Source: Sinorhizobium fredii NGR234
GTDB lineage: Bacteria > Pseudomonadota > Alphaproteobacteria > Rhizobiales > Rhizobiaceae
NCBI RefSeq assembly: GCF_000018545.1
Contig: NC_012587.1
Coordinates: 2,480,001 to 2,544,000, forward strand
DNA: 64,000 bases
Direction of reading: 5' to 3'
The number at the start of each line of letters is the position of its first letter. Position 1 is the stretch's first letter. Below, piece by piece: positions 1 to 64,000 of the stretch. The notes below the pieces were generated by a model. It ran no database searches, was not told the origin of the DNA, and saw only the letters and a program-made list of their open reading frames with translations. The position numbers were made by a program, and so were the translations under genes.

Positions 1-197
1 CGCACCGCGTGGAACGGCGCAACATAGGTTTGCGGATCAATTGGCAACGATGCTTTTCAGGCATCGTGCGCATGGCGGGGATGTCAGCGGCAAGGCGCCC
101 CCAATATACCCCATTGACTATGCAATTCGCGACGAATGCTGGAGCCCACGCCCTGGGGAGAAAGCGCGACCAGCGACGGGAAAAGCAGACCGCCCGG
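1..197. other. Left-edge stretch without a gene
   Basis: I see no coding sequence that I would support between the window edge and the stop codon of the glycerol kinase gene. The only structure noted is a short stem-loop, a 7-bp stem at 47-53 and 61-67 around a T-rich loop. It lies about 130 bases beyond the glpK stop and is too weak and distant to call its terminator. Confidence 0.4.
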
Positions 198-1691
198 CTA
201 CGCCGCCATCAGCGTCCGCTTCACGGCGCTGCGCCAGCCCTTGAGCTTGCCCTTGCGGGTTGTCCCGTCCATCTTCGGTTCGAAGCGCCGGTCGCGCGCC
301 CAGGACTTGGCGAACTCCTCCTGTTTGGGCCAGACCCCGGCGCGGCTGCCGGCGAGCCAGGCAACGCCGAGCGCCGTCGTCTCGAGAATGACCGGGCGGT
401 CGACCGGGGCGTCGAGGAGGTCGGAGAGCCTTTGCATCGTCCAGTCGGAGGCAACCATGCCGCCGTCGACGCGCAGCACCGTGTCCTTGCCGTTGCTGCG
501 CCAATCCCGATGCATGGCGTCGAGGAGGTCGCGTGTCTGATAGCAAACGGACTCGAGAGCGGCACGGGCGAATTCGGCCGGGCCGGTGTTGCGGGTCATG
601 CCGTAAATCGCGCCGCGGGCATCCGGATCCCAGTGCGGCGCGCCGAGCCCGGTGAAGGCCGGCACGAGATAGACGTCCTGCGTCGGGTCCGCGCTTTCGG
701 CCAGCGTGCCGGTATCGGGCGCGGCCTTGATGACCTTGAGCCCGTCGCGCAGCCATTGGACGGCAGCGCCCGCGACAAAGATCGAGCCTTCGAGCGCATA
801 GGTCGTCTCGCCATTGAGGCGGTAGGCGATGGTGGTGAGCAGCCGGTTCTTGGAACGGACGATGTCCTTGCCGGTATTGAGCAGCGCGAAGCAGCCGGTC
901 CCGTAGGTCGATTTCAGCATGCCGGGTTTGAAGCAGGCCTGGCCGATCGTTGCCGCCTGCTGGTCGCCGGCGACGCCGAGGATCGGGATCGCCGCGCCGA
1001 ACAGGGAAGCATCGGTGACGCCGAAGTCGGCGGCGCAGTCCTTCACCTCGGGCAGCATTACCCGCGGGATGCGCAGGATGTCGGTGAGTTCGTCATCCCA
1101 GCTATTGTCGACGATGTTGTAGATCAGCGTGCGCGACGCATTGGTGGCGTCGGTGACGAAGGACTTGCCGCCGGTAAGTCGCCAGATGAGGAAGGTGTCG
1201 ACGGTGCCGAAGCAGAGCTCGCCCTTGGCGGCGCGCGCCGGCGCTCCCTTCACATTGGTGAGCAGCCAGTTGAGCTTCGTACCGGAGAAATAAGGATCGA
1301 GCAGCAGCCCGGTTTTCTTGCTGAAGGTCTTTTCGAGGCCCTGCTTCTTCAGCTTATCGCAGAAGGACGCGGTGCGGCGATCCTGCCAGACGATCGCATT
1401 GTGGATCGGCTTGCCCGTCGCGCGATCCCACACCACCACCGTCTCGCGCTGGTTGGTGATGCCGATCGCGGCGATATCGGTCGCGGAAATTCCAGCCTTC
1501 TCGATCGCCTGTCGAGCGGTAAAGAGAACCGTCTCCCAGATCTCCTCCGGGTCGTGTTCCACCCAGCCGGATTTCGGAAAATACTGTTTGAATTCCTTCT
1601 GGCCGACGCCCGCGACCTGCTGCTTGCCGTCGAAAACGATCGCCCGCGTGGACGTCGTACCCTGATCGATCGCGAGAATATATCCGCCCAT
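198..1691 (-). CDS. glpK: Glycerol kinase
   Basis: The 497-residue product is a full-length FGGY-family glycerol kinase, which phosphorylates glycerol with ATP to glycerol 3-phosphate in the cytoplasm. The phosphate-binding motif DQGTT is at residues 9-13, and the C-terminal half carries the GDQQAA and [10 protein letters not shown] segments typical of GlpK. An ATG seven codons further upstream exists, but the start at 1691 is chosen because a strong GAGGAGG ribosome site lies just before it and the protein then begins [11 protein letters not shown] as expected. No other glp gene is in the window. It is divergent from bdhA, and a pair of direct repeats in the shared gap could be its operator. 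Confidence 0.96.
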
Positions 1692-1994
1692 ATGCCCCTC
1701 CTCGGCACGCACAGACGCCGCCCTTCCTCGAGGAGCAGCCTTCGAAAGACTTCAATACGATGGGAAAACGAATGTCAAACGAAAACAAAACGCAACTATC
1801 TTCCTCGTCGAGAACGGCACCAAACTCTGCGTCGCGCGCCTGAAAAACACAATTGTCACCGCTGCTCTTTTGCGCGTAGGCTGAGGGCTGTTGCGTCGCA
1901 AAACGAGCGCGCGGAACGGGTAAGATGCGGCACGGTCTTGCCCCTGTCCCAACTGACGATGGGACGGTCTGCGGCGCCGAGGGAGAGATCGAGA
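1692..1994. other. Divergent intergenic region glpK/bdhA
   Basis: This 303-base gap separates two divergent genes and should hold both promoters. The half near glpK is AT-richer and contains the TTCGTTT repeats. The half near bdhA has only a purine-rich ribosome site just before the start. An open frame continuous with bdhA runs back through this gap and across glpK, but it has no family character and is read as chance. Confidence 0.5.
1766..1783 (-). promoter_or_regulatory. Candidate operator: tandem TTCGTTT repeats upstream of glpK
   Basis: On the glpK strand the heptamer TTCGTTT occurs twice with an 11-base period, at 1777-1783 and 1766-1772, about 75 bases upstream of the glpK start. Half-sites one helical turn apart suit a DeoR-family repressor such as GlpR. 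No regulator gene is nearby, so the assignment is inference. Confidence 0.35.
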
Positions 1995-2771
1995 ATGACG
2001 AAAACAGCGGTCATAACGGGTTCGACGAGCGGCATCGGCCTGGCAATCGCCAAGGCATTTGCGAAGACCGGGGCCAATATCGTGCTGAATGGTTTCGGTT
2101 CGGCCGACGAGATCAGGACGGTGACGGACGAGGTGGCGGGTCTCGGCGCCGGCACGGTGCTGCACCATCCGGCCGACATGACGAAGCCGGCCGAGATCGC
2201 CGACCTGATGGCGACCGCCGTCGCGCGCTTCGGCGGTGCCGATATCCTCGTCAACAATGCCGGCGTACAGTTCGTCGAAAAGATCGAGGATTTTCCGGTC
2301 GAGCAATGGGACCGGATCATCGCCATCAACCTCTCCTCCTCCTTCCACACGATCCGGGCGGCGATTCCCGCCATGAAACAGAAGGGCTGGGGCCGCATCG
2401 TCAACATCGCCTCGGCGCATGGCCTCGTCGCCTCACCCTTCAAATCCGCCTATGTGGCGGCCAAGCATGGTATCATGGGCCTCACGAAGACCGTGGCGCT
2501 CGAGGTGGCGGAAAACGGCATCACCGTGAACTCGATCTGCCCCGGCTATGTGCTGACGCCGCTTGTCGAAAAGCAGATACCGGACCAGGCGAGGACGCGC
2601 GGCATCACCGAGGAACAGGTGATCAACGAGGTGATGCTCAAGGGTCAGCCGACCAAGAAATTCATAACCGTCGAGCAGGTCGCCTCGCTGGCGCTCTATC
2701 TCGCCAGCGACGAGGCGGCGCAAATCACCGGCACGCATGTCTCGATGGACGGCGGCTGGACGGCGCAATAG
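1995..2771 (+). CDS. bdhA: 3-hydroxybutyrate dehydrogenase
   Basis: The 258-residue short-chain dehydrogenase/reductase most resembles D-3-hydroxybutyrate dehydrogenase, the NAD-dependent enzyme that turns hydroxybutyrate from polyhydroxybutyrate breakdown into acetoacetate. The nucleotide motif TGSTSGIG is at residues 9-16 in outline, NNAG at 87-90, and the catalytic YxxxK pair is Y153 and K157. The length matches rhizobial BdhA. The start follows a GAGGGAGAG ribosome site. Only 21 bases separate its stop from xdhA, so it may head a transcript with xdhA and xdhB, an arrangement I recall from other Sinorhizobium genomes. Confidence 0.93.
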   Translation: MTKTAVITGSTSGIGLAIAKAFAKTGANIVLNGFGSADEIRTVTDEVAGLGAGTVLHHPADMTKPAEIADLMATAVARFGGADILVNNAGVQFVEKIEDFPVEQWDRIIAINLSSSFHTIRAAIPAMKQKGWGRIVNIASAHGLVASPFKSAYVAAKHGIMGLTKTVALEVAENGITVNSICPGYVLTPLVEKQIPDQARTRGITEEQVINEVMLKGQPTKKFITVEQVASLALYLASDEAAQITGTHVSMDGGWTAQ

Positions 2772-2792
2772 GGCGGGATCGAAAAGGACGTG

Positions 2793-4265
2793 ATGACCCA
2801 GGCACCCGACAGCATCCGCTTCATCCTGAACGATACGGAAGTCTCGCTTTCGGACGTTGAACCGGCCGCCACCCTCCTCGACTTTCTGAGGCTCGAGCGG
2901 CGCCTGACCGGTACCAAGGAAGGCTGTGCCGAGGGCGACTGCGGCGCCTGCACCGTGCTGGTTGGTCGGCATGCCGGCGAAAGCCTCGTCTACGAGACCG
3001 TCAATGCCTGCATCCGCTTTGTCGGCTCGCTCAACGCCACGCATGTCGTGACCGTCGAGCATCTGGCCGCGAGCGACGGAACACTGCATCCGGTGCAGCA
3101 GGCAATGGTGGATTTTCACGGCTCGCAATGCGGCTTCTGCACGCCCGGCATCGTCATGTCGCTTTACGCGCTGTGGCTGACGGACGACAATCCGAGCCGC
3201 GCGGCGATCGAGAAGGCGCTGCAAGGCAATCTCTGTCGCTGCACCGGCTATGAACCGATCATCCGCGCGGCCGAAGCGGCGGCAAAGGAGCGGCCGGCGG
3301 CGGTTTTCGATCCGATTACCCGGACGCGCGAAACGGTCGCGACTCGGCTCAAGGCGCTGCAGGCGACGGAAACGATCGTCATCGGCAGGGGCGAGGACTG
3401 TCTTATCGTTCCGGCGGATGCGGCCGGGCTTGCGGCGGTGCTGGCCGAACATCCCACCGCCACGATCGTCGCTGGTGCGACCGATGTCGGCCTCTGGGTG
3501 ACGAAGCAGATGCGCCCGATCAATCCGGCAGTGTTCATCAACGGCATCGCCGAACTGCAGAAGATCGAAAGCTCTGAAGCCGGCCTGACGATCGGCGCCG
3601 GCGTCAGCTATACGGCCGCCTTCGCAGTTCTTTCCTCCGCCTATCCCAGCTTCGGCCGGCTTCTCGACCGGATCGGCGGCGAGCAGGTGCGCAACATGGG
3701 CACGATCGGCGGCAACATCGCCAACGGCTCGCCCATCGGCGACAGCCCGCCGCCGCTGATCGCCCTCGGCGCCACGGTCACGCTGCGGTCGAAAGACGGC
3801 GCGCGCTCGCTGCCGCTCGAGGAATTCTTCATCGCCTATGGCAAGCAGGACCGGCGACCCGACGAATTCGTCGAGACCATCTTCGTTCCGGCGCTGCCGG
3901 CAGGCGACCGCTTCGCTGCCTACAAGGTGACGAAGCGCCGCGACGAGGACATCTCCGCCTTGCTCGGCGCCTTTCGCATCACGCTCGACGGCGACCGGGT
4001 GAAAACCGCCCGCATCGCCTTTGGCGGCATGGCCGCCACCCCGAAGCGGGCAAAGGCCGTCGAGATCGCGCTGATCGGCCAGCCCTGGACGGAAGAGACG
4101 ATCCACGCCGCGCAGGCCGCCTTCGACACGGATTTTCAGCCGATCAGCGACTGGCGCGCCACCGGCGCCTATCGAATGCTGGCGGCGAAGAACCTGCTGA
4201 TGCGCTTCTTCCTGGAAAGCATTGGCGAAAGGGCCCAGCTTCAGCGCTTCGAGGAGGTGGCATGA
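2793..4265 (+). CDS. xdhA: Xanthine dehydrogenase, small subunit (2Fe-2S and FAD)
   Basis: The 490-residue protein carries the electron-transfer half of a bacterial two-subunit xanthine dehydrogenase, which oxidises hypoxanthine and xanthine to urate with NAD. A plant-type ferredoxin domain (about 1-85) has the GCAEGDCGAC cluster-binding motif. A second helical 2Fe-2S domain (about 90-165) has CGFCTPG and CRCTGY. The FAD domain follows, with GATDVG and the RNMGTIGGNIANGSP loop. A GTG codon precedes the ATG directly; the ATG at 2793 is preferred by ribosome-site spacing. The molybdopterin subunit follows after a repeat-filled gap. Confidence 0.95.
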   Translation: MTQAPDSIRFILNDTEVSLSDVEPAATLLDFLRLERRLTGTKEGCAEGDCGACTVLVGRHAGESLVYETVNACIRFVGSLNATHVVTVEHLAASDGTLHPVQQAMVDFHGSQCGFCTPGIVMSLYALWLTDDNPSRAAIEKALQGNLCRCTGYEPIIRAAEAAAKERPAAVFDPITRTRETVATRLKALQATETIVIGRGEDCLIVPADAAGLAAVLAEHPTATIVAGATDVGLWVTKQMRPINPAVFINGIAELQKIESSEAGLTIGAGVSYTAAFAVLSSAYPSFGRLLDRIGGEQVRNMGTIGGNIANGSPIGDSPPPLIALGATVTLRSKDGARSLPLEEFFIAYGKQDRRPDEFVETIFVPALPAGDRFAAYKVTKRRDEDISALLGAFRITLDGDRVKTARIAFGGMAATPKRAKAVEIALIGQPWTEETIHAAQAAFDTDFQPISDWRATGAYRMLAAKNLLMRFFLESIGERAQLQRFEEVA

Positions 4266-4290
4266 ACAGTGGCTTCGAAGTGTTTGATTG

Positions 4291-4457
4291 GCCCCTCTCC
4301 TCGGGTTTAACCCGAGGACTAACCCTCTCCCCGCAGGCGGGGAGAGGGGACGAGAGGGGCGCCGCCGCTTGCCCAAGTTCAGAGAAGGACGAAGGCGCTG
4401 CGGCATATCCCTTCTCCCCGCCTGCGGGGAGAAGGTGCCGGCAGGCGGATGAGGGGC
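4291..4457. repeat. Palindromic intergenic repeat block inside the xdhA-xdhB operon
   Basis: Three hairpins lie in series: a perfect 19-base palindrome at 4299-4317, a C/G-rich stem at about 4323-4348 with CCCTCTCCCCG arms, and a third at about 4409-4435 with CCTTCTCCCCG arms, followed by the tail GGCGGATGAGGGG. The same C/G-rich units recur at 6846-7086 and 25781-25933. They look like rhizobial interspersed mosaic elements. The block sits between two subunit genes of one enzyme, where it could affect mRNA stability or readthrough. Confidence 0.75.
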
Positions 4458-4487
4458 AGCAGTTCCTTCGTAGGGAGGCGCCAACCA

Positions 4488-6824
4488 ATGGATAAGTCCA
4501 CCTTCGAAGACCGCCAAAGCATCGCCGGCCCCATGCACAGTGAGCTCCGCCATGACAGCGCCCACAAGCACGTCGCCGGGACCGCCGATTATATCGACGA
4601 CATTCCGGAGCCCGCCGGAATCTTGCACGGCGCGCTTGGCCTCACGGACCGGGCACACGCCGAAATCATGGACATGGACCTCTCGGCTGTGGCCGCCCTT
4701 CCCGGCGTCGTCTCAGTACTGACCGCAAAGGACATGCCGCATTCGAACGACATCAGCCCCACCCACCTGCACGACGAACCGGTGCTTGCCGACGGTCGCG
4801 TGCAGTTCCACGGGCAGCCGGCCTTTGCGGTCATCGCCGAGACGCGCGACATAGCCCGCCGTGCCGCGCGGCTTGCGAAGATCACCTATCGCGACCTGCC
4901 CCACATGATCGATGTCGCCGACGCGATGGCCGGGGGCGGCGAGCTCGTCACGCCGCCCCTGACGCTGCAGCGCGGCGACGCGGAAGGCGAACTGGAGCGC
5001 GCACCACGCCGGCTCAAGGGCCGGATGCGGATCGGCGGCCAGGAGCACTTCTATCTGGAAGGACACATCGCGCTCGCGGTTCCCGGCGAGGACGACGAGA
5101 TGGCCGTCTGGGTGTCGACGCAGCATCCGAGCGAGGTCCAGCACATGGTCGCGCAGGTGCTCGGCGTTCCATCGAATGCCGTGACGGTGAATGTCCGCCG
5201 CATGGGCGGCGGCTTCGGCGGCAAGGAAACGCAGGGCAACCAGTTCGCCGCACTCGCCGCCGTCGCCGCGCGCAAGCTGCGCCGCGCCGTGAAATTCCGC
5301 CCCGACCGCGACGACGACATGGTGGCCACCGGCAAGCGCCACGATTTCCTCGTCGATTACGATGTCGGCTTCGATGAGGACGGGCAGATCCTGGCGGTCC
5401 ACGCCACCTATGCGGCGCGCTGCGGTTTTTCCGCCGATCTATCCGGACCGGTCACCGACCGGGCGCTCTTCCACGCCGATAACGCCTACTACTATCCGCA
5501 TGTGAAGCTGACATCGCAACCGCTGAAGACCAATACGGTTTCCAACACCGCCTTTCGCGGCTTCGGCGGGCCGCAAGGCATGGTCGGCGGCGAGCGGATC
5601 ATCGAGGAGGTCGCCTTTGCGCTCGGCAAGGACCCGCTCGAAATCCGCAAGCAAAACTTCTACGGCGACAAGGATTCGGATCGCAACGTCACGCCATACC
5701 ACCAGAAGATCGAAGACAACATCATCCGGCAGATCGTCGAGGAACTGGAGACGAGTGCCGAGTACCAGGCGCGGCGGGCCGCGATCATCGACTTCAATAG
5801 ATCGAGCCGCGTGATCCGCAAGGGCATCGCGCTGACGCCGGTGAAGTTCGGCATCTCCTTCACGCTCACCCATCTCAATCAGGCGGGCGCCCTCGTCCAT
5901 GTCTATAATGACGGTTCGGTCCACCTCAACCATGGTGGCACCGAGATGGGCCAGGGCCTCTACACCAAGGTGGCGCAGGTTCTGGCCGACAGCTTCCAGA
6001 TCGACATCGACCGCGTGAAGATCACCGCGACGACGACCGGCAAGGTGCCGAACACCTCGGCAACTGCCGCCTCATCGGGCTCCGACCTTAACGGCATGGC
6101 CGCTTTCGACGCAGCCCGCCAGATCAAGGAACGCCTCGTCGCCTTCGCCGCCGAACGCTGGCAGACGACGCCCGACAATATCAGCTTCGTGCCGAACCAT
6201 GTGAAGATCGGCGAGGAGCTCGTGCCCTTCGCGGAACTCATCGGCCAAGCCTATGTCGCGCGTGTGCAGCTTTCGGCCGCCGGCTTCTACAAGACGCCGA
6301 AAATCCATTGGGACCGCGCCGCCGGGCGCGGCACGCCCTTCTACTATTTCGCCTATGGCGCGGCAGTCTCCGAAGTATCGATCGACACGCTGACCGGCGA
6401 ATATCTGGTCGACCGCGTCGATGTGCTGCACGACGTCGGCCGCTCGCTCAATCCGGCGATCGACCTCGGCCAGGTCGAGGGCGGCTTCGTGCAAGGCATG
6501 GGCTGGCTGACGACGGAGGAACTCTGGTGGGACGAGAAGGGGCGGCTGAGGACGCACGCTCCCTCCACCTACAAGATTCCCCTCGCCTCGGATCGGCCGA
6601 AGATCTTCGACGTGCGCCTCGCCGAATGGTCGGAAAACGCCGAAAAGACGGTCGGCCGCTCGAAGGCGGTGGGAGAGCCGCCCCTGATGCTGCCGATCTC
6701 GGTGCTCGAGGCGCTGTCGATGGCGGTCGCCAGCGTCGCCGACTATCGCGAATGTCCCCGCCTCGATACGCCGGCAACGCCGGAGCGGGTGTTGATGGCG
6801 GTGGAGCGGCTCAGGGGCCTCTAA
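4488..6824 (+). CDS. xdhB: Xanthine dehydrogenase, molybdopterin-binding large subunit
   Basis: The 778-residue protein is the catalytic subunit of xanthine dehydrogenase. It shows the molybdopterin and substrate signatures in order: GGGFGGKETQG, FRGFGGPQGM, GGTEMGQGLY, and near the C-terminus VGEPP, whose glutamate is the catalytic base in this family. The ATG at 4488 is chosen because AGGGAGG lies just upstream and the earlier in-frame ATG falls inside the repeat block. Length and motifs match XdhB of the XdhABC type. No XdhC cofactor-insertion gene follows; a second repeat block and a LysR regulator come next. Confidence 0.95.
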   Translation: MDKSTFEDRQSIAGPMHSELRHDSAHKHVAGTADYIDDIPEPAGILHGALGLTDRAHAEIMDMDLSAVAALPGVVSVLTAKDMPHSNDISPTHLHDEPVLADGRVQFHGQPAFAVIAETRDIARRAARLAKITYRDLPHMIDVADAMAGGGELVTPPLTLQRGDAEGELERAPRRLKGRMRIGGQEHFYLEGHIALAVPGEDDEMAVWVSTQHPSEVQHMVAQVLGVPSNAVTVNVRRMGGGFGGKETQGNQFAALAAVAARKLRRAVKFRPDRDDDMVATGKRHDFLVDYDVGFDEDGQILAVHATYAARCGFSADLSGPVTDRALFHADNAYYYPHVKLTSQPLKTNTVSNTAFRGFGGPQGMVGGERIIEEVAFALGKDPLEIRKQNFYGDKDSDRNVTPYHQKIEDNIIRQIVEELETSAEYQARRAAIIDFNRSSRVIRKGIALTPVKFGISFTLTHLNQAGALVHVYNDGSVHLNHGGTEMGQGLYTKVAQVLADSFQIDIDRVKITATTTGKVPNTSATAASSGSDLNGMAAFDAARQIKERLVAFAAERWQTTPDNISFVPNHVKIGEELVPFAELIGQAYVARVQLSAAGFYKTPKIHWDRAAGRGTPFYYFAYGAAVSEVSIDTLTGEYLVDRVDVLHDVGRSLNPAIDLGQVEGGFVQGMGWLTTEELWWDEKGRLRTHAPSTYKIPLASDRPKIFDVRLAEWSENAEKTVGRSKAVGEPPLMLPISVLEALSMAVASVADYRECPRLDTPATPERVLMAVERLRGL

Positions 6825-6845
6825 CAGCTGCTTCGTCGAAGATGG

Positions 6846-7086
6846 CCCCTCACCCTAGCCCTCTTCCCGTTCTGACGGTGGGGAGTCCTGTACCTTTTTC
6901 CGGCGGTTCTTGGGTTGCACGCCGTCGTCGCGGGTCATGCTTCATTCCGCTACGCTTCACTTCGCACGACACGCGACGACGGCGTGCAACCCAAGAACCG
7001 CCGGAAAAAGGTACAGGGGACTGGAGGGCGCGGCATGCCCCTTCGCCCGCCTGCGGGGAGAAGGTGCCGGCAGGCGGATGCGGGGC
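6846..7086. repeat. Mosaic repeat carrying a long perfect inverted repeat
   Basis: Halves of the C/G-rich palindromic repeat family lie at both ends (CCCCTCACCC at 6846 and GCCGGCAGGCGGATGCGGGG up to about 7085). Between them is a perfect inverted repeat with 46-base arms at 6887-6932 and 6972-7017 around a 39-base loop. A bulged extension (AGTCC against GGACT) lengthens the stem. No open frame or transposase is present. The arrangement looks like a small non-autonomous palindromic element placed in a mosaic repeat. Confidence 0.8.
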
Positions 7087-7419
7087 AGAACCGAAACGCA
7101 ACCATGCAACTGCTACCGCAGCATTTCATCGTCGCGCCGGGGCATGCGCCCGTCGAGTAACCCCAAATCCTTTTTCATGTATTCGGATGTGGATTCAAGG
7201 TCGAGCTTCAGGCTCCGACCGCCCATGCGACGAAGCGCCGACGCCGCGAACCGCCTTGCGCCGCCGAACGAAAGAAGCGGCTTTCTTTCAGCATATTCCA
7301 ATACATCGCAAGTCATCCAAACATCCATTCGAAGACATTGAAGTTGACTTGCAGCATGCCGCCGAAGATGCTCGATTTCCAATCGAACATCCGTCTGTAT
7401 GCATCAAGAGAGCTTATCC
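7087..7419. other. Upstream region of the LysR gene
   Basis: This stretch between the repeat and the LysR gene contains no gene I can support. It is less GC-rich towards the LysR start (about 7290-7410), which fits a promoter region. I could not assign clear -35 and -10 boxes. Confidence 0.35.
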
Positions 7420-8322
7420 ATGAAGATGTCGAAGCAGTTTCCGCTGAATGCCCTGAGGGTCTTCGAGGCGGCCGCCCGGCTCGGCAGCTTCACCAGGGCG
7501 GGCGAGGAACTCGGCATGACCCAGACGGCGGTCAGCTACCAGATCAAGCTGATCGAGGAGAGCGTCGGCGAGCCGCTGTTTCTGAGGCGTCCCCGGCAGG
7601 TGACGCTGACGGAAGTCGGTCAAAGGCTGGCGCCAAAGGTGACCGAAGCCTTCGAACTGCTGCTGGAGGCGGTAACCTCGGCGCGCACCGATGCCGATAC
7701 GGCCCTCTTCATCCACTCGACGCCGACTTTTGCCTCGCAATGGCTGGCGCGCAATATCGGCACCTTTCAGATCGCCCATCCGCATATCTCGGTACGGCTG
7801 GCAACGGCCGACAAGGTCATCGATTTCGGGAAAGAAGCTGCAGACATCGCCATCCGCTACGGTGACGGCAACTGGCCGGGGCTCACCTGCCATCCGTTGA
7901 TGCGGGTGGAGTTCACGCCGATGCTGAGCCCGGCCCTTGCCGAGACCATCGGCGGCGTGCATGAGCCGCGCGACCTTCTGAAGCTCAGGATCATCGATCC
8001 GAACGACCCCTGGTGGGAGCAATGGTTCCGCGCCGCCGGCGTCGAAAATCCGGAGCTTGCCGGCCGCCCCGCCAGCCGATTGGGCGCCCAGGCATTCGAG
8101 GCACGCGCCGCCGTCGCCGGCCAGGGCGTCGCCATCCTGACGCCGGACTTCTATAGCGACGACGTCGCGCTCGGCCGGCTCTACCAACCCTTCGACCTCC
8201 GCTGCAACGACAGTCACGACTATTGGCTGGTCTATCCGCATGCCCGCCGCAACGCCCCCAAGATTCGTGCCTTTCGCGACTGGATCCTCGGCGAGCTCAA
8301 TCCATCTTTAAGCCAGTTCTGA
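7420..8322 (+). CDS. LysR-family transcriptional regulator (GcvA-like)
   Basis: The 300-residue protein begins with the GcvA-type helix-turn-helix (PLNALRVFEAAARLGSFTRAGEELGM, shown here only in part) and continues into a LysR substrate-binding domain. Length and domain order are normal. The start at 7420 (MKMSKQF) is chosen over the ATG at 7399 because family members begin at this point. It lies between xdhAB and puuD-guaD on the same strand, so it is a natural candidate for control of purine catabolism. That role and its ligand are inferred from position only. Confidence 0.85.
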   Translation: MKMSKQFPLNALRVFEAAARLGSFTRAGEELGMTQTAVSYQIKLIEESVGEPLFLRRPRQVTLTEVGQRLAPKVTEAFELLLEAVTSARTDADTALFIHSTPTFASQWLARNIGTFQIAHPHISVRLATADKVIDFGKEAADIAIRYGDGNWPGLTCHPLMRVEFTPMLSPALAETIGGVHEPRDLLKLRIIDPNDPWWEQWFRAAGVENPELAGRPASRLGAQAFEARAAVAGQGVAILTPDFYSDDVALGRLYQPFDLRCNDSHDYWLVYPHARRNAPKIRAFRDWILGELNPSLSQF

Positions 8323-8485
8323 AGAGTTTGAATCACATTCCGAAGGACATCCCTCTAACCTTTTGGAAAGGATGGATTTCGCGCTCGTCGACGTAGCGGG
8401 TGAAATCGTTCCGACGATCAAATCGGCCCTTCCCCGTTCCCGCTTTTTCTCGCAATCTGCAACGAAGGAGAGAAAGGGGACCTGA

Positions 8486-9718
8486 ATGTACGAATTCGCC
8501 ATCGGCTGGGAATGGCTGGCCTTTGCCGTTCGCTGGCTGCATGCTGTGACGGCCATCGCCTGGATCGGCTCGTCCTTCTATTTCATCGCGCTCGACCTTG
8601 GCCTGGTGAAGCGCGACCACCTGCCGCCGGGCGCCTATGGCGAGGAGTGGCAGGTGCATGGCGGCGGTTTCTACCACATCCAGAAATATCTGGTGGCGCC
8701 GACGACAATGCCGGAGCACCTTACCTGGTTCAAATGGGAGTCCTATTCGACGTGGCTTACCGGCTTCGCGATGCTCTGCATCGTCTATTATGGCGGCGCC
8801 GATCTCTTCCTGGTCGACCGACACGTGCTCGATATCTCGGCGACGACGGCGGTCCTGATCTCGCTCGCCTCGCTCGGCGTCGGCTGGGTCCTCTACGACC
8901 TTCTCTGCAAGTCGCCGATCGGCAAGAATACCTGGGGGCTGATGGCCCTCCTCTACGTCGTGCTCGTCGCCATGGCCTGGGGTTATACGCAGGTCTTCAC
9001 CGGCCGCGCCGCCTTCCTGCATCTCGGCGCCTTCACGGCGACGATCATGTCGGCCAATGTGTTCTTCATCATCATCCCCAACCAGAAGATCGTCGTTGCC
9101 GACCTGATCGCCGGGCGCACGCCCGATCCGCGGCTCGGGGCGCAGGCCAAGCAGCGATCGCTGCACAACAACTACCTGACCCTACCGGTCATCTTCTTCA
9201 TGCTGTCGAACCACTACCCGCTCGCCTTCGCGACGGCCTTCAACTGGATCATTGCAGCGCTCGTTTTCCTGATGGGCGTGACGATCCGCCACTGGTTCAA
9301 CACCACGCATGCGCGCAAGGGCAAGCCAACCTGGACCTGGCTCGCGACGGTCATCCTTTTCATCCTGATCATATGGCTCTCGACAGTGCCGAAGGTGCTG
9401 ACCGGAGAAGAGCGGGCCGAGGCCGCCCCCACCTTCAGGCGCTTTGCCGAAAATGCACATTTCCCCGCCGTCAAGGACACGATCGCGACCCGCTGCAGCA
9501 TGTGCCATGCCGCCGAGCCCGTTTACGAGGGCATTGCCCGCGCACCGAAGGGCGTCGTATTCGAGAGCGACGCCGAGATTGCCGCCCTGGCGCGCGAAAT
9601 CTATATCCAGGCCGGACGCAGTCACGCCATGCCGCCCGGCAACATAACCGATATGACGGCTGACGAACGCAGTCTGCTGACGGCCTGGTTCGAGAGCGCC
9701 GTCGGGGAGGCACAATGA
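8486..9718 (+). CDS. puuD: Urate hydroxylase PuuD, membrane protein with C-terminal cytochrome c
   Basis: The 410-residue protein has about eight hydrophobic segments in its first 315 residues followed by a cytochrome c domain. The haem-binding CSMCH is at 337-341 and a possible distal methionine lies in HAMPPGN. This is the architecture of PuuD, the membrane-bound oxidase that converts urate to 5-hydroxyisourate in place of soluble uricase, passing electrons to the respiratory chain. An AAGGGGA ribosome site precedes the ATG. The stop overlaps the guaD start by four bases (ATGA), indicating translational coupling. Confidence 0.93.
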   Translation: MYEFAIGWEWLAFAVRWLHAVTAIAWIGSSFYFIALDLGLVKRDHLPPGAYGEEWQVHGGGFYHIQKYLVAPTTMPEHLTWFKWESYSTWLTGFAMLCIVYYGGADLFLVDRHVLDISATTAVLISLASLGVGWVLYDLLCKSPIGKNTWGLMALLYVVLVAMAWGYTQVFTGRAAFLHLGAFTATIMSANVFFIIIPNQKIVVADLIAGRTPDPRLGAQAKQRSLHNNYLTLPVIFFMLSNHYPLAFATAFNWIIAALVFLMGVTIRHWFNTTHARKGKPTWTWLATVILFILIIWLSTVPKVLTGEERAEAAPTFRRFAENAHFPAVKDTIATRCSMCHAAEPVYEGIARAPKGVVFESDAEIAALAREIYIQAGRSHAMPPGNITDMTADERSLLTAWFESAVGEAQ

Positions 9719-11031
9719 CATCGACCCTCATCCGCGGCCGCACGCTGAGTTTCCGCCGCGCGCCGGAGAGCATCGACGACAGCGGCGCCTATACCTATGA
9801 AAGCGACGGCGCGCTCCTCGTCGAAGCTGGCGTGATCACGGCCGCCGGCACTTACGCGACGGTCAGGGCCGCAGCGCCGGAAGAGGTGATGGAGATCGAC
9901 CATCGGCCGCACCTCATCGTCCCGGGCTTCATCGACACGCATCTGCACTTTCCGCAAATGCAGGTCATGGCCTCCTATGCCGCCAACCTGCTCGAATGGC
10001 TGAACACCTATACCTTCCCGGAGGAATGCCGCTTCGTCGAGACGGCACATGCGGAGCGGATCGCCACCCGCTTCTTCGACGAGATGGTGCGCCACGGCAC
10101 GACGACGGCGACGGCCTATTGCTCGGTGCACAAGGCGTCCGCCGACGCCTTCTTCGCCGAGAGCCTAAGGCGCGGCATGTGCATGGTCGCCGGCAAGGTG
10201 ATGATGGATCGCAACGCCCCGCAGGGCCTGCTCGATACACCTCAGATGAGCTATGACGAGACGCGGGCGGTGATTGCCGACTGGCACGGCAAGGGCCGCA
10301 ACCACGTCGCTATCACGCCGCGTTTCGCCATTACCTCGACGCCGGAGCAGATGGCGGTGGCGAAATCGCTCTTGTGCGAATTTCCGGACCTGCATGTGCA
10401 GACGCATCTCTCCGAAAACCGCGACGAAATCGCCTATACCTCAGAGCTCTACCCGGAGGCGAAGGACTATACGGACGTCTACGCCCGCTACGGGCTGCTT
10501 GGACCTAAAAGCCTCTTCGGCCATTGCATCCATCTGTCGGAGCGCGAAGCCGATGCGATGAGCGAGACCGGCTCGGTCGCCGTCTTCTGCCCGACATCCA
10601 ATCTCTTCCTCGGCTCCGGCCTGTTCCCGCTCCGCGCGCTGACGCGGCGCGAGAAACCGGTGCGCGTCTCGATCGCCTCCGATATCGGCGGCGGCACCAG
10701 CTATTCGATGCTGAAGACGCTCGACGAGGCCTACAAGATTTTGCAATTGCAGGGCGAGCGCCTGAACCCCTTCGACAGCTTCTACATGATGACTCGCGGC
10801 AATGCCGAAGCGCTGTCGCTTGCAGATCGCATCGGCACGCTGGAGCCCGGCACCGATGCCGACCTCGCGGTCCTCGACATGGCAGCGACACCGGCCATGG
10901 CGCTCAGGGCCGAAGTGGTCAATTCGCTCGCCGACGAGCTCTTCCTGTTGCAGACGATGGGCGACGACCGGTCGATCTTCGAGACCTATGTGGCGGGCAA
11001 GCCGGCCAAATCGACGCTCGGGACGACGTGA
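9715..11031 (+). CDS. guaD: Guanine deaminase
   Basis: The 438-residue amidohydrolase matches guanine deaminase, which converts guanine to xanthine and ammonia and so feeds the xanthine dehydrogenase encoded upstream. The metal-binding HxH lies in PGFIDTHLHFPQ (about 62-73), a second metal histidine region is QTHLSEN, and further metal and substrate residues are in GHCIHLSE and SDIGGG. It overlaps puuD by four bases. A strong U-rich hairpin starts directly after the stop codon and should end the transcript. Confidence 0.94.
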   Translation: MTSTLIRGRTLSFRRAPESIDDSGAYTYESDGALLVEAGVITAAGTYATVRAAAPEEVMEIDHRPHLIVPGFIDTHLHFPQMQVMASYAANLLEWLNTYTFPEECRFVETAHAERIATRFFDEMVRHGTTTATAYCSVHKASADAFFAESLRRGMCMVAGKVMMDRNAPQGLLDTPQMSYDETRAVIADWHGKGRNHVAITPRFAITSTPEQMAVAKSLLCEFPDLHVQTHLSENRDEIAYTSELYPEAKDYTDVYARYGLLGPKSLFGHCIHLSEREADAMSETGSVAVFCPTSNLFLGSGLFPLRALTRREKPVRVSIASDIGGGTSYSMLKTLDEAYKILQLQGERLNPFDSFYMMTRGNAEALSLADRIGTLEPGTDADLAVLDMAATPAMALRAEVVNSLADELFLLQTMGDDRSIFETYVAGKPAKSTLGTT

Positions 11032-11064
11032 GCACAAGAGGTCAATTTTTTTGACCTCTTGTGC
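11032..11064 (+). terminator. Hairpin terminator after guaD
   Basis: A perfect 14-bp stem (GCACAAGAGGTCAA and its complement) with a five-T loop begins one base after the guaD stop. The symmetrical structure has A/T pairs at its closing end but no long T tract after it, so termination is likely rather than certain. Confidence 0.65.
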
Positions 11065-11106
11065 GTTGCGACTATTACGCCACTTTTGAAAAGATGCTAT
11101 GGCGTC

Positions 11107-11211
11107 CTAAAGCGCGCCGCGTTCAAACGTACTCACGCGGCGCGCTTTAGGTCTTTGTTTCTGTGCATGTCGTCACCCCAAAACCGCTGCACACTCTTGG
11201 GCGACATGCAC
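11107..11211. repeat. Rhizobial intergenic repeat: two stem-loops upstream of lldD
   Basis: The first hairpin has a perfect 16-bp stem (CTAAAGCGCGCCGCGT, 11107-11122 with 11135-11150). The second has 10-bp arms GTGCATGTCG at 11163-11172 and 11202-11211. I recall this paired structure as a dispersed intergenic repeat of Sinorhizobium genomes. It ends only 26 bases before the lldD start, so any lldD promoter lies within or upstream of it. Confidence 0.7.
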
Positions 11212-11237
11212 TAATCTCCATTCGATGAGGGCGATCC

Positions 11238-12383
11238 ATGACGCAAATCCTCGACATCAGCGATCTCAAGGCCCTCGCCAAGCGGCGGGTTCCAAAGCTT
11301 TTCTTCGACTACGCCGACAGCGGCGCCTGGACGGAGGGGACCTATCGGGCGAACGAGGAGGATTTCGCGAAGATCAAGCTGCGCCAGCGGGTGCTGGTCG
11401 ACATGACAAACCGGTCGCTCGAAACGTCGATGATCGGCCAGAAAGTGTCGATGCCGGTGGCGCTTGCCCCCACCGGCCTGACCGGCATGCAGCATGCCGA
11501 CGGGGAAATGCTCGCGGCCCAGGCAGCCGAGGCCCATGGCGTTCCCTTCACGCTCTCGACGATGAGCATCTGCTCGATCGAGGACGTCGCGTCGGTCACG
11601 ACGAAACCCTTCTGGTTTCAGCTCTATGTCATGCGCGAGCGCGAATTCGTGCTCAACCTCATCGACCGCGCCAAGGCGGCCAAATGCTCGGCCCTCGTCC
11701 TGACACTCGACCTGCAGATTCTCGGCCAGCGCCACAAGGATCTTCGCAACGGGCTTTCGGCGCCGCCGCGCATGACGCCCAAACATCTCTGGATGATGGC
11801 GACACGGCCGCGCTGGTGCATGAAGATGCTCGGCACCAACCGCCGCACCTTCCGCAACATCGTCGGCCACGCCAAGAGCGTCACCGACCTCTCCTCGCTG
11901 CATGCCTGGACGGCGGAGCAGTTCGACCCGCAGCTTTCCTGGAAGGACGTCGAGTGGATCAAGGAGCGCTGGGGCGGCCCGCTCATCCTGAAGGGCATCC
12001 TCGATCCGGAAGACGCGAAAATGGCAGCGAAGACCGGCGCCGACGCAATCATCGTCTCGAATCACGGCGGGCGCCAGCTCGATGGAGCGCCGTCTTCGAT
12101 CAGCATGTTGCCGAAGATCATCGACGCCGTCGGCGATCAGATCGAGGTCCATGTCGACGGCGGCATCCGCTCCGGCCAGGACGTGCTGAAGGCCGTCGCC
12201 CTCGGAGCCAAGGGCACCTTCATCGGCCGGCCCTTCCTCTACGGCCTCGGCGCTATGGGCAAGGATGGCGTGACCCTCGCCCTCGACATCATCCGCAAGG
12301 AGATGGACATCACCATGGCGCTCTGCGGCAAGCGCAGCATCACCGATGTGGGCCGCGACGTCATCGCCGAATACGCGATGTAA
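11238..12383 (+). CDS. lldD: L-lactate dehydrogenase, FMN-dependent (alpha-hydroxy-acid oxidase family)
   Basis: The 381-residue protein is a full-length FMN-dependent alpha-hydroxy-acid dehydrogenase. The family motif SNHGGRQLDGAPS carries the catalytic histidine and substrate-binding arginine, and HVDGGIRSGQDVLKA and GRPFLYGL bind the FMN phosphate. L-lactate dehydrogenase (quinone-linked, converting L-lactate to pyruvate) is the best name; glycolate or another 2-hydroxy acid cannot be excluded. It sits between the two arms of the purine pathway, whose end product is glyoxylate, so a 2-hydroxy acid role there is conceivable but unproven. GAGGG precedes the ATG. Confidence 0.87.
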   Translation: MTQILDISDLKALAKRRVPKLFFDYADSGAWTEGTYRANEEDFAKIKLRQRVLVDMTNRSLETSMIGQKVSMPVALAPTGLTGMQHADGEMLAAQAAEAHGVPFTLSTMSICSIEDVASVTTKPFWFQLYVMREREFVLNLIDRAKAAKCSALVLTLDLQILGQRHKDLRNGLSAPPRMTPKHLWMMATRPRWCMKMLGTNRRTFRNIVGHAKSVTDLSSLHAWTAEQFDPQLSWKDVEWIKERWGGPLILKGILDPEDAKMAAKTGADAIIVSNHGGRQLDGAPSSISMLPKIIDAVGDQIEVHVDGGIRSGQDVLKAVALGAKGTFIGRPFLYGLGAMGKDGVTLALDIIRKEMDITMALCGKRSITDVGRDVIAEYAM

Positions 12384-12389
12384 CGTGGC

Positions 12390-12415
12390 AAGCGGCGGGC
12401 GTTGCCCGCCCGCTT
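12390..12415. terminator. Bidirectional hairpin between lldD and uraH
   Basis: A GC-rich stem of about 11 bp with a single bulge and a three-base loop lies between the convergent stops of lldD and uraH. A's on one side and T's on the other would suit termination in both directions. The stem is AAGCGGCGGGC paired with GCCCGCCCGCTT. Confidence 0.55.
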
Positions 12416-12428
12416 CCCGTCGTCCGGC

Positions 12429-12791
12429 TCAACTGCCGCGATAGGTGGAATAGCCGTAGGGCGAGAGCAGCAGCGGCACGTGATAGTGGCTGGCAACGTC
12501 GGCGATGCCGAACCGCAGCGGGATAAGGTCTAGGAAGGCCGGATCCGGGAGCGCCATCCCGGCCGCGCGCAGATAGTCGCCGGCGTGAAAGACCAGCTCG
12601 TACTGGCCCGCCTTGAAACTTTCGCCCTCCGCAAGCGGCGCGTCGACCCGGCCGTCGTTGTTGGTGCGGACCGTGCGGATCAACTGCCGCTCCTCACCGT
12701 CCAGCCGAAAGAGATCGATCCTGAGCCCCTCGGCCGGCTTGCCGAGTGCGGTGTCGAGGACGTGGGTCGTCAGGCGGCCGCTCTTGCTCAT
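12429..12791 (-). CDS. uraH: 5-hydroxyisourate hydrolase (transthyretin-like)
   Basis: The 120-residue protein is a bacterial transthyretin-like protein that hydrolyses 5-hydroxyisourate, the PuuD product, to OHCU. The N-terminal [11 protein letters not shown] motif has the first active-site histidine, an arginine follows in the middle, and the chain ends with the diagnostic YRGS tetrapeptide. Its ATG overlaps the allA stop by four bases. It is the last gene of the minus-strand operon puuE-uraD-(24 codons)-allA-uraH. Confidence 0.95.
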
Positions 12792-13303
12792 CGGACTGTT
12801 TCCTTTGACGGCAGATCTGGGATGACGAAAGGCTCTTCGTAGAAGAATTCCTCGAGATTGTTGCCCGGCCCGTCGCGATCGACGACGAGGAAATCGCTGG
12901 CGGTGTCGATCGTCATCAACGGATGGTGCCAGACATTGCGGCCATAATTGACCCCCTGCCGGCCGCTTGCCAAAAAGGCCCGCGGCCTGCCCGGGCGTCC
13001 GCCCTCGTCCTCGGCGACAACCGCGAGCCAGGGCCGATCGTGAAGCGGCGAGAAACTCTGGGTGCCGAGCGGGTGGCGCTCCATCATGGTGAGCCTGTAG
13101 GGGAACGTCCGCGGCTGACCGCGAAAGATGTTGATGATCACCCGCGCGCCCTCCCCGGCGACGTCGACTTCGCCACGGGCATGAAACCGCTCGGTATTGC
13201 CACCATTGATGAACCGCGCCGAAGCCGGGTCGGCCTCGATGACGCTGCCGAACGGGGCGAAAGCCTCCTTGGTCAGAGGCTCGATCGAAATGAAATGTGA
13301 CAT
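12788..13303 (-). CDS. allA: Ureidoglycolate lyase
   Basis: The 171-residue protein belongs to the AllA ureidoglycolate lyase family, which splits ureidoglycolate to glyoxylate and urea. Family segments include FAPFGSVIE, the NGG turn, HPLGTQSF, and the metal-site region with [10 protein letters not shown]. The ATG at 13303 is chosen because [15 protein letters not shown] is the usual N-terminus and because its A is shared with the stop of the small upstream ORF (TGATG). Its substrate needs an allantoate-degrading enzyme that is not in the window. Confidence 0.93.
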
Positions 13304-13377
13304 CAGGTCCGGGTCCCAGCGACGCCGGGGTGCCAAGCGGCGCCGGCGGGCAGTTCGGGGACGGTCTTGTCAGGCAT
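13303..13377 (-). CDS. 24-residue small ORF between uraD and allA
   Basis: An ATG overlaps the end of uraD (ATGCCTGA) and the frame runs 24 codons to a TGA whose A is shared with the allA ATG. The peptide reads [10 protein letters not shown], then about 14 residues rich in A, G and T, with no recognised motif. Every junction in this operon uses an overlapping stop and start, and this ORF supplies the link that would otherwise be a 66-base gap. It may be a coupling peptide, a remnant of a lost pathway gene (allantoicase would fit the position), or chance. I do not recognise it. Confidence 0.4.
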
Positions 13378-13870
13378 TGTCTTCTCCCGGAAGCATGGAA
13401 CCAAGCCGCAGCCGGGCGATCCGCTCCACCTGCGCGCAGGCGGCTTCAAATTCTTCTGCGGAATTGTCAATCCGTTGCTCGAAGGCGGCGAGGATCTCCT
13501 CCTTCGTCAGTCCCTTTACGGCGATGATGAAAGGAAAGTCGAACTTCTTCGTGTAGGCCGCGTTGAGCTCCGTGAAACGGGCATGCTCTTCCGACGAAAG
13601 CCGGTCAAGGCCCGCCGATGCCTGTTCGGACTTCGAGTCGACCGTGAGCTGGCCGGCGACGGCCAGCTTGCCGGCAAGATCGGGATGGGCGCGCAAGACG
13701 GCGAGTCGTTCTGCGGGCGATGCCGCGCGAAAGGCGTTGCAGAGCGCCGAATGGACGTTGCCAGCGGTCAAACCCGACGAGGCGGCATGATCGAACGCAC
13801 GCTCCGCCACCCAGGGCGAATGCTCGAAGATGTCGCCGAAGCGGCGAACAAAATGCTCGCGTTCCGACAT
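13370..13870 (-). CDS. uraD: OHCU decarboxylase
   Basis: The 166-residue protein is 2-oxo-4-hydroxy-4-carboxy-5-ureidoimidazoline decarboxylase, which makes S-allantoin from the UraH product. The family core is visible: the catalytic histidine region [11 protein letters not shown], the [19 protein letters not shown] helix (given in part), and PFIIAVKG. Its ATG overlaps the puuE stop as TGATG. It is placed second in the minus-strand ureide operon. Confidence 0.94.
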
Positions 13871-14799
13871 CAGCGCAGTCCTTCCGGGCTATGGTGCTCG
13901 TGCCAGTGGCGGGCAATGTCGATGCGCTGCGGCACCCATACCTTGTCGTGCGACAGGACGTAGTCGATGAAGCGGGCGAGCGCCGCAGCCCGTCCCGGCC
14001 GGCCGACGAGACGGCAATGCAGGCCGACATTCATCATCTTCGGGCTGCCGTCCCTGCCCTCCTCATAGAGCACGTCGAAAGTGTCCTTGAGATAGGTGAA
14101 GAACTGGTCGCCGGAATTGAACCCCTGGTTGGTGGCAAAACGCATGTCGTTGGCGTCGAGCGTATAGGGAATGATGAGATGCGGTTTGTCGGGTGTCAGC
14201 CCCGGCACCCAATAGGGAAGCTCGTCCGCATAGGAATCGCAGGAATAGAGGAAGCCGCCCTCCTCCAGGACGAGCTTCAGCGTGTTTGCCGAAGGCTTGC
14301 CCTGGTAGATGCCGAGCGGCCGCTCGCCCGTCAGCTCCGTGTGCAGTCGCACGACCTCGCGAATGTGCTCGCGCTCGACCTCCTCCGGAAAGTCCCTGTA
14401 TTCGAGCCAGCGCAGCCCGTGGCTGGCGATCTCCCACCCGGCCTCCTTCATAGCGGCGACCGCCTCCGGGTTGCGCGCCATGGCCAGCGTCACGCCGTAG
14501 ACCGTCAGCGTCACGCCGCGGCTCGTGAAGATGCGCCACAGCCGCCAGAAGCCGGCTCGTGCCCCATATTCGTAGATCGATTCCATATTGAGGTTGCGCT
14601 GTCCCGGCCAGGGCTGTGCACCGACGATTTCCGACAGCAGGCATTCGGATGCCGGATCGCCATCCAGAATGCAGCTTTCGCCGCCCTCCTCATAGTTCAG
14701 GACGAATTGCACCGCGATGCGCGCATCGCCCGGCCATCGGGGATGGGGCGGCGTTCGCCCGTAGCCAACCAGGTCGCGCGGATAGGAAGTCTCTGCCAT
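13870..14799 (-). CDS. puuE: Allantoinase PuuE (polysaccharide-deacetylase-like)
   Basis: The 309-residue protein is the NodB-like allantoinase PuuE, unrelated to the amidohydrolase AllB. It opens allantoin to allantoate. The region VQFVLNYEEGGESC, the SIYEYGARAGFWR segment and EIASHGLRWLEY are characteristic. The ATG at 14799 is chosen over one 13 codons upstream because the protein then starts at the usual position and AGGTGACC lies just ahead. It is the first gene of the ureide operon, with stop and start codons overlapped throughout. Confidence 0.93.
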   Translation of the reverse strand: MAETSYPRDLVGYGRTPPHPRWPGDARIAVQFVLNYEEGGESCILDGDPASECLLSEIVGAQPWPGQRNLNMESIYEYGARAGFWRLWRIFTSRGVTLTVYGVTLAMARNPEAVAAMKEAGWEIASHGLRWLEYRDFPEEVEREHIREVVRLHTELTGERPLGIYQGKPSANTLKLVLEEGGFLYSCDSYADELPYWVPGLTPDKPHLIIPYTLDANDMRFATNQGFNSGDQFFTYLKDTFDVLYEEGRDGSPKMMNVGLHCRLVGRPGRAAALARFIDYVLSHDKVWVPQRIDIARHWHEHHSPEGLR

Positions 14800-14877
14800 G
14801 AGGTCACCTTCGATTTTTCCGAAACGGTAACACCGCACACCGGATTGTCGAGATGAAAATGACGGCCGGAGAGGAGC

Positions 14878-15678
14878 TTAGCGTATCGCTGAAAGAGTAT
14901 TGGCAAAGAGCGACAAGGGGCCTCCGGCGTCACCAGGTGCCTGGGGCTGCGCCTCGGGCCGAACCGCCCTTTCGCCCCTTGGGCGGACGGAGATTTTGCC
15001 GAGCGGATGCTGGGAATGGACGCGCATCGGCGCCCCCGTCTCCGGTTCGACGAACAAGGCGAGGCTGTCGATCGCGAGCGGCTTCGTCAGATGCGGTTCG
15101 AAGACCTCTCGCAACGGCGCCTCCAGTCGTCGCCCGCCATCGGCACCCAGTGGACCGGTGAGTTTCATATGGAATCGGTATTCTTCCATCACGAAGGGAT
15201 CGCCCCACCGATAGAGGTTGGTGAATTGCGGCGCGGTCAGCCGATCGGGATCGGAGCGTTCGATCTCTTCCTCGCTGAGCGGCGCCCGGTAGCGGTCGAA
15301 CGCCTGCAGAACCCGCGCGGCGAGCATATGCATTGCATGGCTCGGCACCTGCGGCAGCAAGCCCAGGCACTGGCTGAGGCGCGCCACCTCCAGCCGCTCG
15401 ATCGCGAACGGCGTCTCGGCGCTGGTGAAGTGCATCAACGTTCTCAGCAATTGCGCTTCATCTACGCCTTCGGCAAGGCGGAAGGGAGCCATGATCATCG
15501 CATGAAAGCCGAATCGGCGCGGAACGGCCGTGTGGAAAGCGATCTCCGAAACGCGGAGGCCGGCGATCGGCGGCGGCTCCACGGGCTCGCCGGAATAAAC
15601 GCTGCGGGCGAGCCAGCTCGCCGCCGCCGCCGACAACGGGTCTCCCATCGGCGGCGTAAAACAAATGGCGTACCGCAT
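14878..15678 (-). CDS. DUF1045 family protein (phosphonate-operon-type, 2H-phosphoesterase-like fold)
   Basis: The 266-residue protein belongs to DUF1045, often found beside C-P lyase (phn) genes, though no phn gene is visible here. The start MRYAICFTPP at 15678 is the family N-terminus. Two histidine motifs of the 2H-phosphoesterase type are present in position: GFHAMIMAPF (about 67-76) and FHMKLTGPL. In both, the usual small hydroxyl residue two places after His is replaced (M and K). The C-terminal tail is rich in R, P and A. It lies 78 bases upstream of puuE's start on the same strand. The enzymatic role is unknown. Confidence 0.8.
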   Translation of the reverse strand: MRYAICFTPPMGDPLSAAAASWLARSVYSGEPVEPPPIAGLRVSEIAFHTAVPRRFGFHAMIMAPFRLAEGVDEAQLLRTLMHFTSAETPFAIERLEVARLSQCLGLLPQVPSHAMHMLAARVLQAFDRYRAPLSEEEIERSDPDRLTAPQFTNLYRWGDPFVMEEYRFHMKLTGPLGADGGRRLEAPLREVFEPHLTKPLAIDSLALFVEPETGAPMRVHSQHPLGKISVRPRGERAVRPEAQPQAPGDAGGPLSLFANTLSAIR

Positions 15679-15754
15679 TGCGACGCTCCGAAATTCTGTT
15701 CGATAGCCGCCTCTTAGGTGATTTGCGTGACAGATTGACGAAGTGGAATGGGGG

Positions 15755-16885
15755 CTATCGCAGGCCCGCGATATGGGTTTCGCATCGGAAGGATGGCGGC
15801 AGTTCGACGCTCGTCCGCCCGGCAAGTTCGTCGATGACGAAGCTGGCCAGAACATGCGCCATCCCGAAACTGACCTTGAAGCCGCCGGTCAGCACCGACA
15901 GCCTTTGATGATCCGGATGTCGGCCGACCATCGGCTCGCGGCCCGTGGCCTTTGGGCGCAGTCCGGCCCAGCGCTCGATCACCGGTGCGTCGCGCAGGAC
16001 CGGAGCGACAGCTGCGGCGCGATCGATCAGCCCGTCCAGTTGTGCATCCGTCGAAAACGGCTCGGCGAATTGGTTCTCGCTGGTGCTGCCGATGGCCACG
16101 TAGCCGTTTTCATGCGGAACGATATAGAGGCCGTCGGTGAAAATGATCGGCGCAGCCGGATCGATGTCGGCGCGAAGCAGCGCCGCCTGCCCCTTGACCG
16201 CGCCGCCGCTCGGCACCTGCTGCCCCTGCGCCAATCGGTCGATCAAGGGGAAACTCCCGACCCCTGCGGATAGGATACACTGCCCGAACGTCAGCTCGCG
16301 CCCGTCGGCGAGCGCCAGCCGGCCGCGTCGCGGTTCGATCGAGGCGACCTCGGCCCCCTCTTCGAACCGGACATGGGGAAACTGAACAAGTGCCGCCCGC
16401 AGCGTCGCCAGCAGGTTTCGCGGCGCCACGCATGCCGCCAGCGTCTCGTGGACGATCCCGAAGGGTGCCGAATCCGCTGCTGGCCACCCGTCAGATCCGG
16501 CATCACCGAGGTGCCAGTGGAAACGCCGGCCGCCCGCAATCCAGTGTCGCTCGGCGTCCTGCTCGTGACCGAGCGCAATTTCACGGAGGTGCCGCCTGCC
16601 GAGCGGCATGATCCGGCCCGAGCGGCGATAGCCGGCCGAAAGTCCGGTCTCCGCTTCAAGCCGGGCAATCTCATTCTCGAGGGAAACCAGGGCATCGAAT
16701 TGGAACTGCTTCTTGGCGTTCCAGCGGTCCGGCATATGCGGCATCAACGCGCCGAGCAGACCGCCGCTCGCGCCTGCGCCGATGCTCTTTCGCTCGAGGA
16801 GGCGCGTCTCGATGCCGGCACGGCCGGCCAGGAGCGCTGCCCAGAGCCCCATGATACCGCCGCCAACGATCAAAACTTCGCTCAT
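15755..16885 (-). CDS. FAD-dependent oxidoreductase, MnmC oxidase-domain type
   Basis: The 376-residue DAO-family flavoprotein has an N-terminal dinucleotide fold (VLIVGGGIMGLWAA, about 4-17) and the SIGAGASGGLLGALMPHMP loop typical of the C-terminal half of MnmC, which converts cmnm5s2U34 to nm5s2U34 in tRNA. The C-terminus has the family segments GLRPKATGREPMVG and LTGGFKVSFGMAH. It faces mnmD across 59 bases in the opposite direction, so the two activities fused in enterobacterial MnmC are separate here. A different amine substrate is possible, but the neighbour argues for tRNA modification. Confidence 0.8.
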   Translation of the reverse strand: MSEVLIVGGGIMGLWAALLAGRAGIETRLLERKSIGAGASGGLLGALMPHMPDRWNAKKQFQFDALVSLENEIARLEAETGLSAGYRRSGRIMPLGRRHLREIALGHEQDAERHWIAGGRRFHWHLGDAGSDGWPAADSAPFGIVHETLAACVAPRNLLATLRAALVQFPHVRFEEGAEVASIEPRRGRLALADGRELTFGQCILSAGVGSFPLIDRLAQGQQVPSGGAVKGQAALLRADIDPAAPIIFTDGLYIVPHENGYVAIGSTSENQFAEPFSTDAQLDGLIDRAAAVAPVLRDAPVIERWAGLRPKATGREPMVGRHPDHQRLSVLTGGFKVSFGMAHVLASFVIDELAGRTSVELPPSFRCETHIAGLR

Positions 16886-16944
16886 CGATTGACCTTCTCC
16901 TGCATAATTCCGTAGATCGAACTCGATTCAAGGAACACGCGGCG

Positions 16945-17691
16945 ATGCACAGCCGCAAGACCAACGACATTGCGATGACAGAACCTGATATCCGCCAAGG
17001 CCCGCCGCCGGCACAGCAGGGCCTTGAATGGCACGCCGGCGATATGCCCTATTCGGTGGAATTTGGCGATCACTTTTACTGCCGCACCGATGGCCGGCTG
17101 GAATGCGGCCATGTTTTCCTCAGCGGCAACCGGCTGCCGGCGCGGTGGAGCACAGGCGGCGCCTTTACGATCGGCGAGCTCGGCTTCGGCACCGGCCTGA
17201 ATTTCTGTGAGACCTGGCGGCAATGGAAACAGGCACGGGTCTCCGACGGTCGGTTACACTTCGTCTCCTTCGAGCGCTTTCCGATGCGCGCCGGCGATAT
17301 CGACCGGGCACTGTCTCATTGGCCGGAGATCGACGCAGAGCGACGGGCGCTGGTCGCCCATTGGCCGCATGCTCCCGCCGGCCGCATCGGCATCGACTTC
17401 AACGAGGTGCGGCTCACGGTGGTCTGCGGCACGGCGCTCGATCGTCTTCCGGCGTCGCCGGAAGTCTTCGACGCCTGGTATCTCGACGGTTTCGCGCCGT
17501 CCCGCAACCCCGACATGTGGTCGCAGGACCTCATGCAGGCGGTGTTCGACAAGACTGTCGAAGGCGGTACCTTCGCCACTTATGCGGCCGCGGGATTCGT
17601 CCGCCGCAATCTCGCCGCCGCCGGCTTCGCCGTCGAGCGTCTTCCGGGCTTTGCCGGCAAGCGCGAGATGCTGCGGGGCGATAAGGCTTGA
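16945..17691 (+). CDS. mnmD: tRNA (mnm5s2U34) methyltransferase MnmD
   Basis: The 248-residue protein is the methyltransferase half of MnmC, which uses S-adenosylmethionine to convert nm5s2U34 to mnm5s2U34 in tRNAs for Lys, Glu and Gln. The SAM motif GELGFGTGLNF lies at about 73-83 and the diagnostic catalytic block DAWYLDGFAPSRNPDMW follows at about 177-193. The 16945 ATG has AAGGA upstream; an internal ATG at 16975 has none. It is divergent from the FAD-dependent partner. Confidence 0.9.
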   Translation: MHSRKTNDIAMTEPDIRQGPPPAQQGLEWHAGDMPYSVEFGDHFYCRTDGRLECGHVFLSGNRLPARWSTGGAFTIGELGFGTGLNFCETWRQWKQARVSDGRLHFVSFERFPMRAGDIDRALSHWPEIDAERRALVAHWPHAPAGRIGIDFNEVRLTVVCGTALDRLPASPEVFDAWYLDGFAPSRNPDMWSQDLMQAVFDKTVEGGTFATYAAAGFVRRNLAAAGFAVERLPGFAGKREMLRGDKA

Positions 17692-17695
17692 ACGT

Positions 17696-18148
17696 CTACC
17701 CGGGAAAAACCACCGACTTGACCGTTGCAATCAACTGATCGGTCGGCACGGCCACGCAGTTGCGGTCGATCTCGGCGACTGTCTTTTCCTTGACGTGAGC
17801 GGAAAGCAGCTTCCTGAGATCGCCCAAGGTCTTCGGCGCGGCGCAGATCACCAGGTTCTCGAAAGCGTTTTCCAGAGCATAGTGGTCGAGCTTCCCGGCG
17901 ATCTCGACTGCGAAGCGGTGCTGCTCCTCGCGGACCGGATCACTGCTGTATTCCATCGCCGAGCGGCCATGTCCCACCGACGAATGGCTGCGGCCCGGTT
18001 TATCGGCCATGATGTCTTGAGCGCGTCTCCCCTCGATCTCGTAGGATTCCACTTCCGGCTGCTGACGACCATCCTTCAGCAGGTTGACGTCCTTGACGAT
18101 GCGCGCCGCATTGCCATCGGCTGCCAGTATCCAAATCCGGTTCCGCAC
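17696..18148 (-). CDS. Host attachment family protein
   Basis: The 150-residue protein matches the Host_attach family, described from Agrobacterium attachment genes. It opens with IWILAADGNAARI, a nucleotide-like first strand and loop, and contains the family segments RHRFAVEIAGKLD (here EEQHRFAVEIAGKL), LVICAAPKTLGDLR and VAEIDRN. Start is GTG at 18148, supported by AGGAGAGGAA upstream. It converges with mnmD four bases away. The molecular role is unknown; family members are soluble and the name reflects genetic context only. Confidence 0.8.
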   Translation of the reverse strand: MRNRIWILAADGNAARIVKDVNLLKDGRQQPEVESYEIEGRRAQDIMADKPGRSHSSVGHGRSAMEYSSDPVREEQHRFAVEIAGKLDHYALENAFENLVICAAPKTLGDLRKLLSAHVKEKTVAEIDRNCVAVPTDQLIATVKSVVFPG

Positions 18149-18822
18149 TGGTTCCTCTCCTGTGTCTCGATTGGAAGATAGGTCGGCGAAGACTACAGGG
18201 ACGGAACGGTTGAATCCGCGTCAGGTTCCCGATCGCCAAAAGTCCATTTCTGTCCGGCGTCCCGCGGCTTGACTGCAAGCGCGCAAGATAGGCATCAAAT
18301 CTGGGTTTCGGCGCCGGCCCGTATCGCTCCCGCTCCTGCCGACCTGGACCACGCAATTCCTGGCACTGTTCGCACCTGGCCTTCAGCTGCAACGTGCCGA
18401 AAATGCCGAGGCCGAGCCGCAGAATTGTACGCTCCGGCGTTTGTTCTGCAAGGCTTTCATGCAGGGTGCCTGGCCACGCGCTTCTTCCGATTCTCTCCGG
18501 CGACGCAGCTTCGGACGAAGCGGCTGCAGGACCCTAATTCTTGCACGCGCGAAAGATGCAGCTTGACTTTTCGGCCCAAAACAACGACATGGACAGCGCG
18601 TCACCTTCCGGCCGCCGCGTGAGCGCGCCCTCGGCAGACACTTCAAGCCGGGAAGAAGGAATAGCGCGAGACACGCCGCAACTCAGCGGCAGCACAGGCG
18701 CTTGACGATTTTCTCTTAACCCACAAGTTCCCAATTCACGCGGGGTTCTTGACGCCAGACGACACCGGAATTGCAAGAGGCGATTCCGGCGAATGTGTTT
18801 GGCGCCCCGAAAGGTATATGCA
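18149..18822. other. 674-base intergenic region upstream of the RNA helicase gene
   Basis: Several short open frames cross this region on both strands, but none has recognisable family sequence or a convincing ribosome site. It is unusually long for this gene-dense DNA. Cold-inducible RNA helicase genes often have long leaders, so part of it may be a 5' untranslated region. I see no clear promoter boxes or strong hairpin. Confidence 0.4.
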
Positions 18823-20355
18823 TTGTCCACTTTCAAAGAGCTCGGTCTCTCGCAGCAGATCCTGGCGACCCTCTCCGCCAATGGCTTCGAGAAGCCGACG
18901 CCCATCCAGGCCCAGGCCATTCCGCTTGTCCTCAAAGGTCATGACCTCATCGGTCTCGCCCAGACGGGCACCGGCAAGACGGCGGCGTTCGGCCTGCCCA
19001 TGATCGAGAAACTTGTCGCCGACGGCAAGCGCCCCGACCCGCGCAACATCCGCGCGCTCGTGCTTGCACCGACCCGCGAACTCGTCAACCAGATCGCCAC
19101 CAACCTCAAGCTCTTCGTGAAGAAGAGCCCGTTGAAGGTCGGTGTCGTGGTCGGCGGCGTCTCGATCAACAAGCAGACCGAACAGCTCGCCCGCGGCGTC
19201 GACATTCTCGTCGCAACGCCCGGCCGCCTGCTCGATCTCGTCGCCCGCAAGGCCGTGACGCTGACGCAGGGCCGCTATCTCGTTCTCGACGAGGCCGACC
19301 AGATGCTCGACCTCGGCTTCATCCATGATCTGCGCAAGATTTCGAAACTCGTGCCGAAGAACCGCCAGACGCTGCTCTTCTCGGCAACCATGCCGAAGCA
19401 GATCGCCGAGCTTGCCGGCGAGTACCTGACCGATCCGGTCAAGGTCGAAGTCACGCCGCCGGGCAAGGCAGCCGACAAGGTCGAGCAATATGTTCATTTC
19501 GTGCCGGGCAAGGACCTGAAGACCACGATCCTCAAGCAGTCGCTGACCAACAACCCGGATGGCCTGTCGCTGGTTTTCAGCCGCACCAAGCACGGCGCCG
19601 AGAAGCTGATGAAGCACCTCGACCATGTCGGCTTCAAGGCCGCTTCGATCCATGGCAACAAGAGCCAGGGCCAGCGCGAAAGGGCCCTGAAAGGTTTCCG
19701 TGATGGCGAAATCCGCGTGCTCGTCGCCACCGACGTCGCCGCCCGCGGCATCGACATCCCGGGAGTCACTCACGTCTACAACTATGATCTGCCGGAAGTG
19801 CCGGATGCCTATGTGCACCGCATCGGCCGCACGGCCCGCAACGGCCGTGACGGCATAGCGATCGCTTTCTGCGCGCCGGATGAGATCCGCCTTCTTCGCG
19901 ACATCGAAAAGCTGATGGGCATCCAGATCGCCGTCGCCAGCGGCGAGGCGCCGTCCGACCAGGCCCGCCCCACCAAGGGTCGCGGCGGCCGCGGCAACGG
20001 CCAGCATCGCGGCAATGGCGGTGGTCAGCATCGCGGCAATGGCGGTGGCCAGCGTCGTGACGGAGGACGCCCGCCCCGGCGGTCGGCGCAGGAGACGCCG
20101 ACGAGTGGGTTTGCCGGCGACGATCTGCTGCGCGACGACCGCCCGCAAAAACACGAGCGCCGTGATCACCGCGCCGCAGGCACCGGCCATCACGACGGCC
20201 GGACCGAAGGCAACCGCAATCACGAAAACCGCAAGCACCATGGCCGCCCAGGCCCGAAGCAAGACGGCCGGCGCCACGGCGACGGCCAGCCCGGCAATCG
20301 GGGTGGGCGCGGTCAAGGCATGCGCCGCGCCGACAACGGCGGCCGCCAGGGCTGA
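18823..20355 (+). CDS. rhlE: DEAD-box ATP-dependent RNA helicase, RhlE type
   Basis: The roughly 510-residue protein has a complete DEAD-box core: Q motif (PTPIQAQAIP), Walker A AQTGTGKT, PTREL, TPGRLLD, DEAD in LVLDEADQM, SAT, then ARGIDIPGV and HRIGRTAR. After about residue 380 comes a basic tail rich in Gly, Arg, His, Asn and Gln, with a short tandem repeat (RGNGGGQ units) around 20001-20060, typical of RNA-binding tails. The start is set at TTG 18823 (then STFKELGLS), with AAGG eight bases ahead; an in-frame ATG at 18793 would add ten atypical residues. Its likely role is RNA remodelling in ribosome assembly or cold response. Confidence 0.9.
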   Translation: MSTFKELGLSQQILATLSANGFEKPTPIQAQAIPLVLKGHDLIGLAQTGTGKTAAFGLPMIEKLVADGKRPDPRNIRALVLAPTRELVNQIATNLKLFVKKSPLKVGVVVGGVSINKQTEQLARGVDILVATPGRLLDLVARKAVTLTQGRYLVLDEADQMLDLGFIHDLRKISKLVPKNRQTLLFSATMPKQIAELAGEYLTDPVKVEVTPPGKAADKVEQYVHFVPGKDLKTTILKQSLTNNPDGLSLVFSRTKHGAEKLMKHLDHVGFKAASIHGNKSQGQRERALKGFRDGEIRVLVATDVAARGIDIPGVTHVYNYDLPEVPDAYVHRIGRTARNGRDGIAIAFCAPDEIRLLRDIEKLMGIQIAVASGEAPSDQARPTKGRGGRGNGQHRGNGGGQHRGNGGGQRRDGGRPPRRSAQETPTSGFAGDDLLRDDRPQKHERRDHRAAGTGHHDGRTEGNRNHENRKHHGRPGPKQDGRRHGDGQPGNRGGRGQGMRRADNGGRQG

Positions 20356-20414
20356 ATACTGCGATGACATTGCGGCCGGTCGTCGAAGGCCGGCCTCGAT
20401 AGGATGCTGATACG

Positions 20415-20451
20415 AACTCGACCGTGGACCCTTTCTCCGCGGTCGAGTTTT
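20415..20451 (+). terminator. Rho-independent terminator after the helicase gene
   Basis: A stem AACTCGACCG with CGGTCGAGTT (20415-20424 and 20440-20449), extended inward by G-C pairs, is followed by a short T run. It lies 60 bases after the helicase stop and is one of the clearest terminators in the window. A second short hairpin (GGCCGG/CCGGCC) lies between the stop and this stem. Confidence 0.75.
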
Positions 20452-20497
20452 GCAATGAAGATCACCGCCAAGCTAGTGGGCGCTCAATCCTATTTCC

Positions 20498-21055
20498 CTA
20501 GAAGATTATTTCGGCAGCGGGCCGGAGCCTGACGCTCGCTTTGCCTGCATCGAACCCATCAAGCGTTTCGTTGTGATGCGCAACGATCTCGGGAAACAAG
20601 AGAGAGCCCGAGTCCGCGGTCGTGTGGCCGTCGGCCACCAGCGTCACGTCATATCCGAGCGAAACTGCCCGCCTCACGGTGGTGTCGACGCAGAACTCGG
20701 ACATGCATCCGCCAACCACCAGATGCGTTATCGAACGCTCCCTGAGAAGATCGGCCAGGTCGGTTTCGAAAAAGGAGTCGCAACTCGTCTTGTGAACGAC
20801 GACGTCGCCTGCGGCCGGCGCGATTTCGGCGCGAATGGCCCAGCCCTCTGTCCCGACAGCTAGCCGATGCTCCACATGGCCGTCGTGCTGGACCAGCACC
20901 ACGGGAACGCCGGCAGTTCTGGCTCTTTGCTTGAGGTCGCGGAGCCGCGCGACCGTATCGTTCAACGCCTGATCGATATGCGGCTGTCGCTCTACGGCGC
21001 CCTTTCCCGCAAGGATGGCGTTTTGCACGTCGATTATCACCAATGCCTTGCTCAT
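20498..21055 (-). CDS. Cysteine hydrolase, isochorismatase family
   Basis: The 185-residue protein has the isochorismatase-like fold with the catalytic triad in place: D9 in VIIDVQN, K89 in VHKTSCDSFF, and C117 in VVGGCMSEFC. A cis-peptide motif (GGC region) precedes the nucleophile. Members hydrolyse amides or esters such as nicotinamide, N-carbamoylsarcosine or ureidoacrylate; the substrate here cannot be read from sequence. It lies 15 bases downstream of the transporter gene on the same strand, so the two may be one transcript. Confidence 0.85.
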   Translation of the reverse strand: MSKALVIIDVQNAILAGKGAVERQPHIDQALNDTVARLRDLKQRARTAGVPVVLVQHDGHVEHRLAVGTEGWAIRAEIAPAAGDVVVHKTSCDSFFETDLADLLRERSITHLVVGGCMSEFCVDTTVRRAVSLGYDVTLVADGHTTADSGSLLFPEIVAHHNETLDGFDAGKASVRLRPAAEIIF

Positions 21056-21070
21056 CGAAGCGCCCCTATT

Positions 21071-21994
21071 TCACCGAGCCGCCGCATTGCTCGGACGCTC
21101 GCCTGCCGCGGCCTCGCTCTCGGTCTTGCGATTGGTGAGGTAAACCCCGGTCACGGCGATCACGGTGCCGACGATCATTGGCCAGGTCAGGGTCTCGCCG
21201 AAGAACAGCGCCGCCTGAAGCGCCGCGAGAGGCGGCACCAGATAGATAAGCGATGCGGCGCGCGAAACCTGGCCGCGGCGGATAAGATAAAGCAGGAGCG
21301 CGATCGCGCCCATCGACAGTCCCAACACGGACCAGGCAAGGGCAGCGACGAGCTGGAGGTTCCAAGTGACGCGCAGATCTTCGAGCATCAAGGCAAGCGG
21401 CACGGTGACGATCAGGGCGCCGACATATTGCAGGGCGGCGATCGACCGGATGTCGCCGTTTTGCAGATAGCGCTTCTGGTAGAGCGTGCCACAGGTCACC
21501 GCCGCCATGCCGAGGACGTTGACGGCCACCGGCAAAAAATGGATGGGCGTCGAAGCGGCGTCGATCGCCAGCGTCTTCGGCAAGACGGCGAGCGCGATGC
21601 CGCAAAAGCCGAGCATCAGCCCGAGCCGCTGCTGCCGGCTGAGAGTCTCGCCGATCAGCAATGGCGCGATCGCCGCGGTCATCAAAGGCTGCAATCCGGC
21701 GATGATGCCGGAGATGGCCGCCGGCACCCCCTGCCCGATCGCCCACCAAACGGCGCCGAGATAGAGACCGTGAAGAAAGACCCCGGAGACGACCGCGTGG
21801 CCGACGACGCTCCAGGAGCGCGGCCAGCGCGCACCGGTCGCAGCGCAGAAACCGATGAACAGCAGGATCGCCATGCTGTATCGCAGCACCAGGAAGGTCA
21901 GCGGGTCGGCAAAGAAGGCGGCGTATTTCGCAACCACCCAGCCCGTCGACCAGAGCAGCACGAAAATGGCCGGGGCCAGGCGGGCTAGCATCAT
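21071..21994 (-). CDS. EamA/DMT-superfamily transporter
   Basis: The 307-residue protein has about ten hydrophobic segments arranged as two EamA repeats, the usual layout of drug/metabolite exporters. The start MMLARLAPAIFVLLW at 21994 places the first membrane helix at the N-terminus; an upstream in-frame start would add 13 residues. The C-terminal tail after the last helix is polar (NRKTESEAAAGERPS). Substrate unknown. It is followed by the cysteine hydrolase gene and may export or import a related compound. Confidence 0.85.
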   Translation of the reverse strand: MMLARLAPAIFVLLWSTGWVVAKYAAFFADPLTFLVLRYSMAILLFIGFCAATGARWPRSWSVVGHAVVSGVFLHGLYLGAVWWAIGQGVPAAISGIIAGLQPLMTAAIAPLLIGETLSRQQRLGLMLGFCGIALAVLPKTLAIDAASTPIHFLPVAVNVLGMAAVTCGTLYQKRYLQNGDIRSIAALQYVGALIVTVPLALMLEDLRVTWNLQLVAALAWSVLGLSMGAIALLLYLIRRGQVSRAASLIYLVPPLAALQAALFFGETLTWPMIVGTVIAVTGVYLTNRKTESEAAAGERPSNAAAR

Positions 21995-22052
21995 CGCAGT
22001 TTCCCAAGCGGCGGATCCATAAGATCCGAACAAGTCCGTTGCCGCGGCGCTG

Positions 22053-22154
22053 CTGCATGTTTCCTCAAATCAGAGCCGATTTAAGGATAAAACATGCAGC
22101 CATTCAAAGTGCTACAGCGACCTTTGTGCGCCTGAAAGACGCACGGCGCTGTAG
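22053..22154. repeat. Sinorhizobium-type intergenic repeat, copy 1 (reverse orientation)
   Basis: A roughly 102-base element runs from CTGCATGTTTCCT to GGCGCTGTAG. It contains inverted arms (GCATGTTT with AAACATGC; CTACAGCG with CGCTGTAG; GTGCG with CGCAC). The same element lies in the other orientation at 43108-43211. Degenerate pieces appear near 33330 and 48519. Confidence 0.8.
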
Positions 22155-22520
22155 ACCGCGTGCCGCGCTCGGTCAAAGCAATTTTTCTGATGTTGCGATC
22201 AGCCAATCGGAACCAGCAGACGGAGAGAGGAAGCAGACGGGGAAGCGAGGCCGGGCTCGTATTCCTCGCGACAGTGGAGATGCGTCTGATCGACGGCATA
22301 TCGACGACAACCCTGTGGAGCGCCGAATATTCAGGCATCTGCCCATTTCCGGGCCACGGGAAGAAATCCGTTGGGACCGAATGAGTGTGTTCCGAGAGCG
22401 AAAGCGGTTTTCAAATTGCGGACCGGGGCGAGTCCAAAATTCTTCGTCGGCGAACGTGCACGCTTCTTGCATTGCGGCAAACGTTGTACTCAAATGGGCA
22501 AAAATAAGGGGACTACGCCT
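22155..22520. other. Upstream region of the ATP-grasp operon
   Basis: This 366-base stretch precedes the ATP-grasp gene. An open frame in phase with that gene extends back to 22371 but lacks a ribosome site and family sequence. I see no other gene. It presumably holds the operon promoter; boxes are not clear enough to place. Confidence 0.4.
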
Positions 22521-23930
22521 TTGGCATTTGACGAAATGATCAATGCGGACAGCAGCCCGCGCCAGCCATATTCAACCTATCATCAATGGTACGCCAGCCA
22601 GGACAGAAACCGGCTCATAGCGAAATCGAAAGAAGCCGAAACCATCTTCCGCAAGACGGGCATCACTTTCGCAGTCTACGGACACGCCGATTCCTCCGAA
22701 AAGCTCATCCCCTTCGATCTCATTCCCCGCATCATATCCGGCCGCGAATGGCGCCGCCTCGCCCAGGGCATCGAACAGCGGGTCATTGCTCTCAACGCCT
22801 TCCTCGACGACATTTATCACAAGCAGGAAATCATCCGGGCTGGGCGCATCCCGCGTGAGTTGATCGAGAAGAACGACGCCTTCCTGCCGCAGATGATCGG
22901 CTTCCGGCCGCCTGGCGGCGTCTATACCCACATCGTCGGCACCGATATCGTGCGCACCGGCGAAGACCAGTTCTACGTGCTCGAAGACAATGCCCGCACG
23001 CCCTCCGGTGTCAGCTACATGCTGGAAAATCGGGAAACGATGATGCAGATGTTCCCGGAACTCTTCCATGAGAACCGGGTCCGGCCGGTGGAGAACTACC
23101 CCTATCTGCTCCGCCAGAGCCTGTCGTCGCTGGCGCCTCCCGGCTGCGCCGGCAAACCGCGCGTCGCCGTGCTGACACCGGGCATCTACAATTCCGCCTT
23201 CTACGAGCACGCCTTCCTCGCCGACATGATGGGCGTCGAACTGGTGGAGGGATCGGATCTCAGGGTCATCGACGGCAAGGTGAAGATGCGCACGACGCGC
23301 GGCTACGAGGCGATCGACGTGCTTTACCGCCGCGTCGACGACGACTTCCTCGACCCCTTGACCTTCCGGCCGGATTCGGCGCTCGGCATTCCCGGCATCA
23401 TGGACGTCTATCGCGCCGGCAACATCACCATCGCCAATGCGCCCGGCACCGGTATATCCGACGACAAGGCCATCTATTCCTACATGCCGGAGATCGTCGA
23501 GTTCTACACCGGCCGCAAGCCGCTGCTCGAAAACGTTCCAACCTGGCGCTGCTCCGAGCCGCAGAGCCTGAAATACGTGCTCGAGCATCTCGAGGAACTC
23601 GTCGTCAAGGAAGTGCATGGCTCCGGCGGCTACGGCATGCTGGTCGGCCCGACGGCGACCAAGAGGGAGCGTGCTGCCTTCGCCGAGAAACTCAAAGAGC
23701 GCCCAAACAACTATATCGCCCAGCCGACATTGTCGCTGTCGACCGTACCGATCCTCGTCAACAAGGGGATCGCGCCTCGGCACGTCGACTTGCGTCCCTA
23801 CGTCCTCGTCTCCGACAAGGTCCAGATCATTCCCGGCGGCCTGACGCGCGTCGCGCTGAAGGAGGGCTCGCTGGTGGTGAATTCCAGCCAGGGTGGCGGC
23901 ACCAAAGATACCTGGGTACTGGAGGACTGA
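22521..23930 (+). CDS. Circularly permuted type 2 ATP-grasp protein
   Basis: The 469-residue protein is a circularly permuted ATP-grasp enzyme. Family segments include YSTYHQWY near the start, FDLIPRII, FLDDIYHKQ, GTDIVRTGEDQFYVLEDNARTPSG (given in part), DDKAIYSYMPEIV, VVKEVHGSGGYGM and ISQPTLSLS-like AQPTLSLST. The start is TTG 22521, supported by AAGGGGA eight bases ahead; ATG codons upstream have no ribosome site. ATP-grasp enzymes join carboxylates to amines, so a peptide- or amide-forming reaction is expected. It heads a tight three-gene operon with an alpha-E and a transglutaminase-like gene, a combination found in many proteobacteria. The substrate is unknown. Confidence 0.9.
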   Translation: MAFDEMINADSSPRQPYSTYHQWYASQDRNRLIAKSKEAETIFRKTGITFAVYGHADSSEKLIPFDLIPRIISGREWRRLAQGIEQRVIALNAFLDDIYHKQEIIRAGRIPRELIEKNDAFLPQMIGFRPPGGVYTHIVGTDIVRTGEDQFYVLEDNARTPSGVSYMLENRETMMQMFPELFHENRVRPVENYPYLLRQSLSSLAPPGCAGKPRVAVLTPGIYNSAFYEHAFLADMMGVELVEGSDLRVIDGKVKMRTTRGYEAIDVLYRRVDDDFLDPLTFRPDSALGIPGIMDVYRAGNITIANAPGTGISDDKAIYSYMPEIVEFYTGRKPLLENVPTWRCSEPQSLKYVLEHLEELVVKEVHGSGGYGMLVGPTATKRERAAFAEKLKERPNNYIAQPTLSLSTVPILVNKGIAPRHVDLRPYVLVSDKVQIIPGGLTRVALKEGSLVVNSSQGGGTKDTWVLED

Positions 23931-23934
23931 GGCC

Positions 23935-24876
23935 ATGTTGGGAAGAACTGCAAACGGCCTCTACTGGATGTTCCGCTATATCGAGCGCGCCGAGAACGGC
24001 GCCCGGCTGATCGACGCCGGCCTGCGCATGTCGCTGACCCGCAGCGAGTCGAGCGAGGGTGACTGGGACGGCGTGCTGCAGAGCGCCGGCGTCCGCGAAC
24101 TCTATGACGAAGTGCACGACACGCTGACGAGCGGCGACGCCATCGATTTCCTGCTGCGCGACCGCGCCAATCCGTCGAGCGTCATGTCCTGCATCGAGGC
24201 GGGCCGCCACAACGCCCGCATGGTCCGCACGGCGCTGACCCGGGAGACCTGGGAAGCCACCAACGAATGCTGGATCGAGATGAAGGCGTTGCTTGCAAAG
24301 AAGGCGCGCCCGGCCGACATGCCGGAGATCATCGACGCCATCAAGCGGCGGGCCGGTCTCATCCGCGGCGCCTTCCACGGCACGATGCTCCGCAACGAAA
24401 TCTTCAACTTCTCGCGCATCGGCACCTTCATCGAGCGGGCCGACAATACCTCCCGCATCCTCGACGTGAAATATTACGTGCTGCTGCCGGCCGTCTCCGC
24501 CGTCGGATCGTCGATGGACAATGTGCAGTGGGAATCGATCCTGCGATCCGTCTCGGCGCACCGCGCCTATGGCTGGGTCTACGATGCGGAGCTCAGGCCA
24601 GCCAATATCGCCGACTTCCTGATCTCGAACGGCCGCATGCCGCGTTCGCTCGCCTATTGTTACGAAAAGATCGTCAGCAATCTCGGCTATCTGGCGCGCG
24701 AATACGGCGACAGGCATGCTGCCCACGAGACGGCAGAAGAGACGCTCGCTTCGCTCCGCAGCCAGTCGATCAGCGACATCATGGACCGCGGCCTGCACGA
24801 ATATCTGGAAGAATTCATCAGCCACAACAACCGTCTCGGCCAGGAAATCACCGACGGCTACCGGTTCTACCAATGA
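23935..24876 (+). CDS. Alpha-E domain protein
   Basis: The 313-residue protein is a single alpha-E domain, an all-helical family defined by its link to permuted ATP-grasp genes. It begins MLGRTANGLYWMFRYIERAENGARL (first part given), the family signature, and has the WESILRS, ISRRMPRSL-like NGRMPRSLAYC and LSRE-type segments. It starts four bases after the ATP-grasp stop. No catalytic motif is known; it is thought to be a partner of the ATP-grasp enzyme. Confidence 0.9.
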   Translation: MLGRTANGLYWMFRYIERAENGARLIDAGLRMSLTRSESSEGDWDGVLQSAGVRELYDEVHDTLTSGDAIDFLLRDRANPSSVMSCIEAGRHNARMVRTALTRETWEATNECWIEMKALLAKKARPADMPEIIDAIKRRAGLIRGAFHGTMLRNEIFNFSRIGTFIERADNTSRILDVKYYVLLPAVSAVGSSMDNVQWESILRSVSAHRAYGWVYDAELRPANIADFLISNGRMPRSLAYCYEKIVSNLGYLAREYGDRHAAHETAEETLASLRSQSISDIMDRGLHEYLEEFISHNNRLGQEITDGYRFYQ

Positions 24877-24892
24877 GGTCCGGGAGAGTGGA

Positions 24893-25747
24893 ATGCACCT
24901 GAAGATCAGCCACACGACCGAGTACCATTACGACGAGCCGGTGCCCTATGCGCTGCAGCGGCTGCGACTGACGCCAACGACGCAGCCCGGCCAGACGGTC
25001 CTGAACTGGCGGACGCTTGTCGAAGGCGCCGCGGTCGAAGTCAGCTACGACGACCACTTCGGCAACCGCACGCAGCTCGTCAGCGTCGACGCGGATCGGA
25101 CGACCTTCCGCATCGAGGCGAGCGGCGAAGTGGAGACAGAGGACCGGGCCGGCGTCTTCGGCGCCCACCAGTCCTACGTGCCGCTCTGGCTGTATGCCCG
25201 CGAAACCCCGCTCAGCAAGGCGGGCAAGCTGATCCGCGAGCTTGCGAAATCCGCCGAGGGCGCAACGGATCTCGAGCGCATGCACGCGCTGATGGGGGTC
25301 ATTCACGAAACCGTCGTCTATGAGCCGGGTGAGACCCATGCCGGCACCGCCGCCGAAGAGGCGCTCGAACGCGGCAAGGGCGTCTGCCAGGACCACGCCC
25401 ACATCCTCATCTCGGCGGCACGCACCCTCGGCCTGCCGGCCCGTTACGTCTCAGGCTATCTGATGGTCGAGGGCAAGCCTGAAGAGACCGCAAGCCATGC
25501 CTGGACCGAAGTGCACATCGCAGGCCTCGGCTGGGTCGGCTTCGATCCTGCCAACAAGATCTGCCCCGACGACCGCTACGTCCGCGTCGCCACCGGCCTC
25601 TGCTACCGCGATGCCGCGCCGGTCTCCGGCTTGATCCACGGCGTCGCCAGCGAGACTCTGAAGGTGGCTGTGACGGTGGAGCGCCAGGGGCAGCAGCAGT
25701 CACAAAGCCAGAGCCAAGGCGAACAGAGCCAGACGCAGAGCCAGTAG
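24893..25747 (+). CDS. Transglutaminase-like cysteine protease family protein
   Basis: The 284-residue protein has the bacterial transglutaminase N-terminal domain (HTTEYHYDEPV, about 7-17) and a papain-like transglutaminase core with C165 (GVCQDHAH), H202 (SHAWTEVH) and D218 (GFDPANK), a complete triad. After about 265 residues it ends in a low-complexity tail of Gln, Ser and Thr (QQQSQSQSQGEQSQTQSQ). No signal peptide is seen. It follows the alpha-E gene by 16 bases. In this context it is thought to cleave or transfer a peptide made or recognised by the ATP-grasp enzyme, which is inference from conserved neighbourhood. Confidence 0.9.
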   Translation: MHLKISHTTEYHYDEPVPYALQRLRLTPTTQPGQTVLNWRTLVEGAAVEVSYDDHFGNRTQLVSVDADRTTFRIEASGEVETEDRAGVFGAHQSYVPLWLYARETPLSKAGKLIRELAKSAEGATDLERMHALMGVIHETVVYEPGETHAGTAAEEALERGKGVCQDHAHILISAARTLGLPARYVSGYLMVEGKPEETASHAWTEVHIAGLGWVGFDPANKICPDDRYVRVATGLCYRDAAPVSGLIHGVASETLKVAVTVERQGQQQSQSQSQGEQSQTQSQ

Positions 25748-25780
25748 CCTCGGCGCGGGGCGAACCGAAGCAAGCGTTTG

Positions 25781-25933
25781 CCCCTCATCTGGCCTGCCGG
25801 CCACCTTCTCCCCGCAGGCGGGGCGAAGGAGAACCGCGGCACTCGCACCTCTCCTCAGCCGCGGAAGAAAGGGCGAGCGACAAACTCCAAATCCCCTCTC
25901 CCCGCAAGCGGGGAGAGGGTTAGGGTGAGGGGC
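25781..25933. repeat. C/G-rich palindromic intergenic repeat block
   Basis: Two or three hairpins of the CTCCCCGC/GCGGGGAG type lie in tandem, bounded by CCCCTCATC on the left and GTGAGGGGC on the right. The units match those at 4291-4457 and at the ends of 6846-7086. The block fills the gap between the convergent transglutaminase and dehydratase genes. Confidence 0.75.
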
Positions 25934-25978
25934 AAATCGTCGGCTGAGAACGCGGTGGCCGCCGCCCCCTTCAGCCTG

Positions 25979-27724
25979 TCAATGGCTGTCGCGGTCCATC
26001 GGGATGCGGTCGCCGCGAGGCCCGATCAGGAAGTCGAGGTCGGCGCCGGTATCGGCCTGCATGACCGTCTTGATATAGAGGCCGCCATAACCGCCGGTGA
26101 GCGGCTTCACCGGCGATACCCAGGCGGCACGGCGACGGGCAAGCTCCTCGTCGGAGACATGCAGATGCAGCGTGCGGTTCGGGATGTCGACTTCGATCAG
26201 GTCGCCGTTCTCGACGACCGCCAGCGGCCCGCCTTCGGCGGCTTCCGGTGCCGTGTGGAGGATGACGGTGCCGTAGGCGGTGCCCGACATGCGCGCATCC
26301 GAAAGGCGGATCATGTCGGTGATGCCCTTCTTCAAGACCTTTGGCGGCAGGCCCATATTGCCGACCTCGGCCATGCCCGGATACCCCTTCGGGCCGCAAT
26401 ATTTCAGCACCATGACGCAGGTCTCGTCGATGTCGAGATCCTCGCGGTTGATGCGGGCGTGATAGTCCTCGATGCTCTCGAAGACGACGGCGCGGCCCTT
26501 GTGCTGCATCAGATGCGGCGAGGCGGAGGAAGGCTTCAGGACGGCACCCCGCGGCGCCAGATTGCCACGCAGCACCGCGATGCCGCCGGACTTCGTCAGC
26601 GCCTTTTCCTTGGGCAGGATCACGTCCTCGTTGTAGTTGGTAACGCCCCTGACGTCGTTCCAGATCGTATCGCCGCTAACGGTGATGGCGTCGTTGTGGA
26701 GGAGTCCCATCTCGGCGACGGCCTTGATGACGACCGGCAGGCCGCCGGCGTAGTAGAACTCCTCCATCAGATACTTGCCCGACGGCTGCAGGTTGACGAT
26801 GGTCGGCACGTCGCGGCCGAGCCTGTCCCAATCGTCGAGCGAAAGGTCGACGCCGATGCGACCGGCAAGTGCGAGCAGATGCAGCACGGCATTGGTCGAG
26901 CCGCCGACAGCGCCGTTGACGCGAATGGCGTTTTCGAAGGCCTGCTTGGTCAGGATGTCCGAGGGCCTCAGGTCTTCCTTGACCATCTCGACGATGCGGC
27001 GGCCGGTAAGCTGCGACATCACCCGGCGGCGGGCGTCGACCGCCGGAATGGCGGCGTTGCCGGAGAGCGTCATGCCGAGCGCCTCGGCCATCGACGCCAT
27101 CGTCGAGGCCGTACCCATGGTCATACAGCTTCCTGCCGAACGGGCCATGCCCTGCTCGGCATCCATGAACTCTTCCAGGCTCATTTCGCCGGACTTGACC
27201 ATTTCCGAGAATTGCCAGATCGCGGTGCCGGAACCGACGTCCTTGCCGCGCCACTTGCCGTTGAGCATCGGGCCGCCGGAAACGACGATCGCCGGAATGT
27301 CGACGCTGGCCGCGCCCATCAGCAGGCTGGGGGTCGTCTTGTCGCAGCCGCCGAGCAGCACGACGCCATCGACCGGATTGCCGCGGATCGACTCCTCGAC
27401 GTCCATGGCCGCGAGGTTGCGGAACATCATCGCCGTCGGGCGAAGTGTGCTTTCGCCGGTCGAAAATACCGGGAATTCAACAGGAAAGCCGCCCGCCTCG
27501 TAGACGCCGCGCTTCACCCGTTCAGCCAAGTCGCGCAGGTGCGCGTTGCAGGGGGTGAGCTCCGACCAGGTGTTGCAGATGCCGATGATCGGCCGGCCGT
27601 CGAACGTATCGGCGGGCAGCCCCTGGTTCTTCATCCAGGAGCGGTGCATGATGGCATTCTTGCCCGTACCGCCGAACCAGTCCTGCGAACGCAGCTTGCG
27701 CGGCCACTCAGCTTTCTTCTTCAT
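25979..27724 (-). CDS. L-arabinonate dehydratase (IlvD/EDD family)
   Basis: The 581-residue protein belongs to the IlvD/Edd dehydratases and is closest in character to L-arabinonate dehydratase, a 2Fe-2S enzyme giving L-2-keto-3-deoxyarabonate. The cluster cysteines fall at C59 (TPCN), C127 (GGCDKTTP) and C200 (GSCMTMGTAST), numbering that as I recall matches the Rhizobium leguminosarum enzyme. The start at 27724 (MKKKAEWPRKLRSQDWFGG) is the family N-terminus, with GGAAGGAAG upstream. It is the last gene of the chvE-ggu-aldehyde dehydrogenase series, which supports a sugar-acid substrate rather than dihydroxyacid for branched-chain amino acids. D-fuconate or related acids are alternatives. 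Confidence 0.85.
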   Translation of the reverse strand: MKKKAEWPRKLRSQDWFGGTGKNAIMHRSWMKNQGLPADTFDGRPIIGICNTWSELTPCNAHLRDLAERVKRGVYEAGGFPVEFPVFSTGESTLRPTAMMFRNLAAMDVEESIRGNPVDGVVLLGGCDKTTPSLLMGAASVDIPAIVVSGGPMLNGKWRGKDVGSGTAIWQFSEMVKSGEMSLEEFMDAEQGMARSAGSCMTMGTASTMASMAEALGMTLSGNAAIPAVDARRRVMSQLTGRRIVEMVKEDLRPSDILTKQAFENAIRVNGAVGGSTNAVLHLLALAGRIGVDLSLDDWDRLGRDVPTIVNLQPSGKYLMEEFYYAGGLPVVIKAVAEMGLLHNDAITVSGDTIWNDVRGVTNYNEDVILPKEKALTKSGGIAVLRGNLAPRGAVLKPSSASPHLMQHKGRAVVFESIEDYHARINREDLDIDETCVMVLKYCGPKGYPGMAEVGNMGLPPKVLKKGITDMIRLSDARMSGTAYGTVILHTAPEAAEGGPLAVVENGDLIEVDIPNRTLHLHVSDEELARRRAAWVSPVKPLTGGYGGLYIKTVMQADTGADLDFLIGPRGDRIPMDRDSH

Positions 27725-27819
27725 TTCTTCCTTCCTTCGAGCCCGTGGGGCGGGCGGGAACACGTCGGCTTGGAGCGGGAAGTGGAAGGTATCTGCCCTC
27801 CGCATCCCGCTCCTGGGTC

Positions 27820-29253
27820 TTAAGCCAGCGTGTAGGCTGTCTTGACGGTTGTGTAGAATTCGGCGGCGTATTTGCCCTGTTCGCGCGGGCCGTGGGAGGA
27901 GCCCTTGCGGCCGCCGAACGGCACGTGGAAATCGACGCCGGCGGTCGGCAGGTTGACCATCACCATGCCGGCTTCCGAGTTGCGCTTGAAATGCGTCGCA
28001 TGCTTGAGGCTGGTCGTGGCGATGCCGGCGGACAGCCCGAACGGCGTGTCGTTGGCAACGTTGAGCGCCTCCTCATAGTCCTTCACCCGGATGACGGCGG
28101 CGACCGGTCCGAAGATCTCCTCGCGGGAAATCCGCATTGCATTCGTCGCCTCGGTGAACAGCGCCGGCTGCAGATAGAAACCGGGCGTGTCGCGCGAAAT
28201 GAGCTCGCCGCCGAAGGCGAGTTTCGCGCCTTCCTGTTTGCCGATGGCGATATAGTCGGTGTCCTGGTTCAACTGGCTCTGGTCGACGACCGGGCCGATA
28301 TGGGTGCCGGCCTTCAAGGCGTCGTCGACGACGAGCCCCTTCATCCGTTCCCCCATGGCCGCGACGAACTTGTCGTGGATGCCCTCGGTGACGATGACCC
28401 GGGACGAGGCGGTGCAGCGCTGGCCGGTCGAGAAGAAGGCCGAGTTGACCGCCGCCTCGACGGCAACCGAAAGATCGGCGTCGTCGAGCACGACGAATGG
28501 GTTCTTGCCGCCCATCTCCAGCTGGAACTTGCGGTTATGCTCGACCGAGGCGAGCGCGACACGTTTGCCGGTGCCGGTTGAGCCGGTGAAGGTGATCGCC
28601 TGGACGTCCGGGCTGTCGAGCATCGCCTGGCCGACTACCGAGCCTTTGCCCATGACGAGGTTCAGCACGCCCTTCGGCAGGCCGGCGCGGTGAAGGATAT
28701 CGACGATCGCCCAGGAGCAGCCCGGCACCAGTTCGGCCGGCTTGAAGACGACGGTATTGCCGTAGGCCAAGGCCGGGGCGATCTTCCAGGCCGGGATGGC
28801 GATCGGGAAGTTCCAAGGCGTGATGATGCCGACGACACCGACCGGCTCGCGGCTGATCTCGACACCGATATTCGGACGCACCGACGGCAGCGTCTCGCCG
28901 GCAAGACGCAGGCATTCGCCGGCGAAGAAATCGAAGATCTGGCTGGCGCGGATCGTCTCGCCGATGCCTTCGGCGAGCGTCTTGCCCTCTTCGCGGGACA
29001 AGAGCCGGCCGAGTTCGTCCTTGCGGGCGAGGATTTCGTCGGCGGTTTTCCTGAGGATGGCGTGGCGCTCGAGGATGCCGGAGCGCGACCAGGCCGGAAA
29101 GGCGGCCTTCGCCGCGGCGATCGCGGCAGAAGCATCTTCGGCGCTGGCGCGGGCATATTCGCCAACGACGTCGTTGGTGTTCGAGGGATTGACGTTGGCA
29201 ATACCATCGCCGCCGACCCATTCGCCGGCGATCAGGTTCTGGTGGAGTGTCAT
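27820..29253 (-). CDS. Aldehyde dehydrogenase, probable 2-oxoglutarate semialdehyde dehydrogenase
   Basis: The 477-residue NAD(P)-dependent aldehyde dehydrogenase has N148 (ITPWNFP), the general base E246 (LEMGGKNP) and the nucleophile C280 (STGQRCTASS). It resembles 2-oxoglutarate semialdehyde dehydrogenases of non-phosphorylative pentose pathways. Its position between GguC (proposed L-2-keto-3-deoxyarabonate dehydratase) and the arabinonate dehydratase fits exactly this last oxidation step, giving 2-oxoglutarate. Related semialdehydes cannot be excluded from sequence alone. Gaps to neighbours are under 100 bases and all are on one strand. Confidence 0.87.
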   Translation of the reverse strand: MTLHQNLIAGEWVGGDGIANVNPSNTNDVVGEYARASAEDASAAIAAAKAAFPAWSRSGILERHAILRKTADEILARKDELGRLLSREEGKTLAEGIGETIRASQIFDFFAGECLRLAGETLPSVRPNIGVEISREPVGVVGIITPWNFPIAIPAWKIAPALAYGNTVVFKPAELVPGCSWAIVDILHRAGLPKGVLNLVMGKGSVVGQAMLDSPDVQAITFTGSTGTGKRVALASVEHNRKFQLEMGGKNPFVVLDDADLSVAVEAAVNSAFFSTGQRCTASSRVIVTEGIHDKFVAAMGERMKGLVVDDALKAGTHIGPVVDQSQLNQDTDYIAIGKQEGAKLAFGGELISRDTPGFYLQPALFTEATNAMRISREEIFGPVAAVIRVKDYEEALNVANDTPFGLSAGIATTSLKHATHFKRNSEAGMVMVNLPTAGVDFHVPFGGRKGSSHGPREQGKYAAEFYTTVKTAYTLA

Positions 29254-29327
29254 GGGCTTCAGCCTTCCTTGTCTTCTTGTCGCAGGGCGGCCGCCCGTCG
29301 CGGCCCGCCGTTGCTATAACAGATATA

Positions 29328-30323
29328 TCAGAGCTGATGTATGGCGATCTCTTCTTCGGCGGCGATTGCCAGCGGATTGCGCAGCGCAAGGCCGAAATCC
29401 TTGGCCTCGATCTCGAAGACATCTCCCGCTTCGGTGCGGATGCCGTCGCCGAAGGACAGCGTCGCAGTTCCGAACATGTGCACATGCACGTCGCCCGGCG
29501 TGCGGAACAGACCGTATTTGAAGTGGTGATATTCCAGGTTGGCGAAGCTGTGCGACATGTTGGCTTCGCCCGAGAGGAACGGCTTTTCCCAGAGGACCTT
29601 TCCGCCGCGCAGGATTCGGGAGGTGCCGCGGATGTCGTCCGGTGCCGCACCGATGCGGATTTCAGGGCCGAAGCTTGCCTGCCTGAGCTTCGAATGGGCC
29701 AGCCACAGATAGTTGACCCGTTCGGTCTTGTGGTCGGAGAATTCGTTGGCGACCGCAAAGCCCAGACGATAGGGCGCGCCCGTGTCGGAGATGACGTAGA
29801 TGCCGGCCATTTCCGGCTCCTCGCCGCCGTCCTCGGCAAAGGAAGGCGACGTCAGCGACTCACCCGGGGCGACCGCGGCCGTGCCGTTGCCCTTGTAGAA
29901 CCACTCCGGCTGCACGCCCTTTTCGCCCGTCTTCGGCTTGCCGCCCTCGAGCCCCATTCGGAACATCTTCATCGAGTCGGTCAGCGTTTCCTCGGCAGCC
30001 TCGGCCGTCTTCTTGTGCATCGCATCACGCGTTGCGGCGGAACCGAGATGCGTCAGGCCGGTGCCGGTCAGATGCAGGTGCGCCGGATCGGGATGAGTGA
30101 TCGGCGGCAGCATCCGCCCCTCGACATAGGCTTGATCGAGATCGATCGTCTCTCCAAGGCCCTTGGCGTCGATGACTTCCTTCAGGCTCTTGCCGCCATT
30201 CGCCGCTTCCATTGCCAATGCGTAGACGCTTGCCGCGCCCTTGACGACGTGCGCCGTTTCGCCCGGCGCCCGCACTGCGACTGCAATCGATCCGTCTTGC
30301 TTCCTGACTTGGGAAATCAGCAC
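29328..30323 (-). CDS. gguC: GguC, AraD1-type fumarylacetoacetase-fold dehydratase
   Basis: The 331-residue protein is of the AraD1/GguC family. Family sense comes from the C-terminal half, with EPEMAGIYVISDTG, VANEFSDH, and DVHVHMFGTATLSFGDG. AraD1 members dehydrate L-2-keto-3-deoxyarabonate to 2-oxoglutarate semialdehyde, and gguC was first named as the gene after gguAB in Agrobacterium. The start is GTG 30323 (then LISQVRKQDGSI) because AGGAAGGAT lies directly ahead; an upstream ATG has no such site. It is followed by the semialdehyde dehydrogenase gene. Confidence 0.85.
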   Translation of the reverse strand: MLISQVRKQDGSIAVAVRAPGETAHVVKGAASVYALAMEAANGGKSLKEVIDAKGLGETIDLDQAYVEGRMLPPITHPDPAHLHLTGTGLTHLGSAATRDAMHKKTAEAAEETLTDSMKMFRMGLEGGKPKTGEKGVQPEWFYKGNGTAAVAPGESLTSPSFAEDGGEEPEMAGIYVISDTGAPYRLGFAVANEFSDHKTERVNYLWLAHSKLRQASFGPEIRIGAAPDDIRGTSRILRGGKVLWEKPFLSGEANMSHSFANLEYHHFKYGLFRTPGDVHVHMFGTATLSFGDGIRTEAGDVFEIEAKDFGLALRNPLAIAAEEEIAIHQL

Positions 30324-30477
30324 GTTTCTATCCTTCCTGATCGAGTTGGCTTCGGGCATGTGTTTCCATGAGGAAAGGCAATGCTCCGCCTCGAGAGTGG
30401 CTCGCGCCACCCAGCTATGGCAGCCTCGCCGGCTGCCCGTTCATGATGTGGTCAATGGGAGCTGACCGGAAATCCGA

Positions 30478-31692
30478 TCAGCCCTTGCCTTTGTTCTTGT
30501 TGTAGACGTCGAAGAACACGGCTGCGAGCAGCACGAGACCCTTGATGAGCTGCTGGTAGTCGATGCCGATGCCCATGATCGACATGCCGTTGTTCATCAC
30601 GCCCATGATGAAGGCGCCAATCACCGCACCGGTGATCTTGCCGACACCGCCCGAGGCCGACGCGCCGCCAATGAAGCAGGCAGCGATGACGTCGAGCTCG
30701 AAGCCGACGCCTGCCTTCGGGGTTGCCGAGTTCAGCCGCGCCGTGATGATCATGCCGGCAAGCGCCGCGAGAACGCCCATGTTGACGAAGGCATAGAAGG
30801 TCAGCCGCTCGGTATTGATGCCGGAGAGCTTGGTGGCCTTCTCGTTGCCGCCCATGGCGTAGACCCGGCGACCGATCGTCGAGCGCGTCGTGACGAAGGT
30901 ATAGGCGGCGATCAGCACGCCCATGACGATGAGCACGTTCGGCAGGCCGCGATAGGTCGAAAGCTGGAAGCCGATGAACAGGGCGACGACACCGATGACC
31001 GCCATCTGGACCGCGAAGAACACGAAAGGCTCGTTCTCGGTGCCGTGCTGGTCGTTGATGCGGCGATTGCGCAAGCCGGCATAGATCGCATAGCCGACCA
31101 GCGCCAGGACCGCCACGAGCGCCACCATGTTCTTGATGACCTCCGGGCTCGGGTTGAGGAAGTAGAGGAAATCAGGAACGAAGCCGGTCGAGAGAATCTG
31201 GAAATCCTTCGGGAACGGCCCGATCGGACGCCCGCCCAGGACGACGTAGGTCAAGCCGCGGAACACCAGCATGCCGGCGAGCGTGACGATGAAGGACGGG
31301 ATCTTCTGATAGGCCACCCAGTAACCCTGCGCCGCCCCCATGATGCCGCCGACGACAAGACAGGCGGGAACGACGACGACGGCCGGCAGTCCCCATTTGA
31401 CCAGCATGATCGCCGAAATTGCCCCGACAAAGGCAACGATCGAGCCGACCGACAGGTCGATGTGACCGGCCACGATGATCAGCAGCATGCCGAGCGCCAT
31501 GATGACGATGAAGGAGTTCTGCAGCACCAGGTTGGTGAGGTTGACCGGCCTGAAGAGAACGCCGCTGGTGACGAACTGGAAGAACAGCATGATGATGACG
31601 AGCGCGACCAGAAGGCCGTATTCGCGGATGTTGTTCCTGAGGTAGTCCCCGATCGACGGTTTGGTGGTTTGGGTGCTCGTATCGGCGACCAT
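30478..31692 (-). CDS. gguB: Sugar ABC transporter permease GguB
   Basis: The 404-residue inner-membrane protein has about ten to eleven hydrophobic segments and the signatures of the sugar permease family, including NSFIVIMALGMLLIIVAGHIDLSVGS (given in part), IPSFIVTLAGMLVFRG and the cytoplasmic loop GGNEKATKLSGI that contacts the ATPase. It pairs with GguA and ChvE. Its start overlaps the gguA stop by one base (TAATG). A short N-terminal cytoplasmic tail precedes the first helix. Confidence 0.94.
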   Translation of the reverse strand: MVADTSTQTTKPSIGDYLRNNIREYGLLVALVIIMLFFQFVTSGVLFRPVNLTNLVLQNSFIVIMALGMLLIIVAGHIDLSVGSIVAFVGAISAIMLVKWGLPAVVVVPACLVVGGIMGAAQGYWVAYQKIPSFIVTLAGMLVFRGLTYVVLGGRPIGPFPKDFQILSTGFVPDFLYFLNPSPEVIKNMVALVAVLALVGYAIYAGLRNRRINDQHGTENEPFVFFAVQMAVIGVVALFIGFQLSTYRGLPNVLIVMGVLIAAYTFVTTRSTIGRRVYAMGGNEKATKLSGINTERLTFYAFVNMGVLAALAGMIITARLNSATPKAGVGFELDVIAACFIGGASASGGVGKITGAVIGAFIMGVMNNGMSIMGIGIDYQQLIKGLVLLAAVFFDVYNKNKGKG

Positions 31693-33227
31693 TAGTGTTT
31701 CTCCCCTGAACGCATGATGGCCCGCATGATCGATTCCTGACTCGCTTCCTCCTTGGAAAGCTCTGCCACGATGCGGCCCTCGTTCATGACATAGATGCGA
31801 TCGCAGGTTCCGAGCAGTTCCGGCATCTCCGACGAGATCATCAGGATGCCTTTGCCCTCGGCTGCGAGCTGGTTGATGATGGTGTAGATCTCATACTTCG
31901 CGCCGATGTCGATACCGCGGGTCGGCTCGTCGAGGATGAGAACTTCGGGATTGGTGAACAGCCACTTGGACAACACGACTTTCTGCTGGTTGCCGCCCGA
32001 AAGATTCACCGCCTCCTGATAGATCGAATGCGAACGGATGCGGAGCTTGTTGCGGTAGTCGCCCGCGACCTTCCTCTCCTGGCGTTCGTCGATGACGCCA
32101 TTCGCCGCCACGGCGCTCAGATTGGCGAGCGTCGTGTTCTCCTTGATATTGTTGATCAGCACGAGGCCCAGCTGCTTGCGGTCCTCCGTAACATAGGCGA
32201 GGCCCGCCTTGATCGCCTTCGGGATCGTGCTGACGTCTACCGGTTGACCACGCATCGTCACATCGCCGGTGATCTTGTGCCCCCACGACTTGCCGAAGAT
32301 GCTCATAGCCGTCTCGGTGCGGCCGGCGCCCATCAGCCCGGCAATGCCGACGACCTCGCCGGCCCGAACCTTGAAGCCGACATCGTGCAGGAACTGCCGG
32401 TCGCGGTGATGCTGGTGGAAGACGTTCCAGTTCTTCACCTCGAGCAGCGTATCGCCGATATCAGGCTCGCGCGGCGGGTAGCGGTCTTCCATCGCCCGGC
32501 CGACCATGCCCTTGATGATCCGGTCCTCGCTGATATCTTCCTTGTGACAGTCGAGCGTCTCGACCGTGCCGCCGTCGCGCAGAATGGTGATCTGGTCGGC
32601 GACTTTCTTAATCTCGTTCAGCTTGTGCGAGATGATGATCGAGGTCATGCCCTGGGTGCGGAACTCCATGAGCAGCTTCAAAAGCGCGTCGGAGTCCGTT
32701 TCGTTGAGCGAAGCGGTCGGCTCGTCGAGGATCAGCAACCGGACCTTCTTGGAAAGCGCCTTGGCGATTTCCACCAATTGCTGCTTGCCGACGCCGATGT
32801 CGGTGATCAGCGTCGCCGGGGATTCGGTGAGGCCCACCTTCTTGAGCAGCCCCTGCGTCCGGGAGAAGGTCTGCGGCCAATGAATGACGCCCTTGTCGGC
32901 GATCTCGTTGCCGAGAAAGATGTTCTCCGCAATCGACAGCAGCGGAACGAGCGCCAGTTCCTGGTGGATGATGATGATGCCGAGCTCTTCGCTGTCGGCG
33001 ATCGTGCCGAAGCGACGCTCCTCGTTGTCGTAATGGATCTCGCCCTCGTAGGTGCCGGCCGGATAGACGCCGCTCAGCACCTTCATCAAGGTCGACTTGC
33101 CGGCGCCGTTTTCGCCGACCAGGGCATGGATCTCGCCTTCGCGGACCTTGAACGAGACGTTATCCAGCGCCTTGACGCCCGGGAACGTCTTCGTGATGCC
33201 CCGCATTTCAAGAATGATGTTGTCCAT
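31692..33227 (-). CDS. gguA: Sugar ABC transporter ATP-binding protein GguA
   Basis: The 511-residue protein has two tandem ABC domains as in MglA/RbsA-type sugar importers. The first has Walker [10 protein letters not shown] (38-46), the signature [17 protein letters not shown] region with Walker B, and the second has a degenerate Walker A (GLMGAGRTE), LSGGNQQK and [11 protein letters not shown]. The start at 33227 (MDNIILEM) is chosen; a TTG seven codons upstream is an alternative. It lies after chvE, separated by a gap with two hairpins, and is overlapped by gguB. Confidence 0.94.
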
Positions 33228-33285
33228 ATTCAGCCATTCCAGCGGCAATCTGCGAGAGACTGCAGGCTTCCTCCCGCTGCATGGC

Positions 33286-33309
33286 CCCCGGATCGGTCGA
33301 GATCCGGGG
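33286..33309 (-). other. Hairpin just upstream of gguA
   Basis: A 9-bp perfect stem (CCCCGGATC with GATCCGGGG) with a six-base loop lies 59 bases before gguA. Together with the stem at 33380-33405 it structures the leader between chvE and gguA. Its role may be processing or stability of the chvE message; it has no T tract. Confidence 0.45.
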
Positions 33310-33379
33310 AACCGATGAGCAGTTCAAATTATCACAGCGACAATGGTGCGTCTGCAAGATGCACCTCGCATCAGGCGAT

Positions 33380-33405
33380 AGGGTCCGCGGTCAGCCGCGG
33401 ACCCT
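33380..33405 (-). terminator. Hairpin after chvE, likely attenuator
   Basis: An 11-bp perfect stem (AGGGTCCGCGG with CCGCGGACCCT) and four-base loop begins nine bases after the chvE stop. No strong T tract follows, so partial termination or 3'-end protection of the binding-protein mRNA is more likely than a full stop. Such structures commonly allow more binding protein than membrane subunits. Confidence 0.6.
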
Positions 33406-33414
33406 CGAACCGGA

Positions 33415-34482
33415 TCAGTTGTTGAGCTGGTCTTCCGTGTAGTAGCCGGAGCCGACGAGAACGTCCTTGGCATTGGTCTTGTCGACCGAGACGGGCTTCA
33501 GCAGGTAGGACGGAACGACCTTGACGCCGTTCTCATAGGTCTTGGTGTCGTTCACTTCCGGCTCCTTGCCGTCCATGATCGCGTTGACCATGCCAACGGT
33601 TACCTTGGCGAGTTCACGCGTGTCCTTGAAGACCGTCGAATACTGTTCGTCGGCAAGGATCGACTTGACCGACGGCAGTTCCGCGTCCTGACCGGTGACG
33701 ACCGGCATCGGCATGTCGCCGGAGCCGTAGCCGACGCCCTTCAGAGCCGAGATGATGCCGATCGACAGGCCGTCATAGGGCGACAGAACGCCATCGACCT
33801 TGGCATCGGTGTAGGTGGACGACAGCAGGTTTTCCATGCGGGCCTGGGCAACCGCACCGTCCCAGCGCAGCGTGCCGACCTGATCCATGCCCTGCTGGCC
33901 GGACTTCACGACGATCTTGCCGCTGTCGATCAGGGGCTGCAGGACCGACATCGCACCGTCATAGAAGAAGAAGGCGTTGTTGTCGTCCGGCGAACCGCCG
34001 AACAGTTCGACGTTCTTCGGCCCGCTGGCGCTGTCGAGCTTCAGGCCCTGGACCAGCGAGGTCGCCTGCAGCACGCCGACCTGGAAGTTGTCGAAGGTCG
34101 CGTAGTAGTTGACATTGCCGGAATCGCGAATCAGGCGGTCATAGGCGATGACCTTGACGCCGGCGTCTGCGGCCTTCTGCAGGATGTCGGAGAGCGTCGT
34201 GCCGTCGATGGCGGCGATGACCAGAACCTTCGCGCCCTTCGTCACCATGTTCTCGATCTGCGCGAGCTGGTTCGGAATGTCGTCGTCGGCGAACTGCAGG
34301 TCCGGCGTGTAGCCGGCTTCCTTGAACAGCTTCTCCATGGTTTCGCCGTCGGAAATCCAGCGGGTCGACGTCTTCGTCGGCATGGAGATGCCGACCGTGC
34401 CCTTGTCCTGGGCGAATACCGGCGCAGCGAAGGCTGCGACGGACATAGCCGCGGCTGCGAGAAGCGAAGTAATCAATTTCAT
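33415..34482 (-). CDS. chvE: Periplasmic multiple-sugar-binding protein ChvE
   Basis: The 355-residue protein has a signal peptide ([18 protein letters not shown], cleavage near APVFA-QDKG) and a periplasmic binding-protein domain like ChvE/MglB. Segments such as [38 protein letters not shown] and SPYDGLSIG match ChvE, which binds L-arabinose, galactose and glucose and, in Agrobacterium, also signals to VirA. The start at 34482 has AGGGAGA ahead and gives the expected length. The product should deliver sugar to GguAB. It is divergent from gbpR. Confidence 0.95.
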
Positions 34483-34689
34483 CAGATCTCTCCCTGAGTG
34501 TTGAAGCCGGCGGCCGGGGCCCCCGTCATATGCGCAGCGATTCACCGGCCCGGAGAGGTCGTCCCCGGCGGCGTTTCAAGATAAAGGAAGGTCCTCCCTG
34601 TCTTAGCATACTCCCGCATGCGCTGGCGCACATCGGTGGAAACTGGAATCAATTGCCATAACTGTCAAATACAATATCGCTTTGCATAC

Positions 34690-34705
34690 ATACCAGAATT
34701 GGTAT
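34690..34705. promoter_or_regulatory. Candidate GbpR-binding palindrome
   Basis: ATACCAGAATTGGTAT is an inverted repeat with 6-bp arms and a four-base centre, in the AT-rich gap between chvE and gbpR, 53 bases before gbpR and about 208 before chvE. Its T-rich/A-rich dyad suits a LysR regulator site. Assignment to GbpR follows from position. Confidence 0.45.
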
Positions 34706-34757
34706 ACGACTGTTAAAGAGTGTGATTTATGAATCTCTTGAATAATAGGGCCCGAAA

Positions 34758-35741
34758 ATGACCCTCGACAGCAAGCCGAGCGTCGCAACCCAGGCAGGCG
34801 ACTCTTTCGATACGGGTCTCTTCCGGTCGGGATTGAAGATCAACCACCTGCGGCTCATCCTGGCGATCGACGACCATCGCCGCATCAGCGCCGCGGCCGA
34901 ATCGCTCGGCGTCTCCCAGCCGGCCGCCTCGCGCATGCTCGCCGAAATCGAGGCGATCGTGAAGGCCCCGATCTGCGCGCGGGTGGCCCGCGGTGTCGAA
35001 TTGACGCGGTACGGCGAAGCTCTCGCCCGACGGGCACGGACGATCTTTCTCGAACTGCGCGAGGCCGCGCGCGAACTCAGCGAGCTGAAGACGGGAAGTG
35101 GCGGCTCGGTGTCGCTCGGCTCCGTCACCGGCCCGGCCCTCAATCTCGCCGTGCCCGCCATCCGCCAGGTTTCGACGGCCTATCCCGGTATCGAGATCAA
35201 CGTGCAGATCGACAACAGCAACGTCTTGACGCGCGAGCTGCTCGCCGCCCGCCACGACTTCGTGGTCGGCCGCATCCCGGACGACCTCAATCCCCGGCTG
35301 TTCAATCTGGTCGAGATCGGCTTCGAGGAGGTCTGCCTGATCGTCCGCGAGGGTCACCCGCTGCTCGATCACGCTTCGGCGAGCGCCGACGACCTGCCGG
35401 GCTTTGACTGGGTGTTTCAGCCGCCGGGCACGCTGCTGCGCCGCGCCGTCGAAGACAGCTTCATCTCTGCCGGCGTCCGGCTGCCCTCGACCGTCATCAA
35501 CACGTCGTCGATCATCCTGACCCTGTCGATCGTCCGCAACACGAATGCCATCGCCCCGGTCGCCCTGGATGTCGCCCGGCTCGTCGCCGGCAATGGCACC
35601 CAGGCCGGCGAAATCCGCATCCTGCCGACTGAGTTCCCGGTCCGCATCAAGCCCTATGGGCTGATCACTGCCGAAGGCCGGGCACTCCCGCCGAGCGCAA
35701 AACTGCTCTACGACCTGATCCTCAAGCAAAGCCGGACGTGA
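34758..35741 (+). CDS. gbpR: LysR-family regulator GbpR
   Basis: The 327-residue protein is a LysR regulator with the helix-turn-helix at about 26-85 (LRLILAIDDHRRISAAAESLGVSQPAASRML, given only in part) after an N-terminal extension of about 25 residues. The C-terminal domain has a type-specific effector fold. By divergence from chvE and by sequence character it corresponds to GbpR, the galactose-binding-protein regulator that controls chvE in Agrobacterium and Azospirillum. It should respond to sugar and control the whole minus-strand operon. Confidence 0.88.
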   Translation: MTLDSKPSVATQAGDSFDTGLFRSGLKINHLRLILAIDDHRRISAAAESLGVSQPAASRMLAEIEAIVKAPICARVARGVELTRYGEALARRARTIFLELREAARELSELKTGSGGSVSLGSVTGPALNLAVPAIRQVSTAYPGIEINVQIDNSNVLTRELLAARHDFVVGRIPDDLNPRLFNLVEIGFEEVCLIVREGHPLLDHASASADDLPGFDWVFQPPGTLLRRAVEDSFISAGVRLPSTVINTSSIILTLSIVRNTNAIAPVALDVARLVAGNGTQAGEIRILPTEFPVRIKPYGLITAEGRALPPSAKLLYDLILKQSRT

Positions 35742-35840
35742 TCAGCCCCGCATAATCCTCGATGGGCAAGATCGGCCTCGGCTCGCGCGGACCTTCGGTT
35801 GCCGCACGAATCGTTGCGCGCCGCAGGTCAGGGGGACGCC

Positions 35841-36299
35841 GTGTTCGGCATGTCGGTGTTTCAATCGGTGCTCGAGCGCCTGAAGGCCGAGCAGATTATC
35901 GATGAAGACACGCAGCCCCGGGGGGCAGAGGCGGCGTGCGACGGCCTGCAACCGCCGATCGGCCGTTCGCAGCCTTTCGTGGTCGAGACGCCGGCACGGG
36001 CGACCGCTACCTTCGGCGCCGTCGACAGAGCCTATCGGGATTTCGCCGCCGCCGAAGCGACCCAGGAACCGCGCCTCATGCCCGACCACCTGCAACGCAC
36101 GAGCCTGGCCGATGTCGCTGACGAGCTCGACCTTGGTGAAGGGGAAACCGGGCTGACGCTCGCCGCCAAGCGCCGCCGTTTTGCGGCCGCCAACCACCCC
36201 GACCGTCAGCCGCCGGAGTTCCGCGCGAACGCCACCATCCGAATGAAACTTGCCAACATGCTGATCGACGAAGCGTCGCGAAGGCTCTCGAAGAGCTAG
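35841..36299 (+). CDS. J-domain-like protein
   Basis: The roughly 152-residue protein has a C-terminal segment resembling a DnaJ helix II-loop-helix III: AAKRRRFAAANHPDRQPPEF with the HPD signature, followed by a charged helix (ATIRMKLANMLIDEASRRL). The N-terminal two thirds is acidic and low in recognised motifs. The start is uncertain. GTG 35841 is chosen for a GGGGGA site four bases ahead; TTG 35799 or ATG 35850 are options. It may be a co-chaperone for DnaK or a small adaptor. It converges with, and overlaps by four bases, the DUF3329 gene. Confidence 0.6.
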   Translation: MFGMSVFQSVLERLKAEQIIDEDTQPRGAEAACDGLQPPIGRSQPFVVETPARATATFGAVDRAYRDFAAAEATQEPRLMPDHLQRTSLADVADELDLGEGETGLTLAAKRRRFAAANHPDRQPPEFRANATIRMKLANMLIDEASRRLSKS

Positions 36300-36529
36300 C
36301 CGCTTTTCGTCTCGTCGCCGGCGCCAGTTCCCTTTTCGTCGACGGGCTTCGGCTTGTAGAAGATCAGCAAAGCCGCACCGGCATAGGCCGTCACGACGAG
36401 AAAGATCGTCGCCCACATCGTCTGGCCGCCATAGAACTCGACAGCCGTCCACACCGCACATAGGGCAACGATAAGCAGTCGGATCCAGAGGGGCCGATAA
36501 AAAGGGTGATCCGGATCGATGAATTTCAT
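36296..36529 (-). CDS. DUF3329 small membrane protein
   Basis: The 77-residue protein opens MKFIDPDHPFYRPLW, the signature of a rhizobial DUF3329 group, and has two membrane helices (about 16-34 and 38-57). The tail is charged (KPKPVDEKGTGAGDETKSG). A second ATG sits directly before the chosen one. Function is unknown. Its gene ends inside the stop region of the J-domain-like gene on the other strand. Confidence 0.75.
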   Translation of the reverse strand: MKFIDPDHPFYRPLWIRLLIVALCAVWTAVEFYGGQTMWATIFLVVTAYAGAALLIFYKPKPVDEKGTGAGDETKSG

Positions 36530-36532
36530 CAT

Positions 36533-36959
36533 GACATTGCCTCTGCCGAAACTGCGTGCCTTCACCTCTCGTCTATCGCAAAATTCTCCGGATCGATACC
36601 GATGAATGGACATAATTGTCCGGCAATTCTCGGCACGGGAGGCGCGCCTGTAGCGGCGAGCAGCACCGCCGACACGGATCGTCGCCGGCTTGACGCCGGA
36701 ACAGTAAATGGAATAAACATTCTGAAAATATAAATGCTGGCCGTTTCGTTCCGATTTCACCGACAGCTGCCACGAGGCAGGATCCAGGGGTTCGGACATG
36801 ACGGCGTGAGAGCGAGGCATGGGACGCTGAAGGAACGCCCATTGCCCTCCCTTATTGATCGGTTTCGCGGACGCATCCGCCCGCAACGCCTCTGCGCGAT
36901 GAGCGTCAATATCATCGCGCACCCACCCGGTCTGGAACCGGAATTCGAGAGAGACGAAG
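36533..36959. other. 427-base intergenic region upstream of the inositol dehydrogenase gene
   Basis: No gene is supported here. An AT-rich patch at about 36705-36740 stands out and could be promoter DNA for the inositol dehydrogenase gene, though it is more than 200 bases from its start. An open frame on the minus strand continues from DUF3329 but lacks family character. Confidence 0.4.
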
Positions 36960-37952
36960 ATGACAGTGAGATTTGGTCTTCTGGGCGCCGGACGCATCGG
37001 CAAGGTTCACGCGAAAGCCGTCAGCGGCAATCCGGACGCCGTCCTTGTCGCGGTCGCCGACGCCTTTCCGGCAGCCGCCGATGCGATCGCCAAAGCCTAT
37101 GGCTGTGAGGTTCGCAGCATCGAGGCGATCGAGGCGGCCTCCGACATCGACGCCGTCGTCATCTGCACGCCGACCGACACGCATGCCGATCTGATCGAGC
37201 GTTTTGCCCGGGCCGGCAAGGCGATCTTCTGCGAAAAGCCGATTGATCTCGACGTCGATCGCGTCAAGGCATGCATGAAGGTCGTCTCCGAAACCGGGGC
37301 GAAGCTGATGGTCGGCTTCAACCGCCGCTTCGACCCGCATTTCATGGCGGTGCGCAAGGCGATCGCTGCCGGCACGATCGGTGACGTCGAAATGGTGACG
37401 ATCACCTCGCGCGACCCGGGCGCCCCGCCGGTCGACTATATCAAGCGGTCGGGCGGCATCTTCCGTGACATGACCATCCACGATTTCGACATGGCGCGCT
37501 TCCTGCTCGGCGAAGAGCCGGTTTCGGTGACGGCGACCGCGGCCGTGCTCGTCGACAAGGCGATCGGCGAGGCCGGCGACTATGACAGCGTCTCCGTTAT
37601 CCTGCAGACCGCATCCGGCAAGCAGGCGGTCATTTCCAACTCGCGTCGCACCACCTACGGCTACGATCAGCGCATCGAGGTGCACGGCTCGAAGGGCGCA
37701 GTTTCGGCCGAGAACCAGCGCCCCGTCTCGATCGAAATCGCCACCGGCGAGGGCTACACGCGCCCGCCGCTGCACGATTTCTTCATGACGCGCTACACGG
37801 AAGCCTACGCCAATGAGATCGAGAGCTTCATCGCTGCGATCGAGAAGGGCGCGGCAATCACCCCGTCCGGCAAGGATGGCCTGGCGGCGCTCGCCCTTGC
37901 CGACGCGGCCGTCCGCTCGGTCGCCGAAAAGCGCCAGATCAGCGTCGCCTGA
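36960..37952 (+). CDS. iolG: myo-Inositol 2-dehydrogenase
   Basis: The 330-residue GFO/IDH/MocA oxidoreductase has the NAD motif GLLGAGRIGKVH (6-17), the EKPIDLD motif with the conserved lysine of this family, and the active-site segment DMTIHDFDMARFL. Length and sequence match rhizobial inositol dehydrogenase (IdhA, IolG), which oxidises myo-inositol to scyllo-inosose, first step of inositol use and important in rhizosphere and nodule competition. GAGAG precedes the start. No other iol gene is adjacent. Confidence 0.9.
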   Translation: MTVRFGLLGAGRIGKVHAKAVSGNPDAVLVAVADAFPAAADAIAKAYGCEVRSIEAIEAASDIDAVVICTPTDTHADLIERFARAGKAIFCEKPIDLDVDRVKACMKVVSETGAKLMVGFNRRFDPHFMAVRKAIAAGTIGDVEMVTITSRDPGAPPVDYIKRSGGIFRDMTIHDFDMARFLLGEEPVSVTATAAVLVDKAIGEAGDYDSVSVILQTASGKQAVISNSRRTTYGYDQRIEVHGSKGAVSAENQRPVSIEIATGEGYTRPPLHDFFMTRYTEAYANEIESFIAAIEKGAAITPSGKDGLAALALADAAVRSVAEKRQISVA

Positions 37953-37975
37953 GGTTGCAGCGATCTTGAATCACC

Positions 37976-37998
37976 AAGGCCGGGGCTTCCCCGGCCTT
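37976..37998. terminator. Bidirectional terminator between iolG and the EAL gene
   Basis: A perfect 10-bp stem AAGGCCGGGG/CCCCGGCCTT with a three-base loop is followed by T's on the plus strand and preceded by A's for the minus strand. It lies between convergent stops at 37952 and 38017. Confidence 0.75.
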
Positions 37999-38016
37999 TG
38001 TCGTTTCCAAGACGGA

Positions 38017-40371
38017 CTACGCCTCGGCGTGTTGGAGTGCCGGGGCGTCCGACAACGAGTTCGCTCCGGCACTCGGCGCAACGCCCGGCCGGCCGGTGAG
38101 GAAGCCCTGAATCTGCCGGCACCCCTCCTCGACGATGATCTGTTTCTGCCGCTCGGTTTCGACGCCCTCGGTCACGACCGGCAGGTCGAGACTGTGGCCG
38201 AGCGCGATGATCGCCCGGATGATGGCATGGGCGGCGGGATCCTTGTCGAGCGCCGCCGTGAAGCTGCAGTCGATCTTCAGCTTGTCGAACGGGAACGTCT
38301 GCAGGTTGGCAAGCGACGAATGTCCGGTGCCGAAATCGTCCATGACGATCCTCACGCCGAGCAGCCGCAGCCGGACGAGCGCCGCCAGAACGTCTTGCCT
38401 GTTGTGCATCAGCGCCGCTTCGGTGAGTTCCAGTTCCAGCCGTCGAGGCTCGAGGCCGGTGCGGCGCAGGATGCCGGCAATCTGGTCGAAAAGGCTGGGC
38501 ACGAGAAACTGGACCGGCGATATGTTGACGGAAACCGGGAGCGGCTCCGTCCAGCGGACCGCTTCGGCGCAGGCCTCTTCCAGCACCCATTCGCCGATCT
38601 GGATGATCGAACCGCTTTCCTCGGCGATCGGAATGAAGATGTTCGGCCCGACGAGCCCACGCTCCGGATGTCTCCAGCGCAGCAGTGCCTCATATCCGAC
38701 CACCCGATCGTCACCTACATCGACGAGCGGCTGATATTCGAGGAACAGCTGGCGCCGCAGGATCGCATGCCTGAGGTCGCTCTCCATCTGCCGGCGCGAG
38801 CGCACCGCGTCGTCCATTTCGGCGTCGAAAAAGCAGGCGATGCCCTTACCGGATTGCTTGGCCCGATAGAGCGCCGTATCGGCATTGCTGCAAAGCCGCT
38901 CGGCCGTCGTTCCGTCGCCGGGGTAGACGGCCACGCCCATGCTGACGCCGACAGCCATCGGATCGCGGTGGGTATCCATCTCCTCGGCAAAGAGCCGGAG
39001 GATGCGGTCCGACAATTGCCGCGCCGCCTCCGGCTGGGCGGCGCCGGTCTGCAGGATGGCGAATTCGTCGCCGCCCAACCGCGCGATCGTGTCGGCCTCG
39101 CCCGCGGCGGCACGGAGAATATCGGCAACCTTGCGCAGGATCCGGTCTCCTTCGCCATGACCGAAGATGTCGTTGACGGCCTTGAAGCGGTCGAGGTCGA
39201 GGCAGAAGATTGCCAGTTGTTCGTTCCGCGCGGCGGCGACCGTCAGCGCCTGGCTCATCCGCCTCTCGAAGGAACTGCGGTTGGAAAGGTCCGTCAGTGC
39301 ATCGTGGTGGGCGAGATGCTCGATGGTCCTCTCGGCCTCCTTGCGGGCGCTGAGGTCGCGCACGAAGATCACGTCGGATTGCCGGCCGCGATACTCGATC
39401 GTCCGGCAAACGTGTTCGACCGGCACGAGCCGCCCGTCGGCACAGATCAGCTCGACCTCGGCGGAACCGCTCTCGATCTGGCGTTCGCGTCCCTGCGGTG
39501 ACACGAAGAGTTCTTCCGGCCTCCTGCCGATGAGATCGGCGGCCTTGGCGCCGCAGAGGCCAACGAAACGTTCGTTCGCATCGATGATCCGGCCGTTGCA
39601 GACGATCACCATTCCCTCGAGCGAGGCATTGGCGAGCCCCCGGAGGTCGGTCAGGTGCCGATCGATGAAGAGCGCACCCAGGGCCGTGAGGATCAGCGTC
39701 GTCGAAGCGACGACCACGCCGCCGGCCAGCCAGACGGGATCGAAGGCATTCGTCGCCGCGACACTCGGATCCGGTACCAGCGTGATTCCGCTCATCGAGG
39801 TGAAATGCAGGACGCATATCGAAAGAACAAGCAGCAGCGTCGGGACGATCAGCTTGCGCGCGCCCCTGAGGACCTGAAAGGAATGGAGGGCGAAGGCGGC
39901 GACCAGCGGGCCGACAAGGACCGCGGCGAAGTCCATCTGCGGATCGAAATCGATTCGCCCCTGCGCCTCGACGGCGCGCATACCCGTTACATGCATGGCG
40001 GCGATGCCAAGGCCGAGGAAGATTCCGGCACCGGGGAAGGCGTAGCGAGAGGTGCCGGCAAGCGCCGTGGAAAAGGCGAGACCGGATGCAACCACCGCAA
40101 CCAGCGCGGAAAACACTGTGCCCCAGACATCATAGGCGATCGGCACCCCGCCGTCATAGGCGAGCATCGCGATGAAATGCGTCGACCAGACGCCGACGCC
40201 GCAGGCAAAGGCGCAGGCCGCGGTCCAGACGTGCCGCTGCCAGCCTTGGCTGCGCTCGGCGCGCTGCAAGAGGAGCATCGTCGCCGCACTGCCTGCCAGA
40301 CAGACAATCGCCGCCACGGCAACCAGGCGCCAGTCGTGGCGATCGCTTATGCACGAAATTACTGAGAACAT
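38017..40371 (-). CDS. MHYT-PAS-GGDEF-EAL signalling protein
   Basis: The 784-residue membrane protein has an N-terminal MHYT sensor with about seven helices and three motif copies (THFIAM, MHVTGM, LHFTSM), a PAS-like domain (about 240-360), a GGDEF domain with intact RLGGDEFAIL, and an EAL domain. The EAL motifs YEALLRW, ELTE, MDDFGTGHSSL, KLKID and VTEGVE appear complete. It could therefore both make and break cyclic di-GMP. MHYT domains are thought to sense oxygen, CO or NO through metal. The start at 40371 has GGGAGA ahead. It is convergent with iolG. Confidence 0.9.
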   Translation of the reverse strand: MFSVISCISDRHDWRLVAVAAIVCLAGSAATMLLLQRAERSQGWQRHVWTAACAFACGVGVWSTHFIAMLAYDGGVPIAYDVWGTVFSALVAVVASGLAFSTALAGTSRYAFPGAGIFLGLGIAAMHVTGMRAVEAQGRIDFDPQMDFAAVLVGPLVAAFALHSFQVLRGARKLIVPTLLLVLSICVLHFTSMSGITLVPDPSVAATNAFDPVWLAGGVVVASTTLILTALGALFIDRHLTDLRGLANASLEGMVIVCNGRIIDANERFVGLCGAKAADLIGRRPEELFVSPQGRERQIESGSAEVELICADGRLVPVEHVCRTIEYRGRQSDVIFVRDLSARKEAERTIEHLAHHDALTDLSNRSSFERRMSQALTVAAARNEQLAIFCLDLDRFKAVNDIFGHGEGDRILRKVADILRAAAGEADTIARLGGDEFAILQTGAAQPEAARQLSDRILRLFAEEMDTHRDPMAVGVSMGVAVYPGDGTTAERLCSNADTALYRAKQSGKGIACFFDAEMDDAVRSRRQMESDLRHAILRRQLFLEYQPLVDVGDDRVVGYEALLRWRHPERGLVGPNIFIPIAEESGSIIQIGEWVLEEACAEAVRWTEPLPVSVNISPVQFLVPSLFDQIAGILRRTGLEPRRLELELTEAALMHNRQDVLAALVRLRLLGVRIVMDDFGTGHSSLANLQTFPFDKLKIDCSFTAALDKDPAAHAIIRAIIALGHSLDLPVVTEGVETERQKQIIVEEGCRQIQGFLTGRPGVAPSAGANSLSDAPALQHAEA

Positions 40372-40487
40372 GGCTGTCTCCCGCCTCGGGAAGCAGCTTG
40401 GCAAGCAGTCGCTAAATAACTGTAAATTGAGTTGGTACGAAAATTCGCCTCTGGAATGTTTGATGCGTGGCTCTGCGGGGTGCTCGC

Positions 40488-41699
40488 TCAAGCATGCCCG
40501 GCCGCAGTGATGTCGCCGTCGACGGCACTGAGAGCCCGGTCGAGATGGCCGTCGAAGACAAGCCCCTGCTCGTCGCCGACGACGGTGATCTCCGGCAGGC
40601 CTTCGACCCGCACCTGCAAGGATTGCGCAAGCCCCTCCTCCACCCCCTTGTGGAGCAGATCGAAATAGCGCGTCCCCTGGCCCGTGACGAAGATCGGCAT
40701 CGGCTCATAAAGGCTGAGCAGGCGCGAAATGCCGTTGCCGAGCGCGATGCCGGCCTGGCGGAAGGCGTAGCCGGGCATGCGCTGGCCCTGCCGCGCGCCG
40801 GCGGCGATCTTGTCCATTTCGGCAAGCGGCACGAACTTCGCCGGGATCGTGTCGGACGGCACCTCGAAGGCGGCGCGCAGGATGCCGTAGAAACCGGCCG
40901 CGGCCTCGATGCAGCCATAGGAGCCGCAGCGACAGAGCCCCGCCGACGGGGCGTGCAGCATGTGGCCGAAATTCGGCGCCGAAACGTCAAGCTCGCCCGT
41001 CCGCCCCGTTCGGGCAAGACCGAGGCCGATGCTGTGGCCGAGCGAAATGGCCGCCAGCCCCTTGAAGGCGTCGCCCTTCCTTTCCGCCTTGGCGGCCAGC
41101 GCCTGGGCGACGAGCAATGTCTCGTTGCTGAGCATGATCCGGGCCCGCCAGTCCTCATCGAGCAGTTTCGCGAAATCGAGCTCTTCGCTGCCGAAGACCG
41201 GCGACCAGAGGAGCCTCGCACCGTCGCCGGCCACCAGCCCCTTGCTGCTGATCGAGACGGCCAGCACCCGTTGCTTGTCGATACGGGAGCGCTGCAGCAG
41301 GCGCTCGAGCGCCGCGACGAAGACCTGGCCGAAAGCCGCGGTGCCGCCGGTGTCGTGGCTGCGGGCCTCCTCGAAGCGGTCGAGCAGGACGCCGCCATAA
41401 TCGGCCAGCGAATATTGAACGAGGTCCGAGGAGATGCGAACGACGATGACATAGCCGCAGTCCCGCCGCGGCGCGAAGAGGACGCGCGGCCGTCCCCTGC
41501 CGCCTTGAACATGCTGCTCCGTCTTGGCGATCGTCCCCGACCGCTCCAGTTCCGCCGTGATGACGGAAATGGTCGCCGAGGCGAGGCCGGTCTGCTCGGC
41601 GATTTCCGTGTGCGAGAGCGCGCCCTTTCGCCGAAGCGCCGAAAGCACCAGCGCACTGTTTTGCTGACGCACGACTTCGGTGCTGGTCTTGGTCAGCAT
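40488..41699 (-). CDS. ROK-family transcriptional regulator, probable xylose-operon repressor
   Basis: The 403-residue protein has an N-terminal winged helix-turn-helix (about 14-62, LSALRRKGALSHTEIAEQTG visible) and a ROK sugar-kinase-like domain with the zinc motif CRCGSYGCIE and a glycine-rich GNGISRLLSLY segment. Such proteins repress sugar operons until a sugar binds. It is divergent from xylF across 241 bases that carry a perfect 21-bp palindrome, so it most likely controls xylFHG. The start at 41699 is chosen; GTG codons upstream have poor spacing. Confidence 0.88.
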   Translation of the reverse strand: MLTKTSTEVVRQQNSALVLSALRRKGALSHTEIAEQTGLASATISVITAELERSGTIAKTEQHVQGGRGRPRVLFAPRRDCGYVIVVRISSDLVQYSLADYGGVLLDRFEEARSHDTGGTAAFGQVFVAALERLLQRSRIDKQRVLAVSISSKGLVAGDGARLLWSPVFGSEELDFAKLLDEDWRARIMLSNETLLVAQALAAKAERKGDAFKGLAAISLGHSIGLGLARTGRTGELDVSAPNFGHMLHAPSAGLCRCGSYGCIEAAAGFYGILRAAFEVPSDTIPAKFVPLAEMDKIAAGARQGQRMPGYAFRQAGIALGNGISRLLSLYEPMPIFVTGQGTRYFDLLHKGVEEGLAQSLQVRVEGLPEITVVGDEQGLVFDGHLDRALSAVDGDITAAGHA

Positions 41700-41786
41700 C
41701 GCACGTTCCCGGCCTTGGCGGATTGTTCGCTCACGTACTCTCTCAAAGCATTTGCCGCATGGCGAAACAAGACGGGACAGGCCTTG

Positions 41787-41836
41787 TTGACAGCCTTCTA
41801 AAACTCTGACATTTATTTTCTCGACTGTCGAGAAAA
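41787..41836 (+). promoter_or_regulatory. xylF promoter and ROK operator palindrome
   Basis: A consensus -35 box TTGACA lies at 41787-41792. About 17 bases later a weak -10 (CATTTA) abuts a perfect 21-bp palindrome at 41816-41836, TTTTCTCGAC-T-GTCGAGAAAA. Placement over the expected transcription start suits repression by the divergent ROK protein. A long leader of about 100 bases follows to xylF. Confidence 0.6.
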
Positions 41837-41940
41837 AAGCCCTGCAGGTGCGGCGGCGATGTTTGCGGCAGCAATTCACGGGCTCGTTGGGGATGCGTGC
41901 GGGAGGTTCGTACGCGCGGTGAGCCACTTGGGAGGATAAA

Positions 41941-42981
41941 ATGAAATCCGTTTTGAAGCTGATGGCAGGGGCTGCCATCATCGCGTCCATGCATTCCGCA
42001 GCGGTCGCCAAGGACCTCGTCATCGGCGTTTCCTGGTCGAACTTCCAGGAAGAGCGCTGGAAGACCGACGAGGCGGCCATCAAGGCAGCGCTCGAGGCCT
42101 CCGGCGACAAATATATTTCCGCTGACGCGCAGTCCTCTGCCGCCAAGCAGCTCACCGACATCGAATCGCTGATCGCCCAGGGCGCCAATGCGCTGATCGT
42201 GCTTGCGCAGGACTCCGACGCGATTGCCCCGGCGATCGAAAAGGCCACCGCCGAGGGCATCCCGGTCGTCGGCTACGACCGCCTGATCGAGAACCCGGCC
42301 GCCTTCTACATCACCTTCGACAACAAGGAAGTGGGCCGCCTGCAGGCCCGTGAAGTGTTCAAGGCGAAGCCGGAAGGCAATTTCGTCTTCATCAAGGGCT
42401 CCTCCTCCGACCCGAACGCCGACTTCCTGTTCGCCGGCCAGATGGAAGTGCTGAAGGAAGCGGTCGACGCCGGCAAGGTCAAGAATGTCGGTGAGGCCTA
42501 TACGGACGGCTGGAAGCCGGAAAACGCCCAGAAGAACATGGAGCAGTTCCTGACCGCCAACGACAACAAGGTCGATGCGGTCGTCGCCTCGAACGACGGT
42601 ACCGCCGGCGGCGCGATCGCGGCGCTTTCGGCCCAGGGCCTTGCCGGCTCGGTTCCGGTCTCCGGCCAGGATGGCGACCATGCGGCGTTGAACCGCGTGG
42701 CGCTCGGCACGCAGACCGTCTCCGTCTGGAAGGACGCCCGCGACCTCGGCAAGAATGCGGCCGAAATCGCCGCGCTGCTCGCCGGCGGCAAGACCATGGA
42801 TCAGATCGAAGGCGTCGAGACCTTCAACGGCGGCCCGAAGGGCGTCGCCATGAAGTCGGTCTTCCTGACGCCGGTGGCGATCACCAGGGACAATCTGAAT
42901 GTCGTCATCGACGCCGGCTGGATCTCCAAGGACGCCGCCTGCCAGGGCGTGGCTGCCGGCTCCGTCGCCGCCTGCAAGTGA
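41941..42981 (+). CDS. xylF: D-xylose-binding periplasmic protein
   Basis: The 346-residue protein has a signal peptide (about 1-23, ending SAAVA before KDLVIG) and matches XylF, with [48 protein letters not shown] (first part) and [19 protein letters not shown]. It binds xylose in the periplasm and delivers it to XylH/XylG. GGAGGATAAA directly precedes the ATG. A strong hairpin follows the gene. Confidence 0.93.
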
Positions 42982-43006
42982 CGGACGGGCTTTTGCATTG
43001 ACCTCG

Positions 43007-43035
43007 AACGCCGCAACGTCACCCGTTGCGGCGTT
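43007..43035 (+). terminator. Hairpin after xylF, likely attenuator
   Basis: A perfect 12-bp stem AACGCCGCAACG/CGTTGCGGCGTT with a five-base loop begins 25 bases after the xylF stop and is followed by TTG. It mirrors the hairpin after chvE and probably raises the ratio of binding protein to membrane components. Confidence 0.6.
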
Positions 43036-43107
43036 TGCATGAGGTCGGAACGGTTCCGCGCGCGGGTGGTATGATTGCGGCGACGCCTCGTGAGCGACCG
43101 GTAACAC

Positions 43108-43211
43108 CTACAGCGCCGTGCGTCTTTTCAGACGCACAAAAGGTCGCTGTAGCACTTTGAATTGCGGCATGTTTTTGTCCTTGATCGCGTACGATTCAAG
43201 GAAACATGCAG
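43108..43211. repeat. Sinorhizobium-type intergenic repeat, copy 2
   Basis: This is the same roughly 102-base element as at 22053-22154, in opposite orientation, running from CTACAGCGCCGTGCG to AAACATGCAG. It has nested inverted arms (GTGCGTCT/AGACGCAC around TTTTC, and GCATGTTT/AAACATGC). It lies between the xylF hairpin and the xylH start and ends 23 bases before xylH. Confidence 0.8.
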
Positions 43212-43234
43212 AAAATCAGTGGGGGACGGCGGCT

Positions 43235-44551
43235 ATGGCCGATACGACAACACATACCGCACCTTTCAATCGCGCCCGCAGCGCGGAGGAAAGCCCGGTG
43301 AAGCGCTTCTTCCGCGCCACCGAAATCGACACGCGCCTGCTCGGCATGGTCGGGGCGATGCTGATCATCTGGATCGGCTTCCATCTCCTGTCCGGCGGCC
43401 TGTTCCTGACGGCGCGCAACCTCTGGAACCTGTCGGTGCAGACCGCCTCGATCGCCGTCATGGCGACCGGGATGGTGCTGGTCATCGTCACCCGCAACAT
43501 CGACCTCTCGGTCGGTTCGATTCTCGGCTTCGTCGGCATGATCATGGGCGTGCTGCAGGCGGAGCTGCTGCCGCAGTTGCTCGGCTTCAACCACCCGGCC
43601 ACCTGGATCATCACGCTGCTGGCGGGCCTGTTGCTCGGCGCCGGCATCGGCGCGCTCCACGGGGTGATCATCGCCTTCCTGAACGTGCCGTCCTTCATCG
43701 TCACGCTCGGCGGACTGCTCGTCTGGCGCGGCGCCACCTGGTTCGTGACGAGCGGCCGCACCGTCGCACCGATGGACTCGACCTTCCGCCTGATGGGCGG
43801 CGGCACCGAGGGATCGATCGGCGCGACGGCGAGCTGGATCGTCGGGCTCATCGCCTGCGTCGCGATCGTCGCCAGCATCATCCATTCGCGCAAGCAGCGC
43901 AAACGCTTCGGCTTTCCGCGCCGCCCGATCTGGGCCGAGTATTTCCTGTCGTCGGTCGGTTGCGCCCTCGTGCTCGGCGCCGTGGCGATCGCCAACTATT
44001 ATCCCTGGCCGACCAACATCGCCCGCAAATACGCCGAGGCCAACGGCATCGCCTGGCCGGAGGGCGGCCTGTTCATCGCCCACGGCATCGCCATTCCGGT
44101 GCTGATCGCCATCCTGATCGGCATCATCATGACCTTCATCGCCACGCGCCTCCGCTTCGGCCGCTACGTCTTCGCGCTCGGCGGCAACCCGGAAGCGGCC
44201 GAGCTTGCCGGCATCAAGACGCGCTGGGTCACCGTGCGGATATTCGCGCTGATGGGCATGCTCTGCGCCGTCGCCGCGGCGATCTCGACGGCCCGCCTCA
44301 ATGCGGCAACCAACGCCCAGGGCGAGCTCGACGAGCTCTACACGATCGCCGCGGCCGTCATCGGCGGCACCTCGCTTGCCGGCGGCATGGGAACCATCGC
44401 CGGCGCCATGCTCGGCGCGCTCGTCATGCAATCGCTGCAGTCGGGCATGGTGCTGCTCGGCATCGATAGCCCGCTGCAGCGCATCGTCGTCGGCATGGTG
44501 CTCGTCACCGCCGTCTGGCTCGACACCGTCTACCGCGCCCGCGCCAAGTAA
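43235..44551 (+). CDS. xylH: D-xylose ABC transporter permease
   Basis: The 438-residue inner-membrane protein is a XylH-type permease with about ten to twelve hydrophobic segments. NIDLSVGSILGFVGMIMG, VPSFIVTLGGLLVWRG and the coupling loop GGNPEAAELAGIKT are typical. The start MADTTTHT at 43235 follows a GGGGGACGG site and gives a cytoplasmic N-tail of about 35 residues. It is somewhat longer than enterobacterial XylH. The xylG gene follows after 15 bases. Confidence 0.92.
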   Translation: MADTTTHTAPFNRARSAEESPVKRFFRATEIDTRLLGMVGAMLIIWIGFHLLSGGLFLTARNLWNLSVQTASIAVMATGMVLVIVTRNIDLSVGSILGFVGMIMGVLQAELLPQLLGFNHPATWIITLLAGLLLGAGIGALHGVIIAFLNVPSFIVTLGGLLVWRGATWFVTSGRTVAPMDSTFRLMGGGTEGSIGATASWIVGLIACVAIVASIIHSRKQRKRFGFPRRPIWAEYFLSSVGCALVLGAVAIANYYPWPTNIARKYAEANGIAWPEGGLFIAHGIAIPVLIAILIGIIMTFIATRLRFGRYVFALGGNPEAAELAGIKTRWVTVRIFALMGMLCAVAAAISTARLNAATNAQGELDELYTIAAAVIGGTSLAGGMGTIAGAMLGALVMQSLQSGMVLLGIDSPLQRIVVGMVLVTAVWLDTVYRARAK

Positions 44552-44566
44552 TCAGGAGTTCGAACG

Positions 44567-45352
<786 letters not shown>

Positions 45353-45444
45353 GGCCCAAATGGCTTGAGGCAGGCCGGTCGACCAAGGCCTGAAGCGCCC
45401 CCGAACACCGCTGCAGCGCCGGTCGACCAATCCGCTCAAGCCTG

Positions 45445-45475
45445 AATGCCGCATCCCCCGGGGTGCGGCATTTTT
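45445..45475 (+). terminator. Rho-independent terminator after xylG
   Basis: A stem AATGCCGCA/TGCGGCATT, extended inward by CCCC/GGGG, is followed by a run of five T's. This is a canonical terminator for the xylFHG transcript. Confidence 0.85.
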
Positions 45476-45637
45476 CTTGGGCCGGCTGCGCAGCGAAAAC
45501 GATGCGCCGCGACCACAGCCCGCCAGCGGAAAGCGCGTTTCCCCCACAATCTCTTGCAATTGACCATTGAAGCGGCACGCAAGCTAGGCTAAGAACCGCT
45601 CACAGCCTGCTTCGGCGGCCTTGGCCGCCCAACGGAT

Positions 45638-45714
45638 GCACCCGTAGCTCAGCTGGATAGAGTGTTGGATTCCGATTCCAAAGGTCACAGGTTCGAATCC
45701 TGTCGGGTGCGCCA
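45638..45714 (+). tRNA. tRNA-Arg(CCG)
   Basis: The 77-base gene folds as a cloverleaf: acceptor GCACCCG with CGGGTGC, D-arm containing AGCTCAGCTGGATAGAG, anticodon stem TTGGA/TCCAA around loop TTCCGAT with anticodon CCG, and T-arm with GGTTCGAATCC. The discriminator G and an encoded CCA end it. It reads CGG codons, used often in this GC-rich DNA. The less GC-rich islet begins directly downstream, as is usual for tRNA-linked insertions. Confidence 0.97.
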
Positions 45715-45875
45715 TTTCGCATTTTTCTGCGTCACCGCATAAAGCGGACTGAGTGAGTGGATACCGCTATACGCGGACTCTGAACCAATAAGTGTGGACT
45801 CGTAAAATCTCGCGAGGGCAAGTGGACAGCCTTCTCGTCGAGCGGAGCTCGCCGACCATTCGCATCCACTGTCCG

Positions 45876-46604
45876 CTACGAAGAAAATGTCTCGAAGACG
45901 TTCAGGAGTAACATCTCGATGTGGCTTGCCACCATGTTTGGGCCGGTCTTCAGACTGTTGGGATGCCCGCATCCGTTTCGGAGTTTGAGGGCCTTCTGTA
46001 GTTCTTCCTTGACGTTCTTGCCGATGACGCCGATCGGAACGAGCCGCTCGAGAAAGTCGGACTCTCCCATGCGTGAAAGACCGTCTGCATTCACAGCGTC
46101 CTTCCATTTCACGTTGACAGCTTTCGCTTCCTTGTTGAACGCCAGCAGGTGGTGGGTTGCGATCTCATGATAAAGGACATCCACGGCCGCGATCCAGGAC
46201 ATCACGATAGCTGACCGATGCAGACCCGCTTCGTAGCAGTTGATGGCCTCTTCGACGAAGGCCCTTGTGGTCGCGTTTTTGATCTTGTCGAGATGCCCTC
46301 TAAGATCAACCGCGATCCGGACGGCCGCAGAATTGGCGAGCCCCACGCCCATCGCCTGAAGGTGGGCCTTGCCTGACTGGGAGAGCTCCCATCCGGCTGG
46401 CAATCGCAGCGCCATGCCTCCGCTCTTTCCGAGAATGTCCGACAGGTTCCATTTCTTAGGGATGCGAAATCCGGCTTGGATGGCGCGGTCTCGGATGTCA
46501 TCCAGCTTCGCCGGCTCGTCGAATGCTCCGAGTATGAGGAGCAGCTTCTCCCGACTGCTCAGGTCGCGATGAAGCCATTCCTTCAGTACCGTCACATCAA
46601 GCAA
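45876..46604 (-). CDS. Winged-helix and HEPN-like protein (putative RNase, defence candidate)
   Basis: I do not recognise a named family for this 242-residue protein. The N-terminal part (about 15-90) looks like a winged helix (LSSREKLLLILGAFDEPAKL, then IPKKWNLSDILGKSGGMALRL in part). The C-terminal part (about 110-242) is helical and ends with R209-NGCG-H214, an R-N-x3-H motif of HEPN ribonucleases. Start is TTG 46604 with GGAAG ahead; it overlaps its partner's stop region by eight bases. Base composition is visibly less GC-rich than the flanks. Toxin, abortive-infection or RNA-processing roles are possible; none is shown. Confidence 0.6.
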   Translation of the reverse strand: MLDVTVLKEWLHRDLSSREKLLLILGAFDEPAKLDDIRDRAIQAGFRIPKKWNLSDILGKSGGMALRLPAGWELSQSGKAHLQAMGVGLANSAAVRIAVDLRGHLDKIKNATTRAFVEEAINCYEAGLHRSAIVMSWIAAVDVLYHEIATHHLLAFNKEAKAVNVKWKDAVNADGLSRMGESDFLERLVPIGVIGKNVKEELQKALKLRNGCGHPNSLKTGPNMVASHIEMLLLNVFETFSS

Positions 46605-47085
46605 GCTGAGCTTCCAACTCTGTAAACGCGTCGATATTCAACGAATAGACGCCGTCACTGATCTGGTTAAATTTCGATCCGATCAACGTGCCGAGCGCCT
46701 TGGTCAGATTGCCGGACATGGATTCCTTGTAATGCATGGTGGCCTTCTTCATCGTGTCGAGAAGTTCACCGCGGGTGAAGGTTTCCTTACCCTCGAAGAT
46801 TTGCAATGTTGCGGCTGCCGCCAGAGCTACCTCGCTTCCACTTTTTGCTTTGAGCTTGGATGCGACGCTATTGATGTGAAGCTTCTGCGAATAACCGTTC
46901 GATCTGGGTACCGGTTGCTCATGATGAGGCGTATGGCTCCCCTCTCCACCCTCGGCGAGTACCGGAACCTTGAAGAGCGTCTCTATGTGTGAAAAGAGCT
47001 CCTTAATGTCTGCGACGCCGAGTTCAGTCTCTCCTTCGTACTCGAACTCCACCGGCCCAGCCTTGATCCGAATCTTTGCGGTCAT
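46597..47085 (-). CDS. Unknown protein, upstream partner of the HEPN-like gene
   Basis: The 162-residue product begins MTAKIRIKAGPVEFEYEGET, a beta-rich start followed by a helix (VADIKELFSHIETLF), a linker rich in Gly, Ser, His and Pro (about 45-60), and a C-terminal half (about 75-162) that looks like a helical or winged-helix domain (GELLDTMKKATMHYKESMSGNL in part). GGGAGG precedes the start at 47085. It overlaps the HEPN-like gene, so the two are co-translated. I do not recognise the family. It could be an antitoxin, sensor or adaptor for its partner. Confidence 0.6.
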   Translation of the reverse strand: MTAKIRIKAGPVEFEYEGETELGVADIKELFSHIETLFKVPVLAEGGEGSHTPHHEQPVPRSNGYSQKLHINSVASKLKAKSGSEVALAAAATLQIFEGKETFTRGELLDTMKKATMHYKESMSGNLTKALGTLIGSKFNQISDGVYSLNIDAFTELEAQLA

Positions 47086-47375
47086 CCCAACCTCCCAAAC
47101 TGTTAAAGTGGAATGACGTGACGAGTCCTTAATCGCTGTCAAGTTGTGGCCGTCATACTGGGCGACTGTCGAGGCAGTTGTGCAGATCTTTTACTGGGTC
47201 GTTGTGGAATGATGCAAACATTTCGACCCTGTGCCTTTACCACCTTCTCCTGCACCTCGGGTCGCGTTATTCTGAAGCAATAAAACCCGGGCCAGTTTGG
47301 GAAAGTTGGTCTCCCTCGTACCAGCACTTTTCCTGCCCCCCATTGCAGTCATCCTCTTACTCACCCGAGGCAATC

Positions 47376-47672
47376 ATGACCGCGTTCAATGTCGTTCGAT
47401 TCAAGGTAAAGGCCGGCATGGAGGACATCTTCCTCGATGCGCACCGCAACATCGCGGCGGCCTGGCCCGGCATGCGTCACGCCAATATCGTCAAGACCGG
47501 CGAAGGCCGCTACTGCATCATCGTCGAGTGGGAGAGCATGGAGGCGCTGGCCGCGGCGCGGCCCCAGATGATTGCCACGCTCGACAGCTTCCGCGAGGCG
47601 CTCGAGGACCTGGGTGGCGGGTTGGGCGTGACCGATCCGGTGGCGGGATCGGTTGTCCTCTCGTTGAAATAG
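47376..47672 (+). CDS. Antibiotic biosynthesis monooxygenase (ABM) domain protein
   Basis: The 98-residue protein has a single ABM/dimeric alpha-beta-barrel fold. The strand NVVRFKVKAGMEDIFLDAH and the segment YCIIVEWESMEALAAARP are typical. Such proteins are small monooxygenases or stress-related dimers with no cofactor. The start ATG 47376 follows CGAGG. It lies at the right boundary of the islet, where base composition returns to that of the flanks. Confidence 0.75.
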   Translation: MTAFNVVRFKVKAGMEDIFLDAHRNIAAAWPGMRHANIVKTGEGRYCIIVEWESMEALAAARPQMIATLDSFREALEDLGGGLGVTDPVAGSVVLSLK

Positions 47673-47739
47673 AAATCGCGCAAGCTCGTTCAGCGCCGCC
47701 CGTGTCCAGCGCCTTCGCAGGATAGGCGATCGGAACGCA

Positions 47740-48483
47740 TCAACTCTTGAACAAGACGTGCGCCGGCACGGGATGGTCGATGCCCTTGAGCGTGAAGCTT
47801 CGCGTTTGCGTGCCGGCCATCAGGTCCGGCGCCTGCACCGCTGCCTCGACCGAGACCAATATCTCGCCTGCGGCCGCCTGGGATTCAAGCCTTGCGGCCA
47901 GATTGACCGCACTGCCGATCGCCGTGAAGTCGCTGCGGAAGGTCGAGAACTCGCCGATCTCCACCTGACCGGTATGAACCCCGACGCCGACGCCGAGCGC
48001 CTCGAGCGAAGGCCCATCAAGGCGCAAATCCAGGCTCGCAAGGGCCGAAGTGCAGGATCGCTGGATGTCGAGTGCAGCCGCGAGCGCCGCGTCGACATGA
48101 TGCTTGATCTTTATCGGGAAGTTGAAGATCGCCATCAGGCCGTCGCCCATCTGCTTGTTGACGATCCCGTCGTGAGCCCAGACCGCCTGGGCGCATCGGT
48201 CCTGGAAGGCGCTGACGATTTCACTCAGGAGGACCGGGTCCATCCTCTCCGAGAGGAGCGTGAAACCGCGAATGTCGGCAAACAGGATCGTTGCGGTGTC
48301 AGAGATATGGCGCTGCTTCTTGACGTATCGAAAGGAGCGCTCGCAGATCGTGCAGATGTTCGGGTTCATCTTGCTCCGGGTGATGCCGAAGGCGCGAAAC
48401 GGAAGCGCCAGCGGACCCCGGATCGGGATAGGCACGTGCATCTGGTCCCAGCAGCCACGGCAGATGCGAGCGGTCGAATCCAT
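47740..48483 (-). CDS. Class III adenylate/guanylate cyclase with N-terminal cysteine pairs
   Basis: The 247-residue protein has an N-terminal region with CRGC (about 8-11) and CTIC (about 44-47), a likely zinc site, then a class III cyclase domain (about 60-245). Catalytic elements are visible: FADIRGFT with the first metal aspartate, NKQMGDGLMAIF with the second, and IGSAVNLAARLE with the transition-state Asn and Arg. It should make cAMP in the cytoplasm. AGGAGG precedes the ATG. Rhizobia have many such cyclases, each with its own sensor part. No partner gene is evident. Confidence 0.87.
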   Translation of the reverse strand: MDSTARICRGCWDQMHVPIPIRGPLALPFRAFGITRSKMNPNICTICERSFRYVKKQRHISDTATILFADIRGFTLLSERMDPVLLSEIVSAFQDRCAQAVWAHDGIVNKQMGDGLMAIFNFPIKIKHHVDAALAAALDIQRSCTSALASLDLRLDGPSLEALGVGVGVHTGQVEIGEFSTFRSDFTAIGSAVNLAARLESQAAAGEILVSVEAAVQAPDLMAGTQTRSFTLKGIDHPVPAHVLFKS

Positions 48484-48662
48484 CTGAACGGTCCTCCTGG
48501 TTTTCGGTCGTTCCGGCTACAGCGCCGTGCCGTCTTTTCAAGCACCACTGTACACGAGAGAAACGTATTGCGCTTCGTCGGTTGCGGTACGGCAGGTCTT
48601 CTCCTCCATTCCTGCGCTCGTCACAGTTGCCAGCCAGCCCAAATCCTTGGCTGAAAAGACTC

Positions 48663-49022
48663 TTACCGATGCTCCTCCAGCCACCGCTTCAGCGCCATCG
48701 CATTGTTGTGACTCTCGTCGCGCGCCGCATAGAGCAGCGTCACCGGCCCTTTCTTGAGAAATCCGCGCAGTTCTTTCACTGCCGCCTGCGGCCCCTCGCC
48801 TTCCAGTTCCGCCGCATAGGCCTCGCAGAACGCCTGCCAATCCTCCGGCTTGCCATGGAAGCGCTTGCGCAACGCGTCGCTCGGCGCGATGTCCTTCAGC
48901 CAGAGGTCGATCCGCGCCTTGTCCTTGGCGATGCCGCGCGGCCACAGGCGGTCGACGAGAATGCGCGTTCCGTCCGAGGCTTCCGGGGCCTCATAGACGC
49001 GTTTCAGCTTGAGTGATGCCAT
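48663..49022 (-). CDS. DUF488 family protein
   Basis: The 119-residue protein matches DUF488: LKRVYEAPEASDGTRILVDRLWPRG near the N-terminus (first part) and VTLLYAARDESHNNA later. These small proteins are common and of unknown biochemical role; some are linked to stress. The start at 49022 (MASLKLKRVYE) is chosen for the family N-terminus. It is flanked by the cyclase and the EF-hand gene, all on the minus strand. Confidence 0.82.
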   Translation of the reverse strand: MASLKLKRVYEAPEASDGTRILVDRLWPRGIAKDKARIDLWLKDIAPSDALRKRFHGKPEDWQAFCEAYAAELEGEGPQAAVKELRGFLKKGPVTLLYAARDESHNNAMALKRWLEEHR

Positions 49023-49090
49023 CCGATCCCCGCAAGGAAGTCCCGTCCGGTCGTCACCGCCCGGCAACAGGCGAACGTAGCGAAGCTTCG

Positions 49091-49495
49091 CTAATTGTGG
49101 AAGTACGCCTGGATCTCCTCGGGCGTCGCCTTGCCGTCGCGGTTGACGTCCACCTTGTCGAAGATCCGCTTATGGATGGTGCTGATCTCCTCGAAGGACA
49201 GCGCGCCGTCGTTGTCCGCATCGGTGATGGCGAACATGATCTTCATCATCTGCCGGTGCATCATCCCTCCCCGCATCCTGTGGCCGTACCGCATCCGGTC
49301 GCGCATGCGCTCGCCGCGCCGGCCATCGCGCATTTCGTCGTTGCCCTGCATATCCGGCTGATCCGCCTGCGCGTCCTGGTCCTGATCGGGCATTTGCCCG
49401 GCCGGCGGCATCGGTGCGGGCGTCTGCGCGGCAGCAAAGCCCGACGGGCTGACGATCATCAGCACCGCAAGGGCGGCCACGGTTGGCAATCTCAT
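49091..49495 (-). CDS. Periplasmic EF-hand protein
   Basis: The 134-residue protein starts with a signal peptide (MRLPTVAALAVLMIVSPSG, cleaved near GFAAAQ). A Pro/Gln/Asp-rich stretch follows, then a basic and Met-rich segment (RMRDRMRYGHRMRGGMMHRQ), then two EF-hand loops, DADNDGALSFEE and DVNRDGKATPEE, both with calcium ligands in place. It may bind calcium or another metal in the periplasm. ATG 49495 is used; a second in-frame start three codons upstream is possible. Confidence 0.82.
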   Translation of the reverse strand: MRLPTVAALAVLMIVSPSGFAAAQTPAPMPPAGQMPDQDQDAQADQPDMQGNDEMRDGRRGERMRDRMRYGHRMRGGMMHRQMMKIMFAITDADNDGALSFEEISTIHKRIFDKVDVNRDGKATPEEIQAYFHN

Positions 49496-49533
49496 CGGTG
49501 ACATGGGATTTCCTCCTTCCGTTCGATCCAGAT

Positions 49534-50982
49534 CTAACTGGGCGGGCGTGCCGATTCGGGGCCGGTGGCGGCGGTCTCTCTGACAGCCCGCCAGGCGGCG
49601 ACGATGGCGTCTGCCGCCATCTTCCCGGCCTCGTCATCGATCAACCACGAGATGACCGAAACACGCATCACTTTTCGCCCGTGCCAGGTCGCGCCGCCGG
49701 CGAAGCAGACGCCGTCGGCCTGCAGCCTTTCGATCGTCTGTTGCGTCAGCCGGTCGGCTTGCTCGCCCGGCCGGCCCTCACCGAAGCGGACCATGAACTG
49801 GTTGAGCACGACGTCGTTCAGAACGGCGATGCCGTCTTCGCCGCTCAGCCGCTCGGCCATCTGGCCGGCAACCCGGCAATGCCGCTCGACCATGGTGGCG
49901 ATGCCCTGGCGGCCGAGATGCTTGATCATCGCCCAGGTGGCAAAGCCGCGGGCGCGGCGCGACAGCTCCGGCACGAAATGGCTGGGGTCCCGCTCGCCCT
50001 CAAAGCTCGGTGGCAGATAGCTCGCGGCGATCGTCATCGCCCGGCGATGGGCCTCCTCGTCGCGGACGATGGCGTAGCCGCAATCATAGGGCGTCTGCAG
50101 CCATTTGTGGCCATCGGTCGCCCAGGAATCGGCCCCATCGACCGCTTCGGCCAGCGCCCGCTTCTCCGGGGTGGCACGCGCCCAGAGGCCGAAGGCGCCG
50201 TCGACATGGACCCAGGCGCCGATCCGCCGGGCGACCGGAATGAGCGCGGCGAAATCGTCGAACGCGCCGGTATTGATCTGCCCGGCCTGCAGGATGACGA
50301 TCGACGGGCCGGAAATCTTGGCCGCCTCTTCGGCGAAGGCCGGTGCGCTGATCCGGCCGATGGCGTCGGTCCTGATCCGAACGAGGCGGTCATGCCCGAG
50401 GCCGAGAAATTGCAGCGCCGAAAAGACTGTCGCATGCGCGTCGTCGCCGATCAGCACGGTGACCGGCGGCGCGCCGAAAAGACCCTGCGCCTCGACATCC
50501 CAGCCGACACGCCTCAGCACCGCGCCGCGCGCCGCGGCGAGACAAACGAAGTTCGCCACCGTCGCCCCGGTGACGAAACCGACGGAACTTGCCCGCGGCA
50601 GATCGAGTAGATCGAGCAGCCAGTCGGCTGCAACTGCTTCCGCCGCAGCGGCCGCCGGCGTCGCGTGGTGGTTGCCGGCATTCTGCCCCCAGGCGCTGGT
50701 CATCCAGTCTGCCGCAACGCCGACCGGGTGCGAACCGCCGATCACCCAGCCGAAAAACCGCGATCCGGTCATGGCGTGAAGCCCGGGCTCCGCCTTGACG
50801 GCAAGATCGTCGATCACCTCGCCACCGGATGTCCCCTCCTCCGGAACCGGCTCGCGGAACACCGCCAGCGAGCCGAGATAGGAGACATCGGGCCTTTGGT
50901 GGCGATCGGAAATAGTGTCGCGGAACCGTGCGGCATGTTCTGCCGCGCGGCGAAAAAGGCCACCGACCGATCCGTTATCCAT
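49534..50982 (-). CDS. Pyridoxal-phosphate-dependent decarboxylase family protein
   Basis: The 482-residue protein is a group II PLP decarboxylase (aromatic-L-amino-acid, glutamate or diaminobutyrate type). The PLP lysine lies in TDGHKWLQTPYDCG, the aspartate in HVDGAFGLWA, and GFVTGATVANF binds phosphate. The substrate cannot be told from sequence; PFL-type tyrosine and tryptophan decarboxylases share this form. It lies 54 bases downstream of the flavin oxidase gene on the same strand, suggesting one transcript. Confidence 0.87.
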   Translation of the reverse strand: MDNGSVGGLFRRAAEHAARFRDTISDRHQRPDVSYLGSLAVFREPVPEEGTSGGEVIDDLAVKAEPGLHAMTGSRFFGWVIGGSHPVGVAADWMTSAWGQNAGNHHATPAAAAAEAVAADWLLDLLDLPRASSVGFVTGATVANFVCLAAARGAVLRRVGWDVEAQGLFGAPPVTVLIGDDAHATVFSALQFLGLGHDRLVRIRTDAIGRISAPAFAEEAAKISGPSIVILQAGQINTGAFDDFAALIPVARRIGAWVHVDGAFGLWARATPEKRALAEAVDGADSWATDGHKWLQTPYDCGYAIVRDEEAHRRAMTIAASYLPPSFEGERDPSHFVPELSRRARGFATWAMIKHLGRQGIATMVERHCRVAGQMAERLSGEDGIAVLNDVVLNQFMVRFGEGRPGEQADRLTQQTIERLQADGVCFAGGATWHGRKVMRVSVISWLIDDEAGKMAADAIVAAWRAVRETAATGPESARPPS

Positions 50983-51036
50983 GCGGCGCCTCTCCTCCCG
51001 TTCGGGTCACGCCCGCCGATGGAGCGTCGACCCCGC

Positions 51037-52476
51037 TCATGCCGCGCCGCGCAGCCCGGCCGGGCGGACGTTCTGGTTCATCCGGAACAGGTTCTGCGGA
51101 TCGTAGCGGCCCTTGACTTCGAGAAGACGCCCGTAGTTGCCGCCATAGGCGGCCTCGACCCGGTCGCCCTCGTCCTCGGGCATGAAGTTGATATAGGCGG
51201 TGCCGGCGGCATGGGGCTTGGCCGCCTCGAAGAGCCGCCGTGCCCATTCGATGCAGGCCCGGTCCATCTGCGGTTCGCGCCAGCGGGCGTGGACATTCAT
51301 GACGAAATGCGAACTGCGCTGTGGGAAGGCGGTCTCCTCCGCGGCGACCCGGCCGGCGGCACCGCCGACATGGCCGACGAAGATCTCGCATTCCGGCCCG
51401 GGCAATTGCCGGATGGCGTCGGTGAGGATGCCGATCGTCAGATCCGAAAGCTCCATGAAGTCATGGCTCTTCCAGTAGTTGCGGGCGCCCGGCGCCAGCA
51501 GCGGGTCGAAGGCCTGCTGCCAGGCGACAAAGGGCGCGGGGCCGACGACATCGGCGATCGGCTTGCCGATCCCGCGCAAGCCCGCCGTGGCCTTCTGACC
51601 GGCCTCGACATCGCCGCAGTAGCACATCGCCAGCGCAAGGATTTCCTTGCCGTGCCATTCCTCCGGCAGGAACGGCAGTGGCGGCGCCTGCCGCATGACC
51701 GTCCAGCAGGTGAGCTCGTCCGGCGCATTTTCGAGGGCCTGCCGGTACTGCCGGAGGACGTTTTCCGCATCGGCAAAGGGATGCACCACAAGGCCTGCGA
51801 GCACCTCGGGACCTAGCTCGTGGAGCTGGAACTCGAAGGCCGTGACGACGCCGAAGTTGCCGCCGCCGCCCCGGAGCGCCCAGAACAGGTCGCGATGCTC
51901 CGTCGGGCTGGCGCGCACCAGCTCGCCATTTGCCGTCACCACGTCGGCCGAGAGCAGGTTGTCGATCGTCAGTCCGAATTTGCGCGTGGTCCAGCCGAAG
52001 CCGCCGCCGAGCGTCAGGCCGGCAATGCCGGTGGTCGAGTTGATACCGGTCGGCAGCACGAGCCGGAAGGCCTGGGTTTCCTTGTCGACATCGGCAAGCG
52101 TGGCACCCGGCTCAGCCCAGGCCCGCTTTGTCGTCTGGTCGACCCGTACCGATTTCATCGGCGAGAGATCGATCATCAGCCCGCCGTCGCAGACCGCATT
52201 GCCGGCGATATTGTGCCCGCCGCCGCGCACCGCAACGAGCAACTGGTTCTCCGCCGCGAACCGTACCGCGTTGATGACGTCGGAGGCGCCGGCTGCCCTG
52301 ACGATCAGGCCGGGCCGGCGGTCGACCATCGCGTTCCAGATGGTGCGCGCCTCGTCATAGGCCGGGTCGCGCGCGTCCAGCACCCGGCCGCGCAGCCGCC
52401 CCGCAAGGGCCTCGATGGCCGCGGCGCTGATCGTTGTCTTTCCTGCTTGCAGATTGGTGAGGCTCATATCGTTCAT
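51037..52476 (-). CDS. FAD-linked oxidase, berberine-bridge-enzyme-like
   Basis: The 479-residue protein has the FAD_binding_4 domain with the flavin-linking histidine region VRGGGHNIAGNAVCDGG (about 89-105) and a C-terminal BBE segment (YGGNYGRLLEVKGRYDPQNLF, in part). The second flavin-linking Cys of bicovalent members is replaced in GINSTTGIAGLTLGGGFG, so a single covalent bond is expected. Such enzymes oxidise sugars, alcohols or amines. CGAGGGAGG precedes the start. No signal peptide is evident. Its likely partner is the PLP decarboxylase. Confidence 0.85.
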   Translation of the reverse strand: MNDMSLTNLQAGKTTISAAAIEALAGRLRGRVLDARDPAYDEARTIWNAMVDRRPGLIVRAAGASDVINAVRFAAENQLLVAVRGGGHNIAGNAVCDGGLMIDLSPMKSVRVDQTTKRAWAEPGATLADVDKETQAFRLVLPTGINSTTGIAGLTLGGGFGWTTRKFGLTIDNLLSADVVTANGELVRASPTEHRDLFWALRGGGGNFGVVTAFEFQLHELGPEVLAGLVVHPFADAENVLRQYRQALENAPDELTCWTVMRQAPPLPFLPEEWHGKEILALAMCYCGDVEAGQKATAGLRGIGKPIADVVGPAPFVAWQQAFDPLLAPGARNYWKSHDFMELSDLTIGILTDAIRQLPGPECEIFVGHVGGAAGRVAAEETAFPQRSSHFVMNVHARWREPQMDRACIEWARRLFEAAKPHAAGTAYINFMPEDEGDRVEAAYGGNYGRLLEVKGRYDPQNLFRMNQNVRPAGLRGAA

Positions 52477-52708
52477 GATTCGATCCTCCCTCGGTGAACC
52501 ATGCCCCAGCGCGCGGCATTCTGCGCCTTTGCCGGCCCCCCGGCAAGCGACGCCGCCCACCGCGGCCGGTACTCATTTCGGGTTAGCCGGCAGACCTTGC
52601 GAAGCCGGCATCGGCACCGCGATTGTTGCAATCGCGCCGAAAATGCTCCAATGAACCGCCGGAGCGCCGGCCATACGGGCGGCAGATTTGCTAGAGGCAG
52701 GTTTGGGC

Positions 52709-53476
52709 ATGAAGGTCGTCATTCTCGCCGGCGGATACGGCACCCGCATCTCCGAGGAAAGCCACCTGAGGCCGAAGCCGATGATCGAGATCGGCGGGCG
52801 ACCGATCCTCTGGCACATCATGAAGATCTACAGCCACTACGGCTTTTCCGACTTCGTGATCTGCCTCGGCTACCGCGGTTACATGATCAAGGAGTATTTC
52901 TCCAACTACATACTGCATCTGTCCGATGTCACCTTCGACATGGCGACGGGCGAGACGATCTACCACTCGAGCAAGGCGGAGCCCTGGCGCGTGACGCTGG
53001 TGGATACGGGGCCTGAGTCCATGACCGGCGGGCGGCTGAAGCGCGTCGGCGAATATCTCGGCGACACGTTCTGCCTCACCTATGGTGACGGCGTGGCCGA
53101 CATCGACATCCGCGCGCTCACCGATTTCCACCTTCGCCACGGCCACGAGGCGACGGTCACCAGCGTCGTGCCGCCGGGACGATACGGGGCGCTCGCGATC
53201 GAGGCCGGACAGGTGAAGAGCTTCACCGAAAAGCCGGCCGGCGACAACGGCCGCATCAATGGCGGCTTCTTCGTGCTGAACCGCTCCGTCCTCGACCGGA
53301 TCGAAGGCGACCACGTGGCCTTCGAAAGCGCGCCGCTCGAAGGGCTGGCGCGAGACGGAGAGCTGATGGCCTTCCCGCACGACGGCTTCTGGCGCCCGAT
53401 GGACACGCTGCGCGACAAGAATCAGCTGGAAGAGCTCTGGCAGCAGAACCGCGCGCCGTGGAAGCTCTGGTCATGA
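52709..53476 (+). CDS. rfbF: Glucose-1-phosphate cytidylyltransferase
   Basis: The 255-residue nucleotidyltransferase matches RfbF, which makes CDP-glucose from CTP and glucose 1-phosphate. The motif LAGGYGTRISEES (about 5-17) binds nucleotide, and LRPKPMIEIGGRPILWHIM (in part) and FTEKP follow. The start at 52709 (MKVVILAGG) is the family N-terminus. Its stop overlaps the rfbG ATG by four bases. It is the first gene of the CDP-sugar cluster. Confidence 0.95.
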   Translation: MKVVILAGGYGTRISEESHLRPKPMIEIGGRPILWHIMKIYSHYGFSDFVICLGYRGYMIKEYFSNYILHLSDVTFDMATGETIYHSSKAEPWRVTLVDTGPESMTGGRLKRVGEYLGDTFCLTYGDGVADIDIRALTDFHLRHGHEATVTSVVPPGRYGALAIEAGQVKSFTEKPAGDNGRINGGFFVLNRSVLDRIEGDHVAFESAPLEGLARDGELMAFPHDGFWRPMDTLRDKNQLEELWQQNRAPWKLWS

Positions 53477-54543
53477 GCCGCCTGCCCGATCCCGATTTCT
53501 GGAGAGGCAAGCGCGTCCTGCTGACCGGCCACACCGGCTTCAAGGGCAGCTGGGCCGGCCTGTGGCTGACGAAGATGGGCGCCGAGGTCACCGGCTATGC
53601 CTTGCCGCCTGCGTCCGACCCGTCGCTCCATGCGCTGCTGCACGCGAACGGCCTGCCGAACGGGCAGTTCGGCGACATCCGCGACGGCGAGGCGCTCGCC
53701 ACTGTCACACGGAAGTGCGACCCGGAAATCATCCTGCATATGGCCGCCCAGCCGCTGGTGCGCGAAAGCTACGCGACGCCCGCCGAGACCTTCGACGTCA
53801 ACGTCATGGGGACGGTCCGCCTGCTGGAAGCGGCGCGCGCGGTGCCCTCGGTCAAGGCGATCCTCGTCGTGACCACCGACAAGGTCTATCGCAACGACGA
53901 GAGCGGCCGGCATTTCCAGGAAAGCGACACGCTCGGCGGCCACGACCCCTATTCCGGCTCCAAGGCCGCCTGCGAGGTCGCGGTGGCGACCTGGCGCAGC
54001 GCCTACTTCCATGAGAGCGGCATCCGTGTCGCCACGGCCCGCGGCGGCAACGTCATCGGCGGCGGCGACTTTTCCGCCGACCGGCTCGTGCCCGATATCG
54101 TCCGCGCCGCTCTCTCCGGCACCAGGCTCAACATCCGCAGCCCGCTCGCGACGCGCCCCTGGCAGCACGTCCTCGACTGCCTGAACGGTTATTTCCTCTT
54201 CGCCGAAGCGCTCTATGACGGCGCCGGCGACGTCGATGCCCTGAACTTCGGCCCCTCGCCCGCCGAGCCGCAGGTCCCCGTGCGGGATGTGGCAAACGCC
54301 ATCCAGGCGGCAATGGGGCTCGAACCCGAATGGGACGACGTCTCGTCGCTCAAGCAACCGCGCGAGATGCAGACGCTCGGCCTCGACCCGGCGCTCGCGG
54401 CCGAGAGCCTCGTCTGGCGCGCCCGGTTCACCCAGCAGCAGGCGATCGACTGGACCGCCCGCTGGTACGACGGCTGGCGCCGGGGCAAGGCGCCGCTGGA
54501 ACTTACGCTCGATCAGATCGACGCATTCACGAAAGGCCGCTGA
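53473..54543 (+). CDS. rfbG: CDP-glucose 4,6-dehydratase
   Basis: The 356-residue short-chain dehydrogenase-type enzyme converts CDP-glucose to CDP-4-keto-6-deoxyglucose. The dinucleotide motif TGHTGFKGSW lies at about 17-26, the catalytic YxxxK in DPYSGSKAACE, the Thr in VVTTDKVY, and RGGNVIGGGD is typical of RfbG. Its ATG overlaps the rfbF stop (ATGA) and its stop overlaps the next ATG (TGATG), so the three genes are coupled. Confidence 0.95.
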   Translation: MSRLPDPDFWRGKRVLLTGHTGFKGSWAGLWLTKMGAEVTGYALPPASDPSLHALLHANGLPNGQFGDIRDGEALATVTRKCDPEIILHMAAQPLVRESYATPAETFDVNVMGTVRLLEAARAVPSVKAILVVTTDKVYRNDESGRHFQESDTLGGHDPYSGSKAACEVAVATWRSAYFHESGIRVATARGGNVIGGGDFSADRLVPDIVRAALSGTRLNIRSPLATRPWQHVLDCLNGYFLFAEALYDGAGDVDALNFGPSPAEPQVPVRDVANAIQAAMGLEPEWDDVSSLKQPREMQTLGLDPALAAESLVWRARFTQQQAIDWTARWYDGWRRGKAPLELTLDQIDAFTKGR

Positions 54544-55775
54544 TGTCTCACTCCTGCCGCTTCTGTGCGACCCCGCTTGAAACCGTCGTCGCCGATCTCG
54601 GCGCGACGCCCTGGTCGAACTCTTTTCTCGAGCCGACCGAGGCAGCGATCGCCCGCGAAAAGGCCTTTCCGCTGAAAGTGATGGTCTGTTCGGAATGCCT
54701 GCTCGTCCAGACCACCGAGACGGTGCCTGCCGACGAGATCTTCAACGCCGACTATCACTATCTCTCGTCCTTCTCGACGAGCTGGTTGGAGCACGCCCGG
54801 CGCTATGCCGAGACGATGACCGAACGCTTCGGTCTCGACGGCACCTCGCAGGTCGTCGAGGTCGCCTCGAACGACGGCTATCTGCTGCAATATTTCGCCG
54901 CCAACGGGATCCCTGTGCTCGGCGTCGAGCCGGCCGGCAACGCCGCGAAGATCGCCGAAAGCCGCAACGTGCCGACCCATGTCGCCTTCTTCGGCCGCGA
55001 TACGGCGAACGAGCTGGTCGGCCGCGGCATCCGCGCCGACCTGACGGCCGCCAACAATGTTCTCGCCCACGTGCCTGACATAGCCGACTTCGTCGGCGGC
55101 TTTGCGATCCTTCTCAAAGCCGATGGCGTCGCGACCTTCGAATTCCCGCACCTGTTGCGGCTGATCGAGGGCATCCAGTTCGACACGATCTATCACGAGC
55201 ACTATTCCTACCTGTCGCTCGTCGCCGTCGAGCGGATCTTCGCCGCCTGCGGGCTGAAGGTCTTCGATGTCGAAGAACTGCCGACCCATGGCGGATCGCT
55301 GCGCGTCTACGCCCAGCCAGCGACCGGCACCCGGGTCGCAACCGAAGGGCTCGCCAAGGTCCGGGCCGACGAGGCGAAGGCCGGGCTCACCGAAATGGCG
55401 ACCTATATCGCCTTCGGCGAACGGATCGCCGCCGTTTGCGAGGGTTTCCGTACCTTTCTGCGAGAAGCCAGGAGCGAAGGCAAGCGGGTGGCCGCCTATG
55501 GCGCGGCGGCCAAGGGCAACACGTTCCTCAATGTCTGCGGCGTGACGGCGGCCGATATCGACTTCATCGTCGACCGCAACGACCTGAAACAGGGCAAGCT
55601 CTCGCCGGGCAGCCATGTCCCGATCCACGAGCCGGCCAAGCTCGAAGCGGCGAAGCCCGATTACGTGGTCATCCTGCCCTGGAACCTCACCGACGAGATC
55701 GTCAGCGCCCATGCCTATATCCGCAGCTGGGGCGGCCGCTTCGTCGTCGCCATCCCGGAAGTGCGGGTGATCTGA
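54543..55775 (+). CDS. NDP-hexose C-methyltransferase
   Basis: The 410-residue protein has the three-part architecture of sugar C-methyltransferases: an N-terminal zinc domain (CRFC at about 5-8, CSEC), a SAM-binding domain (VVEVASNDGYLLQYF, about 114-128), and a C-terminal domain with GAAAKGNTFLN and VDRNDLKQGKLSPG. It resembles TylC3-type C3-methyltransferases, which methylate 4-keto-6-deoxy sugars, as RfbG would supply. It is coupled to rfbG by TGATG. The product would be a branched 3-C-methyl sugar on CDP, which is inference. Confidence 0.87.
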   Translation: MSHSCRFCATPLETVVADLGATPWSNSFLEPTEAAIAREKAFPLKVMVCSECLLVQTTETVPADEIFNADYHYLSSFSTSWLEHARRYAETMTERFGLDGTSQVVEVASNDGYLLQYFAANGIPVLGVEPAGNAAKIAESRNVPTHVAFFGRDTANELVGRGIRADLTAANNVLAHVPDIADFVGGFAILLKADGVATFEFPHLLRLIEGIQFDTIYHEHYSYLSLVAVERIFAACGLKVFDVEELPTHGGSLRVYAQPATGTRVATEGLAKVRADEAKAGLTEMATYIAFGERIAAVCEGFRTFLREARSEGKRVAAYGAAAKGNTFLNVCGVTAADIDFIVDRNDLKQGKLSPGSHVPIHEPAKLEAAKPDYVVILPWNLTDEIVSAHAYIRSWGGRFVVAIPEVRVI

Positions 55776-55879
55776 GCGCGGCTATCCGACTTGGATTGGC
55801 TGGAGTGTCGAGGGACGGAAGCATCGTTGCTGCGACCGGCAATTCGGGGCGGAGTAACGCCTTCGAGCTGCGGAGTGTA

Positions 55880-56061
55880 ACACCCCCCTCTGCCCTGCCG
55901 GGCATCTCCCCCACAAGGGGGGAGATTGGGGAGGCGCCGCCTCGCTCCATTGCGACGCCTTACAGCGAAGCCCGTGTCGTCGGAGAGTGGAAATGGGAAG
56001 CTCGCATCTTGCCGATCTCCCTCCTTGTGGGGGAGATGCCCGGCAGGGCAGAGGGGGGTGT
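55880..56061. repeat. Mosaic intergenic repeat with terminal inverted arms, copy A
   Basis: An outer inverted repeat of about 45 bases is formed by CCCCCCTCTGCCCTGCCGGG and its complement at the other end, continuing into CATCTCCCCCAC. A unique centre lies between. A second copy is at 58886-59056, downstream of the epimerase gene. It resembles rhizobial interspersed mosaic elements. The two copies bracket the minus-strand sugar genes and the epimerase gene. Confidence 0.8.
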
Positions 56062-56119
56062 CAACACCCGTTCACCGGTTTTCCCTTTTAAGTTCTAGAC
56101 ACGCGGCTGTAGGCGCAGG

Positions 56120-56896
56120 TCACAGCCTCTTCAGGAACCCGTCCGGGGCAACCGTGACCATCAGCTTGTTGTGAACCGACGTGTCGATCTCGAATTCCGG
56201 ATGGGATTGCAGATAGCTGTGCACCGCAGTCTTCGGATTGTCGCCGACGTCCCAGGGGCGATCCTCGAAGAAGCCGGCCGGCAAATCCTCGACCAACGTA
56301 TCGAACACGACGCAGTAGCAGCCGGGCGTCACCAAGGGCGCATAGGCCTTGAGCTCGGCAAGCACATGCGCGTGGGTATGCATGGAATCGAGGCAGACCA
56401 TGACGCGCTTGTAGCCTGCCGACGCCTCGCGGACCTGCGCGACGATCTCGGGATCGATGGCCGAGCCCTGGAACATCTGGATCCGGCTTGCCATCGGGTG
56501 GCTTTCGATCGCTGCGCGATTGTGGGCGCGAATGTCGATGTCGATGCCGATCACCTTGCGCTTCGATTGGCTCGGATCGAGCGAAACGCCAGCCTCGATC
56601 GCGTCGCACATGTCGAGCATGGCGAGCAGCGAGGCGCTGAGGATCAGCGAGCCGCCATGGGCGATACCGGTCTCGATGACCAGATCCGGTCGGGTCGACC
56701 AGATCAATTCCTGCATCGCCACGATATCCTGCGGATACTGGATGATCGGGCGGCCGAGCCAGTCGAAATTATAGACGTAGCGCTTCGCCATCGAGGCCTC
56801 GCGCCACTGATCGGAAAGTGCCTGGAATTCACCGTCGCGGCCGTAACCGTCGACCGTGGCTGCCCGTTCGGAGCGGAATTGTTCGATAGGGTCCAT
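56120..56896 (-). CDS. CmcI/cephalosporin-hydroxylase-like methyltransferase
   Basis: The 258-residue protein belongs to the CmcI/rhamnosyl-O-methyltransferase group. VIETGIAHGGSLILSA (about 76-91) is the SAM-binding glycine-rich motif, GIDIDIRAHNR follows, and DSMHTHAHV gives likely metal-binding residues. In sugar clusters such proteins O-methylate hexoses. An ATG six codons upstream is possible. It ends the minus-strand operon and lies 14 bases after the epimerase gene. Confidence 0.82.
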   Translation of the reverse strand: MDPIEQFRSERAATVDGYGRDGEFQALSDQWREASMAKRYVYNFDWLGRPIIQYPQDIVAMQELIWSTRPDLVIETGIAHGGSLILSASLLAMLDMCDAIEAGVSLDPSQSKRKVIGIDIDIRAHNRAAIESHPMASRIQMFQGSAIDPEIVAQVREASAGYKRVMVCLDSMHTHAHVLAELKAYAPLVTPGCYCVVFDTLVEDLPAGFFEDRPWDVGDNPKTAVHSYLQSHPEFEIDTSVHNKLMVTVAPDGFLKRL

Positions 56897-56910
56897 GTCG
56901 GGTCCTGTCT

Positions 56911-57741
56911 TCAAGTGGAAGGCCGCGGATCGAGATCAGACCCCGATCCGCTCACGCCCAGAATTTCAGAGATGCGCTCTAGCACAGGTGCGGCTGAAAA
57001 AGCGAACTCGTCTTGCACCCGGTCGATGGAAATCGGCGCCAGGGAAACGGTCGGCGCCCTGTCGTTCACGGCGACAGTGCATCCCGTCCGGGATTGGATG
57101 GCCCTGCACCAGTTCGCGTGGCTCGTCTGCCTGCCGCTTGCTACGTTGTAGACCGAGTGTCGCCCCTGCTCAGCGATCCTCAGCAAGAGATCGGTGGCAT
57201 CGTCGATCCAGATATAGTCCTTGGCCGACGTAAGCGTCGTCTGAAGCTGGATGTGCCCCGCCTTCGCTTCCCGGCACAACGCCCCGACGAACGTATCCGC
57301 CTGTGCTTCATCCGGGCCCACGACATTCGACAACCGGGCCACCCGTACGTTTTCGCGCCCGGAGGCGAGGCAGATCGCCTCCCCCGTCAGCTTGGAAAGA
57401 TTGTAGAGGTCGGAGGGGTTGAGGGGCGACGCCGACAGCTGGGCTGTCTCGCGCGTGTCCGTGCCGTTTGCATAGACCCGCGTCGAGGAAAGATAGAGTA
57501 AGGAAGAAAACGCGTTCCGTCTCAGAATGTCCGCCGCGAGAGTGACGTGGGCCTCGACCGTGTCGATGGGCCGAGTGCGGAAATCGGCGGTCAGGCCGAT
57601 GGCGTAGATCACATGGCCGAGGTCTCGGCCGGCAAGCGGCAGGTCGGCACGGGCGGGAACATTGACGACATGGCCGGTTTCGCGCAACCGGCGGACTAGA
57701 TTGCGCCCGATGAAGCCGGAGCCGCCGAGAACCGTGAACAT
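56911..57741 (-). CDS. NAD-dependent epimerase/dehydratase family protein
   Basis: The 276-residue extended short-chain dehydrogenase has VLGGSGFIGRNLV (4-16) and the YxxxK pair in DLYNLSKLTGE. It probably reduces or epimerises the keto sugar made by RfbG and the methyltransferase. The active-site triad appears complete (S in LYLSSTRVY). Its ATG overlaps the stop of the acetyltransferase gene by one base (TGATG-like), so the genes are coupled. Substrate is unknown. Confidence 0.8.
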   Translation of the reverse strand: MFTVLGGSGFIGRNLVRRLRETGHVVNVPARADLPLAGRDLGHVIYAIGLTADFRTRPIDTVEAHVTLAADILRRNAFSSLLYLSSTRVYANGTDTRETAQLSASPLNPSDLYNLSKLTGEAICLASGRENVRVARLSNVVGPDEAQADTFVGALCREAKAGHIQLQTTLTSAKDYIWIDDATDLLLRIAEQGRHSVYNVASGRQTSHANWCRAIQSRTGCTVAVNDRAPTVSLAPISIDRVQDEFAFSAAPVLERISEILGVSGSGSDLDPRPST

Positions 57742-58229
57742 CACGACCTCTCGCCGAGCCGCCGCAGCGGATTGCCGCCGCAGATCGTGTAGGCCTCGAC
57801 CTCGCCGCGCACGATCGAGCCGGCGGCAATGACGCAGCCTTTTCGGAGGATGGCACCGTCGAGGATCACCGAATTCGCCCCGACCCAGACATCCTCCTCG
57901 ACGACGATACCGCCGCGGCTCGGCTCGAAGCCCTGCTCGCGGATCAGACGACCCTTGTCCTTGAAGGCGTGGTTGACCGGCGCAAAGGTGCAATTGGCGG
58001 CGATCAGCACGTCGTCGGCGATGCGAATGCCGTTGCCCGTGTAGAAGACGCAGCCACTGTTGACATAACAGAATCGGCCGATCGTCAGGTCACCCGAGCC
58101 GCCGGCCGGCTTGATCTTGACGAAGCTGTCGATGACCGAGGCTTCGCCGACGACGATCCGGGTCCCGCGCACGGAATCCTCGATGTCTGCGAGCGGGCTG
58201 ATCCTCGCCGTCGGATGCACGTCGATCAT
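57741..58229 (-). CDS. Hexapeptide-repeat acyltransferase
   Basis: The 162-residue protein shows left-handed beta-helix hexapeptide repeats (VHPTARISPLADI, RIADDVLIAANCTF, VVEEDVWVGANSVILDGAILRKGCVIAAGSIV in part) ending in GGNPLRRLGE, typical of sugar O-acetyltransferases such as those on O-antigen precursors. ATG 58229 is chosen with GGAG ahead; a GTG eight codons upstream is an alternative. It is first in the minus-strand operon and divergent from the epimerase gene. It may acetylate the deoxysugar. Confidence 0.85.
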   Translation of the reverse strand: MIDVHPTARISPLADIEDSVRGTRIVVGEASVIDSFVKIKPAGGSGDLTIGRFCYVNSGCVFYTGNGIRIADDVLIAANCTFAPVNHAFKDKGRLIREQGFEPSRGGIVVEEDVWVGANSVILDGAILRKGCVIAAGSIVRGEVEAYTICGGNPLRRLGERS

Positions 58230-58331
58230 GGTGGCTCCAAAGTCGTTCGGCACTCTTTTCCAGTTACCGCTTGCCGCGTCAACGCTTGATCGTGCAAGAA
58301 GCGCAGGGACCTACCATTGTCGAGGAATGTC

Positions 58332-58865
58332 ATGCCGCGCTTCAATCGCCTCCCCACGCCTCTTGCCGGTCTGGTCGTCATCGAGCGCAAGCGGGCGGGC
58401 GACGAGCGCGGCTTCTTCTCGCGCTTCTTCTGCCGCGACGAGTTGCGCGATTTCGGCGGCGATGGCTCGATTGCGCAGATCAACCACACCTTGACCCGCA
58501 TCAAGGGCGCGATCCGCGGCATGCATTTCCAGCGACCGCCGCATGATGAAACAAAGTTCGTCTCGTGCCTTTCGGGCGCCGTTTTCGACGTAGCCGTGGA
58601 CATCAGGCCGGACTCGCCCACCTATCTCCAGTGGCACGGCGAAATCCTCAGCGCCGAAAACGCCCGCTCTATGATGATCCCCGGCGGCTTCGCGCACGGC
58701 TTCCAGACGCTGGCGGAGGAATGCGAACTTATCTACCTACACGACAAACCTTACGCGCCGGGCGCGGAAGGCGGGCTCAACCCGCTCGATCCCCGCCTCG
58801 GCATCAAATGGCCGCTCGAGGTGACCCAGATGTCCGAGCGCGACCGGGCCTTTGGCCTGCTCTAA
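58332..58865 (+). CDS. dTDP-4-dehydrorhamnose 3,5-epimerase family protein
   Basis: The 177-residue cupin is of the RfbC/RmlC family. It has GMHFQRPPHDETKFV (about 65-79) with the catalytic histidine and substrate-binding residues, FDVAVDIRPDSPTY, and the IPGGFAHGFQTL region. Its neighbours make a CDP sugar, so it probably epimerises a CDP-4-keto-6-deoxy or C-methyl sugar. The start at 58332 (MPRFNRLPTPLAG) has AGGAA ahead. It is divergent from the acyltransferase gene. Confidence 0.87.
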   Translation: MPRFNRLPTPLAGLVVIERKRAGDERGFFSRFFCRDELRDFGGDGSIAQINHTLTRIKGAIRGMHFQRPPHDETKFVSCLSGAVFDVAVDIRPDSPTYLQWHGEILSAENARSMMIPGGFAHGFQTLAEECELIYLHDKPYAPGAEGGLNPLDPRLGIKWPLEVTQMSERDRAFGLL

Positions 58866-58885
58866 TCGGGAAGGCGGGTGTCGAT

Positions 58886-59056
58886 ACCCCCCTCTGCCCT
58901 GCCGGGCATCTCCCCCACAAGGGGGGAGATCGGCAAGCTGCGGCCTCCTCTCCTCGACGCAAAGCCAACCTTCTGCGCCACGGGGCAGTAGAGTGTAGCG
59001 GCGCCTCCGTAATCTCCCCCTGGTGGGGGAGATGCCCGGCAGGGCAGAGGGGGGTG
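58886..59056. repeat. Mosaic intergenic repeat, copy B
   Basis: The same terminal arms as at 55880-56061 (ACCCCCCTCTGCCCTGCC...) occur in inverted orientation at both ends, around a different centre of about 80 bases. It lies between the epimerase gene and the convergent ABC transporter operon. Confidence 0.8.
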
Positions 59057-59116
59057 CCGGCCTCGGCGGCTCGGCGCGCAGCTCTGCGCGATATCTGAGG
59101 ATCGCGGCGAAGATCC

Positions 59117-59872
59117 TTACGCCGTCTTTCGCCGAAACCCCTTGCTCGCCACCATCAGGTTGCGCGTATAGTCCTCGCCGATACGGCCCGCGACGAGGTC
59201 GGCCGACGACAACCGCTCGACCACGCGTCCCGCCTGCATCACCGCCAGGCGGTCGCACATATGGGTAACGACGCCGAGGTCATGGCTGACCATGAGGAAG
59301 GTCAGCTTGCGGTCGCGGCGGACCTGTTCGAGGAGGTTCAGCACTTCCGCCTGCACCGAGGCATCGAGAGCCGAGGTCGGCTCGTCGAGCAGCAGGATCG
59401 ACGGTTCGAGGATCAGCGCCCGGGCAATCGCGACACGCTGGCGCTGGCCGCCGGAAAGCTGGTGCGGATACCGGAAGCGGAAACCGGAGCCGAGTCCCAC
59501 CTCGTCGAGCGCCTTCAGGATGCGGCGTTCGCCGTCGCCGATGCCGTGGATCGCCAGCGGCTCCATCAGCTGCCGGTCGATGGTCTGGCGCGGATGCAGC
59601 GAGCCATAAGGGTCCTGAAACACCATCTGGACGGCGCGATAGAACGCCTTGTCGCGGCGCGTGCCGTGGAGCTCCCGCCCTTCGACCCGGATCGCGCCAT
59701 CGCTGACCGGGGCAAGCCCGGCGATCGCCCGGAGCAGCGTCGACTTTCCAGATCCGGATTCACCGACGAGACCGAAGGATTCGCCGGCCTCGACTTCTAC
59801 GCTGGCGGTATCGAGCGCCCGGAAATCATCAAAGACGACGCTGAGGTTTTCAACGGAAACGGCCACCGTCAT
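59117..59872 (-). CDS. Dipeptide-type ABC transporter ATP-binding protein (second)
   Basis: The 251-residue ATPase has Walker A GESGSGKST (about 37-45), the signature LSGGQRQRVAIARAL, Walker B SILLLDEPTSALD and the H-loop VSHDLGVV. It is the DppF/OppF-type subunit, shorter than most because it lacks the usual C-terminal zinc segment. Its start overlaps the preceding ATPase stop by four bases. Confidence 0.92.
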   Translation of the reverse strand: MTVAVSVENLSVVFDDFRALDTASVEVEAGESFGLVGESGSGKSTLLRAIAGLAPVSDGAIRVEGRELHGTRRDKAFYRAVQMVFQDPYGSLHPRQTIDRQLMEPLAIHGIGDGERRILKALDEVGLGSGFRFRYPHQLSGGQRQRVAIARALILEPSILLLDEPTSALDASVQAEVLNLLEQVRRDRKLTFLMVSHDLGVVTHMCDRLAVMQAGRVVERLSSADLVAGRIGEDYTRNLMVASKGFRRKTA

Positions 59873-60702
59873 AGCGCCCACTCCGGCTTGCGGTCGAGGA
59901 CCGGCAAGGGATGGCGGTCGGCGCCGATCACCGGCATGCAGTTCAAAAGCCCCTGGGTATAAGGATGCCTGGCATTGGCGAGGTCCGAAGCGGCGATTTC
60001 CTCGACGATCCTGCCGGCATACATGACGAGCACCCGATCGCAGAAGGACGAGACGAGCCGCAGATCGTGCGAGACGAAGATCAGCCCCATGCCGCGCTCT
60101 GCAACCAGCCTGTCGAGGATCGACAGCACCTCGAGCTGCACGGTCACGTCGAGGGCCGAGGTCGGCTCGTCGGCGATCAAGAGCTCCGGGCCGGCGACCA
60201 GCATCATGGCGATCATCGCCCGCTGGCCCATGCCGCCAGAGACCTCGTGCGGGTAGAGATCGAAGACGCGGGCCGGATCGCGGATCTGCACGGCCGCCAG
60301 CATGTCGAGCGCCCGCTTGCGGGCCTCCGAACGGCCGACCTTCTCATGGCGCCACAAGGTCTCGACGATCTGCTTGCCGATGCTCATCACCGGGTTCAGC
60401 GAGTATTTCGGATCCTGCAGGATCATGGCTATGCGGTTGCCGCGAAGATCGCGTCGAAGCTTCGGCGGCGCCGAGAGGAGGTCGATCCCGTCGAAGGCGA
60501 GCCGCTTCGCGGTCACTTGCGCATGGGGCGGCGTCAGACCCATGATCGCCCTGCCCGTCTGCGATTTGCCGGAGCCGCTCTCGCCGACGATGCCGAGGCG
60601 TTCGCGCCCGAGGGTGAAGGAGACGCCGCGCACCGCCTCGACGACACCGGTTCGGGTCGGGAAGCTGACGCGCAGATCTTCGACCGTCAACAGAGCGCTC
60701 AT
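59869..60702 (-). CDS. Dipeptide-type ABC transporter ATP-binding protein (first)
   Basis: The 277-residue ATPase is DppD/OppD-like: Walker A GESGSGKSQ (the usual T replaced by Q in GKSQ), signature VSGGMGQRAMIAMML, Walker B LLIADEPTSALD, H-loop VSHDLRLV. The C-terminal HPYTQGLLNCMP is typical. The GKSQ change is common in this family. Four-base overlaps link it to both neighbours. Confidence 0.92.
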   Translation of the reverse strand: MSALLTVEDLRVSFPTRTGVVEAVRGVSFTLGRERLGIVGESGSGKSQTGRAIMGLTPPHAQVTAKRLAFDGIDLLSAPPKLRRDLRGNRIAMILQDPKYSLNPVMSIGKQIVETLWRHEKVGRSEARKRALDMLAAVQIRDPARVFDLYPHEVSGGMGQRAMIAMMLVAGPELLIADEPTSALDVTVQLEVLSILDRLVAERGMGLIFVSHDLRLVSSFCDRVLVMYAGRIVEEIAASDLANARHPYTQGLLNCMPVIGADRHPLPVLDRKPEWAL

Positions 60703-61631
60703 TGGCCGCTCTCCCGCGGATCGAGCGCATCGCGCAGGCCGTCGCCGAGCAGGTTGAAGCCGAGGCTGACGATCAGGATGGCGATGCCGGGCATGGTCGC
60801 GACCCACCATTGATCGAGGATGAAGCGGCGGCCGGAGGCGATCATCGCACCCCATTCGGGAAGCGGCGGCTGCGCCCCGAGGCCGAGGAAGCCGAGGCCC
60901 GCCGCCGTCAGGATGATGCCGGCCATGTCGAGGGTCACGCGCACGATCAGCGACGACATGCACATCGGCACGACGTGGCGGAAGACGATGCGCGCCGGCG
61001 ACGCGCCCATCAGGCGCACGGCGGCGATATAGTCGGAATTGCGCACCGTCAGCGTCTCGGCGCGGGCAATCCGCGCATAGGGCGGCCAAGAGGTGATCGC
61101 AATGGCGATGACGGCGTTTTCTATACCGGGACCAAGCGCCGCGACGAAGGCAAGCGCCAGCACGAGCTTCGGGAAGGCGAGGAAGATATCGGTGATGCGC
61201 ATCAGGACCGCATCGAGCCAGCCGCCCGCATAGCCGGCGACCGCGCCGACGATCAGCCCCACCGGCGCCGCGATGATGGCGACGAGGACGACGACGGCGA
61301 GCGTCAGCCGCGAGCCGTGGATGAGCCGCGACAGGATGTCCCTGCCCTGGTCGTCCGTGCCGAGCAGGTATCCCTCGCTGCCCGGCGGCAGGAGCCGCGC
61401 CCCGGCGAGATTGCCGATGACAGGCGAATGCGGCGCGAGCAGATCGGCAAATGCGGCGACGAAGCATAGGCCCAGGAGAATAAGCAGGCCGACCACCGCG
61501 AGGCGGTTCGCCGAAAAGCGGCGCCAGGTCATGTAGGCGCGGCCGAGGCGCGCCTGCAGCCGCGATTGCGGCCGGTCGGAGAGCAGCCATTCGCGACGCG
61601 TCATCGAGCGAGTTTCCGTGGCAAGGCTCAT
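60699..61631 (-). CDS. Dipeptide-type ABC transporter permease (DppC-like)
   Basis: The 310-residue inner-membrane permease has an N-terminal helix at about 43-66, the conserved LLGTDDQGRDILSRLIHGSR loop and the coupling motif YIAAVRLMGASPARIVFRHVVP (in part). About six helices are seen. It is the second permease of the complex and pairs with the DppB-like gene, with which it overlaps by four bases. Confidence 0.92.
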   Translation of the reverse strand: MSLATETRSMTRREWLLSDRPQSRLQARLGRAYMTWRRFSANRLAVVGLLILLGLCFVAAFADLLAPHSPVIGNLAGARLLPPGSEGYLLGTDDQGRDILSRLIHGSRLTLAVVVLVAIIAAPVGLIVGAVAGYAGGWLDAVLMRITDIFLAFPKLVLALAFVAALGPGIENAVIAIAITSWPPYARIARAETLTVRNSDYIAAVRLMGASPARIVFRHVVPMCMSSLIVRVTLDMAGIILTAAGLGFLGLGAQPPLPEWGAMIASGRRFILDQWWVATMPGIAILIVSLGFNLLGDGLRDALDPRESGQ

Positions 61632-62689
61632 CGGGCGCGCGTCCTCGGGTCAAGCGTCCGGTAGAGCAGATCGGACAGGAGATTGATGCCGATGAAGACC
61701 GAACCGATGATGATCGTGCCACCGAGCACGGCGTTCATGTCGGCATTCTGCAGCGAATTGGTGATGTAGAGGCCAAGCCCCGGCCAGGCGAAGACGGTCT
61801 CGGTCAGTACCGAGCCTTCGAGCAGCCCGGCATAGGAAAGTGCGATCACCGTGACGAGCGGCACGGCCGCATTGCGCAGCGCATGGCCCCAGATGATCCG
61901 CGCCTCGGAAAGCCCCTTCGCCCGGGCGGCGACGATATATTCCTGCTGCAGCTCGTTCAGCATGAAGCTGCGGGTCATCCGGCTGATATAGGCGAGCGAG
62001 AAATAGCCGAGCAGCGAGGCCGGCAGGATGATGTGACGGAAGACGTCCCGGAACACGTCCCATTGCCGCTGCCAGAGCGCGTCGACGAGGTAGAAGCCGG
62101 TGATCGGCGAGAAGGTGTATTCGTAGACGACGTCGATGCGGCCGGGATAGGCGACCCACTTTAGTCGCGCGTAGAAGACCAGGAGTGCCAGAAGCGCCAG
62201 CCAGAAGATCGGCACGGAATAGCCGACGAGGCCGATGACGCGGACGATCTGGTCGGCGATGCTGCCGCGCTTGACCGCAGCAAGAACGCCAAGAGGAACG
62301 CCGATCAGTGCGCCGATCAACGTCCCCAGCGTCGCAAGCTCGATCGTCGCCGGAAAAACGCGGCGGATGTCGGTCATCACCGGATTGGTCGTCAGGACGG
62401 AGGTCCCGAAATCGCCGGAAAGCGCCTGTTGGCAATAGATGAAAAATTGCTGGTAGAGGGGCAGGTTGAGCCCCATTGCCTCGCGCGTCCGCTCGACGAC
62501 GTGCTGCGGCGCCCGGTCGCCGAGCACGGCAAGCACCGGATCGATCGGGATCACGCGGCCGATGAAGAAGGTGACGGCAAGAAGACCGAGATAGGTGGTC
62601 GCCACGACGACGAGAAACTGCAGCACCGCGGCAACGGCCTTGCGGGAACGGGCGCGTCGGCGCCCGCTCATTCGCACTGTATCGCTCAT
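61628..62689 (-). CDS. Dipeptide-type ABC transporter permease (DppB-like)
   Basis: The 353-residue permease has a first helix at about 23-45, then the DppB-type segment with MGLNLPLYQQFFIY and GDFGTSV, and the coupling motif YIVAARAKGLSEARIIWGHALRNA (in part). ATG 62689 is chosen; a TTG two codons upstream is an alternative. The gene follows the binding-protein gene by 23 bases and overlaps the next gene. Confidence 0.92.
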   Translation of the reverse strand: MSDTVRMSGRRRARSRKAVAAVLQFLVVVATTYLGLLAVTFFIGRVIPIDPVLAVLGDRAPQHVVERTREAMGLNLPLYQQFFIYCQQALSGDFGTSVLTTNPVMTDIRRVFPATIELATLGTLIGALIGVPLGVLAAVKRGSIADQIVRVIGLVGYSVPIFWLALLALLVFYARLKWVAYPGRIDVVYEYTFSPITGFYLVDALWQRQWDVFRDVFRHIILPASLLGYFSLAYISRMTRSFMLNELQQEYIVAARAKGLSEARIIWGHALRNAAVPLVTVIALSYAGLLEGSVLTETVFAWPGLGLYITNSLQNADMNAVLGGTIIIGSVFIGINLLSDLLYRTLDPRTRAR

Positions 62690-62712
62690 GCTCAAGGGAA
62701 CGGCCCTTTCGA

Positions 62713-64000
62713 CTATTCCTTGGAGACGTTCCAGACGTAGTTGGTGTCGAAGCTCGGACCCAGCTTGAAGCCCTTCAGGCTGCCTCGCAGGCCCGCGACC
62801 TCCGTCTGCTGGAAGATGATGACGAAGGGGCTGTCGTCAAGAACGCTCTTCTGCAGTTCCTTGTAGATCTCCGCACGCTTGGCGCCGTCGCGCTCGAGAA
62901 GCGCTTCCTTGGTCTTTTTGCTGAGTTCCGGAACGTCCCAGGCATTGCGCCAGGCGAGCGTCTTGTTCGTACCCGCGTCGGAATTATCCGGATTGTTGGT
63001 GAAGGTGTCGGCATTGGAGTGAGGATCGAAATAATCCATGCCCCACTGGCCGATATACATGTCGTGGTTGCGGGCACGGTATTTGGTCAGCGTCTGCTTA
63101 CCGTCGCCCGGAATGATCTCGAGCTTCACGCCGGCCTGTCCCAGCGTCTGCTGGAAGGATTCGGCTACACCCGTGACCGGCTGCGTGTTGCGCACATCCA
63201 TGGTGACGGTGAAGCCGTCCGGATAGCCGGCTTTGGCCAGCAGTTCCTTCGCCTTGGCAACGTCGAAGGTGTAGGGGTTCTCGTTCAAAGCTCCGAGAAC
63301 GCCCTTCGGCAGGAAGCTCTGGTGGATCTCGCCGATGCCCTTGATCAGCGTGGCGCCGATCGCGTCGTAGTCGACCAGATATTTGAATGCCTTCTGCACC
63401 TCGGGCTTTGCCAGCTTCTCGTTCTTCTCATTGAGGCTGATATAGTAAACCGTGCCCTTCGGCGCGCTGGTCGTCGCGAGATCGGCATTCTTCCCGACCG
63501 CCTCGTAGTCGCCCGGCTCGAGATTGCGGGCAACATCGATATCCCCCGCCTCGAGCGCCAGCCGCTGGCCGGAGCTTTCCTTCATGTGGCGATAGATGAC
63601 CCGGGCGAGTTTCGCCGGCTCACCGTAATAAGCCTCGTTGCGCTCCAGAACCACGACTTCGTTGGCGCGCCACTCGCGCAGCTTGAACGCCCCCGAACCC
63701 GCATAGCCGGTCTTCAGCCATTCATTGCCGAAGTCGTTGTCGTATTTGTATTCCGCCGTCGGCGTCATCGGCTTGACGTGCTCGAGCACCAGCTTCTTGT
63801 CGACCACGGAAGCGACGGTGGCAGTTAGGCAGTTCAACACGAAGCTCGGTGCGTAGGGCTGGTCGACGGTGAAGACGAAGGTTTGCTCGTCCGTCGCCTT
63901 GGCCTTCTCGGTGACGTTGTCGCCGTTGAGCCCGAACTGGGTGAGGATGAAGGCCGGGCTCTTGTCGAGCTTGACGGCCCGCTCGAAGGAATAGGCGACG
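62713..64000 (-). CDS. Dipeptide-type ABC transporter substrate-binding protein (partial, 5' end outside window)
   Basis: The open frame runs off the right edge, so the signal peptide and N-terminus are not visible. At least 428 codons are present. Family segments include VAYSFERAVKL, LEAGDIDVARNLEPGDYEAV (in part), GVLGALNENPYTFDVAKAKELLAKAGYPDGF (in part) and MGIGQWGMDYFDPHSN-like YIGQWGMDYFDPHSNA. It belongs to the extracytoplasmic family 5 binding proteins, which bind peptides, nickel or opines. The downstream genes complete a full importer. Ligand is unknown. Confidence 0.92.
   Translation of the reverse strand, partial: VAYSFERAVKLDKSPAFILTQFGLNGDNVTEKAKATDEQTFVFTVDQPYAPSFVLNCLTATVASVVDKKLVLEHVKPMTPTAEYKYDNDFGNEWLKTGYAGSGAFKLREWRANEVVVLERNEAYYGEPAKLARVIYRHMKESSGQRLALEAGDIDVARNLEPGDYEAVGKNADLATTSAPKGTVYYISLNEKNEKLAKPEVQKAFKYLVDYDAIGATLIKGIGEIHQSFLPKGVLGALNENPYTFDVAKAKELLAKAGYPDGFTVTMDVRNTQPVTGVAESFQQTLGQAGVKLEIIPGDGKQTLTKYRARNHDMYIGQWGMDYFDPHSNADTFTNNPDNSDAGTNKTLAWRNAWDVPELSKKTKEALLERDGAKRAEIYKELQKSVLDDSPFVIIFQQTEVAGLRGSLKGFKLGPSFDTNYVWNVSKE

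Follow-up and report, generated by a model that had tools for sequence, protein, structure and literature searches.

A two-gene islet beside tRNA-Arg(CCG)

The window analysed here is a stretch of 64,000 nucleotides from Sinorhizobium fredii NGR234. It contains a tRNA-Arg(CCG) gene (45638..45714, plus strand), identified with ARAGORN, which is followed by a variable islet of approximately 1.62 kb (45719..47337). Two overlapping genes on the minus strand occupy most of this islet. The first gene (46597..47085, minus strand) encodes a protein of 162 residues when read from its ATG, with the longest frame starting at 47142, and is denoted as the partner. The second gene (45876..46604, minus strand), delineated from the open reading frames and from homologues, starts with TTG and encodes a wHTH-HEPN protein of 242 residues. 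The partner stop and the HEPN start share an 8-bp overlap (46597..46604, minus strand). Beyond the islet lies a small ABM-family gene (PF03992; 47376..47672, plus strand), at which the sequence again becomes homologous to two same-genus loci. The islet has a GC content of 54.5%, whereas its flanks reach 65.4% and 65.1% and the window as a whole averages 63.7%. None of the 1152 other 1.6-kb segments outside the islet zone is as low, and the islet thus represents the GC minimum of the window. The sequence-only reading had described a less GC-rich stretch of two overlapping genes beside this tRNA, and the composition, the tRNA and the minus-strand frames were all reproduced. Its size of about 1.6 kb also held, while its limits were redrawn: in the same-genus loci whose downstream gene lies close to the tRNA, homology restarts at 47338 (G008) and 47355 (G015), and the variable segment therefore spans about 45719–47337.

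No recombinase gene was found by eye in the islet. The 3' end of the tRNA shares no 11-mer with the DNA up to position 50000, no tRNA-end repeat of 16 with at most two mismatches occurs in the 10.3 kb searched, and no direct repeat of at least 13 connects its 1.5-kb flanks. An integrase-bearing genomic island was considered and rejected, since neither a recombinase gene nor a repeat of the target 3' end was found at the window locus.

The second gene encodes a predicted winged-helix-HEPN protein

Structure prediction was run on each protein. The model of the 242-residue protein comprises an N-terminal winged helix (residues 4–88; 46341..46595, minus strand) and a C-terminal HEPN helical fold (residues 107–242; 45879..46286, minus strand). 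The putative catalytic motif, R209-N-G-C-G-H214 (45963..45980, minus strand), was located by ORF translation, alignment and a frame scan. Homologues number 1305 in all; among the 120 listed, 90 are also 242 residues long, every one contains R-N-x3-H, and 115 carry RNGCGHPNSL. R209, N210 and H214 are invariant in 35 of 35 aligned sequences, and all 25 HEPN frames that were scanned retain R-N-x3-H; these frames derive from 22 of the 24 loci described below and from L001, L087 and L088. The motif also appears in the remnant at G768 and in the part behind the stop in the G143 HEPN gene. The winged-helix-like N-terminus and the HEPN-type motif that had been read from the letters are therefore borne out by the model and by conservation, respectively, and the predicted fold is that of HEPN.

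Direct searches returned little. Foldseek gave no match at E ≤ 0.001, viral structures included; NCBIfam returned no family, and the sole Pfam match was VirD1 below the cut-off (E = 0.013). PF27235 occurs as a precomputed annotation on HEPN relatives. In the VIA structure comparison, many values are of a size also seen with unrelated helical or winged-helix models. The modelled fold and the R-x4-6-H-type motif, here R-N-x3-H, nevertheless support placing the protein with the HEPN superfamily. By its sequence, it may act as an endoribonuclease through R209 and H214.

The partner carries a predicted C-terminal winged helix

The ordered part of the partner model is a winged helix (residues 71–161; 46603..46875, minus strand). 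The N-terminal segment is modelled with low confidence; its conserved portion, defined by alignment (residues 2–40; 46966..47082, minus strand), shows two strands, with the rest at low confidence. Winged helices are common in antitoxins and sensors, and the modelled one probably binds DNA, either its own promoter or invading DNA. The partner has no Pfam family and no PADLOC match at E ≤ 1, and no NCBIfam family. Upstream of the partner gene, a sigma-70 promoter scan found none, an operator scan gave nothing above chance, and the repeats are short.

Proteins encoded at the corresponding position elsewhere share, by eye, a design of a short strand-helix segment, a linker and a winged helix. When the profile of the window partner group was compared with those of two distant groups, no significant match resulted. 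We therefore do not claim that all partners descend from one ancestor, and those without such a link are termed partners by position and design. The two distant groups themselves share a winged helix (profile comparison, E = 1e-10). An hhalign match between the HEPN and partner profiles was rejected because it was due to P0227, a partner-family row that, apparently through a frameshift, continues into a HEPN N-terminus.

Several loci have an additional small gene, which carries a conserved QARK motif (L074 8333-8854, L116 7682-8212, L117 5053-5637 and L113 5364-5897). In G222, G866 and G897 it precedes the pair, and in G522 it and the HEPN gene are divergently oriented. Its similarity to the partner is weak (E = 0.0016, probability 16), and the L074 copy has no accepted match in Pfam or PADLOC.

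The two genes are paired across genomes

Four genome searches, each counting the genome of the window itself, yielded 28 distinct HEPN matches. The single-protein query matched 4 of 100 relatives, and the profile query matched 9 of 385 genomes at the level of class, 7 of 398 of phylum and 11 of 397 of order. Four matches with open frames of 449–474 residues (G484, G533, G666 and G1141) were left out, giving 24 loci. Two partner-only matches also stand outside this count: in G298 a short winged-helix-like frame and no HEPN gene was seen after the partner, and in G409 no HEPN gene was seen before the contig start. An intact partner frame lies directly upstream on the same strand at 20 of the 24 HEPN loci. 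The upstream partner frame is broken at two (G021 and G413), and two have no partner (G522 and the remnant G768). Among the 20, G143 has an in-frame stop in its HEPN gene, and the pair is thus broken at three loci, through the partner in G021 and G413 and through the HEPN gene in G143. The longest frames overlap or are spaced by −92 to +6 nt in every one of the 20 pairs for which this was measured (19 from these loci, plus the viral L088).

The homologue lists give a further, indirect sign of pairing, in that a common longest-contig size links 49 of the 120 HEPN rows to 49 of the 120 partner rows, where about 1.6 would be expected after jitter. Together with the motif conserved across homologues, these shared contig sizes indicate that the pattern is not due to chance. 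In addition, HEPN and partner protein distances correlate across 50 pairs, namely the 49 matched by longest-contig size and the window pair (Mantel r = 0.47); none of 5000 permutations reached this value, the highest being 0.38. The search for the pair in other genomes thus revealed a conserved association.

The islet occupies a variable tRNA hotspot

The partner, or a close copy of the HEPN gene, was found in none of the 32 other genomes of the same genus, in which only remote HEPN relatives occur (28% identity in G018 and 25% in G021). The tRNA block is kept in all 17 same-genus loci fetched, and the DNA that follows it varies. The distance to the point where homology with the window restarts is about 480 bp in G015, 1.65 kb in G008 and 3.8–13.9 kb in nine loci; in the other 6 of the 17, homology is not resumed within the fetched 12–20 kb. 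Each of the same-genus loci examined either lacks the islet or has other DNA in its place, and three different contents follow the tRNA in the window, G015 and G008. In G008, an unrelated gene of 370 residues replaces the islet at the same tRNA (L050, tRNA-oriented 936-2048). In G018, another species of the genus, a divergent partner-HEPN pair lies approximately 160 bp after the same tRNA in the opposite orientation, and is best read as an independent arrival. The islet that had been noted next to a tRNA is thus missing from the same locus in relatives and atypical in base composition. These comparisons of sequence support the view that the window pair is a sporadic, recent acquisition at a variable tRNA hotspot, which the tRNA-Arg(CCG) gene anchors.

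The association with tRNA genes extends beyond this locus. At seven of the 24 loci, a tRNA 3' end is at most 600 bp away (G000, G018, G190, G222, G477, G987 and the remnant G768, with G000 and G018 sharing one tRNA), compared with 0.14 expected from the tRNA counts of these genomes (P = 7e-11; P = 5e-9 for the six without G768). Since the model assumes random placement, which hotspots generally violate, the test shows an association with hotspots rather than a special mechanism. Outside the 24 loci, the HEPN gene of L001 lies 0.5 kb from a tRNA-Arg. The G957 pair is located 2.6 kb from a tRNA-Arg(CCG); the island that holds it also contains a serine recombinase gene and XhoI and Eco57I-type genes. 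These findings support an association of the wider wHTH-HEPN class with tRNA 3' ends, which goes further than the sequence-only reading had claimed.

Other targets are the ends of conserved protein-coding genes. The pair lies at the 3' end of uvrA in G897 (family search) and G1122 (frame similarity), and at that of guaA in G021 (family search). The G413 pair sits at the end of a DUF188 gene and is bracketed by a 32-bp repeat. In two relatives, G329 and G1179, the two flanks are contiguous and share a single repeat copy, which makes these loci clean empty sites. G1178 has an M20-family peptidase gene at this gene end, between direct repeats of about 100 bp (L139 2198-3391). The DUF188 gene end appears to be a hotspot for gene-end cassettes. 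The G143 pair is flanked on both sides by direct repeats (254 bp, 95% identical) that derive from the 3' end of a gene that we take to be oxygenase-like (L075 7795-9903). In L094, the pair has a complete tRNA-Ser on one side and a fragment of a second tRNA-Ser on the other (6079-6140 and 8129-8218). A clean duplication was rejected in this case, as the repeat belongs to that fragment, and an empty site for the insertion was sought and not found. Eleven of the 24 loci have no tRNA within 600 bp, no uvrA or guaA gene end, no repeat and no island of the G957 kind.

Neighbours and viral copies

The islet is surrounded by genes for a sugar-type ABC transporter, the ABM-family protein, a nucleotide cyclase, a DUF488 protein and a PLP decarboxylase. 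PADLOC gave no match for six of eight neighbour proteins (41941-50982). The ABC-transporter ATPase (Pfam ABC_tran) matched many PADLOC ATPase models, and the cyclase (47743-48483; Pfam Guanylate_cyc) matched Pycsar cyclase models with a best E of 5e-23. Both are generic domain matches. A Pycsar-like role of the cyclase is possible, and no Pycsar effector was recognised beside it among the eight neighbours. The PADLOC survey of these proteins therefore found no defence island at the window locus; asking whether the pair sits in such islands had been suggested as a check. The other expectations of an acquired HEPN module, namely the fold, the pairing and the acquisition at a tRNA, were borne out.

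The surroundings of the relatives are mixed and include one XhoI-type restriction island, two viral contigs and several lone insertions. On one of the viral contigs, the pair lies beside a capsid gene. On the other (L087 4896-6723), the HEPN relative follows a different partner-like frame, with a gene for a D12-class adenine methylase before it. The HEPN query gave no match at E 1e-5 in plasmid and phage records.

Comparison with known HEPN systems

PD-T7-3 (PADLOC PDLC04108) is reportedly an anti-phage system from the 2022 work of Vassallo et al. Its HEPN domain gives a weak profile match to residues 104–187 of the window protein (E = 2.7e-6), at the start (9–92) of a 432-position profile. 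A table in a review lists PD-T7-3 with a HEPN domain (PMC10952713). In contrast to the single protein of about 430 residues with an N-terminal HEPN domain that defines PD-T7-3, the window system consists of two genes, and its 242-residue protein carries the HEPN domain at the C-terminus. Dandelion and Dandelion-hepn (PDB 9wxf, 9wx2) match the HEPN family profile over about 50 residues (E = 7e-4), and the Dandelion chain has 460 residues compared with 242 in the window protein. A paper on Dandelion was not recognised among the listed literature matches, and the main text of PMC13337447 does not mention it.

The MNT-HEPN toxin-antitoxin system (SO_3166-SO_3165, MntA-HepT) has a HEPN effector in common with the window pair. 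It differs in that the window partner is a winged-helix protein with no nucleotidyltransferase recognisable by Pfam or in the model, and the window HEPN protein has an additional winged helix. The partner has 70 residues outside its winged helix, and a minimal nucleotidyltransferase domain is larger than that. The last 32–34 positions of PDC-M34A, a PADLOC candidate, match the C-terminal partner module of two distant HEPN relatives, L093 (E = 1.9e-8) and L094 (E = 1.6e-8); the window partner has no such match and falls outside PDC-M34. The name PDC-M34A appears in no paper of the open-access literature searched. The phage family phrog_27609, with 418 positions, matches the HEPN part at residues 114–238 (E = 9.5e-10). 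The gene layout is that of type II toxin-antitoxin systems, with two small overlapping or adjacent genes and conserved pairing. A paper describing a wHTH-HEPN pair was not recognised among the listed matches in the open-access literature. The earlier remark that no described system with this pair was known agrees with the families, PADLOC and these literature matches.

Proposed mechanism and alternatives

Considering these findings, the pair most probably comprises a HEPN ribonuclease effector and a DNA-binding controller, forming a toxin-antitoxin-like or abortive-infection-like system carried on a tiny mobile cassette. We assign this sequence-based reading a probability of roughly 0.6; it explains the fold, the motif, the gene overlap, the pairing and the scattered distribution together. 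In this mechanism, the wHTH-HEPN protein would cleave RNA through R209 and H214, most likely across a dimer. The partner would be its cognate controller, in which a flexible linker would join the predicted DNA-binding winged helix to the conserved N-terminal hairpin-helix segment. This segment may keep the HEPN protein inactive, or may relay a trigger such as phage infection. The translational overlap would hold the two proteins in proportion. The pair would move as a very small cassette that inserts at the 3' ends of conserved genes, tRNA genes among them, and would serve as an abortive-infection or addiction module.

The strongest alternative is a pure toxin-antitoxin addiction cassette, in which the pair would serve to maintain the islet or its carrier and would have no anti-phage role. 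The small overlapping genes, with a winged-helix controller encoded first, would suit such a cassette, as would several lone insertions without evident defence neighbours (judged by eye, with PADLOC on a few). However, where the pair is the whole cargo there is little besides itself to maintain, and the viral-contig copies, like the one in a restriction island, are consistent with defence. We regard this alternative as unlikely overall, while noting that addiction and anti-phage abortive systems are not separable by sequence.

It is less probable still that the proteins form a regulatory or nucleic-acid-binding pair with a normal cellular role and a HEPN domain that is not a nuclease. The winged helices modelled in both proteins would accord with this, and the VIA list for the HEPN model includes MtlR, a regulator with a similar fold. 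The R-N-x3-H motif in 25 of 25 frames argues against it, as do the lack of a close copy in 32 of 32 other species of the genus and a distribution bound to hotspots.

That the pair itself inserts the cassette, as a new mobility module instead of cargo, is very improbable: the inserts hold only the pair and no recombinase, and gene ends are duplicated in G143 and G413, but the G1178 peptidase cassette lacks the pair and has repeats at the same gene end as G413, so that machinery acting in trans explains both cassettes, and to our knowledge HEPN domains are not DNA recombinases.

Returning to the effector-controller cassette, we tentatively propose a broader generalisation, which we consider possible and hold with much less confidence than the reading of the window pair. 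The wHTH-HEPN pairs may form a previously undescribed class of minimal cassettes of approximately 1.4–2.1 kb that act in immunity or addiction. They would lack a recombinase, insert at the 3' ends of tRNA and conserved genes, sometimes duplicate the target end, be mobilised in trans and share their sites with unrelated cassettes. If this is right, the pair would represent a recurrent and testable two-protein HEPN system, whose controller is unlike the known nucleotidyltransferase antitoxins. The 3' ends of tRNAs and genes would then collect very small defence cassettes outside the classical defence islands, and screens based on colocalisation could miss them.
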